Of a stretch of 48,737 nucleotides of DNA, positions 1 to 48,737 are shown piece by piece; the stretch's first letter is position 1, and each line of letters starts with the position of its first letter. The DNA is from Desulfococcaceae bacterium HSG8. Its GTDB lineage: Bacteria > Desulfobacterota > Desulfobacteria > Desulfobacterales > 4be13. Location of the stretch: the NCBI GenBank assembly GCA_030378015.1, contig JAUCGG010000014.1:1-48737 (forward strand), written 5' to 3'. The notes below the pieces were generated by a model. That model saw only the letters and a program-made list of their open reading frames with translations. It made no database searches and had not been told where the DNA came from. Position numbers and translations under genes: made by a program.

Positions 1-57
1 TATTTATAAATCTGGTGCAGATTTACGGGCAGAAGAACACTATAAAGCAAATTCATC

Positions 58-86
58 TTGAAAAAACAAAAACACTATGTTATTAT
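58..86 (+). promoter_or_regulatory. Probable sigma-70 promoter of the liv genes
   Basis: A TTGAAA box at 58-63 and a TATTAT box at 81-86 are separated by exactly 17 nt. They lie about 60 nt upstream of the start of the binding-protein gene. No operator is recognised. Confidence 0.5.
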
Positions 87-146
87 GACCGGATTATCAA
101 TCGGATATTGTATTTTATCCAAACTTATTAACAGAAGGAGGTTTTG

Positions 147-1316
147 ATGAAAAGAGGTGTGATGCTTGTTGTTCTGTGTGTGGCAGTCGGTTTGGCATTC
201 TCTCCCTGTGCCTGGGGAGAAAAACCGATTAAAATCGGTATCAACGCGCCGATGACCGGTGACATTCCCAAAGTGGGAGAGGGTTCCAAATACGCTGCAC
301 AGATGTGGCTCGAAGACATCAAGGCTGCCGGCGGTCTTGAGGTCGGGGGGAAAAAATACCCGGTGGAAATAGTTATTGAGGACAATGAATCCAAAGCAGA
401 ATCAGCGGTAAAGGTAAACACCAAGATGATTACCGAAGACGAGGTGCTTGCCATCGTAGGTCCCCAGTCCTCCAAACAGGCCGTACCCGCGGGGGATGTT
501 GCCAATAATTACAAAACTCCCATGATAACCCCCTGGTCCACAAATCCTGATACCACCAAGGATCGTCCTTTTGTCTTTCGCGGATGCTTCCTTGATCCTT
601 TCCAGGGACCCGTGCTTGCCAATTTCATCAAAGAGGAATTCGGCTACACCAAAGCGGCTGTGCTTTATGATGTTGCCAGCGACTACCCCAAAGGCTTGGC
701 AGAGTTTTTCAAACAGGCATGGGAAAAGGTGAATGGCAAAGGTTCTGTTGTGGCCTTTGAAAGCTTTACCACAAAAGACACGGATTTCAGTTCCCAGTTG
801 ACAAAAATCGTCAAATCCGGAGCGGAAGTGCTGTTCACGCCCCAGTATTATAATGAAGTCGCGCTGATCGTTCAGCAGGCTCACGAACTGGGATGGAAAA
901 ATCCCATCGTGGGCAGTGATAGCTGGGGTTCGGCAGAAACTGTAAAGCTTTGCGGCAAAGACTGCTACGGGCTTTTCTTCAGCACCCATTATGCAGCGGC
1001 CGGTGCCACCGGTGCCACCAAAGCATTTATTGACCGGTACAACAAAAAATACGGGTATGTGCCCGATGATGTAGGCGCCCTGACCTGGGACGCGCTGCGG
1101 ATCGTTCAGAAAGCCATAGAAAGTTGCGGCAAGCTCACGGGGAAAATTGAGGATGATCGCAAATGTGTCCGTGACGCGCTGGCAAAAATCAAGGAATTTG
1201 AAGGCATCACCGGTAAGATGACCTTCAATGAAGACGGGGACCCGCAGAAATGTGCGGTTATCGTCAAAATCAGTGACAAAGGCGAATACGAGTTCTACAA
1301 ATCCGCATGTCCGTAA
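147..1316 (+). CDS. livK: Branched-chain amino acid-type ABC transporter substrate-binding protein
   Basis: Periplasmic binding protein of the Leu/Ile/Val (type 1 fold) family, about 389 residues, the usual family length. Residues 1-23 are a signal peptide (Lys-Arg, a hydrophobic core, then small residues before the mature end at about EKPIKIG). The mature protein opens with the family-typical KIGINAPMTG strand. An AAGGAGG box at 135-141 sits 5 nt before the ATG at 147, which favours it over the TTG one codon earlier. Two permeases and two ATPases follow on the same strand, so it is the ligand-capture subunit of an importer. The ligand cannot be read from sequence; amino acids, amides and other small carboxylates are all known for the family. 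Several cysteines near the C terminus suggest disulfides. Confidence 0.93.
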   Translation: MKRGVMLVVLCVAVGLAFSPCAWGEKPIKIGINAPMTGDIPKVGEGSKYAAQMWLEDIKAAGGLEVGGKKYPVEIVIEDNESKAESAVKVNTKMITEDEVLAIVGPQSSKQAVPAGDVANNYKTPMITPWSTNPDTTKDRPFVFRGCFLDPFQGPVLANFIKEEFGYTKAAVLYDVASDYPKGLAEFFKQAWEKVNGKGSVVAFESFTTKDTDFSSQLTKIVKSGAEVLFTPQYYNEVALIVQQAHELGWKNPIVGSDSWGSAETVKLCGKDCYGLFFSTHYAAAGATGATKAFIDRYNKKYGYVPDDVGALTWDALRIVQKAIESCGKLTGKIEDDRKCVRDALAKIKEFEGITGKMTFNEDGDPQKCAVIVKISDKGEYEFYKSACP

Positions 1317-1340
1317 AATAATTTGTCCGTTGTCAGATTT

Positions 1341-1542
1341 ACCCCGAAGGGGTTGCATAAGCTAGCCCAGGGTCAGCGTAGCGCCACCCTGGGAGGAAAA
1401 ATAAGATAAATCTTTTACCCTGAAGGGGTTACATAATGCTTTTATCTTATGTAACCCCTTCAGGGTATGATACATTATGGGAATCTTTACCCAGGGTGGC
1501 GCTCCGCTGACCCTGGGCTAGATTATGCAACCCCTTCGGGGT
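1341..1542. repeat. Long imperfect palindrome between livK and livH (family Q)
   Basis: Two nested inverted repeats. The outer arms (about 1341-1392 and 1490-1542) carry CCCAGGGT..GCGCCACCCTGGG motifs and end in CCCCGAAGGGG. The inner arms at 1418-1470 are built on ACCCTGAAGGGGTTACATAA. A related, shorter copy lies at 47584-47710. It separates the binding protein from the permeases and could fold into a transcript-attenuating structure. Confidence 0.75.
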
Positions 1543-1552
1543 ATTCTGATGT

Positions 1553-1591
1553 GCAACTGACAACGGACAACTGACCACGGCCAACTGACAA
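1553..1591. repeat. Degenerate 7-bp tandem repeat (CAACTGA type)
   Basis: Repeats of CAACTGACAACGGACAACTG type with a 7-bp period lie just upstream of livH. The same heptamer, in both orientations, recurs at 2576-2660 and 40435-40472. Confidence 0.6.
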
Positions 1592-1651
1592 ACATCGGGC
1601 CAGGGCGATATGTTCTGGCCCGCTTTCTTTACAAAACAAGGAGCGAACCCG

Positions 1652-2575
1652 ATGACATATTTCTTCCAAAACCTGGTCAACGCCTTGCAGTGGGGCAGTT
1701 TTTACGCGCTGATCGCACTGGGATACTCCATGGTTTACAGTATCCTGATGCTCTTCAATTTTGCTCACGGCGACATTTTCATGGTGGGAGCCTATATCGG
1801 ATTCGGTGTGGCAACCGGACTGGTAGCGCTGACCTCTTATGGCGCCATTGTGCTGCCCGGGTGGATGATCCTGGTGCTGACCATCATGATTTCCATGTTC
1901 CTGACCTCTCTTGTGGGGGTGATCGTCGAAAGGGTTGGCTACCGGCCGTTGCGAGATGCACCCCGGGCCTCGGCAGCAATCACCGGCCTGATGATCGGCA
2001 TCATTCTGGAGACCGGAAACCTGGCCATTATGGGTGCAACACGAGTCAGTTTCCCGCCGCTGATTCAGTCAGTCACTTATGATATCGGAGGCGTGTTTGT
2101 TACCAACAAAAAGATCATGATTGTCGTCGTATCCCTGCTGTTTATGTTTGCCCTGCATCTGTTTGTGCAGCGATCAAGGTGGGGGATGGCCATGCGGGCT
2201 ATGGCTTTTGACTATGTTGTCGTGCCCCTGATGGGTGTTCCCATAAACACCATAGCGGCCATGACATTTGCAATCGGATCTGGCTTGGCAGCCGTTGCCG
2301 GGATACTCTTCGGCGTGGCCTATCCTGTCCTGGACCCCTACATGGGCATAGTTTTCGGATGGAAAGCATTTGTTGCCGCGATTCTTGGGGGCAGGGGATC
2401 TATCATGGGTGCCACCCTGGCCGGTTTTTTGCTGGGATTTATCGAAATCTTTGTGGCAATGGCCTTTCCTTCGACACTGCGCGATCTGATTGCCTACTCA
2501 ATCATTTTGCTGATCCTGGCCTTCAGACCCCACGGATTCTTCGGCGAAGCTTACAGCGCGCGGCTGAGGCTCTGA
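1652..2575 (+). CDS. livH: Branched-chain amino acid ABC transporter permease LivH
   Basis: Inner-membrane permease of about 307 residues, the normal LivH size, with roughly eight hydrophobic segments. The N-terminal NALQWGSFYALIALGYSMVY segment is typical of LivH, and the conserved EAA-type region GWKAFVAAILGGRGSIMGA lies near residue 245. The start at 1652 is preferred over an upstream in-frame ATG at 1610 because AAGGAG at 1638-1643 is correctly spaced from it and the hydrophobic protein begins there. It pairs with LivM downstream to form the translocation pore. An 85-bp heptamer palindrome immediately follows the stop codon. Confidence 0.93.
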   Translation: MTYFFQNLVNALQWGSFYALIALGYSMVYSILMLFNFAHGDIFMVGAYIGFGVATGLVALTSYGAIVLPGWMILVLTIMISMFLTSLVGVIVERVGYRPLRDAPRASAAITGLMIGIILETGNLAIMGATRVSFPPLIQSVTYDIGGVFVTNKKIMIVVVSLLFMFALHLFVQRSRWGMAMRAMAFDYVVVPLMGVPINTIAAMTFAIGSGLAAVAGILFGVAYPVLDPYMGIVFGWKAFVAAILGGRGSIMGATLAGFLLGFIEIFVAMAFPSTLRDLIAYSIILLILAFRPHGFFGEAYSARLRL

Positions 2576-2660
2576 AGTTGTCAGTTGTCAGTTGTCAGTT
2601 GTCAGTTGCCCACCGCAACTGACAACTGACAACTGACAATTTGACAACTGACAACTGACT
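2576..2660. repeat. Heptamer (GTCAGTT) tandem repeat arranged as a hairpin
   Basis: Four to five tandem GTCAGTT units are followed by inverted copies (CAACTGA), giving a perfect stem of more than 20 bp with a short loop at about 2611-2614, then extra CAACTGA units. It lies between livH and livM in the same operon and may modulate downstream expression. Confidence 0.85.
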
Positions 2661-2671
2661 TAAAGGGAGTA

Positions 2672-3955
2672 ATGATGGAAGTAAAAAACGCCAATTTGAC
2701 GAAAAATAGCAAACTCCGGGGGTTTTTCAGCCAGATTCCGTTGCTGGCATGGATCATCGGGGGGCTGATCGCTGTGTGGCTCGAGCATCTTGCAGGGGAT
2801 CGTCTTACCGATATCCTGATGCTGCCAAAAATCCCCGTTCTGTTCGGTTTTGTGACCATGCTGAAAAAGCCCCTGCTGATCCCCAGTTCGGTCATCTATG
2901 TGCTGCTTATATATCTCCTGCCGGTATTTATTTTCGCACGGCTGACCCGTTCCCCGTTAAATAAGCTGGCAGCAGCACTTTTCAAAGTTCCGTGGCTGTC
3001 TGCGGTGATCCATATCGTACTGTTTTACGCGATCCTGCATATATGGGCAGATATCAGTGCCTACCGGGTCCTCACGCTGAGGCTCACCCTGGTCGCGGTG
3101 ATACTCACCCTGAGCCTGAACCTTATTAACGGATACATGGGTGAATTCTCCTGCTCGCATCCGGGATTTATGGCCCTGGGTGCATATATGGCATCCGTTC
3201 TCAGCCTTGTCCTGTTTGTCAGTGACAGGCATTTCGGAGAAGCGGTTCTCCCGGCCATATCCGGCCCCTTTCTGTTTCACCTTGTATTAATCGGGGGAGG
3301 AATCGCAGCAGCCCTCGGCGCGCTGGTTATAGCTGTCCCTTCGTTCAGGACCAGGGGCGATTATCTCGCCATTATCTCACTCGCATTCATGTTTATCGTC
3401 AAAAGTATGATTGAGAACATGGAATTTCTCAGGGGCCCCCGGGGTCTGAGCGGTCAGCCGGACTACGCGACCCTTCCGGTGGTGTTTACCTGGACAGTTT
3501 TATGTGTATGGACAATTAACAATTTTGTGCGTTCTACCCTTGGAAAAGCATTGAATGCGGTGCGGGATGATGAAATGGCAGCCGATGCCATGACCGTCAA
3601 CACCCGGCAGACCAAAATGGTGGCTTTCATGTTCGGTGCTTTCTGGGCCGGCGTGGCCGGCGGATTGTTTGCTCACGTACTCCGATACGTGAACCCGGGG
3701 ACATTCAGCATCCAGAAACTTGCCGAAGTTCTTGCAATGGTTTATTTCGGAGGGCTGAACTCCGTTTACGGCTCCATTGTCGGCGCGGTCAGTCTCAGTC
3801 TCCTCGGCGAAGCCCTTCGGCCCCTGGAGATATTCAAATGGATCATCATCCCGCTGCTGCTCATCCTGGTGATGATTTACCGCCCCACTGGCCTGATCGC
3901 GTTCAAGGAATTCAATGTCAGGAACCTGATCAGACCGAAACAGGAACCGGAATAA
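2672..3955 (+). CDS. livM: Branched-chain amino acid ABC transporter permease LivM
   Basis: Second permease of the importer, 427 residues with about ten membrane segments. The C-terminal two-thirds shows the family core: a TLRLTLVAVILTLSLNLING segment, the loop with SFRTRGDYLAIISLAF, and the EAA-like region LAEVLAMVYFGGLNSVYGS. The N terminus (about 130 residues with extra helices) is longer than in E. coli LivM, as in many deltaproteobacterial homologues. AAAGGGA at 2662-2668 precedes two adjacent ATG codons (2672, 2675). The ATPase genes that normally follow directly are about 1.2 kb further on, beyond an inserted segment. Confidence 0.92.
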   Translation: MMEVKNANLTKNSKLRGFFSQIPLLAWIIGGLIAVWLEHLAGDRLTDILMLPKIPVLFGFVTMLKKPLLIPSSVIYVLLIYLLPVFIFARLTRSPLNKLAAALFKVPWLSAVIHIVLFYAILHIWADISAYRVLTLRLTLVAVILTLSLNLINGYMGEFSCSHPGFMALGAYMASVLSLVLFVSDRHFGEAVLPAISGPFLFHLVLIGGGIAAALGALVIAVPSFRTRGDYLAIISLAFMFIVKSMIENMEFLRGPRGLSGQPDYATLPVVFTWTVLCVWTINNFVRSTLGKALNAVRDDEMAADAMTVNTRQTKMVAFMFGAFWAGVAGGLFAHVLRYVNPGTFSIQKLAEVLAMVYFGGLNSVYGSIVGAVSLSLLGEALRPLEIFKWIIIPLLLILVMIYRPTGLIAFKEFNVRNLIRPKQEPE

Positions 3956-4129
3956 CAGATTGTCTGGACATCAGACCTGCGAGGTTTCGGAACCTAACAG
4001 GTCTCTTCGGATACTGGAAAGCTTTGTCAGTGGGAAAGAAACCCGACAGGAAACTGTCAGTTAGCTTTTCTAAAAAATTAGGACAAACGGAGAAGAATAT
4101 ATTGATGGGAAGGAGGTTGGCGGACTTGT

Positions 4130-4465
4130 TTGTATAATCCCCGCGCTATCAATTTGGCTGGCAAGACTAACAAAAATAGAGTTTTGAAGGGAATCCTCAA
4201 AGGGATGTCCATTAAAGAAGCCAAGTTTCTAATGTCAAAATGGGATAAATCCACATATCCGACCCTTGCGGAAAGCATACGTGATCATGCCAGCAGGCAT
4301 GGCTTTGGACATGATATACCCAAGTGTTTGAGAAAAGCTGCAAACTTTAATAAAAGAGGAGCGCGCAAAAAAATTTTGGGTGACGGGTCTGTCCGTTGGA
4401 CGCGACGGAGTGGCGAATTTCTGATAGAACGAAACGATAAAATCGTTACATACGGACTTAACTAA
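4130..4465 (+). CDS. Small protein resembling a C-terminal polymorphic-toxin domain
   Basis: Up to 111 residues if TTG at 4130 is used; an ATG at 4205 is the next in-frame candidate and neither start is well supported. The C-terminal half has the arrangement I associate with small RNase-like toxin tips of Rhs/CDI proteins: a DHASRHGFG segment, a short helix, then a beta-hairpin with GDGSVRWTRRSGEF and a terminal DKIVTYG strand. This is a weak pattern match; the fold is an inference. It lacks any export or delivery region, so it would be an orphan toxin domain. It lies between livM and livG, followed by a mobile palindrome and a possible partner gene. Confidence 0.5.
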   Translation: MYNPRAINLAGKTNKNRVLKGILKGMSIKEAKFLMSKWDKSTYPTLAESIRDHASRHGFGHDIPKCLRKAANFNKRGARKKILGDGSVRWTRRSGEFLIERNDKIVTYGLN

Positions 4466-4635
4466 GTGCTGTGTTTCATAAATAATGTCCGAGTCGGAAA
4501 GGACACAATGTAACGTAATCTTTCAGATTGCGTCCGCTTTATCTGTCCCGGCGCAATCTGAAAGATTACGTTACAAAGCAGGCTTCGCACTCCGGAGAAT
4601 TTAACCCGGACATTAATTCTGAAACGGAGCACTAA
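4464..4635. mobile_element. MITE-like palindromic element, family A copy 1
   Basis: Terminal inverted repeats of about 30 bp begin AGTGCT and contain AATAATGTCCG; the right end reads CGGACATTA...GAGCACT. Inside is a second perfect inverted repeat (GTAACGTAATCTTTCAGATT and its complement). Copy 2 at 33559-33726 has the same ends and the same inner palindrome. The element overlaps the stop codon of the preceding gene and supplies the upstream sequence of the next. Confidence 0.82.
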
Positions 4636-4637
4636 GA

Positions 4638-5123
4638 ATGACTGAAATGAAGAAAACCATGTTGCAGGTTATGTTGAAAAAGATTGACGAAGAATATCAG
4701 TCTTGCAGACAAGATCGTCATAAGTTGCACAAATTGGAGTGGGAAGGAGAAGAATCTGAACCATCAATTCTCGGAGAAGTGGAAGTGATAGCTGATACTG
4801 TAATTGGTCTTGTAAAGACATATTTGGAAATCGGAGCTAAAAATAAAGGAGAAACAGTGACTATGTTACAAAACTATAGCATTTATAAGTCTCCTGTTTT
4901 ACTCAGATGGTTACTTGGAGAAGGGAGGAACTTTAATCACTTTGCTTTATATATGACAAATGTTGAACATTTGAGAATGACTTTTTCAGAGATGATTAAG
5001 TCAGAAAAAAAAGCTGCAACGGAGGGCGTGTCCTTAATTGAGGGTTTCGCCAAATCCCCCGCCGCTGCTGAATTGAATCGTTCAGGAAAAAGCCGGGTTT
5101 CTCTCCCGTTTTTCCCTGAATAA
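4638..5123 (+). CDS. Hypothetical protein; possible immunity partner of the upstream toxin-like gene
   Basis: 161 residues, predicted largely helical (MKKTMLQVMLKKIDEEYQ opening, then long amphipathic helices up to about residue 135). The last 25 residues look like read-through of non-coding DNA. I do not recognise the family. Its ATG lies right at the edge of a palindromic element, with GGAG of the element's terminal repeat in ribosome-binding position, so the original 5' end may have been replaced. Position next to a toxin-domain-like gene suggests an immunity or antitoxin role, which is inference only. Base composition is AT-richer than the flanking liv genes. Confidence 0.5.
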   Translation: MTEMKKTMLQVMLKKIDEEYQSCRQDRHKLHKLEWEGEESEPSILGEVEVIADTVIGLVKTYLEIGAKNKGETVTMLQNYSIYKSPVLLRWLLGEGRNFNHFALYMTNVEHLRMTFSEMIKSEKKAATEGVSLIEGFAKSPAAAELNRSGKSRVSLPFFPE

Positions 5124-5168
5124 CAGGCACACCCGAAAATATGCGGTAAAAAAATAAGAGGTATCATA

Positions 5169-5939
5169 ATGGCATTGCTTCGAATCGAAAATATGACCCA
5201 CTACTTCGGAGGACTGCGGGCCGTTCACAACTATAATCTGGATATCGAACCTGGCCAGGTCAGGGGGCTGATCGGGCCCAACGGCGCGGGCAAAACCACC
5301 ATCTTCAACCTCATTACCGGGATTTACCAGCCCAGCAAGGGAAAAATTACCCTGGGCGGCTCCGGCATTGTCGGACTTCACCCCCACCAGATCGCGTCTG
5401 CCGGCCTGGGCAGAACATTTCAGGATCTCCGATTGTGGCGTCATATGACAGTTCTTGAGCATGTGAAGATGGCCCGTTATTCAAAAATTACCTACGGGCT
5501 GATAGGAGCCTTCTTCGGCACACCCAAACGCCGCAGGGAGGAAGCCGAAATCGAGGAGAGGGCGTACCACCTTCTCGGGATGATGGGCATTGCTCATCTT
5601 GCAGATCAGGTGGTGGTGAACCTGCCTTACGGCGCACAGCGGAAAGTGGAGATGGCCCGGGCACTTTCCATGGAACCCAAAATACTGTTCTTGGACGAAC
5701 CGACCGCGGGCATGAACCCGGAAGAGCTTCGCCAGATGATGGAGATCATCCGTCAGGTTCGCGACGCCTTCGGACTGGCTATTTTTCTCATTGAGCACAG
5801 GCTGAAGATGGTCATGGAACTTTGCGAGCGGATACAGACCCTGGTCTTCGGAGAGGTCATTGCCGAGGGCACACCCGAAGAAATCCAAAACAATCCCAAA
5901 GTGATTGAAGCCTATCTGGGCAAGGAGATAGTGGAATAA
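5169..5939 (+). CDS. livG: Branched-chain amino acid ABC transporter ATP-binding protein LivG
   Basis: 256-residue ABC ATPase. Walker A is GPNGAGKTT at residues 36-44, the signature helix is LPYGAQRKVEMARAL (the Liv-type variant of LSGGQ), and Walker B is KILFLDEPTAG. The C terminus ends in the LivG-type PEEIQNNPKVIEAYLGKE tail. It powers import through LivH/LivM as a heterodimer with LivF, whose ATG overlaps its stop codon by one base (TAATG). The start at 5169 has AAGAGG upstream. It probably depended on read-through from livM before the intervening segment was inserted. Confidence 0.95.
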   Translation: MALLRIENMTHYFGGLRAVHNYNLDIEPGQVRGLIGPNGAGKTTIFNLITGIYQPSKGKITLGGSGIVGLHPHQIASAGLGRTFQDLRLWRHMTVLEHVKMARYSKITYGLIGAFFGTPKRRREEAEIEERAYHLLGMMGIAHLADQVVVNLPYGAQRKVEMARALSMEPKILFLDEPTAGMNPEELRQMMEIIRQVRDAFGLAIFLIEHRLKMVMELCERIQTLVFGEVIAEGTPEEIQNNPKVIEAYLGKEIVE

Positions 5940-6649
5940 TGTTGTCAGTGGAAAACCTTCGAGTTTCTTACGGTAAAATCAAGGCCCTTCATGGCATAAG
6001 CTTTCAGATTGACGAAGGAGAGATTGTATGCATCATCGGGGCCAACGGCGCGGGAAAAAGCACCACGCTCCGGGCCATTTCCCGCCTGGTCCCCGCGGAG
6101 CCGGGAACAAGTATGACGTACATGGGAGAAGATCTGCTCCGATATCCCGCGGACAAAGTGGTCAGCAAGCTGGGAATCTCCCACGTCCCCGAGGGGAGGC
6201 GTCTGTTCGGGAATCTGACGGTGATGGAAAATCTGAAGCTGGCGACCTTTGCAAGAAAGGACAGCGAGAATATCGAAAAAGATATTGCACGAGTGTTCTC
6301 GATTTTTCCCCGGCTGGAAGAGCGGAAGATCCAGAAGTCCGGCACGTTGAGCGGCGGCGAGCAGCAGATGCTTGCCATCGGAAGGGCATTTATGAGCGGC
6401 CGGCGTATTATGCTTCTGGATGAGCCTTCCATGGGCCTGGCCCCGCTTCTGATGATGAATGTTTTCGAAGCCCTGAAAGAAATTAATCAGGAAGGAACCA
6501 CCATCCTCCTGGTGGAGCAGAATGCCCGCCTGGCGCTTCAGTTCGCACAACGGGGGTATGTGCTTGAAAACGGTAACCTTGTGCTGGAGGGAAATTCCGC
6601 CGACCTTCTTGAAGATCCGGAGGTCAAAAAAGCCTACCTGGGCGGCTGA
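5939..6649 (+). CDS. livF: Branched-chain amino acid ABC transporter ATP-binding protein LivF
   Basis: 236-residue ABC ATPase, the second nucleotide-binding subunit of the importer. Walker A is GANGAGKST at residues 34-42, the signature is LSGGEQQMLAIGRAF, and Walker B is IMLLDEPSMGL. The segment LGISHVPEGRRLF is typical of LivF. The start codon shares one base with the livG stop, so the two are translationally coupled. It is the last gene of the liv group; about 500 bp of palindromic repeats follow and no classical terminator is obvious. Confidence 0.95.
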   Translation: MLSVENLRVSYGKIKALHGISFQIDEGEIVCIIGANGAGKSTTLRAISRLVPAEPGTSMTYMGEDLLRYPADKVVSKLGISHVPEGRRLFGNLTVMENLKLATFARKDSENIEKDIARVFSIFPRLEERKIQKSGTLSGGEQQMLAIGRAFMSGRRIMLLDEPSMGLAPLLMMNVFEALKEINQEGTTILLVEQNARLALQFAQRGYVLENGNLVLEGNSADLLEDPEVKKAYLGG

Positions 6650-6711
6650 AGAAATAATACTCAGCAGATCAAAAATTTGGTATCCTTAATCTGTCAGTTT
6701 ACAATTTAATG

Positions 6712-6902
6712 TCAGTAGATCGAAAACTTTTACAAACAGTGGATTCCGGGTTAAAATCGGAAAACATCCGTTTTCCGATTTTTCACGGAATGACAGTAAG
6801 TTAAGTTGTCATTCCGGGGAAAATTAAAAAACGGATGTTTTTTAATTTTAACCCGGAATCCACTGTTCACAAAGGGTTACCGGAAAGTTCTCAATCTACT
6901 GA
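6712..6902. mobile_element. MITE-like palindromic element, family D copy 1
   Basis: Ends are TCAGTAGATCGAAAACTT and its complement. Just inside are CAGTGGATTCCGGGTTAAAA boxes in inverted orientation, and the centre is a mosaic of GGAAAACATCCG and TTAAAAAACGGATG hairpins with CATTCCGGGGAAAA. Other copies lie at 8071-8360, 34861-35039 and 45291-45441. Confidence 0.85.
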
Positions 6903-6919
6903 ATGTAGAACAATTTTTC

Positions 6920-7148
6920 CTGATTATAACGGATTTTGGGGATGGTATTTTTTGTCCCGGAGGGACATCTGACAATAGCCCGGCAATTCATTGCCGGGTA
7001 GAGATTCCGGATCATCACGTCCCGGAGGGACGACTGAAAAGCTTTCAGTCGTCCCTCCGGGACTGAAAAAACGGGGACACCCGGCAATAAATTGCCGGGC
7101 TATTTTCAGTCGTCCCTCCGGGACTGCTCCCCAAGTTGTAAATGCGCC
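6920..7148. mobile_element. Palindromic element, family E copy 1
   Basis: Begins CTGATTATAACGGATTTTGG, almost the same end as family F, and finishes CCCCAAGTTGTAAATGCGCC. The interior is built of CCCGGCAATTTATTGCCGGG hairpins alternating with GTCCCTCCGGGAC hairpins. Copies at 44808-45041 (inverted) and 47720-47922. Confidence 0.8.
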
Positions 7149-7208
7149 CGTTCAGATATTCCTGAATTAAAAACGATCATTAACCGAGGTTAGGAGCAGA
7201 TAATAACC

Positions 7209-7466
7209 ATGCCAACAATTTCGAGGGTTCTACGGCATCATCATACGGATGTATTACGCTCCGAATGAGCATCCTCCGCCGCATTTTCATGTCTATTACG
7301 CGGAACATAAGGCCACGGTTGATATCCGTTCATGCGAAATTACTCAGGGATATCTGCCAAAGAAACAATCAAAGCTTGGGCTGAACTTCATCAGGATGAA
7401 CTGATGGCCGATTGGGAATTGGTAATGAATGGCGAAGAGCCGTTCAGAATTCAGCCTCTTCGGTAG
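7209..7466 (+). pseudogene. DUF4160 protein, broken by two frameshifts
   Basis: Reading across frames from ATG 7209 gives MPTISR, then FYGIIIRMYY with PPPHFHVYYAEHKA, then WAELHQDELMADWELV and a final FRIQPLR, which is the DUF4160 pattern over its full length (about 85 residues). One shift lies just after the sixth codon and a second near 7378. DUF4160 genes commonly precede DUF2442 genes in small toxin-antitoxin-like pairs, as here. It is unlikely to make a functional protein. Confidence 0.75.
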
Positions 7467-7477
7467 GAGGTGATTCT

Positions 7478-7753
7478 ATGTATCCGTCCGTAATAAATGT
7501 TGTTGTCGGTGAAAATTATGTGCTTTCTGTCGATTTCGATAACGGTGAGTGCGGAACACTTGATATGAAGCCGTTCCTGGATTTCGGCGTTTTCCAAAGG
7601 CTTAAAAATCCTAATGTTTTCAAACAGGTTCGTGTTGCTTTTGATACTATTGAATGGAATTCGGGAGTTGATCTTGATCCTGAGTTTGTTTATTCCAAGT
7701 GCCGAGGCAATAAAAACGCACCTGATCCTAACGGATTTTGTGGTTCAATCTGA
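7478..7753 (+). CDS. DUF2442 protein, partner of the broken DUF4160 gene
   Basis: 91 residues from ATG 7478, chosen because AGGAGG at 7465-7470 lies 7 nt upstream. The body matches DUF2442: an N-terminal strand pair (VVVGENYVLSVDFDNGE), DMKPFLDFGVFQRLKNPNVF in the middle, and WNSGVDLDPEFVY near the end. The last 18 residues (rich in Asn, Lys and Cys) are unlike the family and may be read-through. It is usually coupled to DUF4160, whose remnant ends 11 nt upstream. The biochemical role is unknown; a DNA-binding or antitoxin role has been suggested for the family. Confidence 0.75.
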   Translation: MYPSVINVVVGENYVLSVDFDNGECGTLDMKPFLDFGVFQRLKNPNVFKQVRVAFDTIEWNSGVDLDPEFVYSKCRGNKNAPDPNGFCGSI

Positions 7754-7871
7754 TTTCAGATAGTTACAACTGTCATTCCGGGAACTTCCACAACGAAACA
7801 TGAAAGTCTGACCGAACACCGGACACTTTCATATAACTGACGGTCACAATCGAAGCATGAAAGCCGGCAGA

Positions 7872-7922
7872 TGTAGCGCAATTTTTCAAATTGCGCACAA
7901 TTTGAAAAATTGTGCTACATTT
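7872..7922. repeat. Inverted repeat (GTAGCGCAATTTTTCAAATT type)
   Basis: A near-perfect 24-bp stem with almost no loop, flanked by CATGAAAG and CTTTCATATG motifs that recur at about 7800-7840. No gene is seen between 7754 and 8411; the space is filled by this and the family D copy. Confidence 0.7.
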
Positions 7923-8070
7923 AGTGCTTTCATATGAAAGATATTTGGAGTACCGCGGGCATAATATTTTTCCGGGAGTTATATGGAAACTGTATAAATG
8001 TCAGCAACCGGAAAACTATCATCAATTACAGAACAGGAAAATCTTCCTCTGTGACAAGTTTCAATGAGCT

Positions 8071-8360
8071 TCAGTAGATCGAAAAGTTTCCGGTAAACCT
8101 TAGCAGAAAGTGGATTCCGGGTTAAAATTAAAAAACATCCGTTTTTTAATTTTTATATGAAAGTCCCGATAAAAAATCCCCGGCCCCTTCACGAAAGGGG
8201 GAGTCGCGGCGGACGTTCATCATTCGTTGTGACCGGCGGGTCATGAAAGTTCCCCGGAATGACAATTTAACATACTGTCATTCCGGGGAAAATCGGAAAA
8301 CGGATGTTTTCCGATTTTAACCCGGAATCCACTGCTTGCGAAAGTTTTCGATCTACTGAG
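8071..8360. mobile_element. MITE-like palindromic element, family D copy 2 (enlarged)
   Basis: Same TCAGTAGATCG ends and GTGGATTCCGGGTTAAAAT boxes as copy 1, but about 100 bp longer. The centre (8155-8250) holds an extra CCCCGGCCCCTTCACGAAAG segment bounded by TATGAAAGTCCC and TCATGAAAGTTCC. Confidence 0.8.
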
Positions 8361-8411
8361 CTTTAATAACGGTGTGCTGCTGACCGTCCAAGCCCGTCAG
8401 GAAGAGATAAC

Positions 8412-8636
8412 ATGCTGAACATTGATATAATGAAAGCCGGAGACTGTCTGCCTGAACTTGTTGCCCAGAGTATCGGCGGAGACGAAATTGTAATCACCAG
8501 AAACGGACAGCCCGTTGTGAAACTTGTGGCTGTCACCGGGCAGAAAAGGAAACGCCGTTTCGGAAGTGCGAAGGGGCTGATAAAAATTTCCGACGACTTT
8601 GACGAACCGCTTGACGATTTCAGGGATTATATGTGA
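8412..8636 (+). CDS. Phd/YefM-type (VapB) antitoxin
   Basis: 74 residues with the Phd/YefM N-terminal layout: MLNIDIMKAGDCLPELV, then GDEIVITRNGQPVVKLV, which forms the dimeric DNA-binding fold. The C terminus FDEPLDDFRDYM is the usual toxin-wrapping tail of antitoxins paired with PIN toxins. AGGAAGAG precedes the ATG. The stop overlaps the next start (ATGTGATG), a classic coupled antitoxin-toxin arrangement, but the toxin is now broken. It would be expected to autoregulate its own promoter; the operator is not identified. Confidence 0.85.
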   Translation: MLNIDIMKAGDCLPELVAQSIGGDEIVITRNGQPVVKLVAVTGQKRKRRFGSAKGLIKISDDFDEPLDDFRDYM

Positions 8637-8789
8637 TGCGCCTGCTACTTGACACAAGCAGTTTTCCTCTGGTTTGTTGCCGGAAGCGACAAACTGAGCG
8701 TAAAAGCCAGGGAGCTTATCGAGGATTTTGACAATGAGCTTGTCCTGAGCGTGGCGAGCCTGTGGGAGATGGCAATCAAGGTGATGTGA
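8636..8789 (+). pseudogene. VapC-type PIN toxin, frameshifted and cut by a group II intron
   Basis: Starts MRLLLDTS with the first catalytic Asp. A one-base shift near 8658 is needed to continue as VFLWFVAGSDKLSVKARELI, then LVLSVASLWEMAIKV with the conserved Glu. At the AIKV position the sequence switches to group II intron sequence (8781 onward) and terminates at TGA 8787. The C-terminal half of the PIN domain, with the other acidic residues, is absent. The gene cannot make an active RNase, leaving the antitoxin orphaned. Confidence 0.8.
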
Positions 8790-9598
8790 ATCACTGCAGG
8801 ATCGTGAGTTAAGACAGGCTGAAGGTGCTGTTAAGCCTGAACCGAAAAGGTGAGCGGCCAGGTTCGGGGGCTGATGTTTCCTCCGACGCAGATGTTGCGC
8901 CGTCGGTCTGCGGGCGGAGCCTGAGTCGTCCGAAAGGTACTTATGCGGAACGTGGCAAGCCCGATTATCTCCGTGAAGGCGGAAACCGAACCGCAAGGCG
9001 ACAGATAAGCGGGCATGGGATTTCGGAGAAAGCGGATGCCGTGCTGTAATCGTGCGGATACGGGCTGAATTTGACGGAACAGTTAAAACGACATTGCCCG
9101 GCCTGAAAAGGAGCAGACTTCCGAGCGGTCTTTCATCACGAGATAGCTGAAGAACAGTGTATAAACAGGAGTTCGCAGATCGGAGCCGGTTCTGAATGCC
9201 GGCGGCGCGAGCCTGCGTTTCGTCAGAAACGTACACTGCCTGACGGTGCGTATCGTGAAGGTTCTGAGGGAAAGGAGAAATTCTGACTCGTCCGATTTGC
9301 GGAAAGCCTTGCCGCAAATGCGGATAACTGAAGACCGGAAGCTGAGGAAAATGAAAATGCTTTAAATTCAAGTCCTTCTGCGGAATTCTGAACCGTGCGG
9401 AGATTCGAGCCGCCGGGGGCGGAAAAACGGAAGAAAGGCGGACTGACGGAAAATAAACAGGTGTCCTCAGTTAATGACCGGATGCTGACGAACCGGATCT
9501 CGCAAGAGGTCTCAGAGAGGCCTGAGCCGGATGTGGGGAAACTCACAAGTCCGGTTCTCAGGGGGCTTAGGGATGGCAACATCCCTTGGCTACCCGAC
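8781..9598 (+). mobile_element. ORF-less group II intron fragment (5' end missing)
   Basis: About 190 bp at the start is nearly identical to 16405-16600 (GTGAATCACTRCAGGATCGTGA onward), which is domain I-type sequence. Domain V is at 9524-9557 (GAGCCGG stem, GGAAAC loop, CCGGTTC). Domain VI follows, ending TACCCGAC at 9598. The middle holds no reverse transcriptase gene. The 5' end is lost where it abuts vapC. The base after the 3' end starts an AGGC motif that is the expected beginning of the xisHI cassette. Confidence 0.72.
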
Positions 9599-9625
9599 AG
9601 GCACAGAGGAAAATATTCGATAACG

Positions 9626-10071
9626 ATGTCACGAAAAGACACCTATCACGATGTTGTGAAAGAGACACTTATAAAGGATGGACGGTCACCCACGATCCGT
9701 ACATATTCAGAACCGACCTCAGAACCGACCCCAGACTGATAGCGGATCTGGGAGCGGAGAGACTGATAGCCGCCGAACGGAAGTATGAAAAAATTGTTGT
9801 CGAGATCAAAAATTTTCTTCGGACATCCCAAGTGGTTGACCTGGAGGAAGCCGTGGGGAAATACAGCATATATAACATCTTTCTCCGACAGCATGAGCCG
9901 GACAGGACATTGTGGCTGGCTGTTCCGCTCCATGCGTCCGAAAATATTCTCAGCCGGGAGGTGGGAAGGGTCACCCTTGAAGCAATGAGGATTCCTGTCA
10001 TTGTGTATTCGTTATCCGGGAAGGAGCCGCTGATATGGAAAATTCCGAAGAGTTTTACAGAGAATGTGTGA
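9626..10071 (+). pseudogene. xisH: XisH-family protein, frameshifted (cassette copy 1)
   Basis: From ATG 9626 the product begins MSRKDTYHDVVKETLIKDG, then needs a frame change at about 9680 to continue WTVTHDPYIF and on to DPRLIADLGAERLIAAE and KIVVEIKNF. The change is explained by loss of one GATG unit from the expected GATGGATGG. An extra RTDL duplication follows. The Asp and Glu-x-Lys of a PD-(D/E)XK nuclease-like core are kept. XisH was named from cyanobacterial fdxN-element excision. It overlaps xisI downstream. Unless the slip is reversible the protein is not made. Confidence 0.78.
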
Positions 10072-10388
10072 AGAGACTTCTGACATCATACGAGTCCTTG
10101 AGAACAAACGATTCGCATATCGAGCTTGTCTTTGACGACGAGCGGATGCGGTACATGGCTGTCTGGGTGGGATGGCAGAAACACAGGCGTATCCATCAGT
10201 GCGCTGTCCATATTGACATATGCGACGGGAATGTGGTCATTCAGTGGAACGACACGGAGGACATGCCTGATGAGGAACTGTCAGAAATGGGGATTCCGAA
10301 ATCACATATACATTCGGAGATCATTCCTCCCGAAGCCCGGCTGCGTTCAGAAGAAAATACATACGACACGGAATCGCTGGTCACATAG
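10035..10388 (+). CDS. xisI: XisI-family protein (cassette copy 1)
   Basis: 117 residues with the XisI layout: N-terminal helix (YRECVKRLLTSYESL), then a beta-rich body with YMAVWVGWQKHRRIHQCAVH, the DGNVVIQWNDTEDM strand-turn and MGIPKSHI near the end. Homologue of the protein at 15611-15946. The start lies inside the end of xisH (37-nt overlap), as is normal for the pair. The cassette's attC begins 8 nt beyond the stop codon. XisI is always found with XisH; the joint function outside cyanobacterial excision is not established. Confidence 0.85.
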   Translation: MENSEEFYRECVKRLLTSYESLRTNDSHIELVFDDERMRYMAVWVGWQKHRRIHQCAVHIDICDGNVVIQWNDTEDMPDEELSEMGIPKSHIHSEIIPPEARLRSEENTYDTESLVT

Positions 10389-10395
10389 AAAAAGT

Positions 10396-10417
10396 GCCTA
10401 ACCCGGCGCTGCACCGG
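10396..10417 (+). other. attC left half (R'' and L'') of the xisHI-1 cassette
   Basis: GCCTAAC at 10396-10402 is followed by CCGGCGCTGCACCGG, closely matching the left arm of the complete sites at 16154 and 17278. The reverse complement of GCCTAAC is GTTAGGC, matching the AGGC at 9599 where this cassette begins. The right half is missing and group II intron sequence follows. Confidence 0.65.
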
Positions 10418-11276
10418 GTGCAACATGAAGTCGCTGATTTGATTGTTGATTTCATTCCTCATTATGAGGAATGAAAGTTCAACCCGTCATGTTGCTGACG
10501 GTTTCTTACTCCGACATGCGTCGTTGGTAACGACGGGGTGTGAGAGCTCGGAGGACAATGCAGCCCTCATGCCGCAAGGCATGGGAGGGAAGACCGTGAG
10601 GAATTCCCAATTCTGGCAGCATCGCAAGCCGGAGGGGAACTGAGAAGGACGATATGCGTAACATATGTGAATCGCCGTGTTTCGGCAGGCTCAACAACCA
10701 TAAGCGTCGTGAACGACAACAGGCTGAAGATGCTGATAAGCCTGAACCAGAAGGTGAGGGGTATGGTCAGTGCGCTCCGCTTTCGCACTGCGCAGCCGAT
10801 GATTCCCCCGGTGTATAGGCGGGCGCTGAGTCGTCACAGTCAGATCATGCGGAACATGGTAAGCCCGTATCTCTCCTCATTGTAATAAGAGGCAGAAGCC
10901 GCAAGGCGTACCGAAGGGGGTGCGGGTAAATGATGTCGGAGGAAGCGAATGCCGCATTGTAACGATGCGGATAGCGGTTCATGCCGTGACCCGAAAGGGT
11001 GCAGACTTCCGACAGGCGGCGGATCACGGGAAAGACGAGGAAAAGTTTTACCGCAGGCAGCACGGACAGACACCGGGCCTCCGGGCCGACAGGTGACGGC
11101 ACTGCGGACGGTCAACCGTAAGCTGAGTAAGAATCCGTACCGTGAAGTCGGCGGAGAAGGTTTTCCGCCGGCGGGTGCTTCACGGCGCCTTATTGTTGCC
11201 TGAGCCGTATGCGGGGAAACTTGCTCGTGCGGTTCTTAGGGGACGGGGGTGTGGTAACACCCCCCTGTTACCCGAC
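10418..11276 (+). mobile_element. ORF-less group II intron, nearly full length
   Basis: Starts GTGCAACATGAAGTCGC, related to the GTGCGAYACGAAGTYGC start of the other copies (consensus GTGYG). Domain I-type sequence includes GAGAAGGACGATATGCGTAA and the CGCCGTGTTTCGGCAGG stem-loop. Domain V is at 11202-11238 (GAGCCGT stem, GGGGAAAC, GCGGTTC). The domain VI hairpin ends TTACCCGAC at 11276; 11278 is an alternative end. There is no open frame for a reverse transcriptase, so it would need help in trans to move. Confidence 0.72.
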
Positions 11277-11340
11277 ACAGGCTACGGGTTCCCGGACGGT
11301 GAGGTCTTTTTTTGCCGCCTGCCGCTTAACTGAATATTAA

Positions 11341-11799
11341 ATGGAAAAAATGATAGAAATTAAGGAAATCTCTCCAGACTTGGTTCCTCAAAAACTGTTA
11401 CTAGAAGCGGATCCATCAATTGAACGAGTAAATCAATATTTGGAAGGCTCATTATGTTATGTGGCTGTAATCCGGAAAGAAATTGTTGGAGTCTGTGTTT
11501 TAAACCCCATAGACAAAAACAGAATTGAGTTATTCAATATCGCTGTCTTACCGGAAAACCACAAATCAGGTATTGGGTCACAATTACTCCAATTTGTTCT
11601 GGACAGCGTTAGAGAGAAAAAATTTGAATCAGTGGAATTAGGAACTGGTACGTTTGGTTATCAATTGGCATTTTATCAACGTTTTGGATTTCGAGTGGAC
11701 TCAATACTCAAAGACCATTTTATCAACAATTATGATGAACCAATTTTTGAAAATGAAATCCAACTTAAAGACATGTTACGGCTTATTCTGAAGCTGTGA
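11341..11799 (+). CDS. GNAT family N-acetyltransferase (gene cassette)
   Basis: 152 residues with the GNAT core: beta strands CYVAVIRKEIVGVCVL and RIELFNIAVLPE, the acetyl-CoA pyrophosphate loop HKSGIGSQLLQ at about residues 74-84, and the YQLAFYQRFGFR signature near the C-terminal third. The substrate is unknown. Start: ATG 11341 lies inside the cassette's first bases (TTAAATGG), and an ATG three codons later is possible; no strong ribosome-binding site is seen. The gene fills its cassette, ending just before attC 11808-11880. It is clearly AT-richer than the housekeeping genes in the window, consistent with acquisition. Confidence 0.88.
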   Translation: MEKMIEIKEISPDLVPQKLLLEADPSIERVNQYLEGSLCYVAVIRKEIVGVCVLNPIDKNRIELFNIAVLPENHKSGIGSQLLQFVLDSVREKKFESVELGTGTFGYQLAFYQRFGFRVDSILKDHFINNYDEPIFENEIQLKDMLRLILKL

Positions 11800-11807
11800 T
11801 AAAAACC

Positions 11808-11880
11808 ATTTAACAAAAGGCCAAAGACCGACATTCACCGCAAAAAGCAGCAGTGAATGCGGCTTAGCCAGGCGTTATTT
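11808..11880 (+). other. attC recombination site of the GNAT cassette
   Basis: R'' ATTTAAC (11808-11814) and R' GTTATTT (11874-11880) bracket an imperfect palindrome (CCGACATTCAC against GTGAATGCGG). The reverse complement of R'' is GTTAAAT, and the cassette begins TTAAAT at 11336. Confidence 0.72.
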
Positions 11881-12131
11881 GGCGAAGTAATATCTGGAGA
11901 AACAACCCACAGCTACCTGACCCCTTTCGGACTGTACATACGCCGTAGCTGACAATTTGACTAATAAGCTGGTGCCAGGTATCCGGGAACGAATGTCACA
12001 CCCGCGTTTTCTGGCAGAGTGATCTGTCGGAAAGGGTAAGGTAGGAAAAACTCGATATTCTGAAACTTGTGATGCGGGCGAGATCGGACCCGTCAGCCGA
12101 TTGATCCCAAGGATAAAGGAAAGGACTCGTC

Positions 12132-13013
12132 ATGAATGAAAACCTGCCGGAGCGTTTCAAACTGAAAGCCGTCGTAAAAGGAATTTGTGCTTTTGTCATC
12201 TTTGAATTAATCCTAGCTGTTACAGTCGTAATCTATTACCTGCCACGTGAAATTGATAACATGAAAAAAGTTTATGAAGGTTCAGCTGCGATCCTTATTA
12301 TATCAGCTATACTTATTATACTCATATGGATAGTTCTATATGGATCATCAACCGTCACTTTTTATGAGGATCATCTGAAAGCGGAATCCCTGTTGGGCCG
12401 CCCCATCCGGATAGATTACACGGATATTGTAGCCATTGACAGAGGGGGAGGTTACAAACTCAGATCAGCTAAAAAAAACCTGGAATTGTCTTCGTTTTTT
12501 AAAAATTCCGATAAAATGAGAGCGATTGCCGACAACCGGATCAGACAATTCTTCGAAAAGAATTGTATGGAAAAATTTGGAAAAAATCAAACTTTCATCT
12601 GCCGGGCTCCGGCGCTGATAAGAACTACGCCAATTGCCGTCATTTTGATCAGCATTCTGTCGATTCTCTGTTATATATATATGTTTCAGTGGAGATATCT
12701 TTTCCCGATGATCGTTTTCTTTGGAGGCTTCTGGCTGTTATTGGCCGTATCTACCAGGGGAATCAATACGCAATATCTCGTGAACTCCGAGGGAATCGAA
12801 GTGAAAAACAGATTCTCATCCAAACAGTATCAATGGGAAGACTTTATCGGCATCGAACATCTTTTTATGGGCCACGGAAGAGGAAATATTGTTTCGATCA
12901 TCTTACAAACAAGGGATAAAAAGAAGATTGCTATCAGAGCAATACTGGATAATTTCGAGGCGCTTCGCCTGATAGCTGAAACGAAGATTCCCCATGACAA
13001 AAAAAAGATGTAG
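12132..13013 (+). CDS. Membrane protein with two helical hairpin/PH-like halves, unknown function
   Basis: 293 residues. Two pairs of membrane helices (about residues 16-35 and 47-70, then about 165-182 and 190-208) are each followed by a soluble beta-rich segment (TVTFYEDHLKAESLLGRPIR; TQYLVNSEGIEVKNRFSSKQ) resembling bacterial PH-like membrane modules, so it looks like an internal duplication. I do not recognise a named family. AAAGGA precedes the ATG. The gene directly downstream also encodes a small membrane protein and is probably cotranscribed. No attC follows the pair, so cassette membership is uncertain. Confidence 0.7.
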   Translation: MNENLPERFKLKAVVKGICAFVIFELILAVTVVIYYLPREIDNMKKVYEGSAAILIISAILIILIWIVLYGSSTVTFYEDHLKAESLLGRPIRIDYTDIVAIDRGGGYKLRSAKKNLELSSFFKNSDKMRAIADNRIRQFFEKNCMEKFGKNQTFICRAPALIRTTPIAVILISILSILCYIYMFQWRYLFPMIVFFGGFWLLLAVSTRGINTQYLVNSEGIEVKNRFSSKQYQWEDFIGIEHLFMGHGRGNIVSIILQTRDKKKIAIRAILDNFEALRLIAETKIPHDKKKM

Positions 13014-13031
13014 AAGAAAGGAGGGGCCGAC

Positions 13032-13520
13032 CTGGAATTCCTGCGGGAACAGCTCAAAATCCGAAAACGGTTGGGCATTCCCCTTGTCTGCATCGTTCTG
13101 CTCCTGCTCGTCATCAGCGGGGGACCCACATGTGTCCGGGAATACCGGCTGGATCATTCCGGCAAGGTGACGAGCGGCACGGTCACAGCTCGGGAAAAAA
13201 AGGCCGATACCCGTTTTTTCGAATACGAATTCCAGGTGTCAGGAGCCGGTTATCAAGGAAGAAAACTCGTTCGGCACAAACATTATGACGAGTATCGGAA
13301 AGGCGATTCCGTCCAAATCGAATACCTGCCTGACGATCCGAAGATCAACCGACCGAAGGGAATCGCAGTTAGGCGAAGCCGGAGGTATTATTTCTTGGGG
13401 ATTTTGTTGTTTATTTTTGCTGTGATCGTCATCTTCAACTTCAGGTGGCAGCAAAAGAAACTGGACGCCGAAAGACAAAAAGGAAATCTGGCAACTGGAT
13501 TGAAACAGGAGAATACATAA
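13032..13520 (+). CDS. DUF3592-like membrane protein
   Basis: About 162 residues if CTG 13032 is used, or 149 from TTG 13071. AAAGGAGGGG at 13017-13026 is placed for the CTG, so the longer form is preferred despite the rare start. Layout: basic N terminus, a membrane helix (GIPLVCIVLLLLVISGG), a beta domain with GKVTSGTVTAREKK, FFEYEFQV and YRKGDSVQIEYLPDDP, then a second helix (YYFLGILLFIFAVIVIF). This TM-beta-TM plan and the VxVxYLPxxP motif match DUF3592. It starts 18 nt after the previous membrane protein gene. Function unknown. Confidence 0.68.
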   Translation: MEFLREQLKIRKRLGIPLVCIVLLLLVISGGPTCVREYRLDHSGKVTSGTVTAREKKADTRFFEYEFQVSGAGYQGRKLVRHKHYDEYRKGDSVQIEYLPDDPKINRPKGIAVRRSRRYYFLGILLFIFAVIVIFNFRWQQKKLDAERQKGNLATGLKQENT

Positions 13521-13759
13521 GAGTTTTTTCCAAAATCGGAATGTGCAGCCTGATGTAAAAATCGGGCAAGTGTTTTGAATTGAATTGCAGCCCGCTTTTT
13601 TTTAATGGCATGATTTGCTTGTGCGGACATGTACCGCCTTTATGAGTTGCGGATTGGAGCGGAATTCAAATGATCTATTCTCCCTTCCCTGACAGGGTGA
13701 AGAGTCCGTAACTTTCCCGGCTTGATTTCATTGGATCGGAGTCTGTCATGAAATATTTT

Positions 13760-13961
13760 CTGATTATAACGGATTTAGGGGAGCCTGATGGTGAGGGGTT
13801 AAGGGTTAAGTTTTAAGGGTTAAGGGTTAAGGGTTAAGGTCGAGGAGGGCTGAGGGCGGGTTTGGGGAACGGGGCCCGCCGAGCCTTGCCCCTTAACCTT
13901 AACCCTTACCCTTACCCTTAACCCTTAAAGCTTAAACCTCCCCTAAATTCGTTATAATCAG
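13760..13961. mobile_element. MITE family F copy 1 with telomere-like TTAAGGG interior
   Basis: Perfect-ended inverted repeats CTGATTATAACG...CGTTATAATCAG, flanked by an 8-bp direct duplication AATATTTT (13752-13759 and 13962-13969). The interior has tandem GGGTTAA heptamers on the left and inverted CCCTTAA heptamers on the right, so the whole element is one large cruciform. Nothing else is recognised in 13521-13751. Confidence 0.88.
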
Positions 13962-13981
13962 AATATTTTGTTTGTTTTTCA

Positions 13982-14193
13982 ATGGTATTTCTTCAACTGT
14001 TCGTTATCTGCCTGTTTTTTATACATTCTCACTGTATGGGACAATCGGAAGGCGATATATCACCGGAAAATCGACCGAAAATAGGGCTGGTTCTCAGCGG
14101 TGGGGAGCCCGCGGGGTTGCACATGCGAGAGTACTCAAAGTCTTCGAAGAAATGCACATCCCCATTCATTACATTGCCGGAACGAGTATGGGA
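13982..14193 (+). pseudogene. Patatin-like phospholipase, N-terminal fragment
   Basis: ATG 13982 opens a signal-peptide-like stretch (VFLQLFVICLFFIHSHC), then RPKIGLVLSGG. After a frame change at about 14100 the patatin pattern continues as GARGVAHARVLKVFEEM and HIPIHYIAGTSMG, which holds the nucleophile-elbow serine. At GTSMG the sequence passes directly into a PIN toxin; the rest of the lipase, with its catalytic Asp, is absent. A non-functional remnant created by a deletion or recombination event. Confidence 0.8.
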
Positions 14194-14571
14194 GTTGTTC
14201 CTGACACAAATATTTTTGTTTCCGCGCTCAGATCAGACAGGGGTGCCTCGTATGCCGTCATACCGCAGCTTCCCTCCGATCAGTTCCGGATTGCTCTGAG
14301 CATTCCTTTGTATGTCGAATATCAGGATGTCCTGACAAGACCGGAACACATGAGCGGGGAAAGCACGGCGGAGGAAGTTCCCGCCTTTCTGCGTTACATC
14401 TGTGGCATTGCCCACAGACAGCGGATTTTTTTTCTCTGGCGTCCGTGGCTTTCAGACCCGAAGGACGACATGGTTCCGGAGACTGCGGTTGCGTCACAGA
14501 GTCGTTACATAGTCACTTATAATCTCACAGATTTCAGAGGGTCGAAAAACATTTCGGCATCACGCCGGTAA
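14188..14571 (+). CDS. PIN-domain toxin, joined to a patatin remnant; C-terminal tail frameshifted
   Basis: From ATG 14188 the product begins MGVVPDTNIFVSALRSDRG, the start of the PIN toxin family with FVSAL and a downstream LWRPWLSDPKDDMV acidic motif and YIVTYNLTDF. All main acidic residues appear present. The last segment is out of frame: shifting near 14540 restores EKHFGITPVIPGEFLHI ending at a TGA that overlaps the next start. The ATG-GGA at the junction is shared with the lipase GTSMG motif, so it could still be translated from its own start or as a fusion. The partner is the RHH-like gene downstream. Confidence 0.72.
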   Translation: MGVVPDTNIFVSALRSDRGASYAVIPQLPSDQFRIALSIPLYVEYQDVLTRPEHMSGESTAEEVPAFLRYICGIAHRQRIFFLWRPWLSDPKDDMVPETAVASQSRYIVTYNLTDFRGSKNISASRR

Positions 14572-14614
14572 TTCCCGGAGAATTTCTGCATATAATAATA
14601 AGGAGTCAGCAATC

Positions 14615-14851
14615 ATGAACGCTATCACGGTGGAACTGCCGAAATCTTTGCATATGAAAATCAGCGAACTGTCCCGGGCCGAAGGGATATCGGCAAACCA
14701 GTTTCTTATTCTTGCTGCCGCCGAAAAGATGTCCGCCATACTGACCGAAAATTATCTGGAAGAGGAAGCCCGGCAAGGCAGGCGTGAGGATTTCGACAAG
14801 ATTATGAAAGCCGTTCCCTGTGCGGAGCCGGAGGAGCATGACCGTATCTGA
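14615..14851 (+). CDS. Ribbon-helix-helix antitoxin-like protein
   Basis: 78 residues. The first 45 (ITVELPKSLHMKISELSRAE, then GISANQFLILAAAEKM) match the ribbon-helix-helix DNA-binding domain of small antitoxins and HicB-like C termini. The acidic, Arg-rich tail would contact a toxin. AAGGAG precedes the ATG. It follows the PIN gene with a 4-nt overlap to that gene's original stop codon, a reversed toxin-first order. Probably an autoregulator of the pair. Confidence 0.78.
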   Translation: MNAITVELPKSLHMKISELSRAEGISANQFLILAAAEKMSAILTENYLEEEARQGRREDFDKIMKAVPCAEPEEHDRI

Positions 14852-15030
14852 CAGAAACAAAAACAGGTGTTCAAAAGAACGGCATAACCCTAAATTGCAG
14901 CGGGTGGAGGGAAATGGGGTCGGGCCAAGCTAATATGCTGAATTTATATATTATGGATGATAATTAAGGGGCATATTTGGGCTTGAAACAACTTTTTTGA
15001 CACCAAAAAGGCGGTTTTAGGAATAAAAAG

Positions 15031-15060
15031 TTGACATAATGCCAATTGTGAACATATACT
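15031..15060 (+). promoter_or_regulatory. Probable sigma-70 promoter upstream of the second xisHI cassette
   Basis: TTGACA at 15031-15036 and TATACT at 15055-15060 with an 18-nt spacer. It lies just before attC 15075-15147 and points at the xisH/xisI pair, so it could drive cassette expression independently of an integron promoter. Confidence 0.5.
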
Positions 15061-15074
15061 TGGATATATATTGC

Positions 15075-15147
15075 ACATAACCATCGCATCAACACGGACG
15101 TGGCTTCCGCTAGCGATCCAACCACGCCGGTTATGCGAGCGTTAGCC
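15075..15147 (+). other. attC-like site before the second xisHI cassette
   Basis: ACATAAC at 15075-15081 and GTTAGCC at 15141-15147 bracket a palindrome (ACGTGG against CCACGC, with CGCAT against ATGCG). GTTAGCC is the exact reverse complement of the R'' box (GGCTAAC, 16154) at the end of the xisHI cassette that starts here. Confidence 0.72.
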
Positions 15148-15206
15148 CGCTACAAATCATGTAAAAGTGTTTGCAAACAGATAACCCCATGACACAATAA
15201 TATTAT

Positions 15207-15644
15207 ATGCCCAGATACGATTTATATCATGAGGAAGTCAGGCATGCCCTTGAAAAAGACGGATGGAGTATCACAGCAGATCCTTTTGTCATCGAATACA
15301 AAGGGCTGCGTCTGTATGCCGACCTCGGGGCGGAAAAAGTGATTGCCGCCGAAAAAGAAAACCGTAAGATTGTCGTGGAAATAAAAGTGTTCGGAACCCC
15401 TTCGCCGGTCAGCGAACTGGAGAAGGCAATCGGTCAGTACGGTATCTACAGAACCCTGATCAGACGTGTCAGCCCCGAATATTCACTCTGGCTGGCTGCC
15501 CCCGACGATGTGTATGAGGATTTTTTCCTGCGTCCGGCCATCCGGGAAATAACCGCCGACCATTCGATCAGCATGCTTGTTTTCAATCCGGAGACCGAGG
15601 AGATTGTCAGATGGATAAATCAGGAAGATACAGAAATATTGTAA
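15207..15644 (+). CDS. xisH: XisH-family protein (cassette copy 2, intact)
   Basis: 145 residues, full family length. A PD-(D/E)XK nuclease-like core is visible: LYADLGAEKVIAAEK with Asp39 and IVVEIKVF with Glu58-x-Lys60, followed by the helix LEKAIGQYGIYRTLI. XisH is named from the cyanobacterial nitrogen-fixation element whose excision it controls; it occurs widely in filamentous and multicellular bacteria without that element, where its role is unknown. It overlaps xisI by 34 nt. The gene belongs to an attC-bounded cassette, so it moves as a unit with xisI. It differs clearly from the broken copy at 9626. Confidence 0.88.
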   Translation: MPRYDLYHEEVRHALEKDGWSITADPFVIEYKGLRLYADLGAEKVIAAEKENRKIVVEIKVFGTPSPVSELEKAIGQYGIYRTLIRRVSPEYSLWLAAPDDVYEDFFLRPAIREITADHSISMLVFNPETEEIVRWINQEDTEIL

Positions 15645-15946
15645 GGGATTTGCTGACACGTCATGCGGAGCATTTCCCGCACCACGGAGAGATAAGAACG
15701 CTTCCGGTCAGTGATGAGAAGAATGACAACTATCTGCTGATGGATATCGGCTGGGACAGGACAGGGCGTGTACACACAGTCGCATTCCATGTGCATATAA
15801 ACAATGAAAAAATATGGATTGAATGGGACGGCACCGAAAACGGCATCACAGACGAGCTGCTCGCCGCCGGTGTTCCAAGGGAAGACATCGTACTGGGTTT
15901 TTACCGTCCCGGACGACGGGCAATAACCGGTTTTGCCGTAGAGTGA
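15611..15946 (+). CDS. xisI: XisI-family protein (cassette copy 2)
   Basis: 111 residues. N-terminal helix (YRNIVRDLLTRHAEHF), then the beta-rich XisI body: YLLMDIGWDRTGRVHTVAFH, KIWIEWDGTENGI, and LAAGVPREDIVLGFY near the end. The start codon is inside the xisH 3' end, giving translational coupling. The pattern is shared with the copy at 10035. Role presumed as partner of XisH; no enzymatic motif is visible. Confidence 0.88.
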   Translation: MDKSGRYRNIVRDLLTRHAEHFPHHGEIRTLPVSDEKNDNYLLMDIGWDRTGRVHTVAFHVHINNEKIWIEWDGTENGITDELLAAGVPREDIVLGFYRPGRRAITGFAVE

Positions 15947-15974
15947 GCGATGTGGCTTGTGAATTAAAAAGCGG

Positions 15975-16146
15975 CTGATTATAACGGATTTAGGGGAGCC
16001 CTGTGAACGTGCCCGTAAACTTGGACTTGAACTCGGACCTGAACCTGAATCCCGGCGTGAACACTCATCTGAGATCGCGTCTGAGTTCATGTTCAGGTCC
16101 AAGTTTAAGTTTAAGTTTAAGGCTCCCCTAAATCCGTTATAATCAG
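15975..16146. mobile_element. MITE family F copy 2 with hexamer-repeat interior
   Basis: Ends CTGATTATAACGGATTTAGG and its complement, flanked by the 8-bp duplication AAAAGCGG (15967-15974 and 16147-16154). The interior carries period-6 repeats (ACTTGGACTTGAACTCGGAC on the left; inverted CAAGTTTAAGTTTAAG on the right), unrelated to the interior of copy 1. It inserted between the xisI stop and the cassette's attC. Confidence 0.88.
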
Positions 16147-16153
16147 AAAAGCG

Positions 16154-16209
16154 GGCTAACCAGTTGCTGCACCGGACGCGAAAAGCGTGCGCCGGTGAGC
16201 TTTGGCGTT
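16154..16209 (+). other. attC of the xisHI-2 cassette, interrupted by a group II intron
   Basis: GGCTAAC at 16154-16160, left arm GCTGCACCGGACGCG, loop AAAA, right arm CGTGCGCCGGTGAGC, then GCGTT ending at 16209. The remaining RRRY of the core site (AAGT) is found on the far side of the intron at 16754. Confidence 0.8.
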
Positions 16210-16753
16210 GTGCGATACGAAGTTGCATAAGTATTTGTTACACTTGATATTTTCATGATGTAACCGAATGTTCTGCCATTCGTACCCTACCCGCTGAATA
16301 AAGTGCGCGGGGACAAAAGTAGCCTCATCCGAGGATGGTCGCTGAATCGTGAGAGGAAGCGGCGACTGCGAGCACCGATGCGGTCGGGAGCGAGGGTCGG
16401 GTGATATGGCTGACATATGTGAATCACTACAGGATCGTGAGATAAGACAGGCTAAAGGTGCTGACAGGCCTGAACCAAAACGGTGAGCGGCCAGGTTCGG
16501 AAGCTGACGTTTCTTCCGACGCTGATGTTGCGCCGTCGGTCTGTGGGCGGAGCCTGAGTCACTTTTAAGGTATTTATGCAGAACCTGGTAAGCCCGACTG
16601 TCTCCATGAATATGGAATCATTCCTGTCAGAGGATGAAGTTGAAAAACCGCGTCCCTCACGGGGCGTTTGAAAGGCTTGAGCCGTAAGTTTGGAAACTTA
16701 CACGAGCGGTTCTCAGGGGGCTTGGGGATGGCAACATCCCCCGGCTACCCGAC
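16210..16753 (+). mobile_element. Compact ORF-less group II intron inserted within attC
   Basis: 544 nt from GTGCGATACGAAGTTGC to GGCTACCCGAC. Domain V is at 16679-16712 (GAGCCGTAAG, GGAAAC, GAGCGGTTC) and domain VI at 16714-16753 (GGGGATGGCAACATCCCC hairpin). Domain I-type sequence at 16405-16600 is nearly identical to 8790-8980. Removing it joins GCGTT to AAGT, recreating a GTTRRRY core that matches the next cassette's R''. It cannot encode a maturase. Confidence 0.8.
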
Positions 16754-16807
16754 AAGTGTCGTATCATTCCTTGGTCAAAATAAAATAGTTATAAAGGGAT
16801 CATAAAT

Positions 16808-17245
16808 ATGAAGAAGATTGGAATAATAATTTGTAACCGCTATCACACTTGTGCGGGCGGGAAGTGTCTCCGAGCTATGCGCAACCGTGAAGGGGCTTTT
16901 TCCCTGTACAAGGGAGAAGAAATAGATCTTGTTGGATTTACTACATGCGGGGGGTGTCCTGGTGGGAATGTAGAATACGCTCCAGCAGAAATGAAAAAAA
17001 ATGGAGCGGATGTCATCCATTTAGCCACCGGTTTAGTGGTCGGATATCCACCTTGCCCACGTTTGAAAGCTTTTTGTAGTTACATTCCTGCAAAGTACGG
17101 ATTGGATGTGGTAATTGGCACGCATCCAATTCCTCAAAACTATTATTTAACTCACGAAAAACTTGGCACTTGGCAAACTGATAAATGGCAAGATCGAATT
17201 AAGCATGTCTTACCAAGCGAAGAAATGCGCTTGGCATATGATTAA
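16808..17245 (+). CDS. CGGC-domain (predicted metal-binding) protein, gene cassette
   Basis: 145 residues. KKIGIIICNRYHTCAGGKCL at the start carries Cys15 and Cys20; GFTTCGGCPGGNVEY carries the CGGC motif at 47-50; a PPCPRLKAFCSY segment adds more cysteines. This is the DUF1847/CGGC family, predicted to bind metal or an iron-sulfur cluster. A GTHPIPQNYYLTHEKL segment is also family-like. AAAGGGA precedes the ATG. The cassette begins AAGT right after the intron and ends in attC 17278-17337. Physiological role unknown. Confidence 0.85.
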   Translation: MKKIGIIICNRYHTCAGGKCLRAMRNREGAFSLYKGEEIDLVGFTTCGGCPGGNVEYAPAEMKKNGADVIHLATGLVVGYPPCPRLKAFCSYIPAKYGLDVVIGTHPIPQNYYLTHEKLGTWQTDKWQDRIKHVLPSEEMRLAYD

Positions 17246-17277
17246 TGACTTACTACAATAATTGTTGGTAAAGCTTC

Positions 17278-17337
17278 ACTTAACAATTTGCTGCACGGGA
17301 GCGCAAAAAGCCGCGCCCCGTGAGCAACACGTTATGC
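17278..17337 (+). other. Complete attC site of the CGGC cassette
   Basis: R'' ACTTAAC (17278-17284), arm GCTGCACGGGAGCGC, loop AAAA, arm GCCGCGCCCCGTGAGCA, R' GTTATGC (17331-17337). It is 60 bp, the size of typical short attC sites. R'' is the exact complement of GTT+AAGT at the cassette start. Confidence 0.85.
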
Positions 17338-17383
17338 AGCCTAAACGATTTTTTAACCATCAAGTTTTAAGGACAATTCAACT

Positions 17384-17560
17384 TTGGTAAAACGATATCT
17401 TGAATATCTAAATGAAAGGGATTTACTTCAATGCAATACTGTTCTCTTTACCCGTGAATCAATTATTGATTTTGCAAGAAAATTTGATCCACAGCCTTTC
17501 CACATAAATGAAAAACTTGCTGAAGAATCAATTTTCGGAGGTTTAATCGCAAGCCGGATG
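17384..17560 (+). pseudogene. MaoC-like acyl dehydratase, N-terminal fragment
   Basis: From TTG 17384 (AAGGAC upstream) the product reads MVKRYLEYLNERDLLQ, then the MaoC/hot-dog signature FARKFDPQPFHINEKLAEES and FGGLIAS. The catalytic Asp and His of the hydratase motif (DPQPFH) are present. At about 17550 it runs into group II intron sequence (GCAAGCCGGATGGGAGCTAA compared with 10624-10643), so roughly half of the fold is lost and the frame continues into intron DNA until 17662. A gene cassette cargo destroyed by intron-related recombination. Confidence 0.72.
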
Positions 17561-17690
17561 GGAGCTAAGAAGGACGATATGCGTAACATATGTGAACCGC
17601 CGTGTTTCGGCAGGCTCAACAACCATAATCGTCGTGAACGCACGACAAGCCAAAGATGCTGACAGGCTTGAACCAAAAGGTGAGGGGCAA
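17549..17690 (+). mobile_element. Group II intron domain I fragment
   Basis: Matches 10623-10760 almost base for base, including GAAGGACGATATGCGTAACA and the GCCGTGTTTCGGCAGG hairpin, then stops at GGTGAGGGGCA. No domain V is attached. Confidence 0.7.
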
Positions 17691-17695
17691 TTTTT

Positions 17696-17725
17696 GCTGT
17701 GCCCGACAGGGCATGGCCGTTATAT
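17696..17725 (+). other. attC right-half remnant before the EF-hand gene
   Basis: A GCCCGACAGGGCATGGCC arm is followed by a GTTATAT core box (17719-17725). It would mark the start of the cassette carrying the lipoprotein. The left half is replaced by intron sequence. Confidence 0.45.
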
Positions 17726-17779
17726 GGTCTATTGTTGCTGAACAAGTTAGAAAACATTTTAAATGAAAAGGAGGTTGCT

Positions 17780-18061
17780 ATGCGAGGAATTATTATTTTT
17801 ATCGGATTGAGTCTTGTTCTTTTTTCGTACATCGGTTGTGTCCATCATACACAGGATATTGAGAAACATGATTTTAGCGGGCACTTCGGGGATATAGATA
17901 CGGATGGCGATGAGTCAGTTAACTGGGAGGAGTTTAAAAAATATTTTTCCCATGCTGAAAAAAAAGTTTTTATCAAAGCTGATAGTAATGGTGATGAACT
18001 GATAGACCATGATGAATGGCATAAATATAAAGAAAAATATGGATATGGCCATAAAGAATAA
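17780..18061 (+). CDS. Small EF-hand lipoprotein
   Basis: 93 residues. A type II signal peptide (MRGIIIFIGLSLVLF) ends in YIGC with the lipidated Cys20. Two EF-hand loops follow: Asp40-Glu51 (DTDGDESVNWEE) and Asp68-Glu79 (DSNGDELIDHDE), both with good calcium-ligand spacing. AAAAGGAGG at 17766-17774 sits well for ATG 17780. Likely a membrane-anchored calcium-binding protein of the periplasm; partners unknown. The stop codon touches a group II intron 3' tail (CTACCCGAC) and the gene is preceded by an intron 5' fragment, so it sits inside a dismembered intron/cassette junction. Confidence 0.83.
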   Translation: MRGIIIFIGLSLVLFSYIGCVHHTQDIEKHDFSGHFGDIDTDGDESVNWEEFKKYFSHAEKKVFIKADSNGDELIDHDEWHKYKEKYGYGHKE

Positions 18062-18125
18062 AGCTACCCGACACAGGCGAACTGCGCTATTGCTTCGTTC
18101 ACCAGCCGCTTAACTTAATATTATT
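18062..18125 (+). other. Group II intron 3' tail and cassette-end remnant
   Basis: GCTACCCGACACAGGC matches the domain VI tail and 3' exon of the other copies (compare 11268-11282). Then CCAGCCGCTTAACTTAATAT follows, which resembles 11316-11336 and contains an R''-like GCTTAAC. A new intron 5' end begins at 18126. Confidence 0.55.
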
Positions 18126-18661
18126 GTGCGACACGAAGTCGCATTATTTAGTGTATTCAGTATGTTAATAACACTTGAATACCTGGTATGTTCCTACCAG
18201 TCCCTACGCGGGCGTACTTGCCACGCGATGTGTGGTCGGTGCGAAGCCCCGTGGACAATGTACCGAACCGGGTTCGAATGGTGACAGGAGAACCCCTCGG
18301 GGAATCCTCCCCCGTTAAGGGCAGGAACGGGTAACATCGTGAAATCAGATGAATATTCGCAATCGCCGTCAATGAGCGAAGACCTACGAGGGTTAACAGG
18401 TCGGAGGCCGCTTCCCTGTGTTTGCGGCATGCGGTCAGATTGCAGGTCTTATAACTGCCTGCACAGAACTGTTGCACCGCCGGCGTAGAGAATGCACCTG
18501 AATTACCCGTCGGATGAACAATGCGGAACGTGGAAACCCGGTCCCTTCGCCCGTCAGGGATGTTGTGCCACCGGCGCAGGGGTGAGACCTGACCTGTCCG
18601 GAAGGTATTTATGCGGAACACGGAAACCCCGTACACCTCCCTGAAGTCGGAGGAAAGGTGC
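18126..18661 (+). mobile_element. Group II intron 5' fragment (no domain V)
   Basis: Starts GTGCGACACGAAGTCGC. Two partial duplications of the ATGCGGAACGTGGAAACCCG-type domain I segment are seen (18519-18545 and 18611-18637). No domain V or VI occurs before the next gene at 18672, so only the 5' part remains. Confidence 0.6.
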
Positions 18662-18671
18662 GAAAGGAAAA

Positions 18672-19484
18672 ATGTTACGAAATGAAGGCGATAGATTGAA
18701 ACGGGTGATTGTTTGTACACCAAAACGTGAATATGCCTGTGCCACCAATCTTGAAAAGCATAATATTGGTGAACTGGGCGATCCAAAAGTTGCTGTTCAA
18801 CAGCACAATAAGTTGAAATCCAAACTTAGAAAATTTAGTGCTGAAGTGATAGATATTCCAGAATTAGATGAACATCCAAATTCTGTTTTCACGCGGGATA
18901 CAGCACTTTGTACGCCGCAAGGATACATAAGACTCAGGATAGGCTTAGAAACTCGACAAGGCGAAGGTAAGTGGATGGCCGCGACGTTAGATTTGCTTGG
19001 TGAACCTTGTGTGGGTGAAATCAAAGCACCAGGGACGGTCGAAGGGGGCGACATTGTATTAGCTGGTACAGTTGCATTTATTGGAAAGTCAATACGAACG
19101 AATGAAGAAGGGATAAGACAACTTTCTGCACTATTAAAGAAGATGGGATATGAGATTCGGATAATAGAATTGCCCGATGCAATCTTGCATCTTGATAAAG
19201 CGTTGATGGTTCTTGGCCCAAAACAAGTGCTCTATTGTACGGAGCCAGTGTCTAAAGAGAAGATAAAAGACTTTGAAGGAATTGGAATATCTTGTGGAGG
19301 AGAGACTTCCGCGAATATAATCTGTTTAGGAGATAAGGAGTTGATCATAAACCGCTCAAATGCAATTGTTATAGACCGCCTGGAAGCTGAAGGGTATAGA
19401 GTTCACAATCTTGATTTGGGTGAATTTGCCAAAGGAATGGGTGGACCAAATTGTCTCATTATGCCAGTTGAGCGTGGTGCCTAA
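18672..19484 (+). CDS. Dimethylarginine dimethylaminohydrolase/arginine deiminase-like hydrolase (gene cassette)
   Basis: 270 residues with the guanidino-group-modifying alpha/beta-propeller pattern: NSVFTRDTALC near residues 70-80, GTVEGGDIVL with Glu124, ILHLDKALMVL with His173, and the catalytic Cys261 in GGPNCLIMPVER. These match DDAH-type enzymes, which release citrulline from (methyl)arginine; the true substrate could be another guanidino compound. AAAGGAAA precedes ATG 18672. The stop codon overlaps the R'' box of the attC that follows, so the gene fills its cassette. The 5' side is group II intron DNA rather than a cassette boundary. Confidence 0.85.
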   Translation: MLRNEGDRLKRVIVCTPKREYACATNLEKHNIGELGDPKVAVQQHNKLKSKLRKFSAEVIDIPELDEHPNSVFTRDTALCTPQGYIRLRIGLETRQGEGKWMAATLDLLGEPCVGEIKAPGTVEGGDIVLAGTVAFIGKSIRTNEEGIRQLSALLKKMGYEIRIIELPDAILHLDKALMVLGPKQVLYCTEPVSKEKIKDFEGIGISCGGETSANIICLGDKELIINRSNAIVIDRLEAEGYRVHNLDLGEFAKGMGGPNCLIMPVERGA

Positions 19485-19555
19485 CCCGGCGGTTGAGCAG
19501 GGCCGGATTTTCTCCGCTGCGCTCCGAAAACCCGGCCGCTCACCTTTGTGTCATA
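19479..19555 (+). other. attC-like site of the DDAH cassette
   Basis: GCCTAAC (19479-19485) overlaps the stop codon. Arms GAGCAGGGCCGG and CCGGCCGCTCAC pair around a loop containing a CGGATTTTC/GAAAACCCG sub-stem. The expected R' core is degenerate (GTGTCAT). Confidence 0.6.
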
Positions 19556-19690
19556 GTGCGGCATGAAGTTGCATAAATATTTGTTAATATTGATTTAATA
19601 TCATTAATTAACCCGATATTCTGCTATCCTGCCGGGACGTGCATCAGAAGTAATTCTTTCGTGCGAAGCTTCCGGGACAACGAAACCTGC
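19556..19690 (+). mobile_element. Group II intron 5'-end fragment
   Basis: GTGCGGCATGAAGTTGCATA and the following AT-rich stretch align with the first 60 nt of the intron at 16210. The remainder is absent. It sits at the right end of the last attC, as the other copies do. Confidence 0.55.
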
Positions 19691-19703
19691 GGGGCAACAG
19701 CCC

Positions 19704-19826
19704 ATATGCATCAAGCTAAAATTTTAACATGCTGATTTTATTAACTCCGACTGAACGGCAGCCGAAACGCAGAACCTTTATTTTCGGGGGTTCCGGAATC
19801 ATAAAAATCCTTAGTTTGATGCATAT
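19704..19826. mobile_element. Short MITE with 13-bp target duplication
   Basis: 123 bp with ends ATATGCATCAAGCTAA and TTAGTTTGATGCATAT. Flanked on both sides by GGGGCAACAGCCC (19691-19703 and 19827-19839), which reads as a direct target duplication. No coding capacity. 19840-19972 holds a CAAGTTGTAAATGCG motif shared with family E ends and otherwise nothing recognised. Confidence 0.72.
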
Positions 19827-19972
19827 GGGGCAACAGCCCCCAAGTTGTAAATGCGTTCGAACACCAATTCTGTTCCAGAGAATTTTTCCTTCACTCTGCG
19901 GAAAATCATCAGCTTCATTTGTCTGAAATTAAATATTTTTCATGTATCACTTTTGACATAAAAGGTTCTCCG

Positions 19973-21283
19973 TTAAAGCCTCCAGTACATGATATTCATC
20001 TTTTTCGCCTCTTCCGGACTGAAAACTCCTTTTATATCAATAATAAGGGAAGCACCCTTTTCGCACAGGCGGACAATCCCCGGAAGTCCCATCTCTTTAT
20101 ATGCATCGTGGACAACAGCAACAATGACACCGTCAACACCTACAAGGGATTCCAGATCATGGAGTTCCACGCCATAATATCGTTTTGCCTCTTCCGGATC
20201 TGCAAGCGGGTCATGCACAAGGACATCTATATCATAATCGTTTAACTCGGTGATGATATCCACCACTTTCGTATTCCTGAGATCAGGAACGTTTTCCTTA
20301 AAGGTGATTCCCAGGAGGGCAATTTTCGCACGGCGCACCTGTCTTCCTGATTTGGTGAGCATTTTAACGGTTTTCTCCGCGATAAATTTTCCCACGCCGT
20401 CGTTTATCCTCCGGCCTGCCAGTATCATATCCGGGTGATATCCCAGTGATTCGGACTTGAAAGTCAGGTAATAGGGGTCAACCCCGATGCAGTGCCCGCC
20501 CACAAGCCCCGGCCTGAAAGGAAGAAAATTCCATTTGGTTCCGGCAGCTTCAAGCACCTCCAAAGTATCAATACCGATCCTGTCAAATATCATGGCAAGC
20601 TCATTCATCAATGCGATGTTCAGATCCCGCTGGGTATTCTCAATGACCTTGGCGGCTTCTGCCACCTTTATCGAGGATGCCTGGTGGAGTCCGGCCTTTA
20701 CCACCTTTCCATAAACATGACTGAGCAGCATCAGGGTCTCCTGGTCCGAACCCGAGACTATTTTTACAATATTTTCAAGAGTATATACTTTATCACCGGG
20801 GTTTATCCGCTCCGGGGAATATCCCGCGGTAAAATCTGTTCCGAATTTCAGGCCCGATTCCTGCTCTATAATGGGAATACATACCTCTTCCGTGGCCCCG
20901 GGATACACTGTTGACTCAAATACGACACATGATCCCTCTATAATATGCTTTCCCACAGTGGTTGATGACCCGCGCAGGGGCGTCAGGTCAGGTATGCGGT
21001 ACGCGTCTATAGGAGTCGGCACCGCTACAATGATCAGCCTGCACTGGGAAATATCTTCGGGAGTGCTTGTATATGATATGTTTGCCTCACCAAGTTCTTC
21101 GTCGGAAACTTCCAGTGTCCGGTCATGGCCCGCTTCCAGTTCCCTGATCCGCTCCGGTTTCAGGTCATAGCCCACAACTTTGAAATGCTTTGATAAGTGT
21201 ACGGCTAAAGGAAGTCCTACATATCCCAGGCCCACAACTGCAATTTTGTCCTCTCCTGATACCAGTGATTCAAAAGTTACCAT
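19973..21283 (-). CDS. UDP-N-acetylhexosamine (nucleotide sugar) dehydrogenase
   Basis: 436 residues from the ATG at 21283, which has GGAGG 9 nt upstream; an in-frame upstream start adds 22 poor residues. N-terminal Rossmann motif KIAVVGLGYVGLPLA, central helix with NTQRDLNIALMNELA, and the catalytic cysteine in GGHCIGVDPYYL. The C-terminal UDP-binding domain contains ALLGITFKENVPDLRNTK. The WbpA/TviB/WecC-type pattern suggests four-electron oxidation of a UDP-HexNAc to the uronate for surface polysaccharide. Neighbours are not sugar genes, so the product pathway is not shown here. It is transcribed away from the integron-like array. Confidence 0.92.
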   Translation of the reverse strand: MVTFESLVSGEDKIAVVGLGYVGLPLAVHLSKHFKVVGYDLKPERIRELEAGHDRTLEVSDEELGEANISYTSTPEDISQCRLIIVAVPTPIDAYRIPDLTPLRGSSTTVGKHIIEGSCVVFESTVYPGATEEVCIPIIEQESGLKFGTDFTAGYSPERINPGDKVYTLENIVKIVSGSDQETLMLLSHVYGKVVKAGLHQASSIKVAEAAKVIENTQRDLNIALMNELAMIFDRIGIDTLEVLEAAGTKWNFLPFRPGLVGGHCIGVDPYYLTFKSESLGYHPDMILAGRRINDGVGKFIAEKTVKMLTKSGRQVRRAKIALLGITFKENVPDLRNTKVVDIITELNDYDIDVLVHDPLADPEEAKRYYGVELHDLESLVGVDGVIVAVVHDAYKEMGLPGIVRLCEKGASLIIDIKGVFSPEEAKKMNIMYWRL

Positions 21284-21328
21284 ACTTATTTTCCTCCGTG
21301 AATTCTCCGAGACAGACAGCCTCTGGTC

Positions 21329-21393
21329 GTAGGGTGGGGTTTTACCCACTAATATTAAATGGTTATGAAGATTGGTGGGGTAAACCCCACCTA
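21329..21393. repeat. Palindrome (GTAGGGTGGGGTTTTACCCA type)
   Basis: Inverted arms at 21329-21350 and 21372-21393 (GGTGGGGTAAACCCCACCTA). It lies between two minus-strand genes, downstream of the radical SAM gene, and could act as its terminator. Confidence 0.65.
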
Positions 21394-21421
21394 CAGTCGG
21401 GATATCATCTGCTGATTATGA

Positions 21422-22300
21422 TTATACTTCGCCGATAAAAAAGGGCCTGAAAGCGGATTCATCCTTTTGCAATGCCGAACTGATCTGTTCAAGAAACCCT
21501 GCTTTTTCTCCGGGGAGTCTTCCTTCGAGATTAATATAGTTTGTATAGTGATCGCTTGCAAGATACGAAGAAGCTGAAAGATTTTCTATGATCCGAGCGG
21601 TTTCCCTCAGAACCTCATGGGGGCCGAGTACCTCAAATACACCGCTTTGAATATCTTCCAAAAGCGGCGTGTCAATTTTCGGGACAAAGGTGCGGAGCCT
21701 TATAAAATCAGGTTCCACTTCGTTCAATACCTTTGCGGTCTCAATTGCATGAGGAATTGTCCTATCCCTGCCGCCGATACCCAGGATGACGTACATGCTG
21801 AGTTCCATACCCGCGTCCATGACCCATTTTCCTGCCTTGATCTGCTGCTGGCTGTCGGTGCCCTTTCTGATACGTCTGAGTATCACGTCATCCCCGGACT
21901 CCAGCCCCACATGAATCCTTGACAGGCCCGCACTGGCCAGGCGTTTAAGGTCTTCGGGTCCCTTTTTGTGAATGAATTGTGACGAACCATACACAGTAAT
22001 CCGACCCGTATTCGGGAACACTGTTCTTGAGAAACGGCAGATTTCACAGAGATCATCTGTCTTCATGGCAATGGTGTTTCCGGCAGGGAAAAACAGGGTT
22101 CGGACATTTTCCCCGTAAATTTTCCTTGCTTCCAGGATATCCTCTTTTATTTCGGAAAGCTTTCGTATCTTAAAGCGGGGGCCCTTTTTGTAGATCATGC
22201 AGAATGTACACCGGTTGTGGGGACATCCTGCCGTAGCCTGGATGAGCAGTGAATCCGCCTCGCTCGGGGGTCGGTATATCGGGCCTTCGTAACGCATCAT
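21422..22300 (-). CDS. Radical SAM protein (Elp3/MiaB-like fold)
   Basis: 292 residues. The cluster-binding motif is GCPHNRCTFC, spaced CX4CX2C rather than the usual CX3CX2C. Supporting radical SAM features are LFFPAGNTIA, SRIHVGLESGDDVIL (SAM-binding GLESG) and MYVILGIGGRD. This CX4CX2C group (with FCMIYKKGPRFKIR after the motif) is a recognisable bacterial family of unknown substrate. The ATG follows the VapC stop codon by 4 nt, so it forms an operon with the upstream antitoxin and toxin. Cytosolic. Confidence 0.85.
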   Translation of the reverse strand: MMRYEGPIYRPPSEADSLLIQATAGCPHNRCTFCMIYKKGPRFKIRKLSEIKEDILEARKIYGENVRTLFFPAGNTIAMKTDDLCEICRFSRTVFPNTGRITVYGSSQFIHKKGPEDLKRLASAGLSRIHVGLESGDDVILRRIRKGTDSQQQIKAGKWVMDAGMELSMYVILGIGGRDRTIPHAIETAKVLNEVEPDFIRLRTFVPKIDTPLLEDIQSGVFEVLGPHEVLRETARIIENLSASSYLASDHYTNYINLEGRLPGEKAGFLEQISSALQKDESAFRPFFIGEV

Positions 22301-22304
22301 TCAC

Positions 22305-22742
22305 CTATGGGGAAACAATTTTATCTGCAAGGTCGGGATAAATCCTGAGAAGAGCCTTCTGATTGAGCGTCACAACCCTGTCAATATTCACCTGCAATGC
22401 CGCGAGCAGGGTCAGGGCATCGTAGATCATTACGCTTTCCACACTGTCCAGGTCAGACAGGTGCTCTATGACAACAGCGTAGTGCTGTGATGACAGGCAC
22501 ACGACTTCAAATATGTCAAGAATATTGCACTGGATCAGTTGCCGGGCTGCTGACGGAGAAATCGGGGGCCGCATGGGCAGGGTCGTCAGGGCTGAATAAA
22601 GTTCGGCAATCGAATGCCCTGCAATGAAGCCGTCATATTTGCGGTTTCTTATTTTTTCCAGCCAGGGTACGGCTTTGGGATGAACCGGGTGAGATTCGAT
22701 CATCGCGGCCAGCAAAACCGATGTATCAAGCAGAATTTTCAT
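22305..22742 (-). CDS. vapC: VapC-type PIN-domain toxin
   Basis: 145 residues. MKILLDTSVLLAAM supplies Asp6, AGHSIAELYSAL supplies Glu47, and MIYDALTLLAAL plus LNQKALLRIYP supply the C-terminal acidic centre and closing helix. PIN toxins are metal-dependent RNases, typically cutting tRNA or rRNA. The start overlaps the antitoxin stop by one base (TAATG), confirming the pair. No frameshift is seen, so this is the one intact PIN toxin pair in the window. Confidence 0.9.
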   Translation of the reverse strand: MKILLDTSVLLAAMIESHPVHPKAVPWLEKIRNRKYDGFIAGHSIAELYSALTTLPMRPPISPSAARQLIQCNILDIFEVVCLSSQHYAVVIEHLSDLDSVESVMIYDALTLLAALQVNIDRVVTLNQKALLRIYPDLADKIVSP

Positions 22743-23020
22743 TAACCGTATATTCCTGCCATGTTTTCTGTGTTGCGGCGGTCGCGTTCATCCCGGGCAA
22801 TATTCACCAAGTCTTTCATGGGCTTGCCCCTGGCGATCAGCACACCTTTTCTTTCTACCAGTATTGTTTTATTTTTCCGGACAGATAACAGCATATCCCC
22901 GTTATCCCCTTTTTCGACAACCAGTGTCATTCCCGGTATCAGTCCCAGGCGGCTTTGTATCTCCGGGGGGACCAGGATACGTCCCTGATCATCTAATGAT
23001 AGTTCGGTACGTTGGGGCAT
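22742..23020 (-). CDS. vapB: AbrB/MazE-type antitoxin
   Basis: 92 residues from the ATG at 23020 (AGGAG upstream); an upstream in-frame start adds 15 unlikely residues. The swapped-hairpin AbrB domain is clear: ELSLDDQGRILVPPEIQSRL, then GMTLVVEKGDNGDMLL. The C-terminal tail with VNIARDERDRRNTENM would bind the toxin. It probably represses its own promoter. It is translationally coupled to the PIN toxin and, through it, to a radical SAM gene. Confidence 0.9.
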   Translation of the reverse strand: MPQRTELSLDDQGRILVPPEIQSRLGLIPGMTLVVEKGDNGDMLLSVRKNKTILVERKGVLIARGKPMKDLVNIARDERDRRNTENMAGIYG

Positions 23021-23154
23021 TTTTTTCTCCTGATAAAATTTAACGAAATTAGCAGGGTGTGTCAATCCGGAGATTCAGGATATTTCATATTTTTTCGGAA
23101 TGACTCAATAATAAGAGATGTTATGCCACTATAAATTAAGGATGACCTGATCTG

Positions 23155-23202
23155 CTAATATTCCGGTTCAAAAATCATGCTGGTATCAATCACAATCCGC
23201 AT
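23155..23202 (-). pseudogene. PIN toxin N-terminal remnant (15 residues)
   Basis: MRIVIDTSMIFEPEY followed by a stop is the opening strand of a PIN domain with its first Asp, and nothing else of the domain follows. The ATG overlaps the end of the upstream antitoxin-like gene by 17 nt, as expected for a coupled pair. The rest of the toxin has been deleted. Confidence 0.6.
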
Positions 23203-23422
23203 TGGCTATGCCTTTCAGATACTGTTCCCGATTCTTTTGCCACCAGCTTTGTTTGATTTCTCTTCCGATTTCAGTGACTTCATCGCTGAAATCCGCCTTC
23301 TGAATCAGTTGTTCAGTTCGCAGGCGTTCAAATAAATGATTCAGCGATTCAATATTTATAAGTGAAAGATCAACTGTTATCACTGTCTGATCCCCGACAG
23401 ATTTTATGCTGAAATTTTTCAT
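23186..23422 (-). CDS. Orphan antitoxin-like small protein
   Basis: 78 residues: a beta-hairpin start (MKNFSIKSVGDQTVITVDLS), a helix (LNHLFERLRTEQLIQKADFS) and a tail with EIGREIKQSWWQKNREQYL. The layout matches small antitoxins that sit before PIN toxins. The 15-residue PIN remnant overlapping its end supports that reading. I cannot assign a family. AAAGAGAAAGA-like sequence precedes the ATG. Confidence 0.65.
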   Translation of the reverse strand: MKNFSIKSVGDQTVITVDLSLINIESLNHLFERLRTEQLIQKADFSDEVTEIGREIKQSWWQKNREQYLKGIANADCD

Positions 23423-24000
23423 AATTCTTTCTCTTCAGGGATTTTCCAAAAATAATCTTACCCAGAAATTATTCAAGATGATATTATATTCTTTGGGAAC
23501 GGAAAGCAATGAAAAAGTTACAGCTTGTCGATACCATTTCAACCTGACTTCTGTACATCTGTCATCTCATTTACAAGTCATTGTGTAGACCTGTAAGTAG
23601 TGATGAAGCAAGAACAATAATATAAGGAAGGCTCACCGGTTTTGAAAGACATGCACATCAGGCACAGATAACATCGGAGCTTAAATTCGGGGCTCAGATT
23701 TTCTAATTCAAAAATTCCCTGAGTCTGCAAGAATCAAAAATGTTCAATATAATAAATCTTCTTCATTTGTCAGATTTTAATCATTTTGTTCTTGACAGAT
23801 GGATTTCTTTTGCTTAATACAAAACTACAGGAACAATGTTACAAATTTTGACCACTTTAGTTTTGATTTTATTAATTGTTCTTTTTTATCAAATAATTAT
23901 ATCAGAATATCATTGGAACGACATTTTATTTACGCTGTAAATGCCCTTATGCCGGATATCAGATCAGATTATATAAATTATTAAATTTCAGGAAGTTAAT
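23423..24000. other. Long AT-rich intergenic region without genes
   Basis: 578 bp between divergent genes. No convincing coding region is seen. It contains a good promoter for the TetR gene (listed separately) and presumably the promoter for the minus-strand antitoxin gene. A TetR operator palindrome was not identified with confidence. Confidence 0.6.
23792..23820 (+). promoter_or_regulatory. Probable sigma-70 promoter of the TetR regulator
   Basis: Consensus TTGACA at 23792-23797, a 17-nt spacer, and TAATAC at 23815-23820, about 180 nt upstream of the TetR start codon. Confidence 0.55.
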
Positions 24001-24681
24001 ATGATGGCTGTTTTGCTGATGGAAAAGAATAAAACAGAAACGATAACAAAGTTTAACAGATTCAAACCCGAGATTCATGATCGGCTCGGGACCGCTGTGC
24101 TGGAAATTTTTTCCAACTCGGATTTCCATAAAGCAAATATACGGGATATTGCCAAGAGGGCGGGCGTCAGTTTCAGCACTATTTATAATTACTACGGCAG
24201 CAAGGAAGGGCTTCTGTTTGCCTTTGTCAATATCTGGCTGGGGGAACTGACCGACCGGATCACTGACCATCTCCAGGGGATTGAGGACCTGAAGGAAAAA
24301 ATCAGGAAGGTCTTCTGGCTGCAACTGGATTATTATGAAAAAAACGTGGGGTTAGGCAAAATCCTGTTCATGACGCTCCCCATGAAGACATGGATGGCTG
24401 ATGAAACATTCCAGCAGAGAAAAATGGTCAATCTGTTTTTGGATGTTCTCCGTGAAGGCCAGGATGAGGGGATTCTGAATCCGGATGTGCGGGCCGGGGT
24501 TCTGCTTGACTTCGTGCTGGGCATTGTTCAGCGGTCTTTTTTCATGTGGATTTCCCGCGGGCAGAAGGGGAGTCTGACGGGACAGGCTAATGTGCTGTTT
24601 GAAATGGTGTGGCGGGCGATTTCCAATCCCGGAAAAGAGGGTGTGAAGTCGGTCGGAAACGATTTTTTTGAAAAAAATTAA
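24001..24681 (+). CDS. TetR/AcrR family transcriptional regulator
   Basis: 226 residues. The N-terminal helix-turn-helix is clear: FHKANIRDIAKRAGVSFSTI followed by YNYYGSKEGLLFAFV (about residues 42-77). The C-terminal helical ligand domain is less conserved, with a LGKILFMTLPMKTW region and a DFVLGIVQRSFFMWI helix. AGGAAG precedes the first ATG. It lies 52 nt before the restriction-methyltransferase gene on the same strand, so it may control that operon or itself. The effector is unknown; some relatives respond to fatty acyl-CoA, which cannot be decided here. Confidence 0.88.
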   Translation: MMAVLLMEKNKTETITKFNRFKPEIHDRLGTAVLEIFSNSDFHKANIRDIAKRAGVSFSTIYNYYGSKEGLLFAFVNIWLGELTDRITDHLQGIEDLKEKIRKVFWLQLDYYEKNVGLGKILFMTLPMKTWMADETFQQRKMVNLFLDVLREGQDEGILNPDVRAGVLLDFVLGIVQRSFFMWISRGQKGSLTGQANVLFEMVWRAISNPGKEGVKSVGNDFFEKN

Positions 24682-24733
24682 GAGATTGTATGATGCTTGC
24701 TATCATTTGATGGTAGTATTGTAGGATAAAATA

Positions 24734-27700
24734 ATGGATAATCTTTTCACAGATAGTTTTTTTAATAAACAGATGAATAAAATCAGGGCTGATCTTGCTA
24801 TTGATGACGCAGCACTTTCACAATATAAAGAAATTATTAAGAAACGAATTGAGTATGTGAACAATTTTAACCCGGAAGAAGGCGGGGAGGAAAAAGACTG
24901 GCCAGGATTTGAAAAGCATGTATTCCGTGATTTGCTCGGGTACAGTATAAAAGACGATTCGCCTTCGGATTATAATATTTCCCGTCAGAAAAAGATAAAA
25001 AAAGCAGGGCGCGGCGGCGGAACCGGCAAGGCAGACTGTACCCTGGGTTTTTATCCTGTAAAAAAGAGTCAGGATGGAAATGATTTTGTTATTGTTGAAT
25101 TTAAAGCTCCTGATACCAAAGATATGAAAGAAGCGGAAAACCAGTTGTGGGGTTATCTTGAACATCATGAAAACTCCGGATGGGGCATTGTTACGAATTT
25201 TAACGAGTTTACCCTGTATAATGTTAGTAAAAAGCGTGTAAAAAAACAGACCTTTTATTTTGTTGTTCCTGATGAATTGAAAGATAAAAAACATTCCCTT
25301 GAAAAAGATGAAGAGCTTATAAAGTTCCTTTCCATTTTCAGAAAAGACAGAATGCTTGCCCGAAAAGGCAAGTCTGCGACTGAAACAATGCTTGAGCAGC
25401 AGGGGATTGAAGAAAAGAAGGTTGAGAAGGAATTTTATGCGAAATATTACAAACTGAGAATTGATCTTTTTAATGAAATTGCAAAGCATAATCCCCGGTA
25501 CAGCAAGAAAAGAGAAGAACTTGTCGCCATTACCCAAAAAATTCTCGACCGTCTGATATTCATCTGGTTTTGCGAAGATTCCAGAGAGGAACTTCTGCCC
25601 CGTGATATTTTGCAGAATCTTATTGGCGATATTATGGAAAGAAAAACAACTTTTCGTACTGATTCGGATGTCTGGAATGAAATAAAAAAGCTTTTTAATT
25701 TTATTGATGCTGGTAAAGGTTTTGAAATAAAACACGGTTACAACGGCGAGCTTTTCAAGCCTGATTCCCGCATTGATGAACTTGTAATCCCGAATGAGAT
25801 TTTTGAAAAGCAGATCAAACCAATTGGCGAAGAATACGATTTTGGTCATGAAAACGAACTGAGCATTAATATCCTGGGCCATATTTTTGAGCAGTCCATT
25901 ACCGACTTGGAAGAGTTGAAGCAGGGGAAACCGGCAGATAAGAAAAAAGGGAAGCGCAAAAGAGAAGGTGTTTATTATACTCCCGAATATATTACCCGTT
26001 ATATTGTGGAACAGGCTTTGGGGGGATGGCTGGCAGAACGGAGAAAAGAGATTGGCGAGGATGATCTGCCGAAACTTACGGATCAGGTGAAAAAGAAAGG
26101 TAAGAAAAAAGGGGCTGCTGCTAAAAAAACAAGACTCACAAAAAAAGTATTGGATGAATTGCGGCAGGCTACCGGAAATGAAGAATTAATAGAAACACTC
26201 GGTTTCTTGAAAAAAAATTTTAAGGATAAAGAAGAATTACGTCAGGCACTGTCAAAAGTTCCTGAGGCTGAACCCTGGGTTGAAACGATTGTTGAAATAG
26301 CAAATCCCCAAGATATAGATGCGGAAAACTGGCAAATTCTTGAAAACTTCTGGAGAAAATATCGGGAGGTATTAAAAAGCGTTAAAGTGCTTGACCCGGC
26401 CAGCGGTTCCGGGGCTTTTTTGATTCAGGCTTTTGATTATCTTCATGCTGAAGGTATGAGAGTAAACAGGAAGATGGAGGAACTGGGACTGGGTGACGAA
26501 AATCTGTTTGATCTTGATAAATCAATTCTGGAGAATAATCTTTACGGGGTTGATATTAATGATGAATCTGTGGAGATTACCAAACTGTCGCTGTGGCTGA
26601 AAACTGCAAGCAAAAATAAAAAACTGAACAGTCTGTTTAATAATATCAAGTGCGGAAATTCGCTGATTGATGACCCCAGGGTTGCCGGGAAAAAGGCGTT
26701 TAAGTGGGAAAAGGAGTTTCCTGAGATTATGAAAAACGGGGGGTTTGATGTGGTGGTGGGAAATCCGCCTTATGTAAGGCAGGAATTACTGAGTCCGTAT
26801 AAACCCTATTTTGAAAAGAAGTATAAATGTTATTCAGGCACAAGTGATCTTTTTTCATATTTTTATGAGAAATCTTTGGTTGTGCTTAAAGATTCTGGAT
26901 ATTTTGGTTTTATTTCAAACACATTTGCAAAAACAACCGGAGCAGGATCAGAACTCCGAAATTATTTGAAAAATAATAGCCAGTTTATTTCTATTGCCGA
27001 TTTTTCTGAGCAAAAGATATTTGAAGGTATCACCACCTATCCTATTATTCCGATTTTAAAGAAAAAAAAGACCTTTGCTAAATTTCGCTATCTGAAAGTA
27101 CGAGAAGATGATTTACTGATGCTTGATTCCAGTATAAAGAAAAACTCAATACTTGTTGAGCAAGCTTCGTTGAAAGATGAATATTGGAGTTTTGAATCAG
27201 AAGATGAACGATCATTGAAAGAGAAAATAAAAACTCAGCCTACTGTAAAAAAAATTTTCGGAAAATGCTACAGAGGTCTTTTGACAGGCTTAAATGATGC
27301 ATTTATAATTTCCGGCAAAACAAGACAATCCATCATTTCTAAAAATCCTTGTGAGAAAGATATAATTAAACCCTTTCTTGAAGGGAAAGATTTAAGCAAG
27401 TGGTCTTGTTTTGACGCTGACAAATGGCTTATCTTTTTTCCAAAAGGGTGTACTTCAAATCTATCGGGCAGTAAGAATCAACAAGATGCATGGGAGTACA
27501 TAAGTAACAAATATCCTGAAATAGCAAACCATCTAATAGATTTTGAAGAGAGGGCTGCTAAGAGACATGATAAAGGAGAATTTTGGTGGGAACTTAGAGC
27601 ATGTTCTTATTATAATCTTTTCTATTCACCAAAAATTGTTTGGCCCAACCTGCAATCAGATAACAAATTTTCATTTGATGCAAATGGATTTTATATCAAT

Positions 27701-28216
27701 AACCCTTCAAATATTTTACCTACTGATAATAAAGCTTTGCTTTGTCTTCTAAATTCAAAATTAGCTTGGTTCTTTTTAAAGGATATTTGTGCCCAAAGAA
27801 GCGGTGGATATATTGAAATGAAACCGCAATATTTTGAACAATTGCCGATAGCACTTCCTGATGATGACACTCTTTTTATTGAAAAAGCCGACACCATGCT
27901 TGACCTCAACGGGCAACTCGCAGATCAGAAACAACTCCTGTCCGCCTTTCTGACAACCAGCCTCGGCGTCGCAAAACTCACAAAAAAACTCCAGTCCCCG
28001 GAAAACCTGAATTTTGATGAACTTATCAAAGAGCTTAAAAAGAAAAAGGTCAGCACAGACGACAGGAATGTTTTTAAGTCAATCAAAGAATACCATGACA
28101 AAATTTCGTCACTGAAATCACAGATAGAGCAGACTGACCGGGAGATTGATAAAATGGTTTACGATCTTTACGAACTGACTGAGGATGAGATAAAGATTGT
28201 GGAAAGAGAAATATAA
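24734..28216 (+). CDS. Type IIG (Eco57I-like) fused restriction endonuclease-methyltransferase
   Basis: 1160 residues. N-terminal nuclease domain: GKADCTLGF with Asp101 and FVIVEFKAP with Glu122-x-Lys124, the PD-(D/E)XK pattern. A helical linker follows with YYTPEYITRYIV. The N6-adenine methyltransferase has motif I VLDPASGSGAFLIQAF near residue 555 and motif IV GNPPYVRQ near residue 677. A TaqI-like specificity region spans about 880-1080, followed by a coiled-coil tail. A single chain would both cut and methylate an asymmetric site. The lysine-rich insert at about 420-480 looks disordered. Its end overlaps the next small gene, and DUF262 and HEPN genes follow closely. Confidence 0.92.
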   Translation: MDNLFTDSFFNKQMNKIRADLAIDDAALSQYKEIIKKRIEYVNNFNPEEGGEEKDWPGFEKHVFRDLLGYSIKDDSPSDYNISRQKKIKKAGRGGGTGKADCTLGFYPVKKSQDGNDFVIVEFKAPDTKDMKEAENQLWGYLEHHENSGWGIVTNFNEFTLYNVSKKRVKKQTFYFVVPDELKDKKHSLEKDEELIKFLSIFRKDRMLARKGKSATETMLEQQGIEEKKVEKEFYAKYYKLRIDLFNEIAKHNPRYSKKREELVAITQKILDRLIFIWFCEDSREELLPRDILQNLIGDIMERKTTFRTDSDVWNEIKKLFNFIDAGKGFEIKHGYNGELFKPDSRIDELVIPNEIFEKQIKPIGEEYDFGHENELSINILGHIFEQSITDLEELKQGKPADKKKGKRKREGVYYTPEYITRYIVEQALGGWLAERRKEIGEDDLPKLTDQVKKKGKKKGAAAKKTRLTKKVLDELRQATGNEELIETLGFLKKNFKDKEELRQALSKVPEAEPWVETIVEIANPQDIDAENWQILENFWRKYREVLKSVKVLDPASGSGAFLIQAFDYLHAEGMRVNRKMEELGLGDENLFDLDKSILENNLYGVDINDESVEITKLSLWLKTASKNKKLNSLFNNIKCGNSLIDDPRVAGKKAFKWEKEFPEIMKNGGFDVVVGNPPYVRQELLSPYKPYFEKKYKCYSGTSDLFSYFYEKSLVVLKDSGYFGFISNTFAKTTGAGSELRNYLKNNSQFISIADFSEQKIFEGITTYPIIPILKKKKTFAKFRYLKVREDDLLMLDSSIKKNSILVEQASLKDEYWSFESEDERSLKEKIKTQPTVKKIFGKCYRGLLTGLNDAFIISGKTRQSIISKNPCEKDIIKPFLEGKDLSKWSCFDADKWLIFFPKGCTSNLSGSKNQQDAWEYISNKYPEIANHLIDFEERAAKRHDKGEFWWELRACSYYNLFYSPKIVWPNLQSDNKFSFDANGFYINNPSNILPTDNKALLCLLNSKLAWFFLKDICAQRSGGYIEMKPQYFEQLPIALPDDDTLFIEKADTMLDLNGQLADQKQLLSAFLTTSLGVAKLTKKLQSPENLNFDELIKELKKKKVSTDDRNVFKSIKEYHDKISSLKSQIEQTDREIDKMVYDLYELTEDEIKIVEREI

Positions 28217-28448
28217 AAATGCAGAGTTTCCAATTAAATCACAAATCGGTCAGGACGGTGTTTTAAATCTGCAACTTCCTGTTACCCTGGCAAACCAGAA
28301 AGTTGAAATTGTGCTTGTGATAAATACTGAAACTGACAAAAAATTATCTGAACGCCCAATAGGGCTGTATGCAGGAAAAATGAAAATGAGCGAGGATTTC
28401 TCAGAACCTCTGCCTGAGGAGATGATATATGTCTCTATTCCAAAATGA
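28197..28448 (+). CDS. Orphan VapB-like antitoxin within the restriction operon
   Basis: 83 residues if TTG 28197 is used, overlapping the methyltransferase end by 20 nt; no ATG is available early in this frame. IGQDGVLNLQLPVTLANQKV and the C-terminal GLYAGKMKMSEDFSEPLPEE match small antitoxins that precede PIN toxins (the DFxEPLPEE tail is characteristic). No PIN gene follows; instead the DUF262 start lies 20 nt inside its 3' end. It may be a remnant left by replacement of the toxin, or a regulator recruited into the operon. Confidence 0.65.
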   Translation: MWKEKYKNAEFPIKSQIGQDGVLNLQLPVTLANQKVEIVLVINTETDKKLSERPIGLYAGKMKMSEDFSEPLPEEMIYVSIPK

Positions 28449-29610
28449 AAAACTCAGTTTTACGCATAGCGACAAAAAAAATACAGATTCGATGTCCGAT
28501 GAGGATATCAATATGAAATATGTGAAGGGTGATTTCAGAATTATGACGGCACTGGCTCGGTATCCGTTAAAGACAATTGTCACCATGCTTGACAGCGATG
28601 ATTATGAATTACAGCCGGAACTCCGGAGAAGACACCGATGGTATGATTACAAAAAATCCCATCTGATAGAGTCATTTATAATGAATGTTCCCGTTCCCCC
28701 GATTTTTCTCTATGAAGACCGCCCTTCACACTATGAAGTAATGGATGGCTTTCAACGCCTTACTGCTATCTGTGAATTTTATAAAGACCAACTCGTTTTA
28801 GAAGGACTGGAAAAGTGGCCGGAACTCAACGGACGCAGATATTCCCAGCTTCCTGACCGGATAAAAAAGTACGGCATTGACAGACGATATCTCTCCTCCG
28901 TTATTTTGCTGCATGAAACAGCGGAAGACGATGAAGAGGCTCAACAACTGAAACAGATGATTTTTGAGCGAATCAACAGCGGGGGGGTCAGACTTACGCC
29001 GCAGGAAAGCCGCAATGCTATATGCAGAGGTCCGTTGAATGATCTTTGCTGTAAACTATCCCGTAATAAATATTTGTGCCGGACATGGGGTATTCCTGAA
29101 TCGGAAAGCGATGAATTATTTGAGAATAAACATTATCAAAGAATGGAAGATGCGGAACTGGTATTGCGATTCTTTGCAAATAGGCACAGACGGACGTTAA
29201 TGAGCGAGAGACAGTCTCTCAAAGATTACTTAGACAAATTTCTCAGACATGGAAACGGATTCTCTGAAGATGTACTGGAAAAACTTGAGATATTATTTGA
29301 TCAGACGATAGAGCTGATTTTCAACACCTTTGAAGAAAAAGCATTTTGGCTGATGCGTCCCTGGAACAGCGGATGGATTTGGTGGAGAGGAGCTACAAAG
29401 ACGGTGTACGAGCCAATGATGCATGTCTTTAGTCAGCATATAAAAGATGCCGAACAGATTCTCCGGAACCGTGAGAAGTTTCAACGTGAGATCGAAACTT
29501 TTTACCAGGAAAATTACCATATATTCAAGGGAAATGAACATATATCTCAAAGAAATATTGAGGAAAGAACTGATCTTTTTGAAGAATTTGTGACGAACAT
29601 TATAGGGTAA
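28429..29610 (+). CDS. DUF262 (GmrSD N-domain/ParB-like) protein
   Basis: 393 residues. RRRHRWYDYKKSHLIESFIM and VPVPPIFLYED lead to the signature MDGFQRLTAI (Asp106, Gly107, Gln109, Arg110), followed by FERINSGGVRLTPQESRNAI. This is the DUF262 pattern shared with the GmrS half of the modification-dependent enzyme GmrSD, where the DGxQR motif belongs to a ParB/Srx-like nucleotide-hydrolysing fold. The C-terminal half is helical and has no HNH motif that I can see, so the GmrD nuclease part is absent. AGGAG sits 7 nt before ATG 28429. The following HEPN gene starts 5 nt after the stop, suggesting a two-protein effector. Confidence 0.85.
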   Translation: MSLFQNEKLSFTHSDKKNTDSMSDEDINMKYVKGDFRIMTALARYPLKTIVTMLDSDDYELQPELRRRHRWYDYKKSHLIESFIMNVPVPPIFLYEDRPSHYEVMDGFQRLTAICEFYKDQLVLEGLEKWPELNGRRYSQLPDRIKKYGIDRRYLSSVILLHETAEDDEEAQQLKQMIFERINSGGVRLTPQESRNAICRGPLNDLCCKLSRNKYLCRTWGIPESESDELFENKHYQRMEDAELVLRFFANRHRRTLMSERQSLKDYLDKFLRHGNGFSEDVLEKLEILFDQTIELIFNTFEEKAFWLMRPWNSGWIWWRGATKTVYEPMMHVFSQHIKDAEQILRNREKFQREIETFYQENYHIFKGNEHISQRNIEERTDLFEEFVTNIIG

Positions 29611-29614
29611 AAAG

Positions 29615-30685
29615 GTGGAAGACACTCTTCAGTCTTTTAAGCAAGACCTTGCCAATTTGGAACATTACGTCCGGGGGCTTGAATTAGAGTCAGGCCTGAT
29701 CTCGTTTGATAAAAGATCAGTTGGTTCCTTGCTTCGGAAGTATCAGAAACATATATCCGAGGCCCGTCAGCAAAGGCGACAATTCAATTATAATGCTATA
29801 ATTATAACTCTTTACGGATTCCTTGAACAGTTTATTGAGTCATTACTTGAATCTTATCTGAAGCAGATAAACAGGATAATTCCGAAATATTCACAGCTTC
29901 CTGACTCGGTTTCTAAAAACTATACAGATTTGACGATTGAATTTATGAAATATCTTGATGAGCCCATATATGAGGGACTCGCCACAAAGGAAGATTTAAT
30001 TTCAGATCTGTACTCCTGTATTACGGATTCGGAAGATTACCGGATCAATCCCTATCCGTTCATTCACCATACAGCCAATTTTCGGTTTCAGATGATAGAA
30101 AGACTATTTAGTAATGTCGGCGTCGGAAATGTTTCAGGCCGTGTTATAAAATCTTATATCTTCACTGAATATTTAAGAAGAAATGACCCGCCCAGTGTTG
30201 ATCATACGACGCCTGAATCAGCCCTGTCTGATTTGAATGATCTGGTTAAACGGAGAAATGAAGTCGCCCATGGGGAACTGCCGAATGAGTTCCTTGATAA
30301 CAGGACGATCCTGGAAAATTATATCCCCCTCCTTGAGGTTTATGGTGAATCATTATATGAAGTTGTTTATAGTGACGTACTGAAATATCAAGTAGAATAT
30401 AACGGAACAGAGTTAGGATCGCCCATAGGAATATATAAGCAGGGGAAAGTTATCGGCATATCAGTAGAAGATATGATCGTTAAGGTCGGTGATCTGCTTG
30501 CTGCTAAAACAGCAAACCAAAATATTCCATATATAGCTGGAAAGATAGAAGAACTCCAAGTGGACAATATAAGCCGTGAAGAAGTGTCGGCGAGTACGGC
30601 AGGCGTAGATATCGGGATACACGTACCATTCAGAGCCAAACAAAATCAGACATTTTTTCTCATCAGGAAAAACAACCCGCGATGA
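29615..30685 (+). CDS. HEPN-domain protein (MAE_28990-like), probable RNase partner of DUF262
   Basis: 356 residues from GTG 29615. The N-terminal 120 residues are helical (QQRRQFNYNAIIITLYGFLE, FIESLLESYLKQI). The R-x4-H motif of HEPN nucleases is in KRRNEVAHGELP (Arg214, His219). After it, a beta-rich C-terminal domain (about 255-350) includes GSPIGIYKQGKVIG. HEPN proteins of this kind are known next to DUF262 genes. It would be expected to cut RNA when released or activated. The start overlaps nothing but lies only 5 nt from the DUF262 stop, so the two are coupled. Confidence 0.75.
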   Translation: MEDTLQSFKQDLANLEHYVRGLELESGLISFDKRSVGSLLRKYQKHISEARQQRRQFNYNAIIITLYGFLEQFIESLLESYLKQINRIIPKYSQLPDSVSKNYTDLTIEFMKYLDEPIYEGLATKEDLISDLYSCITDSEDYRINPYPFIHHTANFRFQMIERLFSNVGVGNVSGRVIKSYIFTEYLRRNDPPSVDHTTPESALSDLNDLVKRRNEVAHGELPNEFLDNRTILENYIPLLEVYGESLYEVVYSDVLKYQVEYNGTELGSPIGIYKQGKVIGISVEDMIVKVGDLLAAKTANQNIPYIAGKIEELQVDNISREEVSASTAGVDIGIHVPFRAKQNQTFFLIRKNNPR

Positions 30686-30711
30686 GACGATTCAGCAACA
30701 ACTGGCAGGTA

Positions 30712-30733
30712 TTATCCATCACCAACCTGCCAG
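30712..30733. terminator. Hairpin after the HEPN gene
   Basis: CTGGCAGGT and ACCTGCCAG form a 9-bp stem with a 4-nt core loop region. No T-run follows, so a full intrinsic terminator is uncertain. Confidence 0.4.
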
Positions 30734-30761
30734 AATTCAAAATAATTGAAGGGAGAAACGT

Positions 30762-31163
30762 ATGAAACTACTCAAAATTGACCATCTCGGCATTGCAGTA
30801 AACAGCATGGATGAAGGCAAAAAATTCTGGTCAGATATTCTCGGGCTTAAATTTGAAGGAAGTGAAACAGTTCAGGAACAGAAAGTTACCACAGGTTTTT
30901 TCCCCGTAGGAGAAAGTGAAGTGGAACTCCTGGAATCCACAGCCCCGGACGGCCCTGTTGCCAAATACATTGAGAAAAAAGGCACGGGGATCCAGCATGT
31001 GGCGTTCCGTGTGGAAAATATCGAAGAGGCCCTGGCAGAACTGAAAGAAAAAGGTGTCAAACTGATTGACCAGGAGCCTAGAATCGGAGCAGGCGGAGCG
31101 AAAATTGCTTTTCTGCACCCGAAAGCGACCAGCGGGGTTCTGGTTGAATTGTGTCAGAGATAA
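30762..31163 (+). CDS. mce: Methylmalonyl-CoA epimerase
   Basis: 133 residues, the normal size. Two vicinal-oxygen-chelate modules: KIDHLGIAVNSMDEGKKFW with a metal-binding His near the start, and GIQHVAFRVENIEEALAEL with the second His. A Glu ligand is in the final strand (GVLVELCQ). It interconverts the (S) and (R) epimers of methylmalonyl-CoA, linking the carboxyltransferase product to the B12 mutase encoded next. GAAGGGAG sits before ATG 30762. The mutase follows after 164 bp that include a heptamer repeat, so cotranscription is likely. Confidence 0.95.
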   Translation: MKLLKIDHLGIAVNSMDEGKKFWSDILGLKFEGSETVQEQKVTTGFFPVGESEVELLESTAPDGPVAKYIEKKGTGIQHVAFRVENIEEALAELKEKGVKLIDQEPRIGAGGAKIAFLHPKATSGVLVELCQR

Positions 31164-31165
31164 AA

Positions 31166-31200
31166 AATGATGCGTGAAACGTGATGCGTGATGCGTGATC
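31166..31200. repeat. Heptamer (GATGCGT) tandem repeat
   Basis: Five units with a 7-bp period (GATGCGT, GAAACGT, GATGCGT, GATGCGT, GATCAGT) directly after the epimerase stop codon. Confidence 0.7.
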
Positions 31201-31327
31201 AGTAGGAAGGATATGCAGGGTTTCGGAAACTTCGCAGGTCTCCGAGGGGATAATAAAAAAATGAGAGGTAAAAGTTGAAAGTATGAATTTTTGACTTTCA
31301 ACTTTTTCAGAAAAGGAGTATAAGAGA

Positions 31328-33460
31328 ATGTCAGAACATCCTGAAAAGCAAAAATGGGTAGAACTTGCCACCAAACAACTGAAAGGGAAATCCCCGGACG
31401 CACTGAACTGGATGACGCCGGAGGGAATCGAGGTAAAACCTTTATATACAGCCGAGGACGCGGAAGGTCTGGAATGCGCGAACACCCTCCCGGGATTTGC
31501 CCCTTATGTCCGGGGCCCCATGGCAACCATGTACGCCGGCCGTCCCTGGACCATCCGTCAGTATGCAGGATTTTCCACAGCAAAAGAATCAAACGCGTTT
31601 TACAGAAGGAACCTTGCCGCAGGTCAGAAGGGACTTTCCGTGGCCTTTGACCTTGCCACACACAGGGGCTATGACTCAGATCATCCCAGGGTATCCGGGG
31701 ATATCGGTAAAGCCGGGGTGGCAGTGGATTCTGTCGAAGATATGAAGATTCTTTTTGACCAGATCCCGCTGGATAAGATGTCTGTTTCCATGACCATGAA
31801 CGGCGCGGTGCTTCCGGTTATGGCCGGTTATATTGTTGCTGCGGAAGAGCAGGGTGTCAAACAGGAACAGCTTATGGGGACAATTCAGAATGACATTCTG
31901 AAAGAATATCTCACAAGAAACACTTACATATATCCGCCGGAACCTTCCATGCGGATCGTATCTGACATCATAGGATACTGCTCTCAGAATATGCCCAAAT
32001 TCAACACCATCAGCATCAGCGGTTATCATATGATGGAAGCAGGCGCGGATTCTGTACTCCAGACAGCTTTCACCCTTGCAGACGGCGTGGAATACGTCCG
32101 GGCAGCCATGAATGCCGGGCTGGATATTGATGCCTTTGCCCCCCGTCTGTCGTTTTTCTTCGGTGTTGGAATGAATTTTTTCATGGAAATCGCCATGCTG
32201 CGCGCGGCCCGTCTCATGTGGCACCGGCTCATGAGCCAGTTTAATCCGAAAAATCCGAAATCCTCCATGCTCAGAACCCATGTTCAGACATCGGGCTGGA
32301 GCCTGACTGCACAGGATCCTTATAACAACGTCATCCGAACCACCCTTGAATGTCTGGCCGCGGCCCTGGGCGGAACCCAGTCCCTGCACACCAATTCCTT
32401 TGACGAAGCCGTGGGTCTTCCCACAGATTTTTCTGCCAGGATCGCCAGAAACACCCAGATCATCGTCCAGGAAGAATCCCAGGTCTGTCATGTTGTAGAT
32501 CCGCTGGGAGGATCATATTATATAGAAAATCTGACAGACAGTATAGTCAGAAAAGCCCAGGAGATCATTGACGAGGTTGAGGAACTGGGCGGCATGGCCA
32601 AGGCCATCATGAGCGGAATGCCCAAGATGCGGGTCGAGGAAGCAGCAGCCCGTAAGCAGGCGCGAATCGAGAAGGGCGAAGACGTGATTGTGGGCGTCAA
32701 CAAATACCAGTTGGAACAGGAAGACCTGAATCTTGATGTCCTCGAAGTCCCGGGTGCTGTTCGCGATGAGCAGGTTGCAAGGCTGAAGGAGATCAGGGGA
32801 AAACGGGATAATGACGCGACGCAGAAAGCTCTTGACGCGGTTACAAAGGCTGCGGAATCAGAAGGAAACCTGCTGGAACTCTGTATCGCAGCGGTGCGGG
32901 CCAGGGCAACAGTCGGAGAAATCTCCGATGCAATGGAAAAGGTCTTCGGACGCTATGTGGCTACGACCCAGTGTATTTCCGGCATATATGCCGCGGAATA
33001 CGGGGAAAGCGAACTCATTGAAGCGGTCAGGAACAGAACCCAGACCTTTATGGAAAAAGAGGGAAGACGCCCCAGGATTCTTGTAACCAAGATGGGGCAG
33101 GACGGCCATGACCGGGGAATCAAGGTTATTGCCACAGCTTTTGCTGACCTCGGATTTGACGTGGATATCAGTCCCATGTTCCAGACCCCTGAAGAAGCAG
33201 CAAAGATGGCTATAGAAAACGATGTGCATGTGGTCGGCGCATCCAGTCTGGCAGCAGGGCACAAGGCACTGGTTCCCGCCCTGGTCGAGGAGTTGAAAAA
33301 GCAGGGAGCAAAGGATATCCTGGTCGTTGTCGGCGGTATTATTCCTCCCGGAGATTACCAGTTCCTCTATGATGCAGGAGCAGTCGGCGTATTCGGACCC
33401 GGAACCCCTGTCACGGAATCAGCTAATAAGGTACTCGATGCAATGGAACAGGGAAAGTAG
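31328..33460 (+). CDS. mcm: Methylmalonyl-CoA mutase (single chain, B12-dependent)
   Basis: 710 residues. The N-terminal TIM barrel binds the CoA ester ([40 protein letters not shown], and [16 protein letters not shown]). The C-terminal cobalamin domain has the base-off motif [11 protein letters not shown] (His near residue 593) and GGIIPPGDY. Length and order match homodimeric mutases such as human MUT and E. coli ScpA, not a split type. It rearranges (R)-methylmalonyl-CoA to succinyl-CoA through adenosylcobalamin. AAGGAG sits 10 nt before ATG 31328. The chaperone gene meaB lies downstream, beyond a terminator and a mobile palindrome. Confidence 0.96.
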
Positions 33461-33486
33461 GAAAAAATAAAACCTGACTTAAAAAG

Positions 33487-33522
33487 ACCTCCGAGGTTTT
33501 GAAAACCTCGGAGGTTTCTCCG
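33487..33522 (+). terminator. Intrinsic-terminator-like hairpin after the mutase gene
   Basis: ACCTCCGAGGTTTTGAAAAC followed by CTCGGAGGT forms a strong stem of 13 bp with a short loop, followed by TTTCTCC. It is also flanked by A-rich sequence upstream and could act in either direction. Confidence 0.6.
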
Positions 33523-33558
33523 GTCTGATTTTATAACAATAAAAAAGCTGATCTTCCT

Positions 33559-33726
33559 AAGTGCTCCGTTTCAGAAATAATGTCCGGGTTGCACGGGCGC
33601 GATATAACGTAATCTTTCAGATTGCGTTCTCCGCATTTATTATATGTCCGGGCGCAATCTGAAAGATTACGTTACGGATGACCGTGGAATTTTTAACCCG
33701 GACATTATTTCTGAAACAGGCACTAA
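33559..33726. mobile_element. MITE-like palindromic element, family A copy 2
   Basis: Ends AGTGCTCCGTTTCAGAAATA and its complement. The inner palindrome TAACGTAATCTTTCAGATTG is the same as copy 1 at 4464. It lies between the mutase and meaB. Confidence 0.85.
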
Positions 33727-33797
33727 GCTCCAGGGGGATTGACAAATCCTCCGACTCAATCCTAACCGAGCAGGGAAGAGGATAACGGAACAACAGG

Positions 33798-34817
33798 ATG
33801 ATAAATCAGGACCCGCAATATTATATTCAAGGTGTATTGGCCCAGGACAGGCGGATAGTTTCCAAAACCATCACACTGATTGAGAGTTCCCTCCCTTCGC
33901 ACCAGGAACTGGCCCGGAATATCCTGGATGCCCTGCTTCCCCATACAGGAAAATCAGTCCGCCTGGGGATAACAGGGGTTCCGGGAGTCGGAAAAAGCAC
34001 CTTTATTGAGAGCTTCGGTATGATGCTTGTGCGTGATAAGACCCATCCGCTCAAGAAAGGAACGAAGATTCCGAAAGCCTATAATGTGGCTGTGCTGGCT
34101 GTTGATCCCAGCAGTACAAGGAGCGGGGGGAGTATCTTGGCGGACAAAACCCGCATGGAAAATCTTTCCACCCATGAGCGGGCCTTTATCCGGCCATCTC
34201 CTTCAGGCGGAACACTGGGAGGTGTTGCGCGAAAAACCAGGGAAACCATGCTGATCTGTGAGGCAGCCGGATTTGATGTCATCATCGTTGAAACCGTGGG
34301 AGTCGGCCAGTCCGAGACTACGGTGGCTTCAATGGTTGACTTCTTCCTGGTGCTGATGCTGGCCGGCGCGGGAGACGAACTCCAGGGAATTAAGAAAGGG
34401 GTTCTGGAAATCGCAGATGCCATAGCGATCAATAAGGCTGACGGAGACAATATTGAAAAAGCAAAACGGGCAAAGAAAGAATACGAAACCGCCCTGCATC
34501 TTTTAAGACCTTCGTCTTCTCACTGGACGCCTCCTGTAATGACATGCAGCGCGATGGAAGTGGCCGGAATTGATAATATCTGGCGAACCATTTCAGATCA
34601 CAGGGAAAAACTATCAGAAGCAGGCGAACTGGAAGAAAAAAGGCGGAGCCAGTCACTGGACTGGATGTGGTCTATGGTCGAGGATGGCTTGAAAGAGCGG
34701 TTTTATAAGAATGAAAAAGTGAAAAAGTCTTTAACCAGGCTCACACTGGAAGTGGAGAAAGGGATAACAGCCCCGACCCTGGCGGCAAACGAACTGCTTC
34801 ACCTGATGGATATTTGA
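33798..34817 (+). CDS. meaB: MeaB-type GTPase, methylmalonyl-CoA mutase chaperone
   Basis: 339 residues. Walker A GVPGVGKST is at about residues 59-67, followed by the MeaB-typical AVLAVDPSSTRSGGSILADK and MENLSTHERAFIRPSPSGG. VVIVETVGVGQSE-like switch sequence (IIVETVGVGQSE) and the guanine-specificity region AINKADGDN are present. MeaB protects the mutase and gates delivery of adenosylcobalamin. Its location one element downstream of the mutase is the usual context. Start at ATG 33798; only a weak AGG precedes it. Confidence 0.95.
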   Translation: MINQDPQYYIQGVLAQDRRIVSKTITLIESSLPSHQELARNILDALLPHTGKSVRLGITGVPGVGKSTFIESFGMMLVRDKTHPLKKGTKIPKAYNVAVLAVDPSSTRSGGSILADKTRMENLSTHERAFIRPSPSGGTLGGVARKTRETMLICEAAGFDVIIVETVGVGQSETTVASMVDFFLVLMLAGAGDELQGIKKGVLEIADAIAINKADGDNIEKAKRAKKEYETALHLLRPSSSHWTPPVMTCSAMEVAGIDNIWRTISDHREKLSEAGELEEKRRSQSLDWMWSMVEDGLKERFYKNEKVKKSLTRLTLEVEKGITAPTLAANELLHLMDI

Positions 34818-34860
34818 AACTAAAATATACCTGCGGAGTTCAAAGCTTGCTTTGTGAGTG

Positions 34861-35039
34861 TCAGTAGATCGAAAACTTCTGCAGACAGTGGATTCCGGGT
34901 TAAAATCGGAAAACATCCGTTTTCCGATTTTCCCCGGAATGACAGCACGTTAAATTGTCATTCCGGGGAAAATTAAAAAACGGATGTTTTTTAATTTTAA
35001 CCCGGAATCCACTGTTTGCAGAAGTTTTCGATCTGCTGA
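34861..35039. mobile_element. MITE-like palindromic element, family D copy 3
   Basis: Same ends (TCAGTAGATCGAAAACTT) and centre as copy 1. It has landed inside or beside a CAAAGCTTGCTTTG palindrome: AGTTCAAAGCTTGCTTTGTG occurs on both sides (34838 and 35061). Confidence 0.85.
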
Positions 35040-35056
35040 TAATTGAAAGTTTGCCT

Positions 35057-35126
35057 GTGGAGTTCAAAGCTTGCTTTGTGAGTGCTATTTTTACAAATCG
35101 CGTACAAAGCAAGCTTTGAACTCCAC
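35057..35126. repeat. Palindrome of family C (CAAAGCTTGCTTTG)
   Basis: TGGAGTTCAAAGCTTGCTTT pairs with its complement ending ACTCCA around a roughly 20-nt centre. Family C arms also occur at 35881-35943, 36021-36079, 42613-42663 and 44430-44510. Confidence 0.8.
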
Positions 35127-35163
35127 TCAACCATCTGAATATTTAGAATAATAAATCATCAGA

Positions 35164-35474
35164 ATGTTCAATCAGGAAGCCATGAGAGAACCCAGGGAAT
35201 TGCTGATAAGCAGCTTTCCCAATGATATAGACAAAGTGATTCTTTTTGGTTCGCGAGCTAAAAAAAATGCGACAGCGCATTCTGATTATGATATTCTTGT
35301 TGTTCTGAAAAAAATTATGACTGGAAATTAAAAAACAAAATTTACGATAAAACCTGGGAAATTGATTTCAAATATGATATTCTTACAGATATTAAGTTAA
35401 TCTCAGAGTATGATTTAAAAAAACGATTAAAGGGAAACAGCCTTTCATCTCGGATGCGCTTACCGGATTGAAGT
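35164..35474 (+). pseudogene. Minimal nucleotidyltransferase (MNT), frameshifted
   Basis: ATG 35164 reads into VILFGSRAKKNATAHSDYDI, the GSxA...SDxD active-site signature of MNT antitoxins. A shift after VVLKK (near 35318) is needed to continue YDWKLKNKIYDKTWEIDF, and a second near 35440 for QPFISDALTGL. The gene then runs into a palindrome. MNT genes pair with HEPN genes; the HEPN remnant is next. Not functional. Confidence 0.75.
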
Positions 35475-35529
35475 TCGTAGTTCCGCCTTTAGGCGGTCAT
35501 GAGACCGCCTAAAGGCGGGACTACGAACT
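35472..35529. repeat. Perfect palindrome between MNT and HEPN remnants
   Basis: AGTTCGTAGTTCCGCCTTTAGGCGGT and its complement form a 26-bp stem around a six-base centre (CATGAG region). It sits precisely at the junction of the two broken genes. Confidence 0.8.
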
Positions 35530-35530
35530 G

Positions 35531-35813
35531 CGCTTGGTATCTTTTTTTCCGGAAATCACCTAAAACCATTGAAAAAGTAAAATTTCTAATTGAAAACAAT
35601 GAATTATCTCTGGCTGTAAATCGGATTTATTATGGTATCTATTATATTCTTTCGGCATTAGCAGTTAAAAACCACTTCAAAACATCCAAACACGCCCAAC
35701 TGATTGGTTGATTTAATAAAACTTATGTGAAAGAAAATATTGTTGATAAGAGATACAGTAAGATGATAGAAAAGCATATGAAAACAGAATGGAAAAGGAG
35801 AAGTCATTTATGA
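35531..35813 (+). pseudogene. HEPN-domain protein remnant (partner of MNT)
   Basis: Reads SPKTIEKVKFLIENNELSLA then VNRIYYGIYYILSALAVKNH and KHAQLIG, the HEPN helical pattern with the AxxRxYY-type motif. A TGA replaces the expected Trp codon at 35709, and a further shift near 35775 is needed to read AYENRMEKE. The HEPN nuclease part is therefore lost. With the MNT remnant it is a decayed toxin-antitoxin pair. Confidence 0.72.
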
Positions 35814-35838
35814 GATTCAGAGGCTGCTCTGACTGATC

Positions 35839-35981
35839 TTAGTGCTCAGTTCCAGAAATAATGTCAGGGTTATAAATTCCGCGGAGTGCAAAGCTTGCTT
35901 TGCGGGAAGCCCGCAGTGGCGCAAAGCAAGCTTTTCACTCCTCCGTTTTAACCCTGACATTATTTCTGAAACGAGGCACTT
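35839..35981. mobile_element. MITE-like palindromic element, family A copy 3
   Basis: Family A ends (AGTGCTCAGTTCCAGAAATA and complement), but the inner palindrome is the family C sequence GTGCAAAGCTTGCTTTG instead of the CTTTCAGATTGCG one. Confidence 0.82.
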
Positions 35982-36085
35982 AGTGTTCCGTTTCAGAAAT
36001 AATGTCATAGTGATAAATTAGCAGAGTGCAAAGCTTGCTTTGCCTGTCCGGAATTATCGCAAAGCAAGCTTTGCACTCCGCTTTA
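35981..36085. mobile_element. Family A copy 4, right end missing
   Basis: Starts with AGTGTTCCGTTTCAGAAATA directly at the end of copy 3 and contains a family C inner palindrome, but no right-hand terminal repeat is found before 36212. Confidence 0.7.
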
Positions 36086-36211
36086 TCTGGAATAATCATG
36101 TTCAAATCCGCGTTTCCCTCTTTCTGAGGGTGAGAATTAATAATAAAGCAGAAAGATACCTTTTAACCTTCAACGTATGATCAAACCTGGAAAAACGAAA
36201 GGAATTAGCGA

Positions 36212-37768
36212 ATGGCCAGTGTAGCAGAGAGAATACAGGATCTGAAGGACCGGGAACAGAAGATCCTTCAGATGGGCGGCGAAAAAGCCGTTGAAAAACA
36301 AAAATCGAAGCCGGGAAAGCTGACCGCCCGGGAACGCCTGGACTGTCTGTTTGATCAGGGGACATTTCGGGAAATTGACATGTTTGTCACGCATCGGTGC
36401 GTAAATTTCGGCATGGAAGATGTTGAAATTCCGTCTGACGGTGTTGTGACAGGTCACGGGCTTGTTGATGGGAGGCCTGTGTTCGCGTTTGCACAGGATT
36501 TCACGGCAAGGGCCGGAAGCCTCGGTGAAATGCATGCGAAAAAAATCTGCAAGATCATGGATATGGCCCTGAAAGCAGGTGTGCCTTTTGTCGGCTTCAA
36601 TGATTCCGGCGGCGCCAGGATACAGGAAGGCGTTGACGCTCTTTCAGGTTACGGACAGATATTTTATCGGAATTCTGTTGCATCCGGCGTTATTCCCCAG
36701 ATTTCGGCGATTATGGGGCCCACAGCCGGCGGTGCGGTTTATTCACCGGCCATGACAGATTTCATCTTCATGGTAAAGGACACCAGCTACATGTTCATTA
36801 CCGGCCCCGAGGTCATCAAATCTGTCACCGGGGAAGAAATCAACTTTGAAGATCTCGGCGGAGCAATGACGCATAACGAGAAGAGCGGTGTGGCACATTT
36901 TGCCTGCGAGAGCGATGAAGACGCTATCAACCGGATAAAAGAGCTGCTTTCCTATATGCCGTCCAACAATATGGATGATCCCCCCATAGTGAATACAGGA
37001 GATGATCCCAGGCGCACGGCTCCCGAACTGGATGAGATTATCCCTGATAATCCCAACCAGTCTTACGACATGAAAGATGTGATCCGTACCATCGTGGATA
37101 ACGGGGTTATCTTCGAGCCTCATGAGTATTATGCAAAAAATATCCTCGTGTGCTTTGCCAGGCTGAACGGGCGGAGTATCGGCATTATCGCGAATCAGCC
37201 CGATTTCCTGGCCGGATGTCTGGACATAGACGCATCTGATAAAGCATCCCGCTTTATCCGCCTCTGCGACGCGTTCAATATTCCCATGCTGACCATCGCG
37301 GACGTTCCCGGATATCTCCCCGGAAGCAACCAGGAGTGGGCGGGGATTATCCGTCATGGCGCAAAACTCCTTTGGACTTACTCTGAAGCGACAGTTCCCA
37401 AACTCCTCCTTGTGACCCGCAAGGATTACGGGGGTTCCTATCTTGCCATGTGTTCCAAAGACCTGGGCGCGGACATGGCTTTTGCATGGCCCACCGCTGA
37501 AATCGCTGTCATGGGTGCCGGAGGCGCAGCCAATGTCATCCACCGGAAAGAGATCAAATCTGCGGACGACCCGGCTGAAAAACGCAAGGAAAAGATCAAA
37601 GAATACGAAGAACTTTTTTCAAATCCCTACTGTGCGGCAAACAGGGGATACATTGACGGCATTATCATGCCCAGCGAAACCCGGCCCCGTCTGATAGATG
37701 CGCTGGAAGTCATGTGCGGAAAACGGGAAATCAGACCCCCGAAGAAACACGGGAATATTCCCCTGTAA
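36212..37768 (+). CDS. mmdA: Acyl-CoA carboxyltransferase subunit (propionyl/methylmalonyl-CoA, 12S type)
   Basis: 518 residues, the typical length of the 12S transcarboxylase/PccB/MmdA family. Two crotonase-fold halves: N-terminal AGVPFVGFNDSGGARIQEGV and IMGPTAGGAVYSPAMTDF (oxyanion glycines, acyl-CoA pocket), C-terminal CDAFNIPMLTIADVPGYLPG and GGSYLAMCSKDLGAD. It moves a carboxyl group between biotin and the acyl-CoA. With the 5S/biotin protein encoded at 38266 and no biotin carboxylase, a transcarboxylase (methylmalonyl-CoA:pyruvate) is the best reading. A sodium-pump decarboxylase is less likely because no membrane beta subunit gene is seen. AAAGGA precedes ATG 36212. Confidence 0.92.
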   Translation: MASVAERIQDLKDREQKILQMGGEKAVEKQKSKPGKLTARERLDCLFDQGTFREIDMFVTHRCVNFGMEDVEIPSDGVVTGHGLVDGRPVFAFAQDFTARAGSLGEMHAKKICKIMDMALKAGVPFVGFNDSGGARIQEGVDALSGYGQIFYRNSVASGVIPQISAIMGPTAGGAVYSPAMTDFIFMVKDTSYMFITGPEVIKSVTGEEINFEDLGGAMTHNEKSGVAHFACESDEDAINRIKELLSYMPSNNMDDPPIVNTGDDPRRTAPELDEIIPDNPNQSYDMKDVIRTIVDNGVIFEPHEYYAKNILVCFARLNGRSIGIIANQPDFLAGCLDIDASDKASRFIRLCDAFNIPMLTIADVPGYLPGSNQEWAGIIRHGAKLLWTYSEATVPKLLLVTRKDYGGSYLAMCSKDLGADMAFAWPTAEIAVMGAGGAANVIHRKEIKSADDPAEKRKEKIKEYEELFSNPYCAANRGYIDGIIMPSETRPRLIDALEVMCGKREIRPPKKHGNIPL

Positions 37769-37783
37769 CAGTCAGTCATGCAG

Positions 37784-37960
37784 TACGCAGTACGCAGTAC
37801 GCAGTATGCAGCAGTGAACAACTGAAGACTGAAGACTGAAGACTGAAGACTGAAGACTGAGAACTGAAGACTGAAGACTGAAGACTGAAGACTGAAGACT
37901 GAAGACTGAAGACTGAAGACTGAAGACTGAAGACTGAGAACTGAGGACTGAAGACTGACA
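37784..37960. repeat. Two adjacent heptamer tandem arrays (AGTACGC, then ACTGAAG)
   Basis: About four AGTACGC units (37784-37812) are followed by about twenty ACTGAAG units (37820-37960) with a few variants (ACTGAGA, ACTGAGG). Period is exactly 7, so every frame is open on the minus strand and gives artefactual Ser/Leu-rich ORFs. It lies inside the carboxylase operon. Confidence 0.9.
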
Positions 37961-37973
37961 ACCGGAGATCCAA

Positions 37974-38192
37974 ATGGATAAAAGCAAAGCAAAGATGACA
38001 GCCGCGGTCGCCGCGGTAATGAGCTACATACAGACAGAGGAAGAGGCTGTCTGCATGGCGTCATGTATGCAGGCCGCGCCTGCGGCCCTAGCTCCGCCTG
38101 CAGCGCCGCTGAAACTGTGGGGTATCAGCGGCAGACAGGCCCAGATGCAGATGCGCAACATGATGCAGATGAAAGCCTTTCATGTGAAGTGA
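37974..38192 (+). CDS. Small accessory protein of the biotin-dependent carboxylase cluster
   Basis: 72 residues: a helix (KMTAAVAAVMSYIQTEEEAV), an Ala/Pro linker (about 33-46), then LKLWGISGRQAQMQMRNMMQ. The helix-linker-Trp/Gly-Arg plan is reminiscent of small epsilon-like or OadG-like subunits of acyl-CoA carboxylases and decarboxylases, but there is no membrane helix. Position between the carboxyltransferase and the biotin-protein gene supports a structural role. GGAG precedes ATG 37974. Assignment is by context and shape, not by clear homology. Confidence 0.62.
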   Translation: MDKSKAKMTAAVAAVMSYIQTEEEAVCMASCMQAAPAALAPPAAPLKLWGISGRQAQMQMRNMMQMKAFHVK

Positions 38193-38265
38193 TAGAAACG
38201 AACAAACCGAAACGAACTGAGTTTTCAATCGTATTCAACCTTATTTTCAATAGGAGAACCATATA

Positions 38266-40281
38266 ATGAGCGATCATACCCAGGTAAAAATGACCACCAT
38301 GAACTACGATAAGGACAGGCCCAAGGCCGAAAATCCTGTCAAAATAGAGGACCTCACCTTCCGGGACGGCCATCAGTCCCTTTTTGCAACGCGGGGGAGA
38401 ACCGAGGACATGATTCCTGTTGCCGAGATGATGGATGAAGTCGGCTTCTGGGCAATGGAAACATGGGGCGGCGCAACTTTTGACACCATGCACCGCTTCC
38501 TGAATGAAGATCCCTGGGAAAGAATCCGGACCCTGAAACGGTATGTGAAGAAGACCCCTTTTTCCATGCTCCTCCGGGCACAGAATCTGGTCGGATACAG
38601 AAATTACGCGGATGATCTGGCCCGTGCGTTTGTAGAAAGAACTGCTGAGAACGGCATGGACATCTTCCGGACATTTGATGCTTTAAATGACTACCGGAAC
38701 TTTGAAACCGTTGTTCCGGTCATCAAAGAATGCGGAAAACATTTCCAGGGCTGTATCTGTTACACCATGACAGAACCGAGACTTGGCGGAGAGGTCTATA
38801 ATCTTGACTACTACGTGAACAAGGCAAAAGACCTGGAAGCTATGGGGGCTGACAGCATCTGCGTCAAGGATATGGCCGGCCTGATCGCGCCCTATGATGC
38901 ATATGCCATCATCAAGGCACTGAAGGAAACTGTGAAGGCTCCGATCCATCTTCACAGCCATTTCACCTCCGGTATGTCCCCCATGTCCCATTTGAAAGCC
39001 ATTGAGGCGGGCGTGGATATTATTGATACATGCATGACTCCTTACGCATATCGGACTTCCCATGCAGCAATCGAACCGCTTGTGATGACCCTCCTCGGAA
39101 CCAACAGGGACACGGGTTTTGATATCAGGCTTATGGCTCAGATCAATGAAATCCTTGAAAGAGACGTAATGCCCAAGTACATGCATCTGCTGGATAGCTC
39201 TAAAGCCTCAATCGTTGACATCAACGTACTTCTCCATCAGACTCCCGGGGGAATGCTCTCCAACCTGGTTAACCAACTGAGAGAAATGGATGCGCTGGAC
39301 AAGATTGGTGAGGTTTATAAGGAACTCCCGAGGGTCAGGAAGGAGCTCGGCCAGATTCCGCTGGTAACACCCACCAGTCAGATTGTCGGGATTCAGACCG
39401 TCAATAACGTGCTTTTTGACGATGAAAACGAACGGTACAAGATGATTACTGCCCAGGTCAAAGACCTGTGCTATGGCTTGTACGGAAAAACAGCGATTCC
39501 CATTGATTCCGAAGTCCAGAAAAAGGCACTCAAAGGGTATCCCAGGGGAGAAGAACCCATCACATGCAGACCTGCCGAGGTGCTGGAACCTGAACTTGAG
39601 AAAGCCAAAGAAGAGATCGGGGATCTTGCCGTGGATATGGATGATACAGTGCTTTATGCAATCTATCCCGTAACCGGTAAGAAATTCCTGAAATGGAAGT
39701 ACGGCAAAGAAGAAGTGCCTGATGAAGTAAAACCCAAGACCCTGGAACAGGCAAAAGCCGAGCAGGAACTCGTCAGAAAAGCACTTGCCGGAAAACTCGT
39801 TGAAAAGGGAGGTAAAGAAGCTCCTGAAAAAGGCGAAAGCCTCCGTACATTCAACGTATTTGTTGATGATGAATATTTTGAGATCGGCGTGGAAGAAGTC
39901 GGCGGAACGCCCCTGGTAAGCTATGTACAGCAGATGCAGGCACAGATGCCGGCCCAGGCAGCGGCCGCGCCGATTGCAATGCCCGCCGCGCCTGCCGCAC
40001 CCAAGCCCGCTGAAAAACCCGCTCCCAAGCCTGCTGCCGCACCTGCCCCGAAGGCAGCAGATGTGGATGGCACACCCCTCGCAGCACCCATGCCCGGCAT
40101 GATTGTCAAATATGAGAAAAAGGTCGGAGATGCAGTAAACGAAGGGGAAACCATTGTGGTCCTGGAAGCCATGAAGATGGAAAACGCTCTGCCGTCGCCG
40201 GCAAGCGGTACTGTCAAGGCGATAAACTTCGACAGCGGCGATTCGGTAGCAAAGGGTGATGTGCTTTGTGTAGTCGGATAG
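38266..40281 (+). CDS. Transcarboxylase 5S-type carboxyltransferase fused to biotin carrier (oxaloacetate decarboxylase alpha-like)
   Basis: 671 residues. A TIM barrel with LTFRDGHQSLFATR, the metal-binding HLHSHFTSGM and the carboxyl-lysine region ADSICVKDMAGL; a conserved carboxylase domain to about residue 460; a long Ala/Pro/Lys hinge (about 560-600); and a C-terminal biotinyl domain with the EAMKMENA biotinylation site. It exchanges carboxyl groups between oxaloacetate/pyruvate and biotin. The fused carrier replaces a separate 1.3S protein. Together with the 12S-type gene it would convert propionyl-CoA plus oxaloacetate to methylmalonyl-CoA plus pyruvate, or the reverse. AGGAGA precedes ATG 38266. 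Confidence 0.92.
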   Translation: MSDHTQVKMTTMNYDKDRPKAENPVKIEDLTFRDGHQSLFATRGRTEDMIPVAEMMDEVGFWAMETWGGATFDTMHRFLNEDPWERIRTLKRYVKKTPFSMLLRAQNLVGYRNYADDLARAFVERTAENGMDIFRTFDALNDYRNFETVVPVIKECGKHFQGCICYTMTEPRLGGEVYNLDYYVNKAKDLEAMGADSICVKDMAGLIAPYDAYAIIKALKETVKAPIHLHSHFTSGMSPMSHLKAIEAGVDIIDTCMTPYAYRTSHAAIEPLVMTLLGTNRDTGFDIRLMAQINEILERDVMPKYMHLLDSSKASIVDINVLLHQTPGGMLSNLVNQLREMDALDKIGEVYKELPRVRKELGQIPLVTPTSQIVGIQTVNNVLFDDENERYKMITAQVKDLCYGLYGKTAIPIDSEVQKKALKGYPRGEEPITCRPAEVLEPELEKAKEEIGDLAVDMDDTVLYAIYPVTGKKFLKWKYGKEEVPDEVKPKTLEQAKAEQELVRKALAGKLVEKGGKEAPEKGESLRTFNVFVDDEYFEIGVEEVGGTPLVSYVQQMQAQMPAQAAAAPIAMPAAPAAPKPAEKPAPKPAAAPAPKAADVDGTPLAAPMPGMIVKYEKKVGDAVNEGETIVVLEAMKMENALPSPASGTVKAINFDSGDSVAKGDVLCVVG

Positions 40282-40292
40282 TTTGTCAGTAG

Positions 40293-40431
40293 TACACCAC
40301 TTTTTAAGTTCGTCCCCCCCTTTTTTAAAGGGGGCAGGGGGGATTTTACGTTGCTAAAAAAAGGTGTTACGGCAGAAATCCCCCCCGGCCCCCCTTTAAA
40401 AAAGGGGGGAGGAATTTACGAATCGGTGTAG
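40293..40431. mobile_element. Palindromic element, family H copy 1 (poly-G/poly-C arms)
   Basis: AAGTTCGTCCCCCC and CTTTTTTAAAGGGGG on the left pair with CCCCCCTTTAAAAAAGGGGG and GAGGAATTTACGAA on the right, bounded by TACACC and GGTGTA. A second copy lies at 45077-45219. Confidence 0.8.
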
Positions 40432-40434
40432 TAG

Positions 40435-40472
40435 TCAGTGGTCCGTTGCAACCGGCAACGGACAACTGACAA
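40435..40472. repeat. Degenerate GTCAGTT-type heptamer hairpin
   Basis: GTCAGTGGTCCGTTGCAACC pairs with GGCAACGGACAACTGAC just upstream of sucC. Same heptamer motif as 2576-2660. Confidence 0.65.
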
Positions 40473-40496
40473 ATAACAAAAAGGAGAATAAGGGTC

Positions 40497-41657
40497 ATGA
40501 AGATCCATGAATATCAGGCAAAAGAACTGTTTAAGAAATATAATATTCCCATACCCGAGGGCGGGGTTGCTTTTACGCCTGATGAGGCGAACGGGGTTGC
40601 CGGGAAGCTCGGAGGGTTTCCGGTTGTTGTAAAGGCGCAGATCCATGCGGGAGGGCGCGGTAAAGGCGGGGGCGTAAAACTCGCGAAATCAGCGGAAGAG
40701 GTGAAGCAGCTCGCGGGCGAGATTATCGGGATGAATCTGGTGACGCATCAGACCGGGCCCGAGGGAAGACTGGTCAAGAAAGTCCTGGTAGAGCAGGGCC
40801 TGAACATTGATAAAGAGCTGTACCTGAGCATTGTCCCGGATCGTGCAACGGCAAAGGTGGTCATTATGGCCAGTGAAGCCGGCGGAATGGATATTGAAGC
40901 TGTAGCGGAAGAGACACCGGAGAAGATCATCAAGGTTTTTGTTGATCCCCTGATAGGCATTCAGCCCTATCATTGCCGTGAGGCTGCCTTTGGTCTGAAC
41001 CTGTCCTCCGCGGCCATCAAGCTGTTTCATCCCATGCTGAGAAGTCTTTACAATCTGTTTGTTGATTATGATTGTTCCCTGTTGGAAATCAACCCGCTGG
41101 TTATTACAAAAGAAGAAACAGTGATCGCACTGGACGCTAAGATAAATTTTGATGACAATGCCATGTTCCGCCATAAAGATATCCTTGAGTATCGGGATAT
41201 TGATGAGGAAGACCCGCTGGAATTGGAAGCGTCAAAATACAATCTCAACTATATCAACCTGGATGGAAATGTAGGAAACATGGTCAACGGCGCTGGCCTG
41301 GCCATGGCAACTATGGATATTATCAAGTTCGCAGGGGCCGAACCCGCAAACTTCCTGGATGTAGGGGGCGGAGCGAGCGCGGAGATGGTGGAAAACGGGT
41401 TTAAAATTATCCTGAGTGACCCGAATGTCAAAGGAGTCCTGATCAATATTTTTGGCGGAATACTGCGCTGCGATGTGCTGGCGCAGGGTGTTGTGGAAGC
41501 AGCAAAAAAGGCGGAAATCAAGGTGCCTGTTGTTGTCCGCATGGAAGGAACCAATGTTGACAAGGGCCGGGAGATTCTTGCCGAATCAGGTATGAATCTG
41601 ACCACAGCAGTGGATTTGAAGGACGCGGCGCAGAAAGTTGCAGAAATCGTTAATTGA
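40497..41657 (+). CDS. sucC: Succinyl-CoA synthetase (ADP-forming) beta subunit
   Basis: 386 residues, the standard length. N-terminal ATP-grasp domain starts [20 protein letters not shown] and includes [20 protein letters not shown]; the C-terminal CoA-ligase domain has [14 protein letters not shown] and [16 protein letters not shown]. It binds the nucleotide and cleaves succinyl-CoA with substrate-level phosphorylation, or forms it in the other direction. AAGGAG sits upstream of ATG 40497. sucD follows after 76 bp. The gene closes the propionyl-CoA to succinate route encoded upstream. Confidence 0.97.
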
Positions 41658-41733
41658 GAGTGAGATGTGGGAACTGGGTGTAAAAATTCTCATTTCTCAC
41701 GCTTACTTCTCATTTCTCGGAGGTGAATAAAAA

Positions 41734-42603
41734 GTGAGTATATTTGTAGATAAAAATACACGCGTGCTGGTTCAGGGAATCACCGGCAAAGAGGGCCAGT
41801 TTCATGCGCGCCAGTGCATCGCTTACGGAACCAAACTGGTTGCAGGCGTAACCCCGGGCAAGGGCGGGCAGAAAATGGATGATGTCCCGGTGTTTAATTC
41901 CGTGAAAGATGCAGTAAAAGAGGCTGGCGCGAATTGCAGCCTGATATTTGTACCGCCCCCTTTTGCAGCCGACGCGATCATGGAATCCGCTGATGCTGAT
42001 ATTGATCTGATTGTTGCCATTACCGAAGGGATTCCGGTGATGGACATGATGAAGGTCAAAAATTATCTGATCAACAAAAAATCCCGTCTTATCGGCCCGA
42101 ATTGTCCGGGAATCATTACCCCCGGCGAGTGCAAGGTGGGAATTATGCCGGGACCCACGCACAAACCCGGCGGCCCCATCGGTGTGGTTTCCCGTTCCGG
42201 AACCCTGACTTATGAAGTGGTGCATCAGCTTACCATGCAGGGCATCGGGCAGACCACCTGCATCGGTATCGGCGGAGACCCGGTCAATGGCACAAATTTT
42301 ATTGACTGCCTGGATGCTTTTGAAAAAGATCCGGATACAAAGGGCATCGTAATGGTGGGAGAAATCGGCGGAAACGCTGAGGAAGATGCATCTGAGTTTA
42401 TCAAGAATAACATGACCAAGCCTGTGGTCGGGTTTATCGCGGGCCTGACCGCTCCTCCGGGCCGGCGGATGGGACATGCCGGAGCCATCATCAGCGGCAG
42501 CAGCGGTACAGGGCAGGGAAAAATTGCCGCTATGAAAGCCGGCGGTATTCATGTTTCTGAAAACCTGGGCGAACTTGGGGAATTGTGTGCAAAGGTGTTC
42601 TAA
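41734..42603 (+). CDS. sucD: Succinyl-CoA synthetase (ADP-forming) alpha subunit
   Basis: 289 residues from GTG 41734, with GGAGGTGAA 8 nt upstream. N-terminal CoA-binding Rossmann domain ([28 protein letters not shown]), and the phosphohistidine loop [18 protein letters not shown] near residue 247. Together with SucC it forms the heterodimer or tetramer. The upstream gap holds a CTCATTTCTCA-type repeat with a roughly 7-bp period. It is the last gene of the propionate/succinate cluster. Confidence 0.97.
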
Positions 42604-42612
42604 TAATCAGAT

Positions 42613-42663
42613 GAGGAGTACAAAGCTTGCTTTGTGTGTGTACAAAGCAAGCTTTGCACTCCT
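42613..42663. repeat. Palindrome of family C after sucD
   Basis: GAGGAGTACAAAGCTTGCTT pairs with AAGCAAGCTTTGCACTCCT around a GTGTGTGT-like loop. It may act as the transcription end of sucCD. Confidence 0.78.
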
Positions 42664-42683
42664 AATCGTATCAGGAAAAAAAG

Positions 42684-42764
42684 AGGAGTGCAAAAACAGA
42701 GCGAAGCGGTTTTTTGCACTTTGCGGCGGTGCAAAAAACCGCTTCGCTCTGTTTTTGCACTCCT
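42684..42764. repeat. Perfect long palindrome (GAGTGCAAAAACAGAGCGAA)
   Basis: Arms of about 34 bp at 42684-42719 and 42730-42764 with a GCGGCGG-like centre. The left arm's first half recurs at 47572 (GGAGTGCAAAAATAGAGCGA). It directly abuts the hypA start region. Confidence 0.82.
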
Positions 42765-42780
42765 TTCCGGATTTATAAAA

Positions 42781-43131
42781 ATGCACGAAATGGGAATAGC
42801 CATGCAGGTGGCAGAGATTGCAACCGCTTCCATCCCCGAAGACATGCAGGATGCCAGGGTGGAAAGGGTCAATATCAAGGTCGGGAAGCTGGCCGCGGTG
42901 GTGCCTGAAAGTCTTCGTTTTTGTTTTGAGGTTGTAATCAAAGACACCCGGCTTGACGGTGCGGAACTCCGTATTGAAGAAATCCCGGTGGTTGCTCGAT
43001 GCCGGGAATGCGATACAGAATGGACAGTTACGGGACCGGTCTTTCGATGCGAAAAATGTGACAGCGGTTCGATAGAAGTTTTATCCGGGCAGGAGCTTGA
43101 TATAGAATCCATAGAAATTACTGAAGATTGA
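42781..43131 (+). CDS. hypA: Hydrogenase nickel-incorporation protein HypA
   Basis: 116 residues from MHEMGIAMQV, with the nickel-binding His2 in place. The zinc site is Cys74/Cys77 (ARCRECDTE) and Cys90/Cys93 (FRCEKCDSG). It delivers nickel to [NiFe] hydrogenase (and sometimes urease) together with HypB. No other hyp or hydrogenase gene is in the window. The ATG lies 16 nt after a perfect palindrome and no clear ribosome-binding site is visible, so translation may be weak or the repeat may have displaced the original leader. Confidence 0.93.
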   Translation: MHEMGIAMQVAEIATASIPEDMQDARVERVNIKVGKLAAVVPESLRFCFEVVIKDTRLDGAELRIEEIPVVARCRECDTEWTVTGPVFRCEKCDSGSIEVLSGQELDIESIEITED

Positions 43132-43153
43132 GAAAATTAGCTGCCTCAGCCCT

Positions 43154-43179
43154 CGTTCCCAAACTCCGGTTTGGGAACG
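43154..43179. repeat. Hairpin CGTTCCCAAACTCCGGTTTG
   Basis: A near-perfect stem (GTTCCCAAAC with GTTTGGGAAC) after hypA. The same sequence recurs at about 44647-44763 inside another element. Possible terminator without a T-run. Confidence 0.65.
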
Positions 43180-43280
43180 CACCTGCCCCTGAGTTAATAC
43201 AAATGCAAAAAGAAAATATATACCTGGATACTTCAGTTCACTCCGATGGAACTTAAACTTATTATATAAGAGGAGATAAT

Positions 43281-43535
43281 ATGGCTTGCAAAGAAGATCC
43301 CTTGCTGGCCGAATTGCGTCAGATAAAGGCAAAACTGTGGGATGAAAGCGGACATGATGTACATCGGCTGGCTGAAATTATGGAAAGAGAAGCCCGAAAA
43401 GCAATGAACCGGATTGGAAAGCATCCGACTTTTCTGACTCAGATCACTTCGCCAGATGCTGAATCAGCATATCGGGAGGCTCTGCCTCATGCACATCCGG
43501 GGGCGACATGGGCGGCCCGACCCCAAGCTCATTGA
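43281..43535 (+). CDS. Small hypothetical protein, possibly toxin-antitoxin related
   Basis: 84 residues. The first 45 (DPLLAELRQIKAKLWDESGH, then DVHRLAEIMEREARKAM) form a charged helical stretch like small proteins often found before PIN toxins. The later part (after about residue 55) is compositionally different and may be read-through of a broken end. AGAGGAG precedes ATG 43281. It lies 49 bp before the sulfotransferase gene. No family name can be given. Confidence 0.55.
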   Translation: MACKEDPLLAELRQIKAKLWDESGHDVHRLAEIMEREARKAMNRIGKHPTFLTQITSPDAESAYREALPHAHPGATWAARPQAH

Positions 43536-43584
43536 CTTTAATCCTGAATATTCATTCCTGGAAGTCGCCTGATATTGATTGCCA

Positions 43585-44415
43585 ATGCTGCAAAAAATCA
43601 TCAAACATGCTGTGGCACATTCCGACAGCGTTCCTCCGTTCATAAAACAGACAGGCAGAAAACTTCTCATAACGGCAGGTTATCTGACGTATTATGTCAG
43701 GCCCCTGCCAGATTTTGTCATTATCGGAGCACAGAAATCCGGGACAACATCGCTTTACAGTTACCTGATACAGCACCCCTGCGTCAGACCGGGTTACAAA
43801 AAAGAGGTTCATTTTTTTGATAATCCCGATCACTTCAGAAAAGGTGCTGGTTGGTACAGGGCTCATTTCCCATCCGATCTTCCTCGGAGAATCCGCTCTG
43901 AAGCAGCGGCAATCACCGGGGAGGCAACCCCGTCCTATCTCTGCCATCCTGATGTCCCGGCGCGGATGTACCAAGTCATTCCCCATGCAAAATTTATCGT
44001 ACTGCTGAGAAACCCCGTTTACAGGGCATATTCGCACTATAATCATCGGGTAAAGCACGGCACTGAAACCCTGCCCTTCGAGGCTGCTTTGAAAAAAAAC
44101 AGCGAAAAGTTCTCATCCTACCTTGCCAGGGGAATTTATGCAGATCAGTTGGAAAGATGGATGCGTATTTTCCCCAGGGAACAGTTTCTCATACTCGGGA
44201 GCGAGGATTTCTTCCGCAACCCGGAGGATGCGCTTCTCCGGGTGGTCAGTTTTCTTGATCTGCCCCATTGGAATCCTGATCCGAAAATATTCAGGCGTTA
44301 TAATGTAAACCGCTATTCAGATATGGACGAGAAGGTAAAAAAATATCTCACGGATTATTTCGCGCCCCACAATGAAAGGCTGTATCGGTATCTGGGTGCG
44401 GATTTCGGGTGGTAG
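43585..44415 (+). CDS. PAPS-dependent sulfotransferase
   Basis: 276 residues from ATG 43585 (a TTG two codons earlier is also possible; the ribosome-binding site is weak). The 5'-phosphosulfate loop is FVIIGAQKSGTTSLYSYL with Lys51, and the 3'-phosphate site is VLLRNPVYRAYSHYNH. FFDNPDHFRKGAGWYRAHF and the C-terminal FAPHNERLYRYLG segment match heparan-type and bacterial Sulfotransfer_1 proteins. It transfers sulfate from PAPS to a hydroxyl or amine, perhaps of a lipid or polysaccharide. No signal peptide, so probably cytosolic or membrane-associated. No pathway neighbours. Confidence 0.88.
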   Translation: MLQKIIKHAVAHSDSVPPFIKQTGRKLLITAGYLTYYVRPLPDFVIIGAQKSGTTSLYSYLIQHPCVRPGYKKEVHFFDNPDHFRKGAGWYRAHFPSDLPRRIRSEAAAITGEATPSYLCHPDVPARMYQVIPHAKFIVLLRNPVYRAYSHYNHRVKHGTETLPFEAALKKNSEKFSSYLARGIYADQLERWMRIFPREQFLILGSEDFFRNPEDALLRVVSFLDLPHWNPDPKIFRRYNVNRYSDMDEKVKKYLTDYFAPHNERLYRYLGADFGW

Positions 44416-44429
44416 GAATACAGATACAG

Positions 44430-44510
44430 CGGAGTACAAAGCTTGCTTTGTATGTGATATGCAATTAAAACAGTCTTATAAATACTCACAAAGCAAGCTT
44501 TGTACTCCGC
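44430..44510. repeat. Palindrome of family C after the sulfotransferase gene
   Basis: GCGGAGTACAAAGCTTGCTT and its complement (ending GTACTCCGC) separated by about 35 nt. No gene is seen from 44416 to 45463; the space is filled by five repeat elements. Confidence 0.78.
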
Positions 44511-44603
44511 CAGATTGAGCTTTTTTTGAAACCGCCTCACCAAATGAGATTCGGACATGTTCGCACCATTTTATAACTTCGCGGATTGATTTGTACGGAA
44601 AAC

Positions 44604-44804
44604 TTCGGGTGTAATTAAAAGTGTTAGGTACTCACCCTTCAGCCTTGTTCCCAAACTCCGTCTGGGAACACACTTGCAGGCAGACTCTGTTTGCAGTACC
44701 TGACATTTCATGCAAAACCGGAGTTTTGCGGGCAATCGCGTTCCCAAACGGAGTTTGGGAACGAGGACTGACGGCTTCACCTAACACTTTTAATTGCACC
44801 CGAA
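44604..44804. mobile_element. MITE-like element with TTCGGGTGTAATTAAAAGTG ends
   Basis: About 26-bp terminal inverted repeats at 44604-44630 and 44780-44804. The interior has three GTTCCCAAACTCCG/CGGAGTTTGGGAAC-type hairpins, the same motif as 43154-43179. No coding capacity. Confidence 0.75.
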
Positions 44805-44807
44805 AAG

Positions 44808-45041
44808 GGCGCATTTACAACTTGGGGAGCCAGTCCCGAAGGGACGACTGAAAATAAGCCCGGCAATTTATTGCCGGGGCGGATGTCCCCGTTTTTCAGT
44901 CCCGTAGGGACGACTGAAAAGCTTTTCAGCCGTCCCTGCGGGACCTGATAATCCGGGGGACCTCACCCGGCAATGAATTGCCGGGCTGTTTTCAGAAGTC
45001 CCTCCGGGACTGAAAGTTACTCCCCCAACTTACCCGAAAAC
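44808..45041. mobile_element. Palindromic element, family E (reverse orientation)
   Basis: Begins GGCGCATTTACAACTTGGGG, the reverse complement of the right end of copy 1, then runs through CCCGGCAATTTATTGCCGGG and GTCCCTCCGGGAC hairpins. The other end is CTCCCCCAACTTACCCG rather than the GATTATAACGG end. Confidence 0.75.
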
Positions 45042-45076
45042 TTCAGGCAGACTGTTTTACTGGCATCTTCGGCTTG

Positions 45077-45219
45077 TAGAACACCAGTTTTTAAGTTCGT
45101 CCCTCCTTTTTAAAGGGGGCCGGGGGGATTTTATGTTACAAAAAAAGAGTGTTGCGGCAGAAATCCCCCCCGGCCCCCCTTTAAAAAAGGGGGGAGGAAT
45201 TTACAAGTTGATGTAGTAG
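45077..45219. mobile_element. Palindromic element, family H copy 2
   Basis: Same CCCTCCTTTTTAAAGGGGGC and CCCCCCTTTAAAAAAGGGGG arms as 40293-40431, again bounded by ACACC and GATGT-like ends. Confidence 0.78.
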
Positions 45220-45290
45220 AACAATTGCAAATGTTCTACACTGAAGTGTAAACTGATAATGAAGGATGCCATTCTATTTTACAAATACAC

Positions 45291-45441
45291 TCAGCAGATC
45301 GAAAAGTTTCCGGTAAACCCGTTTTTTAATTTTTCCCGGAATGACGATTTAACGTACTGTCATTCCGGGGAAAATCGGAAAACGGATGTTTTACGGTTTT
45401 AACCCGGAATCCACTGTTTGCAGAAGTTTTCGATCTACTGA
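45291..45441. mobile_element. MITE-like palindromic element, family D copy 4 (shortened)
   Basis: TCAGCAGATCGAAAAGTTTC at the left and CGATCTACTGA at the right. The left GTGGATTCCGGGTT box is deleted while the right one is intact. It ends 22 bp before ispF and may carry or disturb that gene's promoter. Confidence 0.8.
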
Positions 45442-45463
45442 CACTTGGGAATAAGGAAATTCA

Positions 45464-45934
45464 ATGCGAATTGGCACAGGATATGATGTTCATCGCCTGG
45501 TTTCAGGGCGTAAACTTGTTTTGGGAGGCGTAACAATCCCTTTTGAAAAAGGACTCCTCGGGCATTCGGATGCGGATGTGTTGGTTCATTCAGTATGTGA
45601 CGCGCTCCTGGGAGCGGCCGGCCTGGGGGATATCGGCCTTCATTTCCCTGATACAGACCCCGAATTCAAAGACATTTACAGTATGAAGCTCCTCGCCATG
45701 ACATATAAACTGGTCAGTGAGCGGGGCTTCTCAATTGTAAACGCAGACGCAACCGTTTTTGCAGAGGCACCGAAGCTTTTCCCGTACAGGGAAGAGATGA
45801 GAAAAAATATTGCGGATATTCTTGAAACCGGGGCCGAACGCATCAATATCAAAGCCACAACCACAGAAGGGCTTGGAATGATCGGAAAAGGAGAAGGCAT
45901 CGGTGCGATGAGTGTTGTTCTTATTGATGGGTAA
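45464..45934 (+). CDS. ispF: 2-C-methyl-D-erythritol 2,4-cyclodiphosphate synthase
   Basis: 156 residues, the normal size. Zinc ligands Asp8 and His10 (GYDVHRL) and His42 (DVLVHSVCDALLG), with GHSDADV in the active-site loop and the CDP-binding ATTTEGLGMIGKGEG motif near the end. It cyclises CDP-ME-2-phosphate in the MEP isoprenoid pathway. AAGGA precedes ATG 45464. The usual partner ispD is not adjacent here; the upstream kilobase is entirely repeats, which may have separated them. Confidence 0.97.
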   Translation: MRIGTGYDVHRLVSGRKLVLGGVTIPFEKGLLGHSDADVLVHSVCDALLGAAGLGDIGLHFPDTDPEFKDIYSMKLLAMTYKLVSERGFSIVNADATVFAEAPKLFPYREEMRKNIADILETGAERINIKATTTEGLGMIGKGEGIGAMSVVLIDG

Positions 45935-46041
45935 GTTAAATAGTCATTCTGGGAAACCTTCATGATCTGAAGCTCACAACGAAGAATGAAAGCCGCTGTC
46001 ATCTGTTCAGGGATTTCCCAAGAAACAAAATACCCGCCGCT

Positions 46042-46402
46042 GCTCTCGGCGGATTGATAAATCCACCGGAAATGCTTGGGATTTGTCAATCCCAAGCGAG
46101 CATTTCGGGAACACTTTCCATCTGCTGACACTGAAAAACTGTCATGTTCAGCAGATGGAAAATGGCCCCGAACCGCTCTCGGCGGATTGATAAATCCGCC
46201 GGAAATGCTTGGGATTTGTCAATCCCAAGCGAGCATTTCGGGAACACTTTCCATCTACTGACACTGAAAAACTGTCATGTTCAGCAGATGGGAAATGGCC
46301 CCGAACCGCTCTCGGCGGATTGATAAATCCACCGGAAATGCTTGGGATTTGTCAATCCCAAGCGAGCATTTCGGGAACACTTTCCATCTGCTGACACTGA
46401 AA
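46042..46402. repeat. Three tandem copies of a 133-bp palindromic unit
   Basis: GCTCTCGGCGGATTGATAAA begins at 46042, 46175 and 46308, giving a constant 133-bp period; the last copy is truncated at about 46402. Each unit holds two hairpins: CTTGGGATTTGTCAATCCCAAG, and TTTCCATCTGCTGACACTG pairing with CAGCAGATGGAAA. Repeated short ORFs here are a by-product. Confidence 0.9.
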
Positions 46403-46499
46403 CATCGTCCTCTGTCAGGATATTTCTCCTTTTTCACCCGGATGTCTGAAACCGGGAGCGTCTGATAAGCGATGCTCCCTGAAACAGTACCCGGCAAAT

Positions 46500-46598
46500 A
46501 ATAACCAGCAGCCGGCAAAAGGAAGCCAGTAGCTGATATCCATCAGCCAGCACCCGGCAGCCAGCACCCAGCAGCCAGCAATCAGTATCCAGGCAACC
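46500..46598. repeat. Heptamer array (AGCCAGC/ACCCAGC)
   Basis: Units with a 7-bp period (AGCCAGC, ACCCGGC, AGCCAGC, ACCCAGC, AGCCAGC, AATCAGT) fill the space just downstream of the minus-strand gene 46607-47359. Confidence 0.75.
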
Positions 46599-46606
46599 CA
46601 CATTAT

Positions 46607-47359
46607 TTAACTCTCCCCTTGTCTCAGAGGCAGCTTTTTATCAGATTTATGCTGCCCGGCAAGTTTTTTCTGTCCGAATGTCTCTATTTTCCTGAGATTT
46701 TCCTCTTCATCTTTTACGATCTCCTTGAACTCTTCTAACTTGGAAAGCTCCTGCCTGGCCTGGCTCAGTTTTTTCGTCAGTTCTACCCTGTCATCAATCG
46801 AAGGATTCTGACCTAGCTTCATCTTAAGCCAGTGTATCTTCTTGGTAACACGTTCTGTTTCAACACTGCTTTTTTCTCGCATGATTTCGACATTTTTTTT
46901 CGCCAGAAGCTTCATGATTTCAGAAGATTCGGACACCTGTAATTTGCCATCGGGCACGTTTCCGTCAAATACTTTATAGGTGGTTAGCAGGATATTCTCA
47001 CCGAAAATTTTTACTGTATCCAGGTGGTAAGTTATTTCTCCGGAAACACTCCTTTTTTTGAGAAAGATAAAGCTGCTGTCGATATCTGTGCCTATGATTT
47101 TCTTTATACCGACTTCAAGCGGCATATCCCGGAATTCCGATTTCACGGTATGTGCAACGGTCTGATCCAAAAGAATTTTTATCCCTGATTTTTCAGAGAC
47201 GAGTCTGACAACATCCTCAATGTTCATGTTATCAATGTCAGCGGAAATTGTATTTTCAAATTCATCTATCTCTATAAAACAGGGAGGAATTCCTTCGGCA
47301 GCAGCAGAATAAGGAAGAAAAATAAACATTGTCAGGATTAGTACAAATGCGGGTTTCAT
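46607..47359 (-). CDS. Secreted protein with a secretin/TonB short N-terminal-like domain and coiled coil
   Basis: 250 residues. Signal peptide MKPAFVLILTMFIFLPYSAAA, then a beta-alpha-beta domain (ADIDNMNIEDVVRLVSEKSG, IKILLDQTVA, EFRDMPLEVGIKKIIG) that follows the STN/secretin-N layout seen in secretins and TonB receptors. From about residue 145 a long charged helix (EIMKLLAKKNVEIMREKSSV onward) looks like a coiled coil. No secretin pore or TonB barrel follows, so it is not a complete secretin. GGAGGTG precedes the ATG. It probably acts in the periplasm; the partner is unknown. The last residues end in a Lys-rich tail. Confidence 0.75.
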   Translation of the reverse strand: MKPAFVLILTMFIFLPYSAAAEGIPPCFIEIDEFENTISADIDNMNIEDVVRLVSEKSGIKILLDQTVAHTVKSEFRDMPLEVGIKKIIGTDIDSSFIFLKKRSVSGEITYHLDTVKIFGENILLTTYKVFDGNVPDGKLQVSESSEIMKLLAKKNVEIMREKSSVETERVTKKIHWLKMKLGQNPSIDDRVELTKKLSQARQELSKLEEFKEIVKDEEENLRKIETFGQKKLAGQHKSDKKLPLRQGES

Positions 47360-47583
47360 GCTTCACCTCCGGAGGTTATGGACTGGTCGTTATCAGAAAA
47401 AACAGGTAAAATAATTTATCCGCCTTTCTCAGGACACGGACACACACAGATCATTTTGAGTGTGCTGTCACTGAACATCATTTGCATGATATAGACACCA
47501 TAATACAGATTTTCCTTACATTGGAATTCATTATTTTATCTTCCACAACGCCACCGGCATCGTTCCACAAAGGAGTGCAAAAA

Positions 47584-47710
47584 TAGAGCGAAGGGGTTAC
47601 ATAATATAGCCCGATAAGCGTAGCGCCACCCTGGGAACGAGAAACAAAAAAGATTTTTTTCTGAAAGGGATACATAATAAAAACAAGGTAATTATCTATC
47701 CCTTTCAGGG
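47584..47710. repeat. Partial copy of the family Q palindrome
   Basis: GAAGGGGTTACATAATATAG and GTAGCGCCACCCTGGGAAC match the element at 1341-1542, followed by an inverted AAGGGATACATAA/CCCTTTCAGGG pair. 47360-47583 holds no recognisable gene. Confidence 0.65.
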
Positions 47711-47719
47711 AAAAAAATA

Positions 47720-47922
47720 CTGATTATAACGGATTTTGGGGATGGTATTTTTTGTCCCGGAGGGACATCTGAAAACAGCCCGGCAATTCATTGCCGGGTG
47801 AGTATTCCGGATCATTCAGTCCCTCCGGGACTGAAAAAAAAACGGGGGATATCCGCCCCGGCAATAAATTGCCGGGCTATTTTCAGTCGTCCCTCCGGGA
47901 CTCCCCCAAGTTGTAAATGCGC
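47720..47922. mobile_element. Palindromic element, family E copy 3
   Basis: CTGATTATAACGGATTTTGG at the left and CCCCCAAGTTGTAAATGCGC at the right, with two CCCGGCAAT...ATTGCCGGG hairpins inside. Nearly identical to 6920-7148. Confidence 0.8.
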
Positions 47923-47936
47923 CCCCCTTCGGGGTA

Positions 47937-48170
47937 TTAATCTTCATCTTCCGAATCATGGCTGAAAATCTCAATAGGGCGTTCGAGCTCCATGATTTTA
48001 CGCATTACCTTCAGGGGAATGTAATTGGCTGCCATCATCAGTTTAGGCTCCGTACCTGTCCTGTCGCGGTAGTCATCCGCGGAACGATACAGCTTTTTAA
48101 TATCCCCGGAATTCATCCGGGAGGTGATTTCAAGCATGATGTGTTCACCGTTACGGATAATCACATCCAC
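47937..48170 (-). pseudogene. C-terminal fragment of a PD-(D/E)XK-like (DUF3782-type) protein
   Basis: 77 residues: VDVIIRNGEHIMLEITSRMN, then DIKKLYRSADDYRDRTG and PKLMMAANYIPLKVMRKIME. The Asp, Glu and the strand-helix order fit the second half of a DUF3782-like nuclease-fold protein, in which the usual ExK lysine is a Thr (EIT) here. Upstream, the frame stays open for only about 9 codons to a TGA, and a long palindrome begins at 48209, so the N-terminal half is missing. Probably a remnant. Confidence 0.55.
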
Positions 48171-48208
48171 CTGTATGTTCTGACGGACTTGTCAACATGC
48201 TCCTTTCG

Positions 48209-48284
48209 CTACACGGATTATGGATAAGAAAGGATTACGTGAATGAGAGAACACGTAATCCTTTCTTATCCATAATCCGTGTAG
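48209..48284. repeat. Perfect palindrome with 33-bp arms
   Basis: CTACACGGATTATGGATAAG onward pairs exactly with the sequence ending CCATAATCCGTGTAG around a short AATGAGAGAA loop. It lies at the broken end of the DUF3782-like fragment. Confidence 0.85.
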
Positions 48285-48285
48285 A

Positions 48286-48376
48286 TAAACGCTAATCCGC
48301 GCAGCAAATCACTAATCTAATCCGCGCAGCAAGGCACTAATCTAATCCGCGCAGCAAATCACTGATCCGTGCAGCA
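48286..48376. repeat. Tandem repeat of about 25 bp (TAATCCGCGCAGCAAATCAC)
   Basis: Three to four copies of CTAATCCGCGCAGCAAATCA with small variations, decaying to GCAGCAAATCGCAGCAAA. No coding sequence is visible. Confidence 0.75.
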
Positions 48377-48449
48377 AATCGCAGCAAAAATCAAAAATCG
48401 CGCGGGTTTCTCCGTGTCCCATCGAGATGCCTCAGCCGACTACGGGGCT

Positions 48450-48737
48450 GCTCCGCGACGCATCGGGTCGGAGGAGGGAGAAGAAGAATTATCTCCCCCC
48501 GTCCGCCCACAGAACCGTGCGTACGGGCCCGTACACGGCTCCTCATGTTACCTTTATCCATTTCTTCAGGTCGAAACCAATGCGCGTGTTTTTCATCTGA
48601 TCTGATTTTCAGTCCCAGTTCCTTAATGAAGTATCGGTTCGGGTAAGCCAGACCTACCGCAAAGGTGTGGGATAATGCCCAGCATCCTTTGTTTGAATAG
48701 ACCGTTTTGCCTGCATGTCCGCGCGATATTCCGCGCT
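48450..48737 (-). mobile_element. Group II intron 3' end, minus strand, runs off the window
   Basis: On the minus strand domain V is at 48511-48542 (GAGCCGTG stem, GGGCCC centre, CACGGTTCT), followed by a domain VI-like GGGGGGAGATAATTC/CTCCCTCCTCC hairpin and a CCGACCCGAT end near 48450. Upstream (48553-48737) the minus strand reads WALSHTFAVGLAYPNRYF and LGLKIRSDEKHAHWF, which could be the tail of an intron-encoded maturase, but no stop fits cleanly before domain V. Different subtype from the array introns. Confidence 0.6.

Follow-up and report, generated by a model that had tools for sequence, protein, structure and literature searches.

Homing into integron attC sites has so far been described almost only for group II introns of class IIC, which recognise the folded bottom strand of the site. 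These IIC-attC introns, defined here as in PMC7923331, insert into the attC bottom strand at R'' (TTGT/T), in an orientation opposite to that of the cassettes, and use an IBS1 of 3-4 bp while IBS2 is unused (PMC7923331). The reverse transcriptases (RTs) of class C introns lack an endonuclease domain (PMC4424553). The nearest precedent for an intron in cassette orientation is UHB.I2 (CL1/IIB1) of the Tanatar-5 soda-lake array, located directly after an attC; it is a single copy with an ORF, has the ends UUGCG..GU, lacks an EBS3 bulge and is flanked by poorly conserved exons (PMC7923331). A CL1 intron within the cassette array of the Shewanella putrefaciens 200 integron appears, in the part of the source drawn on here, as a mention only, which covers neither its position relative to attC nor ORF-less forms nor its EBS (PMC9229058). 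Outside integrons, the closest likeness is found in the TeI3/TeI4 introns of T. elongatus, where few RT-bearing introns accompany many ORF-less copies with shared breakpoints, families differ in EBS1/2 and introns lie inside introns; these also supply the closest solved RT (6me0), but their sites are not described as attC (PMC2882425).

The window analysed here, 48,737 nucleotides of a contig of Desulfococcaceae bacterium HSG8, contains a 544-nt element that is very probably a decayed ORF-less member of a IIB (CL1) intron family specialised for attC sites. The family shares with UHB.I2 its class, its cassette orientation and its place at attC, but differs in that its copies are numerous and have normal ends, that it occupies three fixed attC positions with matched EBS/IBS pairs, and that it includes ORF-less forms. 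It has its attC targets in common with IIC-attC introns such as S.ma.I2 (PMC7923331, PMC8876359), which differ in class, in the strand, site and orientation used, and in being guided by the hairpin rather than by EBS2. Mobility in trans is experimental in T. elongatus (PMC2882425), whereas here it is inferred. An attC-homing IIB intron family is apparently undescribed in the open-access literature searched, and it is more notable than the 544-nt copy through which it came to light.

A protein-less group II intron in the R' box of an attC site

The intron and the attC sequences that define its position are as follows.

16154-16209, + strand: attC upstream of the 544-nt intron, forming its 5' exon (R'', arms and the first part of R', GTT)
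16210-16753, + strand: internally deleted ORF-less group II intron with ends GTGCG...CCCGAC, IIB/CL1 type, matching RF02012 and RF00029
16754-16757, + strand: AAGT, the remainder of R' (GTT+AAGT) and start of the CGGC-domain cassette, read from the sequence
17278-17337, + strand: intact attC ending the CGGC-domain cassette, with R'' ACTTAAC pairing with GTTAAGT

The element at 16210-16753 is confirmed as a genuine protein-less group II intron placed exactly in an integron attC. It matches, on the + strand, the Rfam families RF02012 (D1-D4) at 16264-16391 with 70.6 bits (gathering 34) and RF00029 (D5/D6) at 16677-16753 with 41 bits, just above the gathering value of 40, and it combines D5/D6 and D1 structure with GUGYG...AY ends. 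It holds no ORF of note, the longest open frame being 46 aa. Read directly, the junctions pass from ...GGCGTT on the 5' side through GTGCGATACGAAG...GGCTACCCGAC to AAGTGTCG: GTGCG begins at 16210 directly after GCGTT, and AAGT comes after CCCGAC, the last base of which is 16753. The insertion point thus lies in the R' box at GCGTT|AAGT. With the intron removed, the joined flanks read GTTAAGT and are exactly complementary to ACTTAAC (17278-17284), which is the R'' at the end of the CGGC-domain cassette that carries the intron in its head. The predicted spliced flank product is GCGTTAAGT, and splicing of the cassette transcript would thus restore attC. The sequence-only reading, which had called an ORF-less group II intron inserted exactly in an attC core with these ends and with this complement in the next R'', is upheld on each of these points.

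The upstream attC displays R'' GGCTAAC (16154-16160) and the L''/L' arms GCTGCACCGG / CCGGTGAGC with one extra-helical G, so that the pair GGCTAAC...GTTAAGT presents the R'' (RYYYAAC) and R' (GTTRRRY) consensus, complementary arms and the extra-helical base of an attC. For its bottom strand the folding energy is -12.6 kcal/mol (z -1.8), a value that is weak by itself and was left out as proof. The integron bases TTRRRY belong to the downstream cassette, and the intron therefore lies inside the head of the CGGC cassette, two bases after the crossover. No IntI gene was found within the window; a complete IntI-like gene is located on contig C309 of the same genome (416 bits against a cut-off of 265), and a pattern search of the IntI contigs C309 and C256 found no intron ends or attC. 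An attC variant in which R' is ATT after CCGCTTAACTNAATA occurs at 11276-11345 and 18072-18126 of the window and on contig C323, at no fewer than three cassette junctions.

Domain structure and probable decay of the 544-nt copy

The structural elements identified in the 544-nt intron are listed below.

16210-16595, + strand: domain I, including the RF02012 segment 16264-16391 and running to GGTAAGCCC; boundary approximate
16439-16445, + strand: EBS2 GAGATAA, for which the exon GAGCTTT is a poor match and TTATCTC a perfect one
16497-16519, + strand: EBS1 hairpin with loop CTGACGTTT; EBS1 is GACGT at 16506-16510
16614-16618, + strand: deletion junction, with GAA microhomology at 16615-16617
16679-16712, + strand: domain V, AGC triad retained
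16716-16750, + strand: domain VI hairpin, with the bulged branch-point A at 16747

Two copies on contig C323 are closely related to this intron: i3 is 97% identical over nt 1-408, with 12 substitutions in the first half, and i1 is 99.3% identical over nt 406-544. Relative to both, everything between ATATG and GAATCATTCC is gone, with the 3-nt GAA at the join. Folding and comparison indicate that the loss starts midway through domain II, removing its 3' strand, takes out the whole of domain III and extends over most of domain IV. The 544-nt copy therefore falls short of a full set of six domains, which neighbouring intron B has. The fold and class check proposed earlier accordingly gave a divided answer: D1, D5 and D6 were found, but D3 and most of D2 and D4 were not, and the class is IIB, not IIC. 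In domain V, A.A and A.G are mispaired beneath the bulge, and the upper stem has two further mispairs. The same mispairs are found in i1, at another site, and this domain V may for that reason still work.

EBS1 GACGT pairs with the exon GCGTT at 5/5 positions (2 G-U), while EBS2 matches the present exon at 4/6 positions at best. A search of the same genome revealed no second copy with the 544-nt junction. These sequence features make it most likely that the 544-nt copy is a decayed relic of an ORF-less parent of ~1 kb, from which deletion at the GAA microhomology would have removed ~0.5 kb, covering most of DII, DIII and DIV, and that it probably no longer splices or moves efficiently. The parent may be of the kind retained at 8784-9598 of the window (see below).

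Assignment of the family to class IIB (CL1)

In the draft genome (6.0 Mb, 81.5% complete), domain V/VI is matched 32 times and a maturase six times. Three introns of the 544-nt type lie on contig C323, namely the 5' part of i3, a complete i2 lying between i3 and i1, and the 3' part of i1. Intron i2 spans 2362 nt, is inserted as GTCGTT|...|AAAT in a cassette whose R'' is ATTTAAC, and encodes a 570-aa protein with RVT_N, RVT_1, GIIM and HNH domains; a full-length maturase-bearing relative, for which a search had been proposed, is thus present in the same genome. The best solved relative of the i2 RT is PDB 6me0_C (E=3e-168, HNH covered), while GsI-IIC reaches only 3e-29. Entry 6me0 represents the T. 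elongatus TeI4h intron with its maturase.

Sequence comparison identifies the attC intron family as class IIB (CL1), an assignment that for the 544-nt copy, itself without an RT, rests on its relatives. Domain I of the 544-nt copy is 78% identical to that of its relatives; the C323 RT supplies the RVT_N, RT, maturase X and HNH domains of a CL1-type parent; and both EBS1 and EBS2 pair with the 5' exon, EBS2 doing so at 6/6 positions in i2, i3 and C40. Class IIC is excluded for the family because class C RTs have no endonuclease, while the i2 RT contains HNH and is far nearer to 6me0 than to GsI-IIC.

Insertion at three attC positions and pairing with the exon

A search for 5' ends in the same genome gave 24 places, whose flanks were read, as were those in four genomes of the same family and in G271 (same order). 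Many such introns are present in this genome and in 4/4 of the related genomes searched, and they occupy three attC positions, in agreement with the earlier expectation of relatives at other attC sites. Two are located in R', after CGTT or one base earlier (CGT), and after GTTATG or similar. The third is in L'', after AACCCGNCRNTGNAGCGG (AGCGG|), where the 3' exon ACGG.../ACAGG... continues the attC; in the L'' copies B, L211, L215 and L222 both attC halves flank the intron. A YAAY box or attC left arm stands at the right spacing in 23/23 L''-type 5' exons and in 0/22 CL1 introns of other genomes, the surrounding DNA of inspected CL1 relatives from other genomes being without attC. This spacing, together with the like insertion of the 2362-nt relative, excludes a chance placement. 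A search of 389 genomes of the class for CGTT followed by GTGCG... gave matches only in this genome and G271.

In most intact copies the EBS1 hairpin of domain I (stem 7 bp, loop 9 nt) is found at the same place, and this one place serves every site type. EBS1 corresponds to loop positions 3-7, the pairing having been assigned by comparison and not from a solved structure. The EBS1/exon pairs are GACGT/GCGTT, AACGT/TCGTT, GCGAC/GTCGT, CATAA/TTATG, CCGCT/AGCGG, CCGGT/ACCGG, AGCGA/TCGTT, TGTAT/ATGTA and TATAA/TTATT. EBS1 covaries with the exon across these nine haplotypes, 43 of 45 own pairs matching against a shuffled mean of 23.2 (P=5e-6, a value that is somewhat flattering since the hairpin was chosen after the match was seen). 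Family members would retrohome into the attC top strand by EBS1/EBS2 pairing.

In a quick RT tree, the RTs of CGTT-type introns, G001 and ER2bin7 (L120) form one clade, while L''-type and GTTATG-type RTs are placed elsewhere on long branches, so that the subfamilies may not all be served by a single RT. The hypothesis that attC targeting arose only once was considered and is unsupported by this placement. The CL1 intron at L120 (61% RT identity) lies ~130 nt past an attC, not visibly inside one.

ORF-less copies and signs of recombination in the array

Further intron copies and fragments in the window are given here.

8784-9598, + strand: ORF-less CGTT-type intron, 3' part only (815 nt), with the RT N-terminal remnant region retained
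10418-11276, + strand: second ORF-less intron (B), 859 nt, in attC L'', as AACCCGGCGCTGCACCGG|intron|ACAGGCTACGGG
17565-17690, + strand: internal fragment of an L''-type intron fused into a cassette (match 17644-17688)
18062-18072, + strand: 11-nt 3' end of another intron (AGCTACCCGAC), with attC-like DNA after it
18126-18670, + strand: GTTATG-type intron (exon TTATT|), 5' half only, joined to an arginine-deiminase-like gene
19556-19762, + strand: another intron copy, 5' fragment only, interrupted by an inverted-repeat element

By sequence comparison, the copy at 8784-9598 is the kind of intron from which the 544-nt copy would derive. Intron B retains D2, D3, D5 and D6 and shares the loss of the same RT-gene portion with C25, L211, L218 and L222, the five copies coming from four genera and different attC sites; in coordinates of the full-length L''-type intron C384, the L''-type ORF-less breakpoints jump from about 624-656 to 2236. 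The CGTT-type copies A and i3 have a common RT deletion and are 93.6% identical. The ORF-less forms that spread retain D2 and D3; those of L'' and GTTATG sites measure about 800-860 nt, those of CGTT sites about 1 kb. Shared deletions thus characterise the L''-type copies and the CGTT-type pair A and i3, and not the 544-nt junction.

Common breakpoints at different sites mean that an ORF-less form multiplied after gene loss, and hence that an RT was used in trans, an argument made for T. elongatus (PMC2882425). By analogy, the present breakpoints make it probable that ORF-less members multiplied via RT in trans; they would be spliced and mobilised by the few RTs of full-length relatives. Copies could also multiply by intron-intron recombination or by cassette movement, and chimeric introns do exist, e.g. 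L223, with an L''-type 5' half and a GTTATG-type 3' half.

Several rearranged intron sequences were observed. The stretch 17334-18126 contains a cassette head with an internal intron fragment, an EF-hand gene and the last 11 nt of another intron, and looks like the product of repeated intron-intron recombination in the array. At 19690-19830, an inverted-repeat element (GCCCATATGCATCAAGCTAA...TTAGTTTGATGCATATGGGGC) interrupts domain I of an intron fragment. In L064 (C25, 24451-24830) and L063 (C82, 20611-20991), two intron 3' ends are separated by 300 nt, and the sequence that follows the first of them matches domain III of the introns (GCGG|ATAGCGG); these appear to be introns homed into introns (twintrons). 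A domain V/VI of a different group II type (ends ACCCGAT) is located at 48462-48543 on the - strand, and also on C106, C353 and C325.

Other elements in the window

Two palindromic MITE-like elements with ends CTGATTATAACGGATTTAGGGGAG are found at 13762-13966 and 15975-16148; they contain GGGTTAA-like or GTTCAG-like repeats and probably cause spurious miRNA-family matches. Two cassettes (9586-10388 and 15207-15946) each carry an XisH/XisI gene pair. Matches to Acido-Lenti-1 RNA at 6953-7125, 44832-45011 and 47753-47902 are close plus/minus, palindromic pairs.

Alternative explanations and arrival of the copy

That the element is an IIC-attC intron deprived of its ORF, a view suggested by the sequence-only comparison with IIC-attC introns, would agree with its attC core position and with IIC being the class usually tied to integrons (PMC7923331). 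This is extremely unlikely: the 544-nt intron occupies R' on the top strand in cassette orientation, opposite to the IIC-attC arrangement, family members use R' or L'' with both EBS1 and EBS2, and the RT of the relatives is CL1-like with HNH where a class C RT would have no endonuclease. An assembly artefact joining two intron copies is very unlikely too; C323 ends inside introns of the same type and the genome is a draft, but an overlap of only 3 nt at the junction would not suffice for an assembler to merge the copies, and the 12 substitutions separate the first half from i3.

The element had also been regarded as a compact mobile form. It would then be a functional minimal intron for which 544 nt suffice, and the C323 RT would still act in trans to splice and move it. 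It retains EBS1, a D6 that includes the branch A, and exact ends, and a recently active lineage is suggested by its 3' part, 99% identical to i1. We nevertheless consider such a form improbable, given the loss of D3 and most of D2 and D4, the mispaired D5, the misfit of EBS2 to the exon and a junction seen in this sole copy. Under the preferred explanation, a decayed member of the IIB family, it is quite possible, though we hold it tentatively, that the intron was carried in with the CGGC cassette by the integrase or arose here by recombination between intron copies. In the simplest form of this view it would first have entered another attC by homing and reached its present place later, with its cassette. 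The integrase crossover is G|TT, with the cut before TT and everything upstream of TT replaced. Intron and cassette can consequently move together, which would explain the misfit of EBS2 to the present upstream attC. EBS2 GAGATAA instead fits the attC type TTATCTC-N-GCGTT, found at five places in two sister genomes (0 in reversed-pattern controls), while recombination is suggested by chimeras such as L223. Against arrival by cassette, homing with a weak IBS2 is also possible, and the TTATCTC-N-GCGTT type was not found in the assembled genome of this organism.

Significance

On balance we favour the view that this bacterial family harbours a radiation of IIB (CL1) introns whose EBS1/EBS2 have been re-tooled for three attC positions on the cassette-coding strand, and which are mostly ORF-less parasites of a few RTs. 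Such introns would be spliced from cassette transcripts, restoring attC, would ride with integrase-moved cassettes and would reshape arrays by mutual recombination. What is new is another intron class at attC, on the other strand, with ordinary EBS pairing and at three positions, its ORF-less copies being present across genera. For an intron, attC is a good safe haven, being repeated, non-coding and spread by the integrase. An intron in a cassette head could move along with its cassette, and cassettes could be deleted or fused through pairs of introns. The family would add a second natural system, after T. elongatus, for testing how one RT drives many ORF-less introns.
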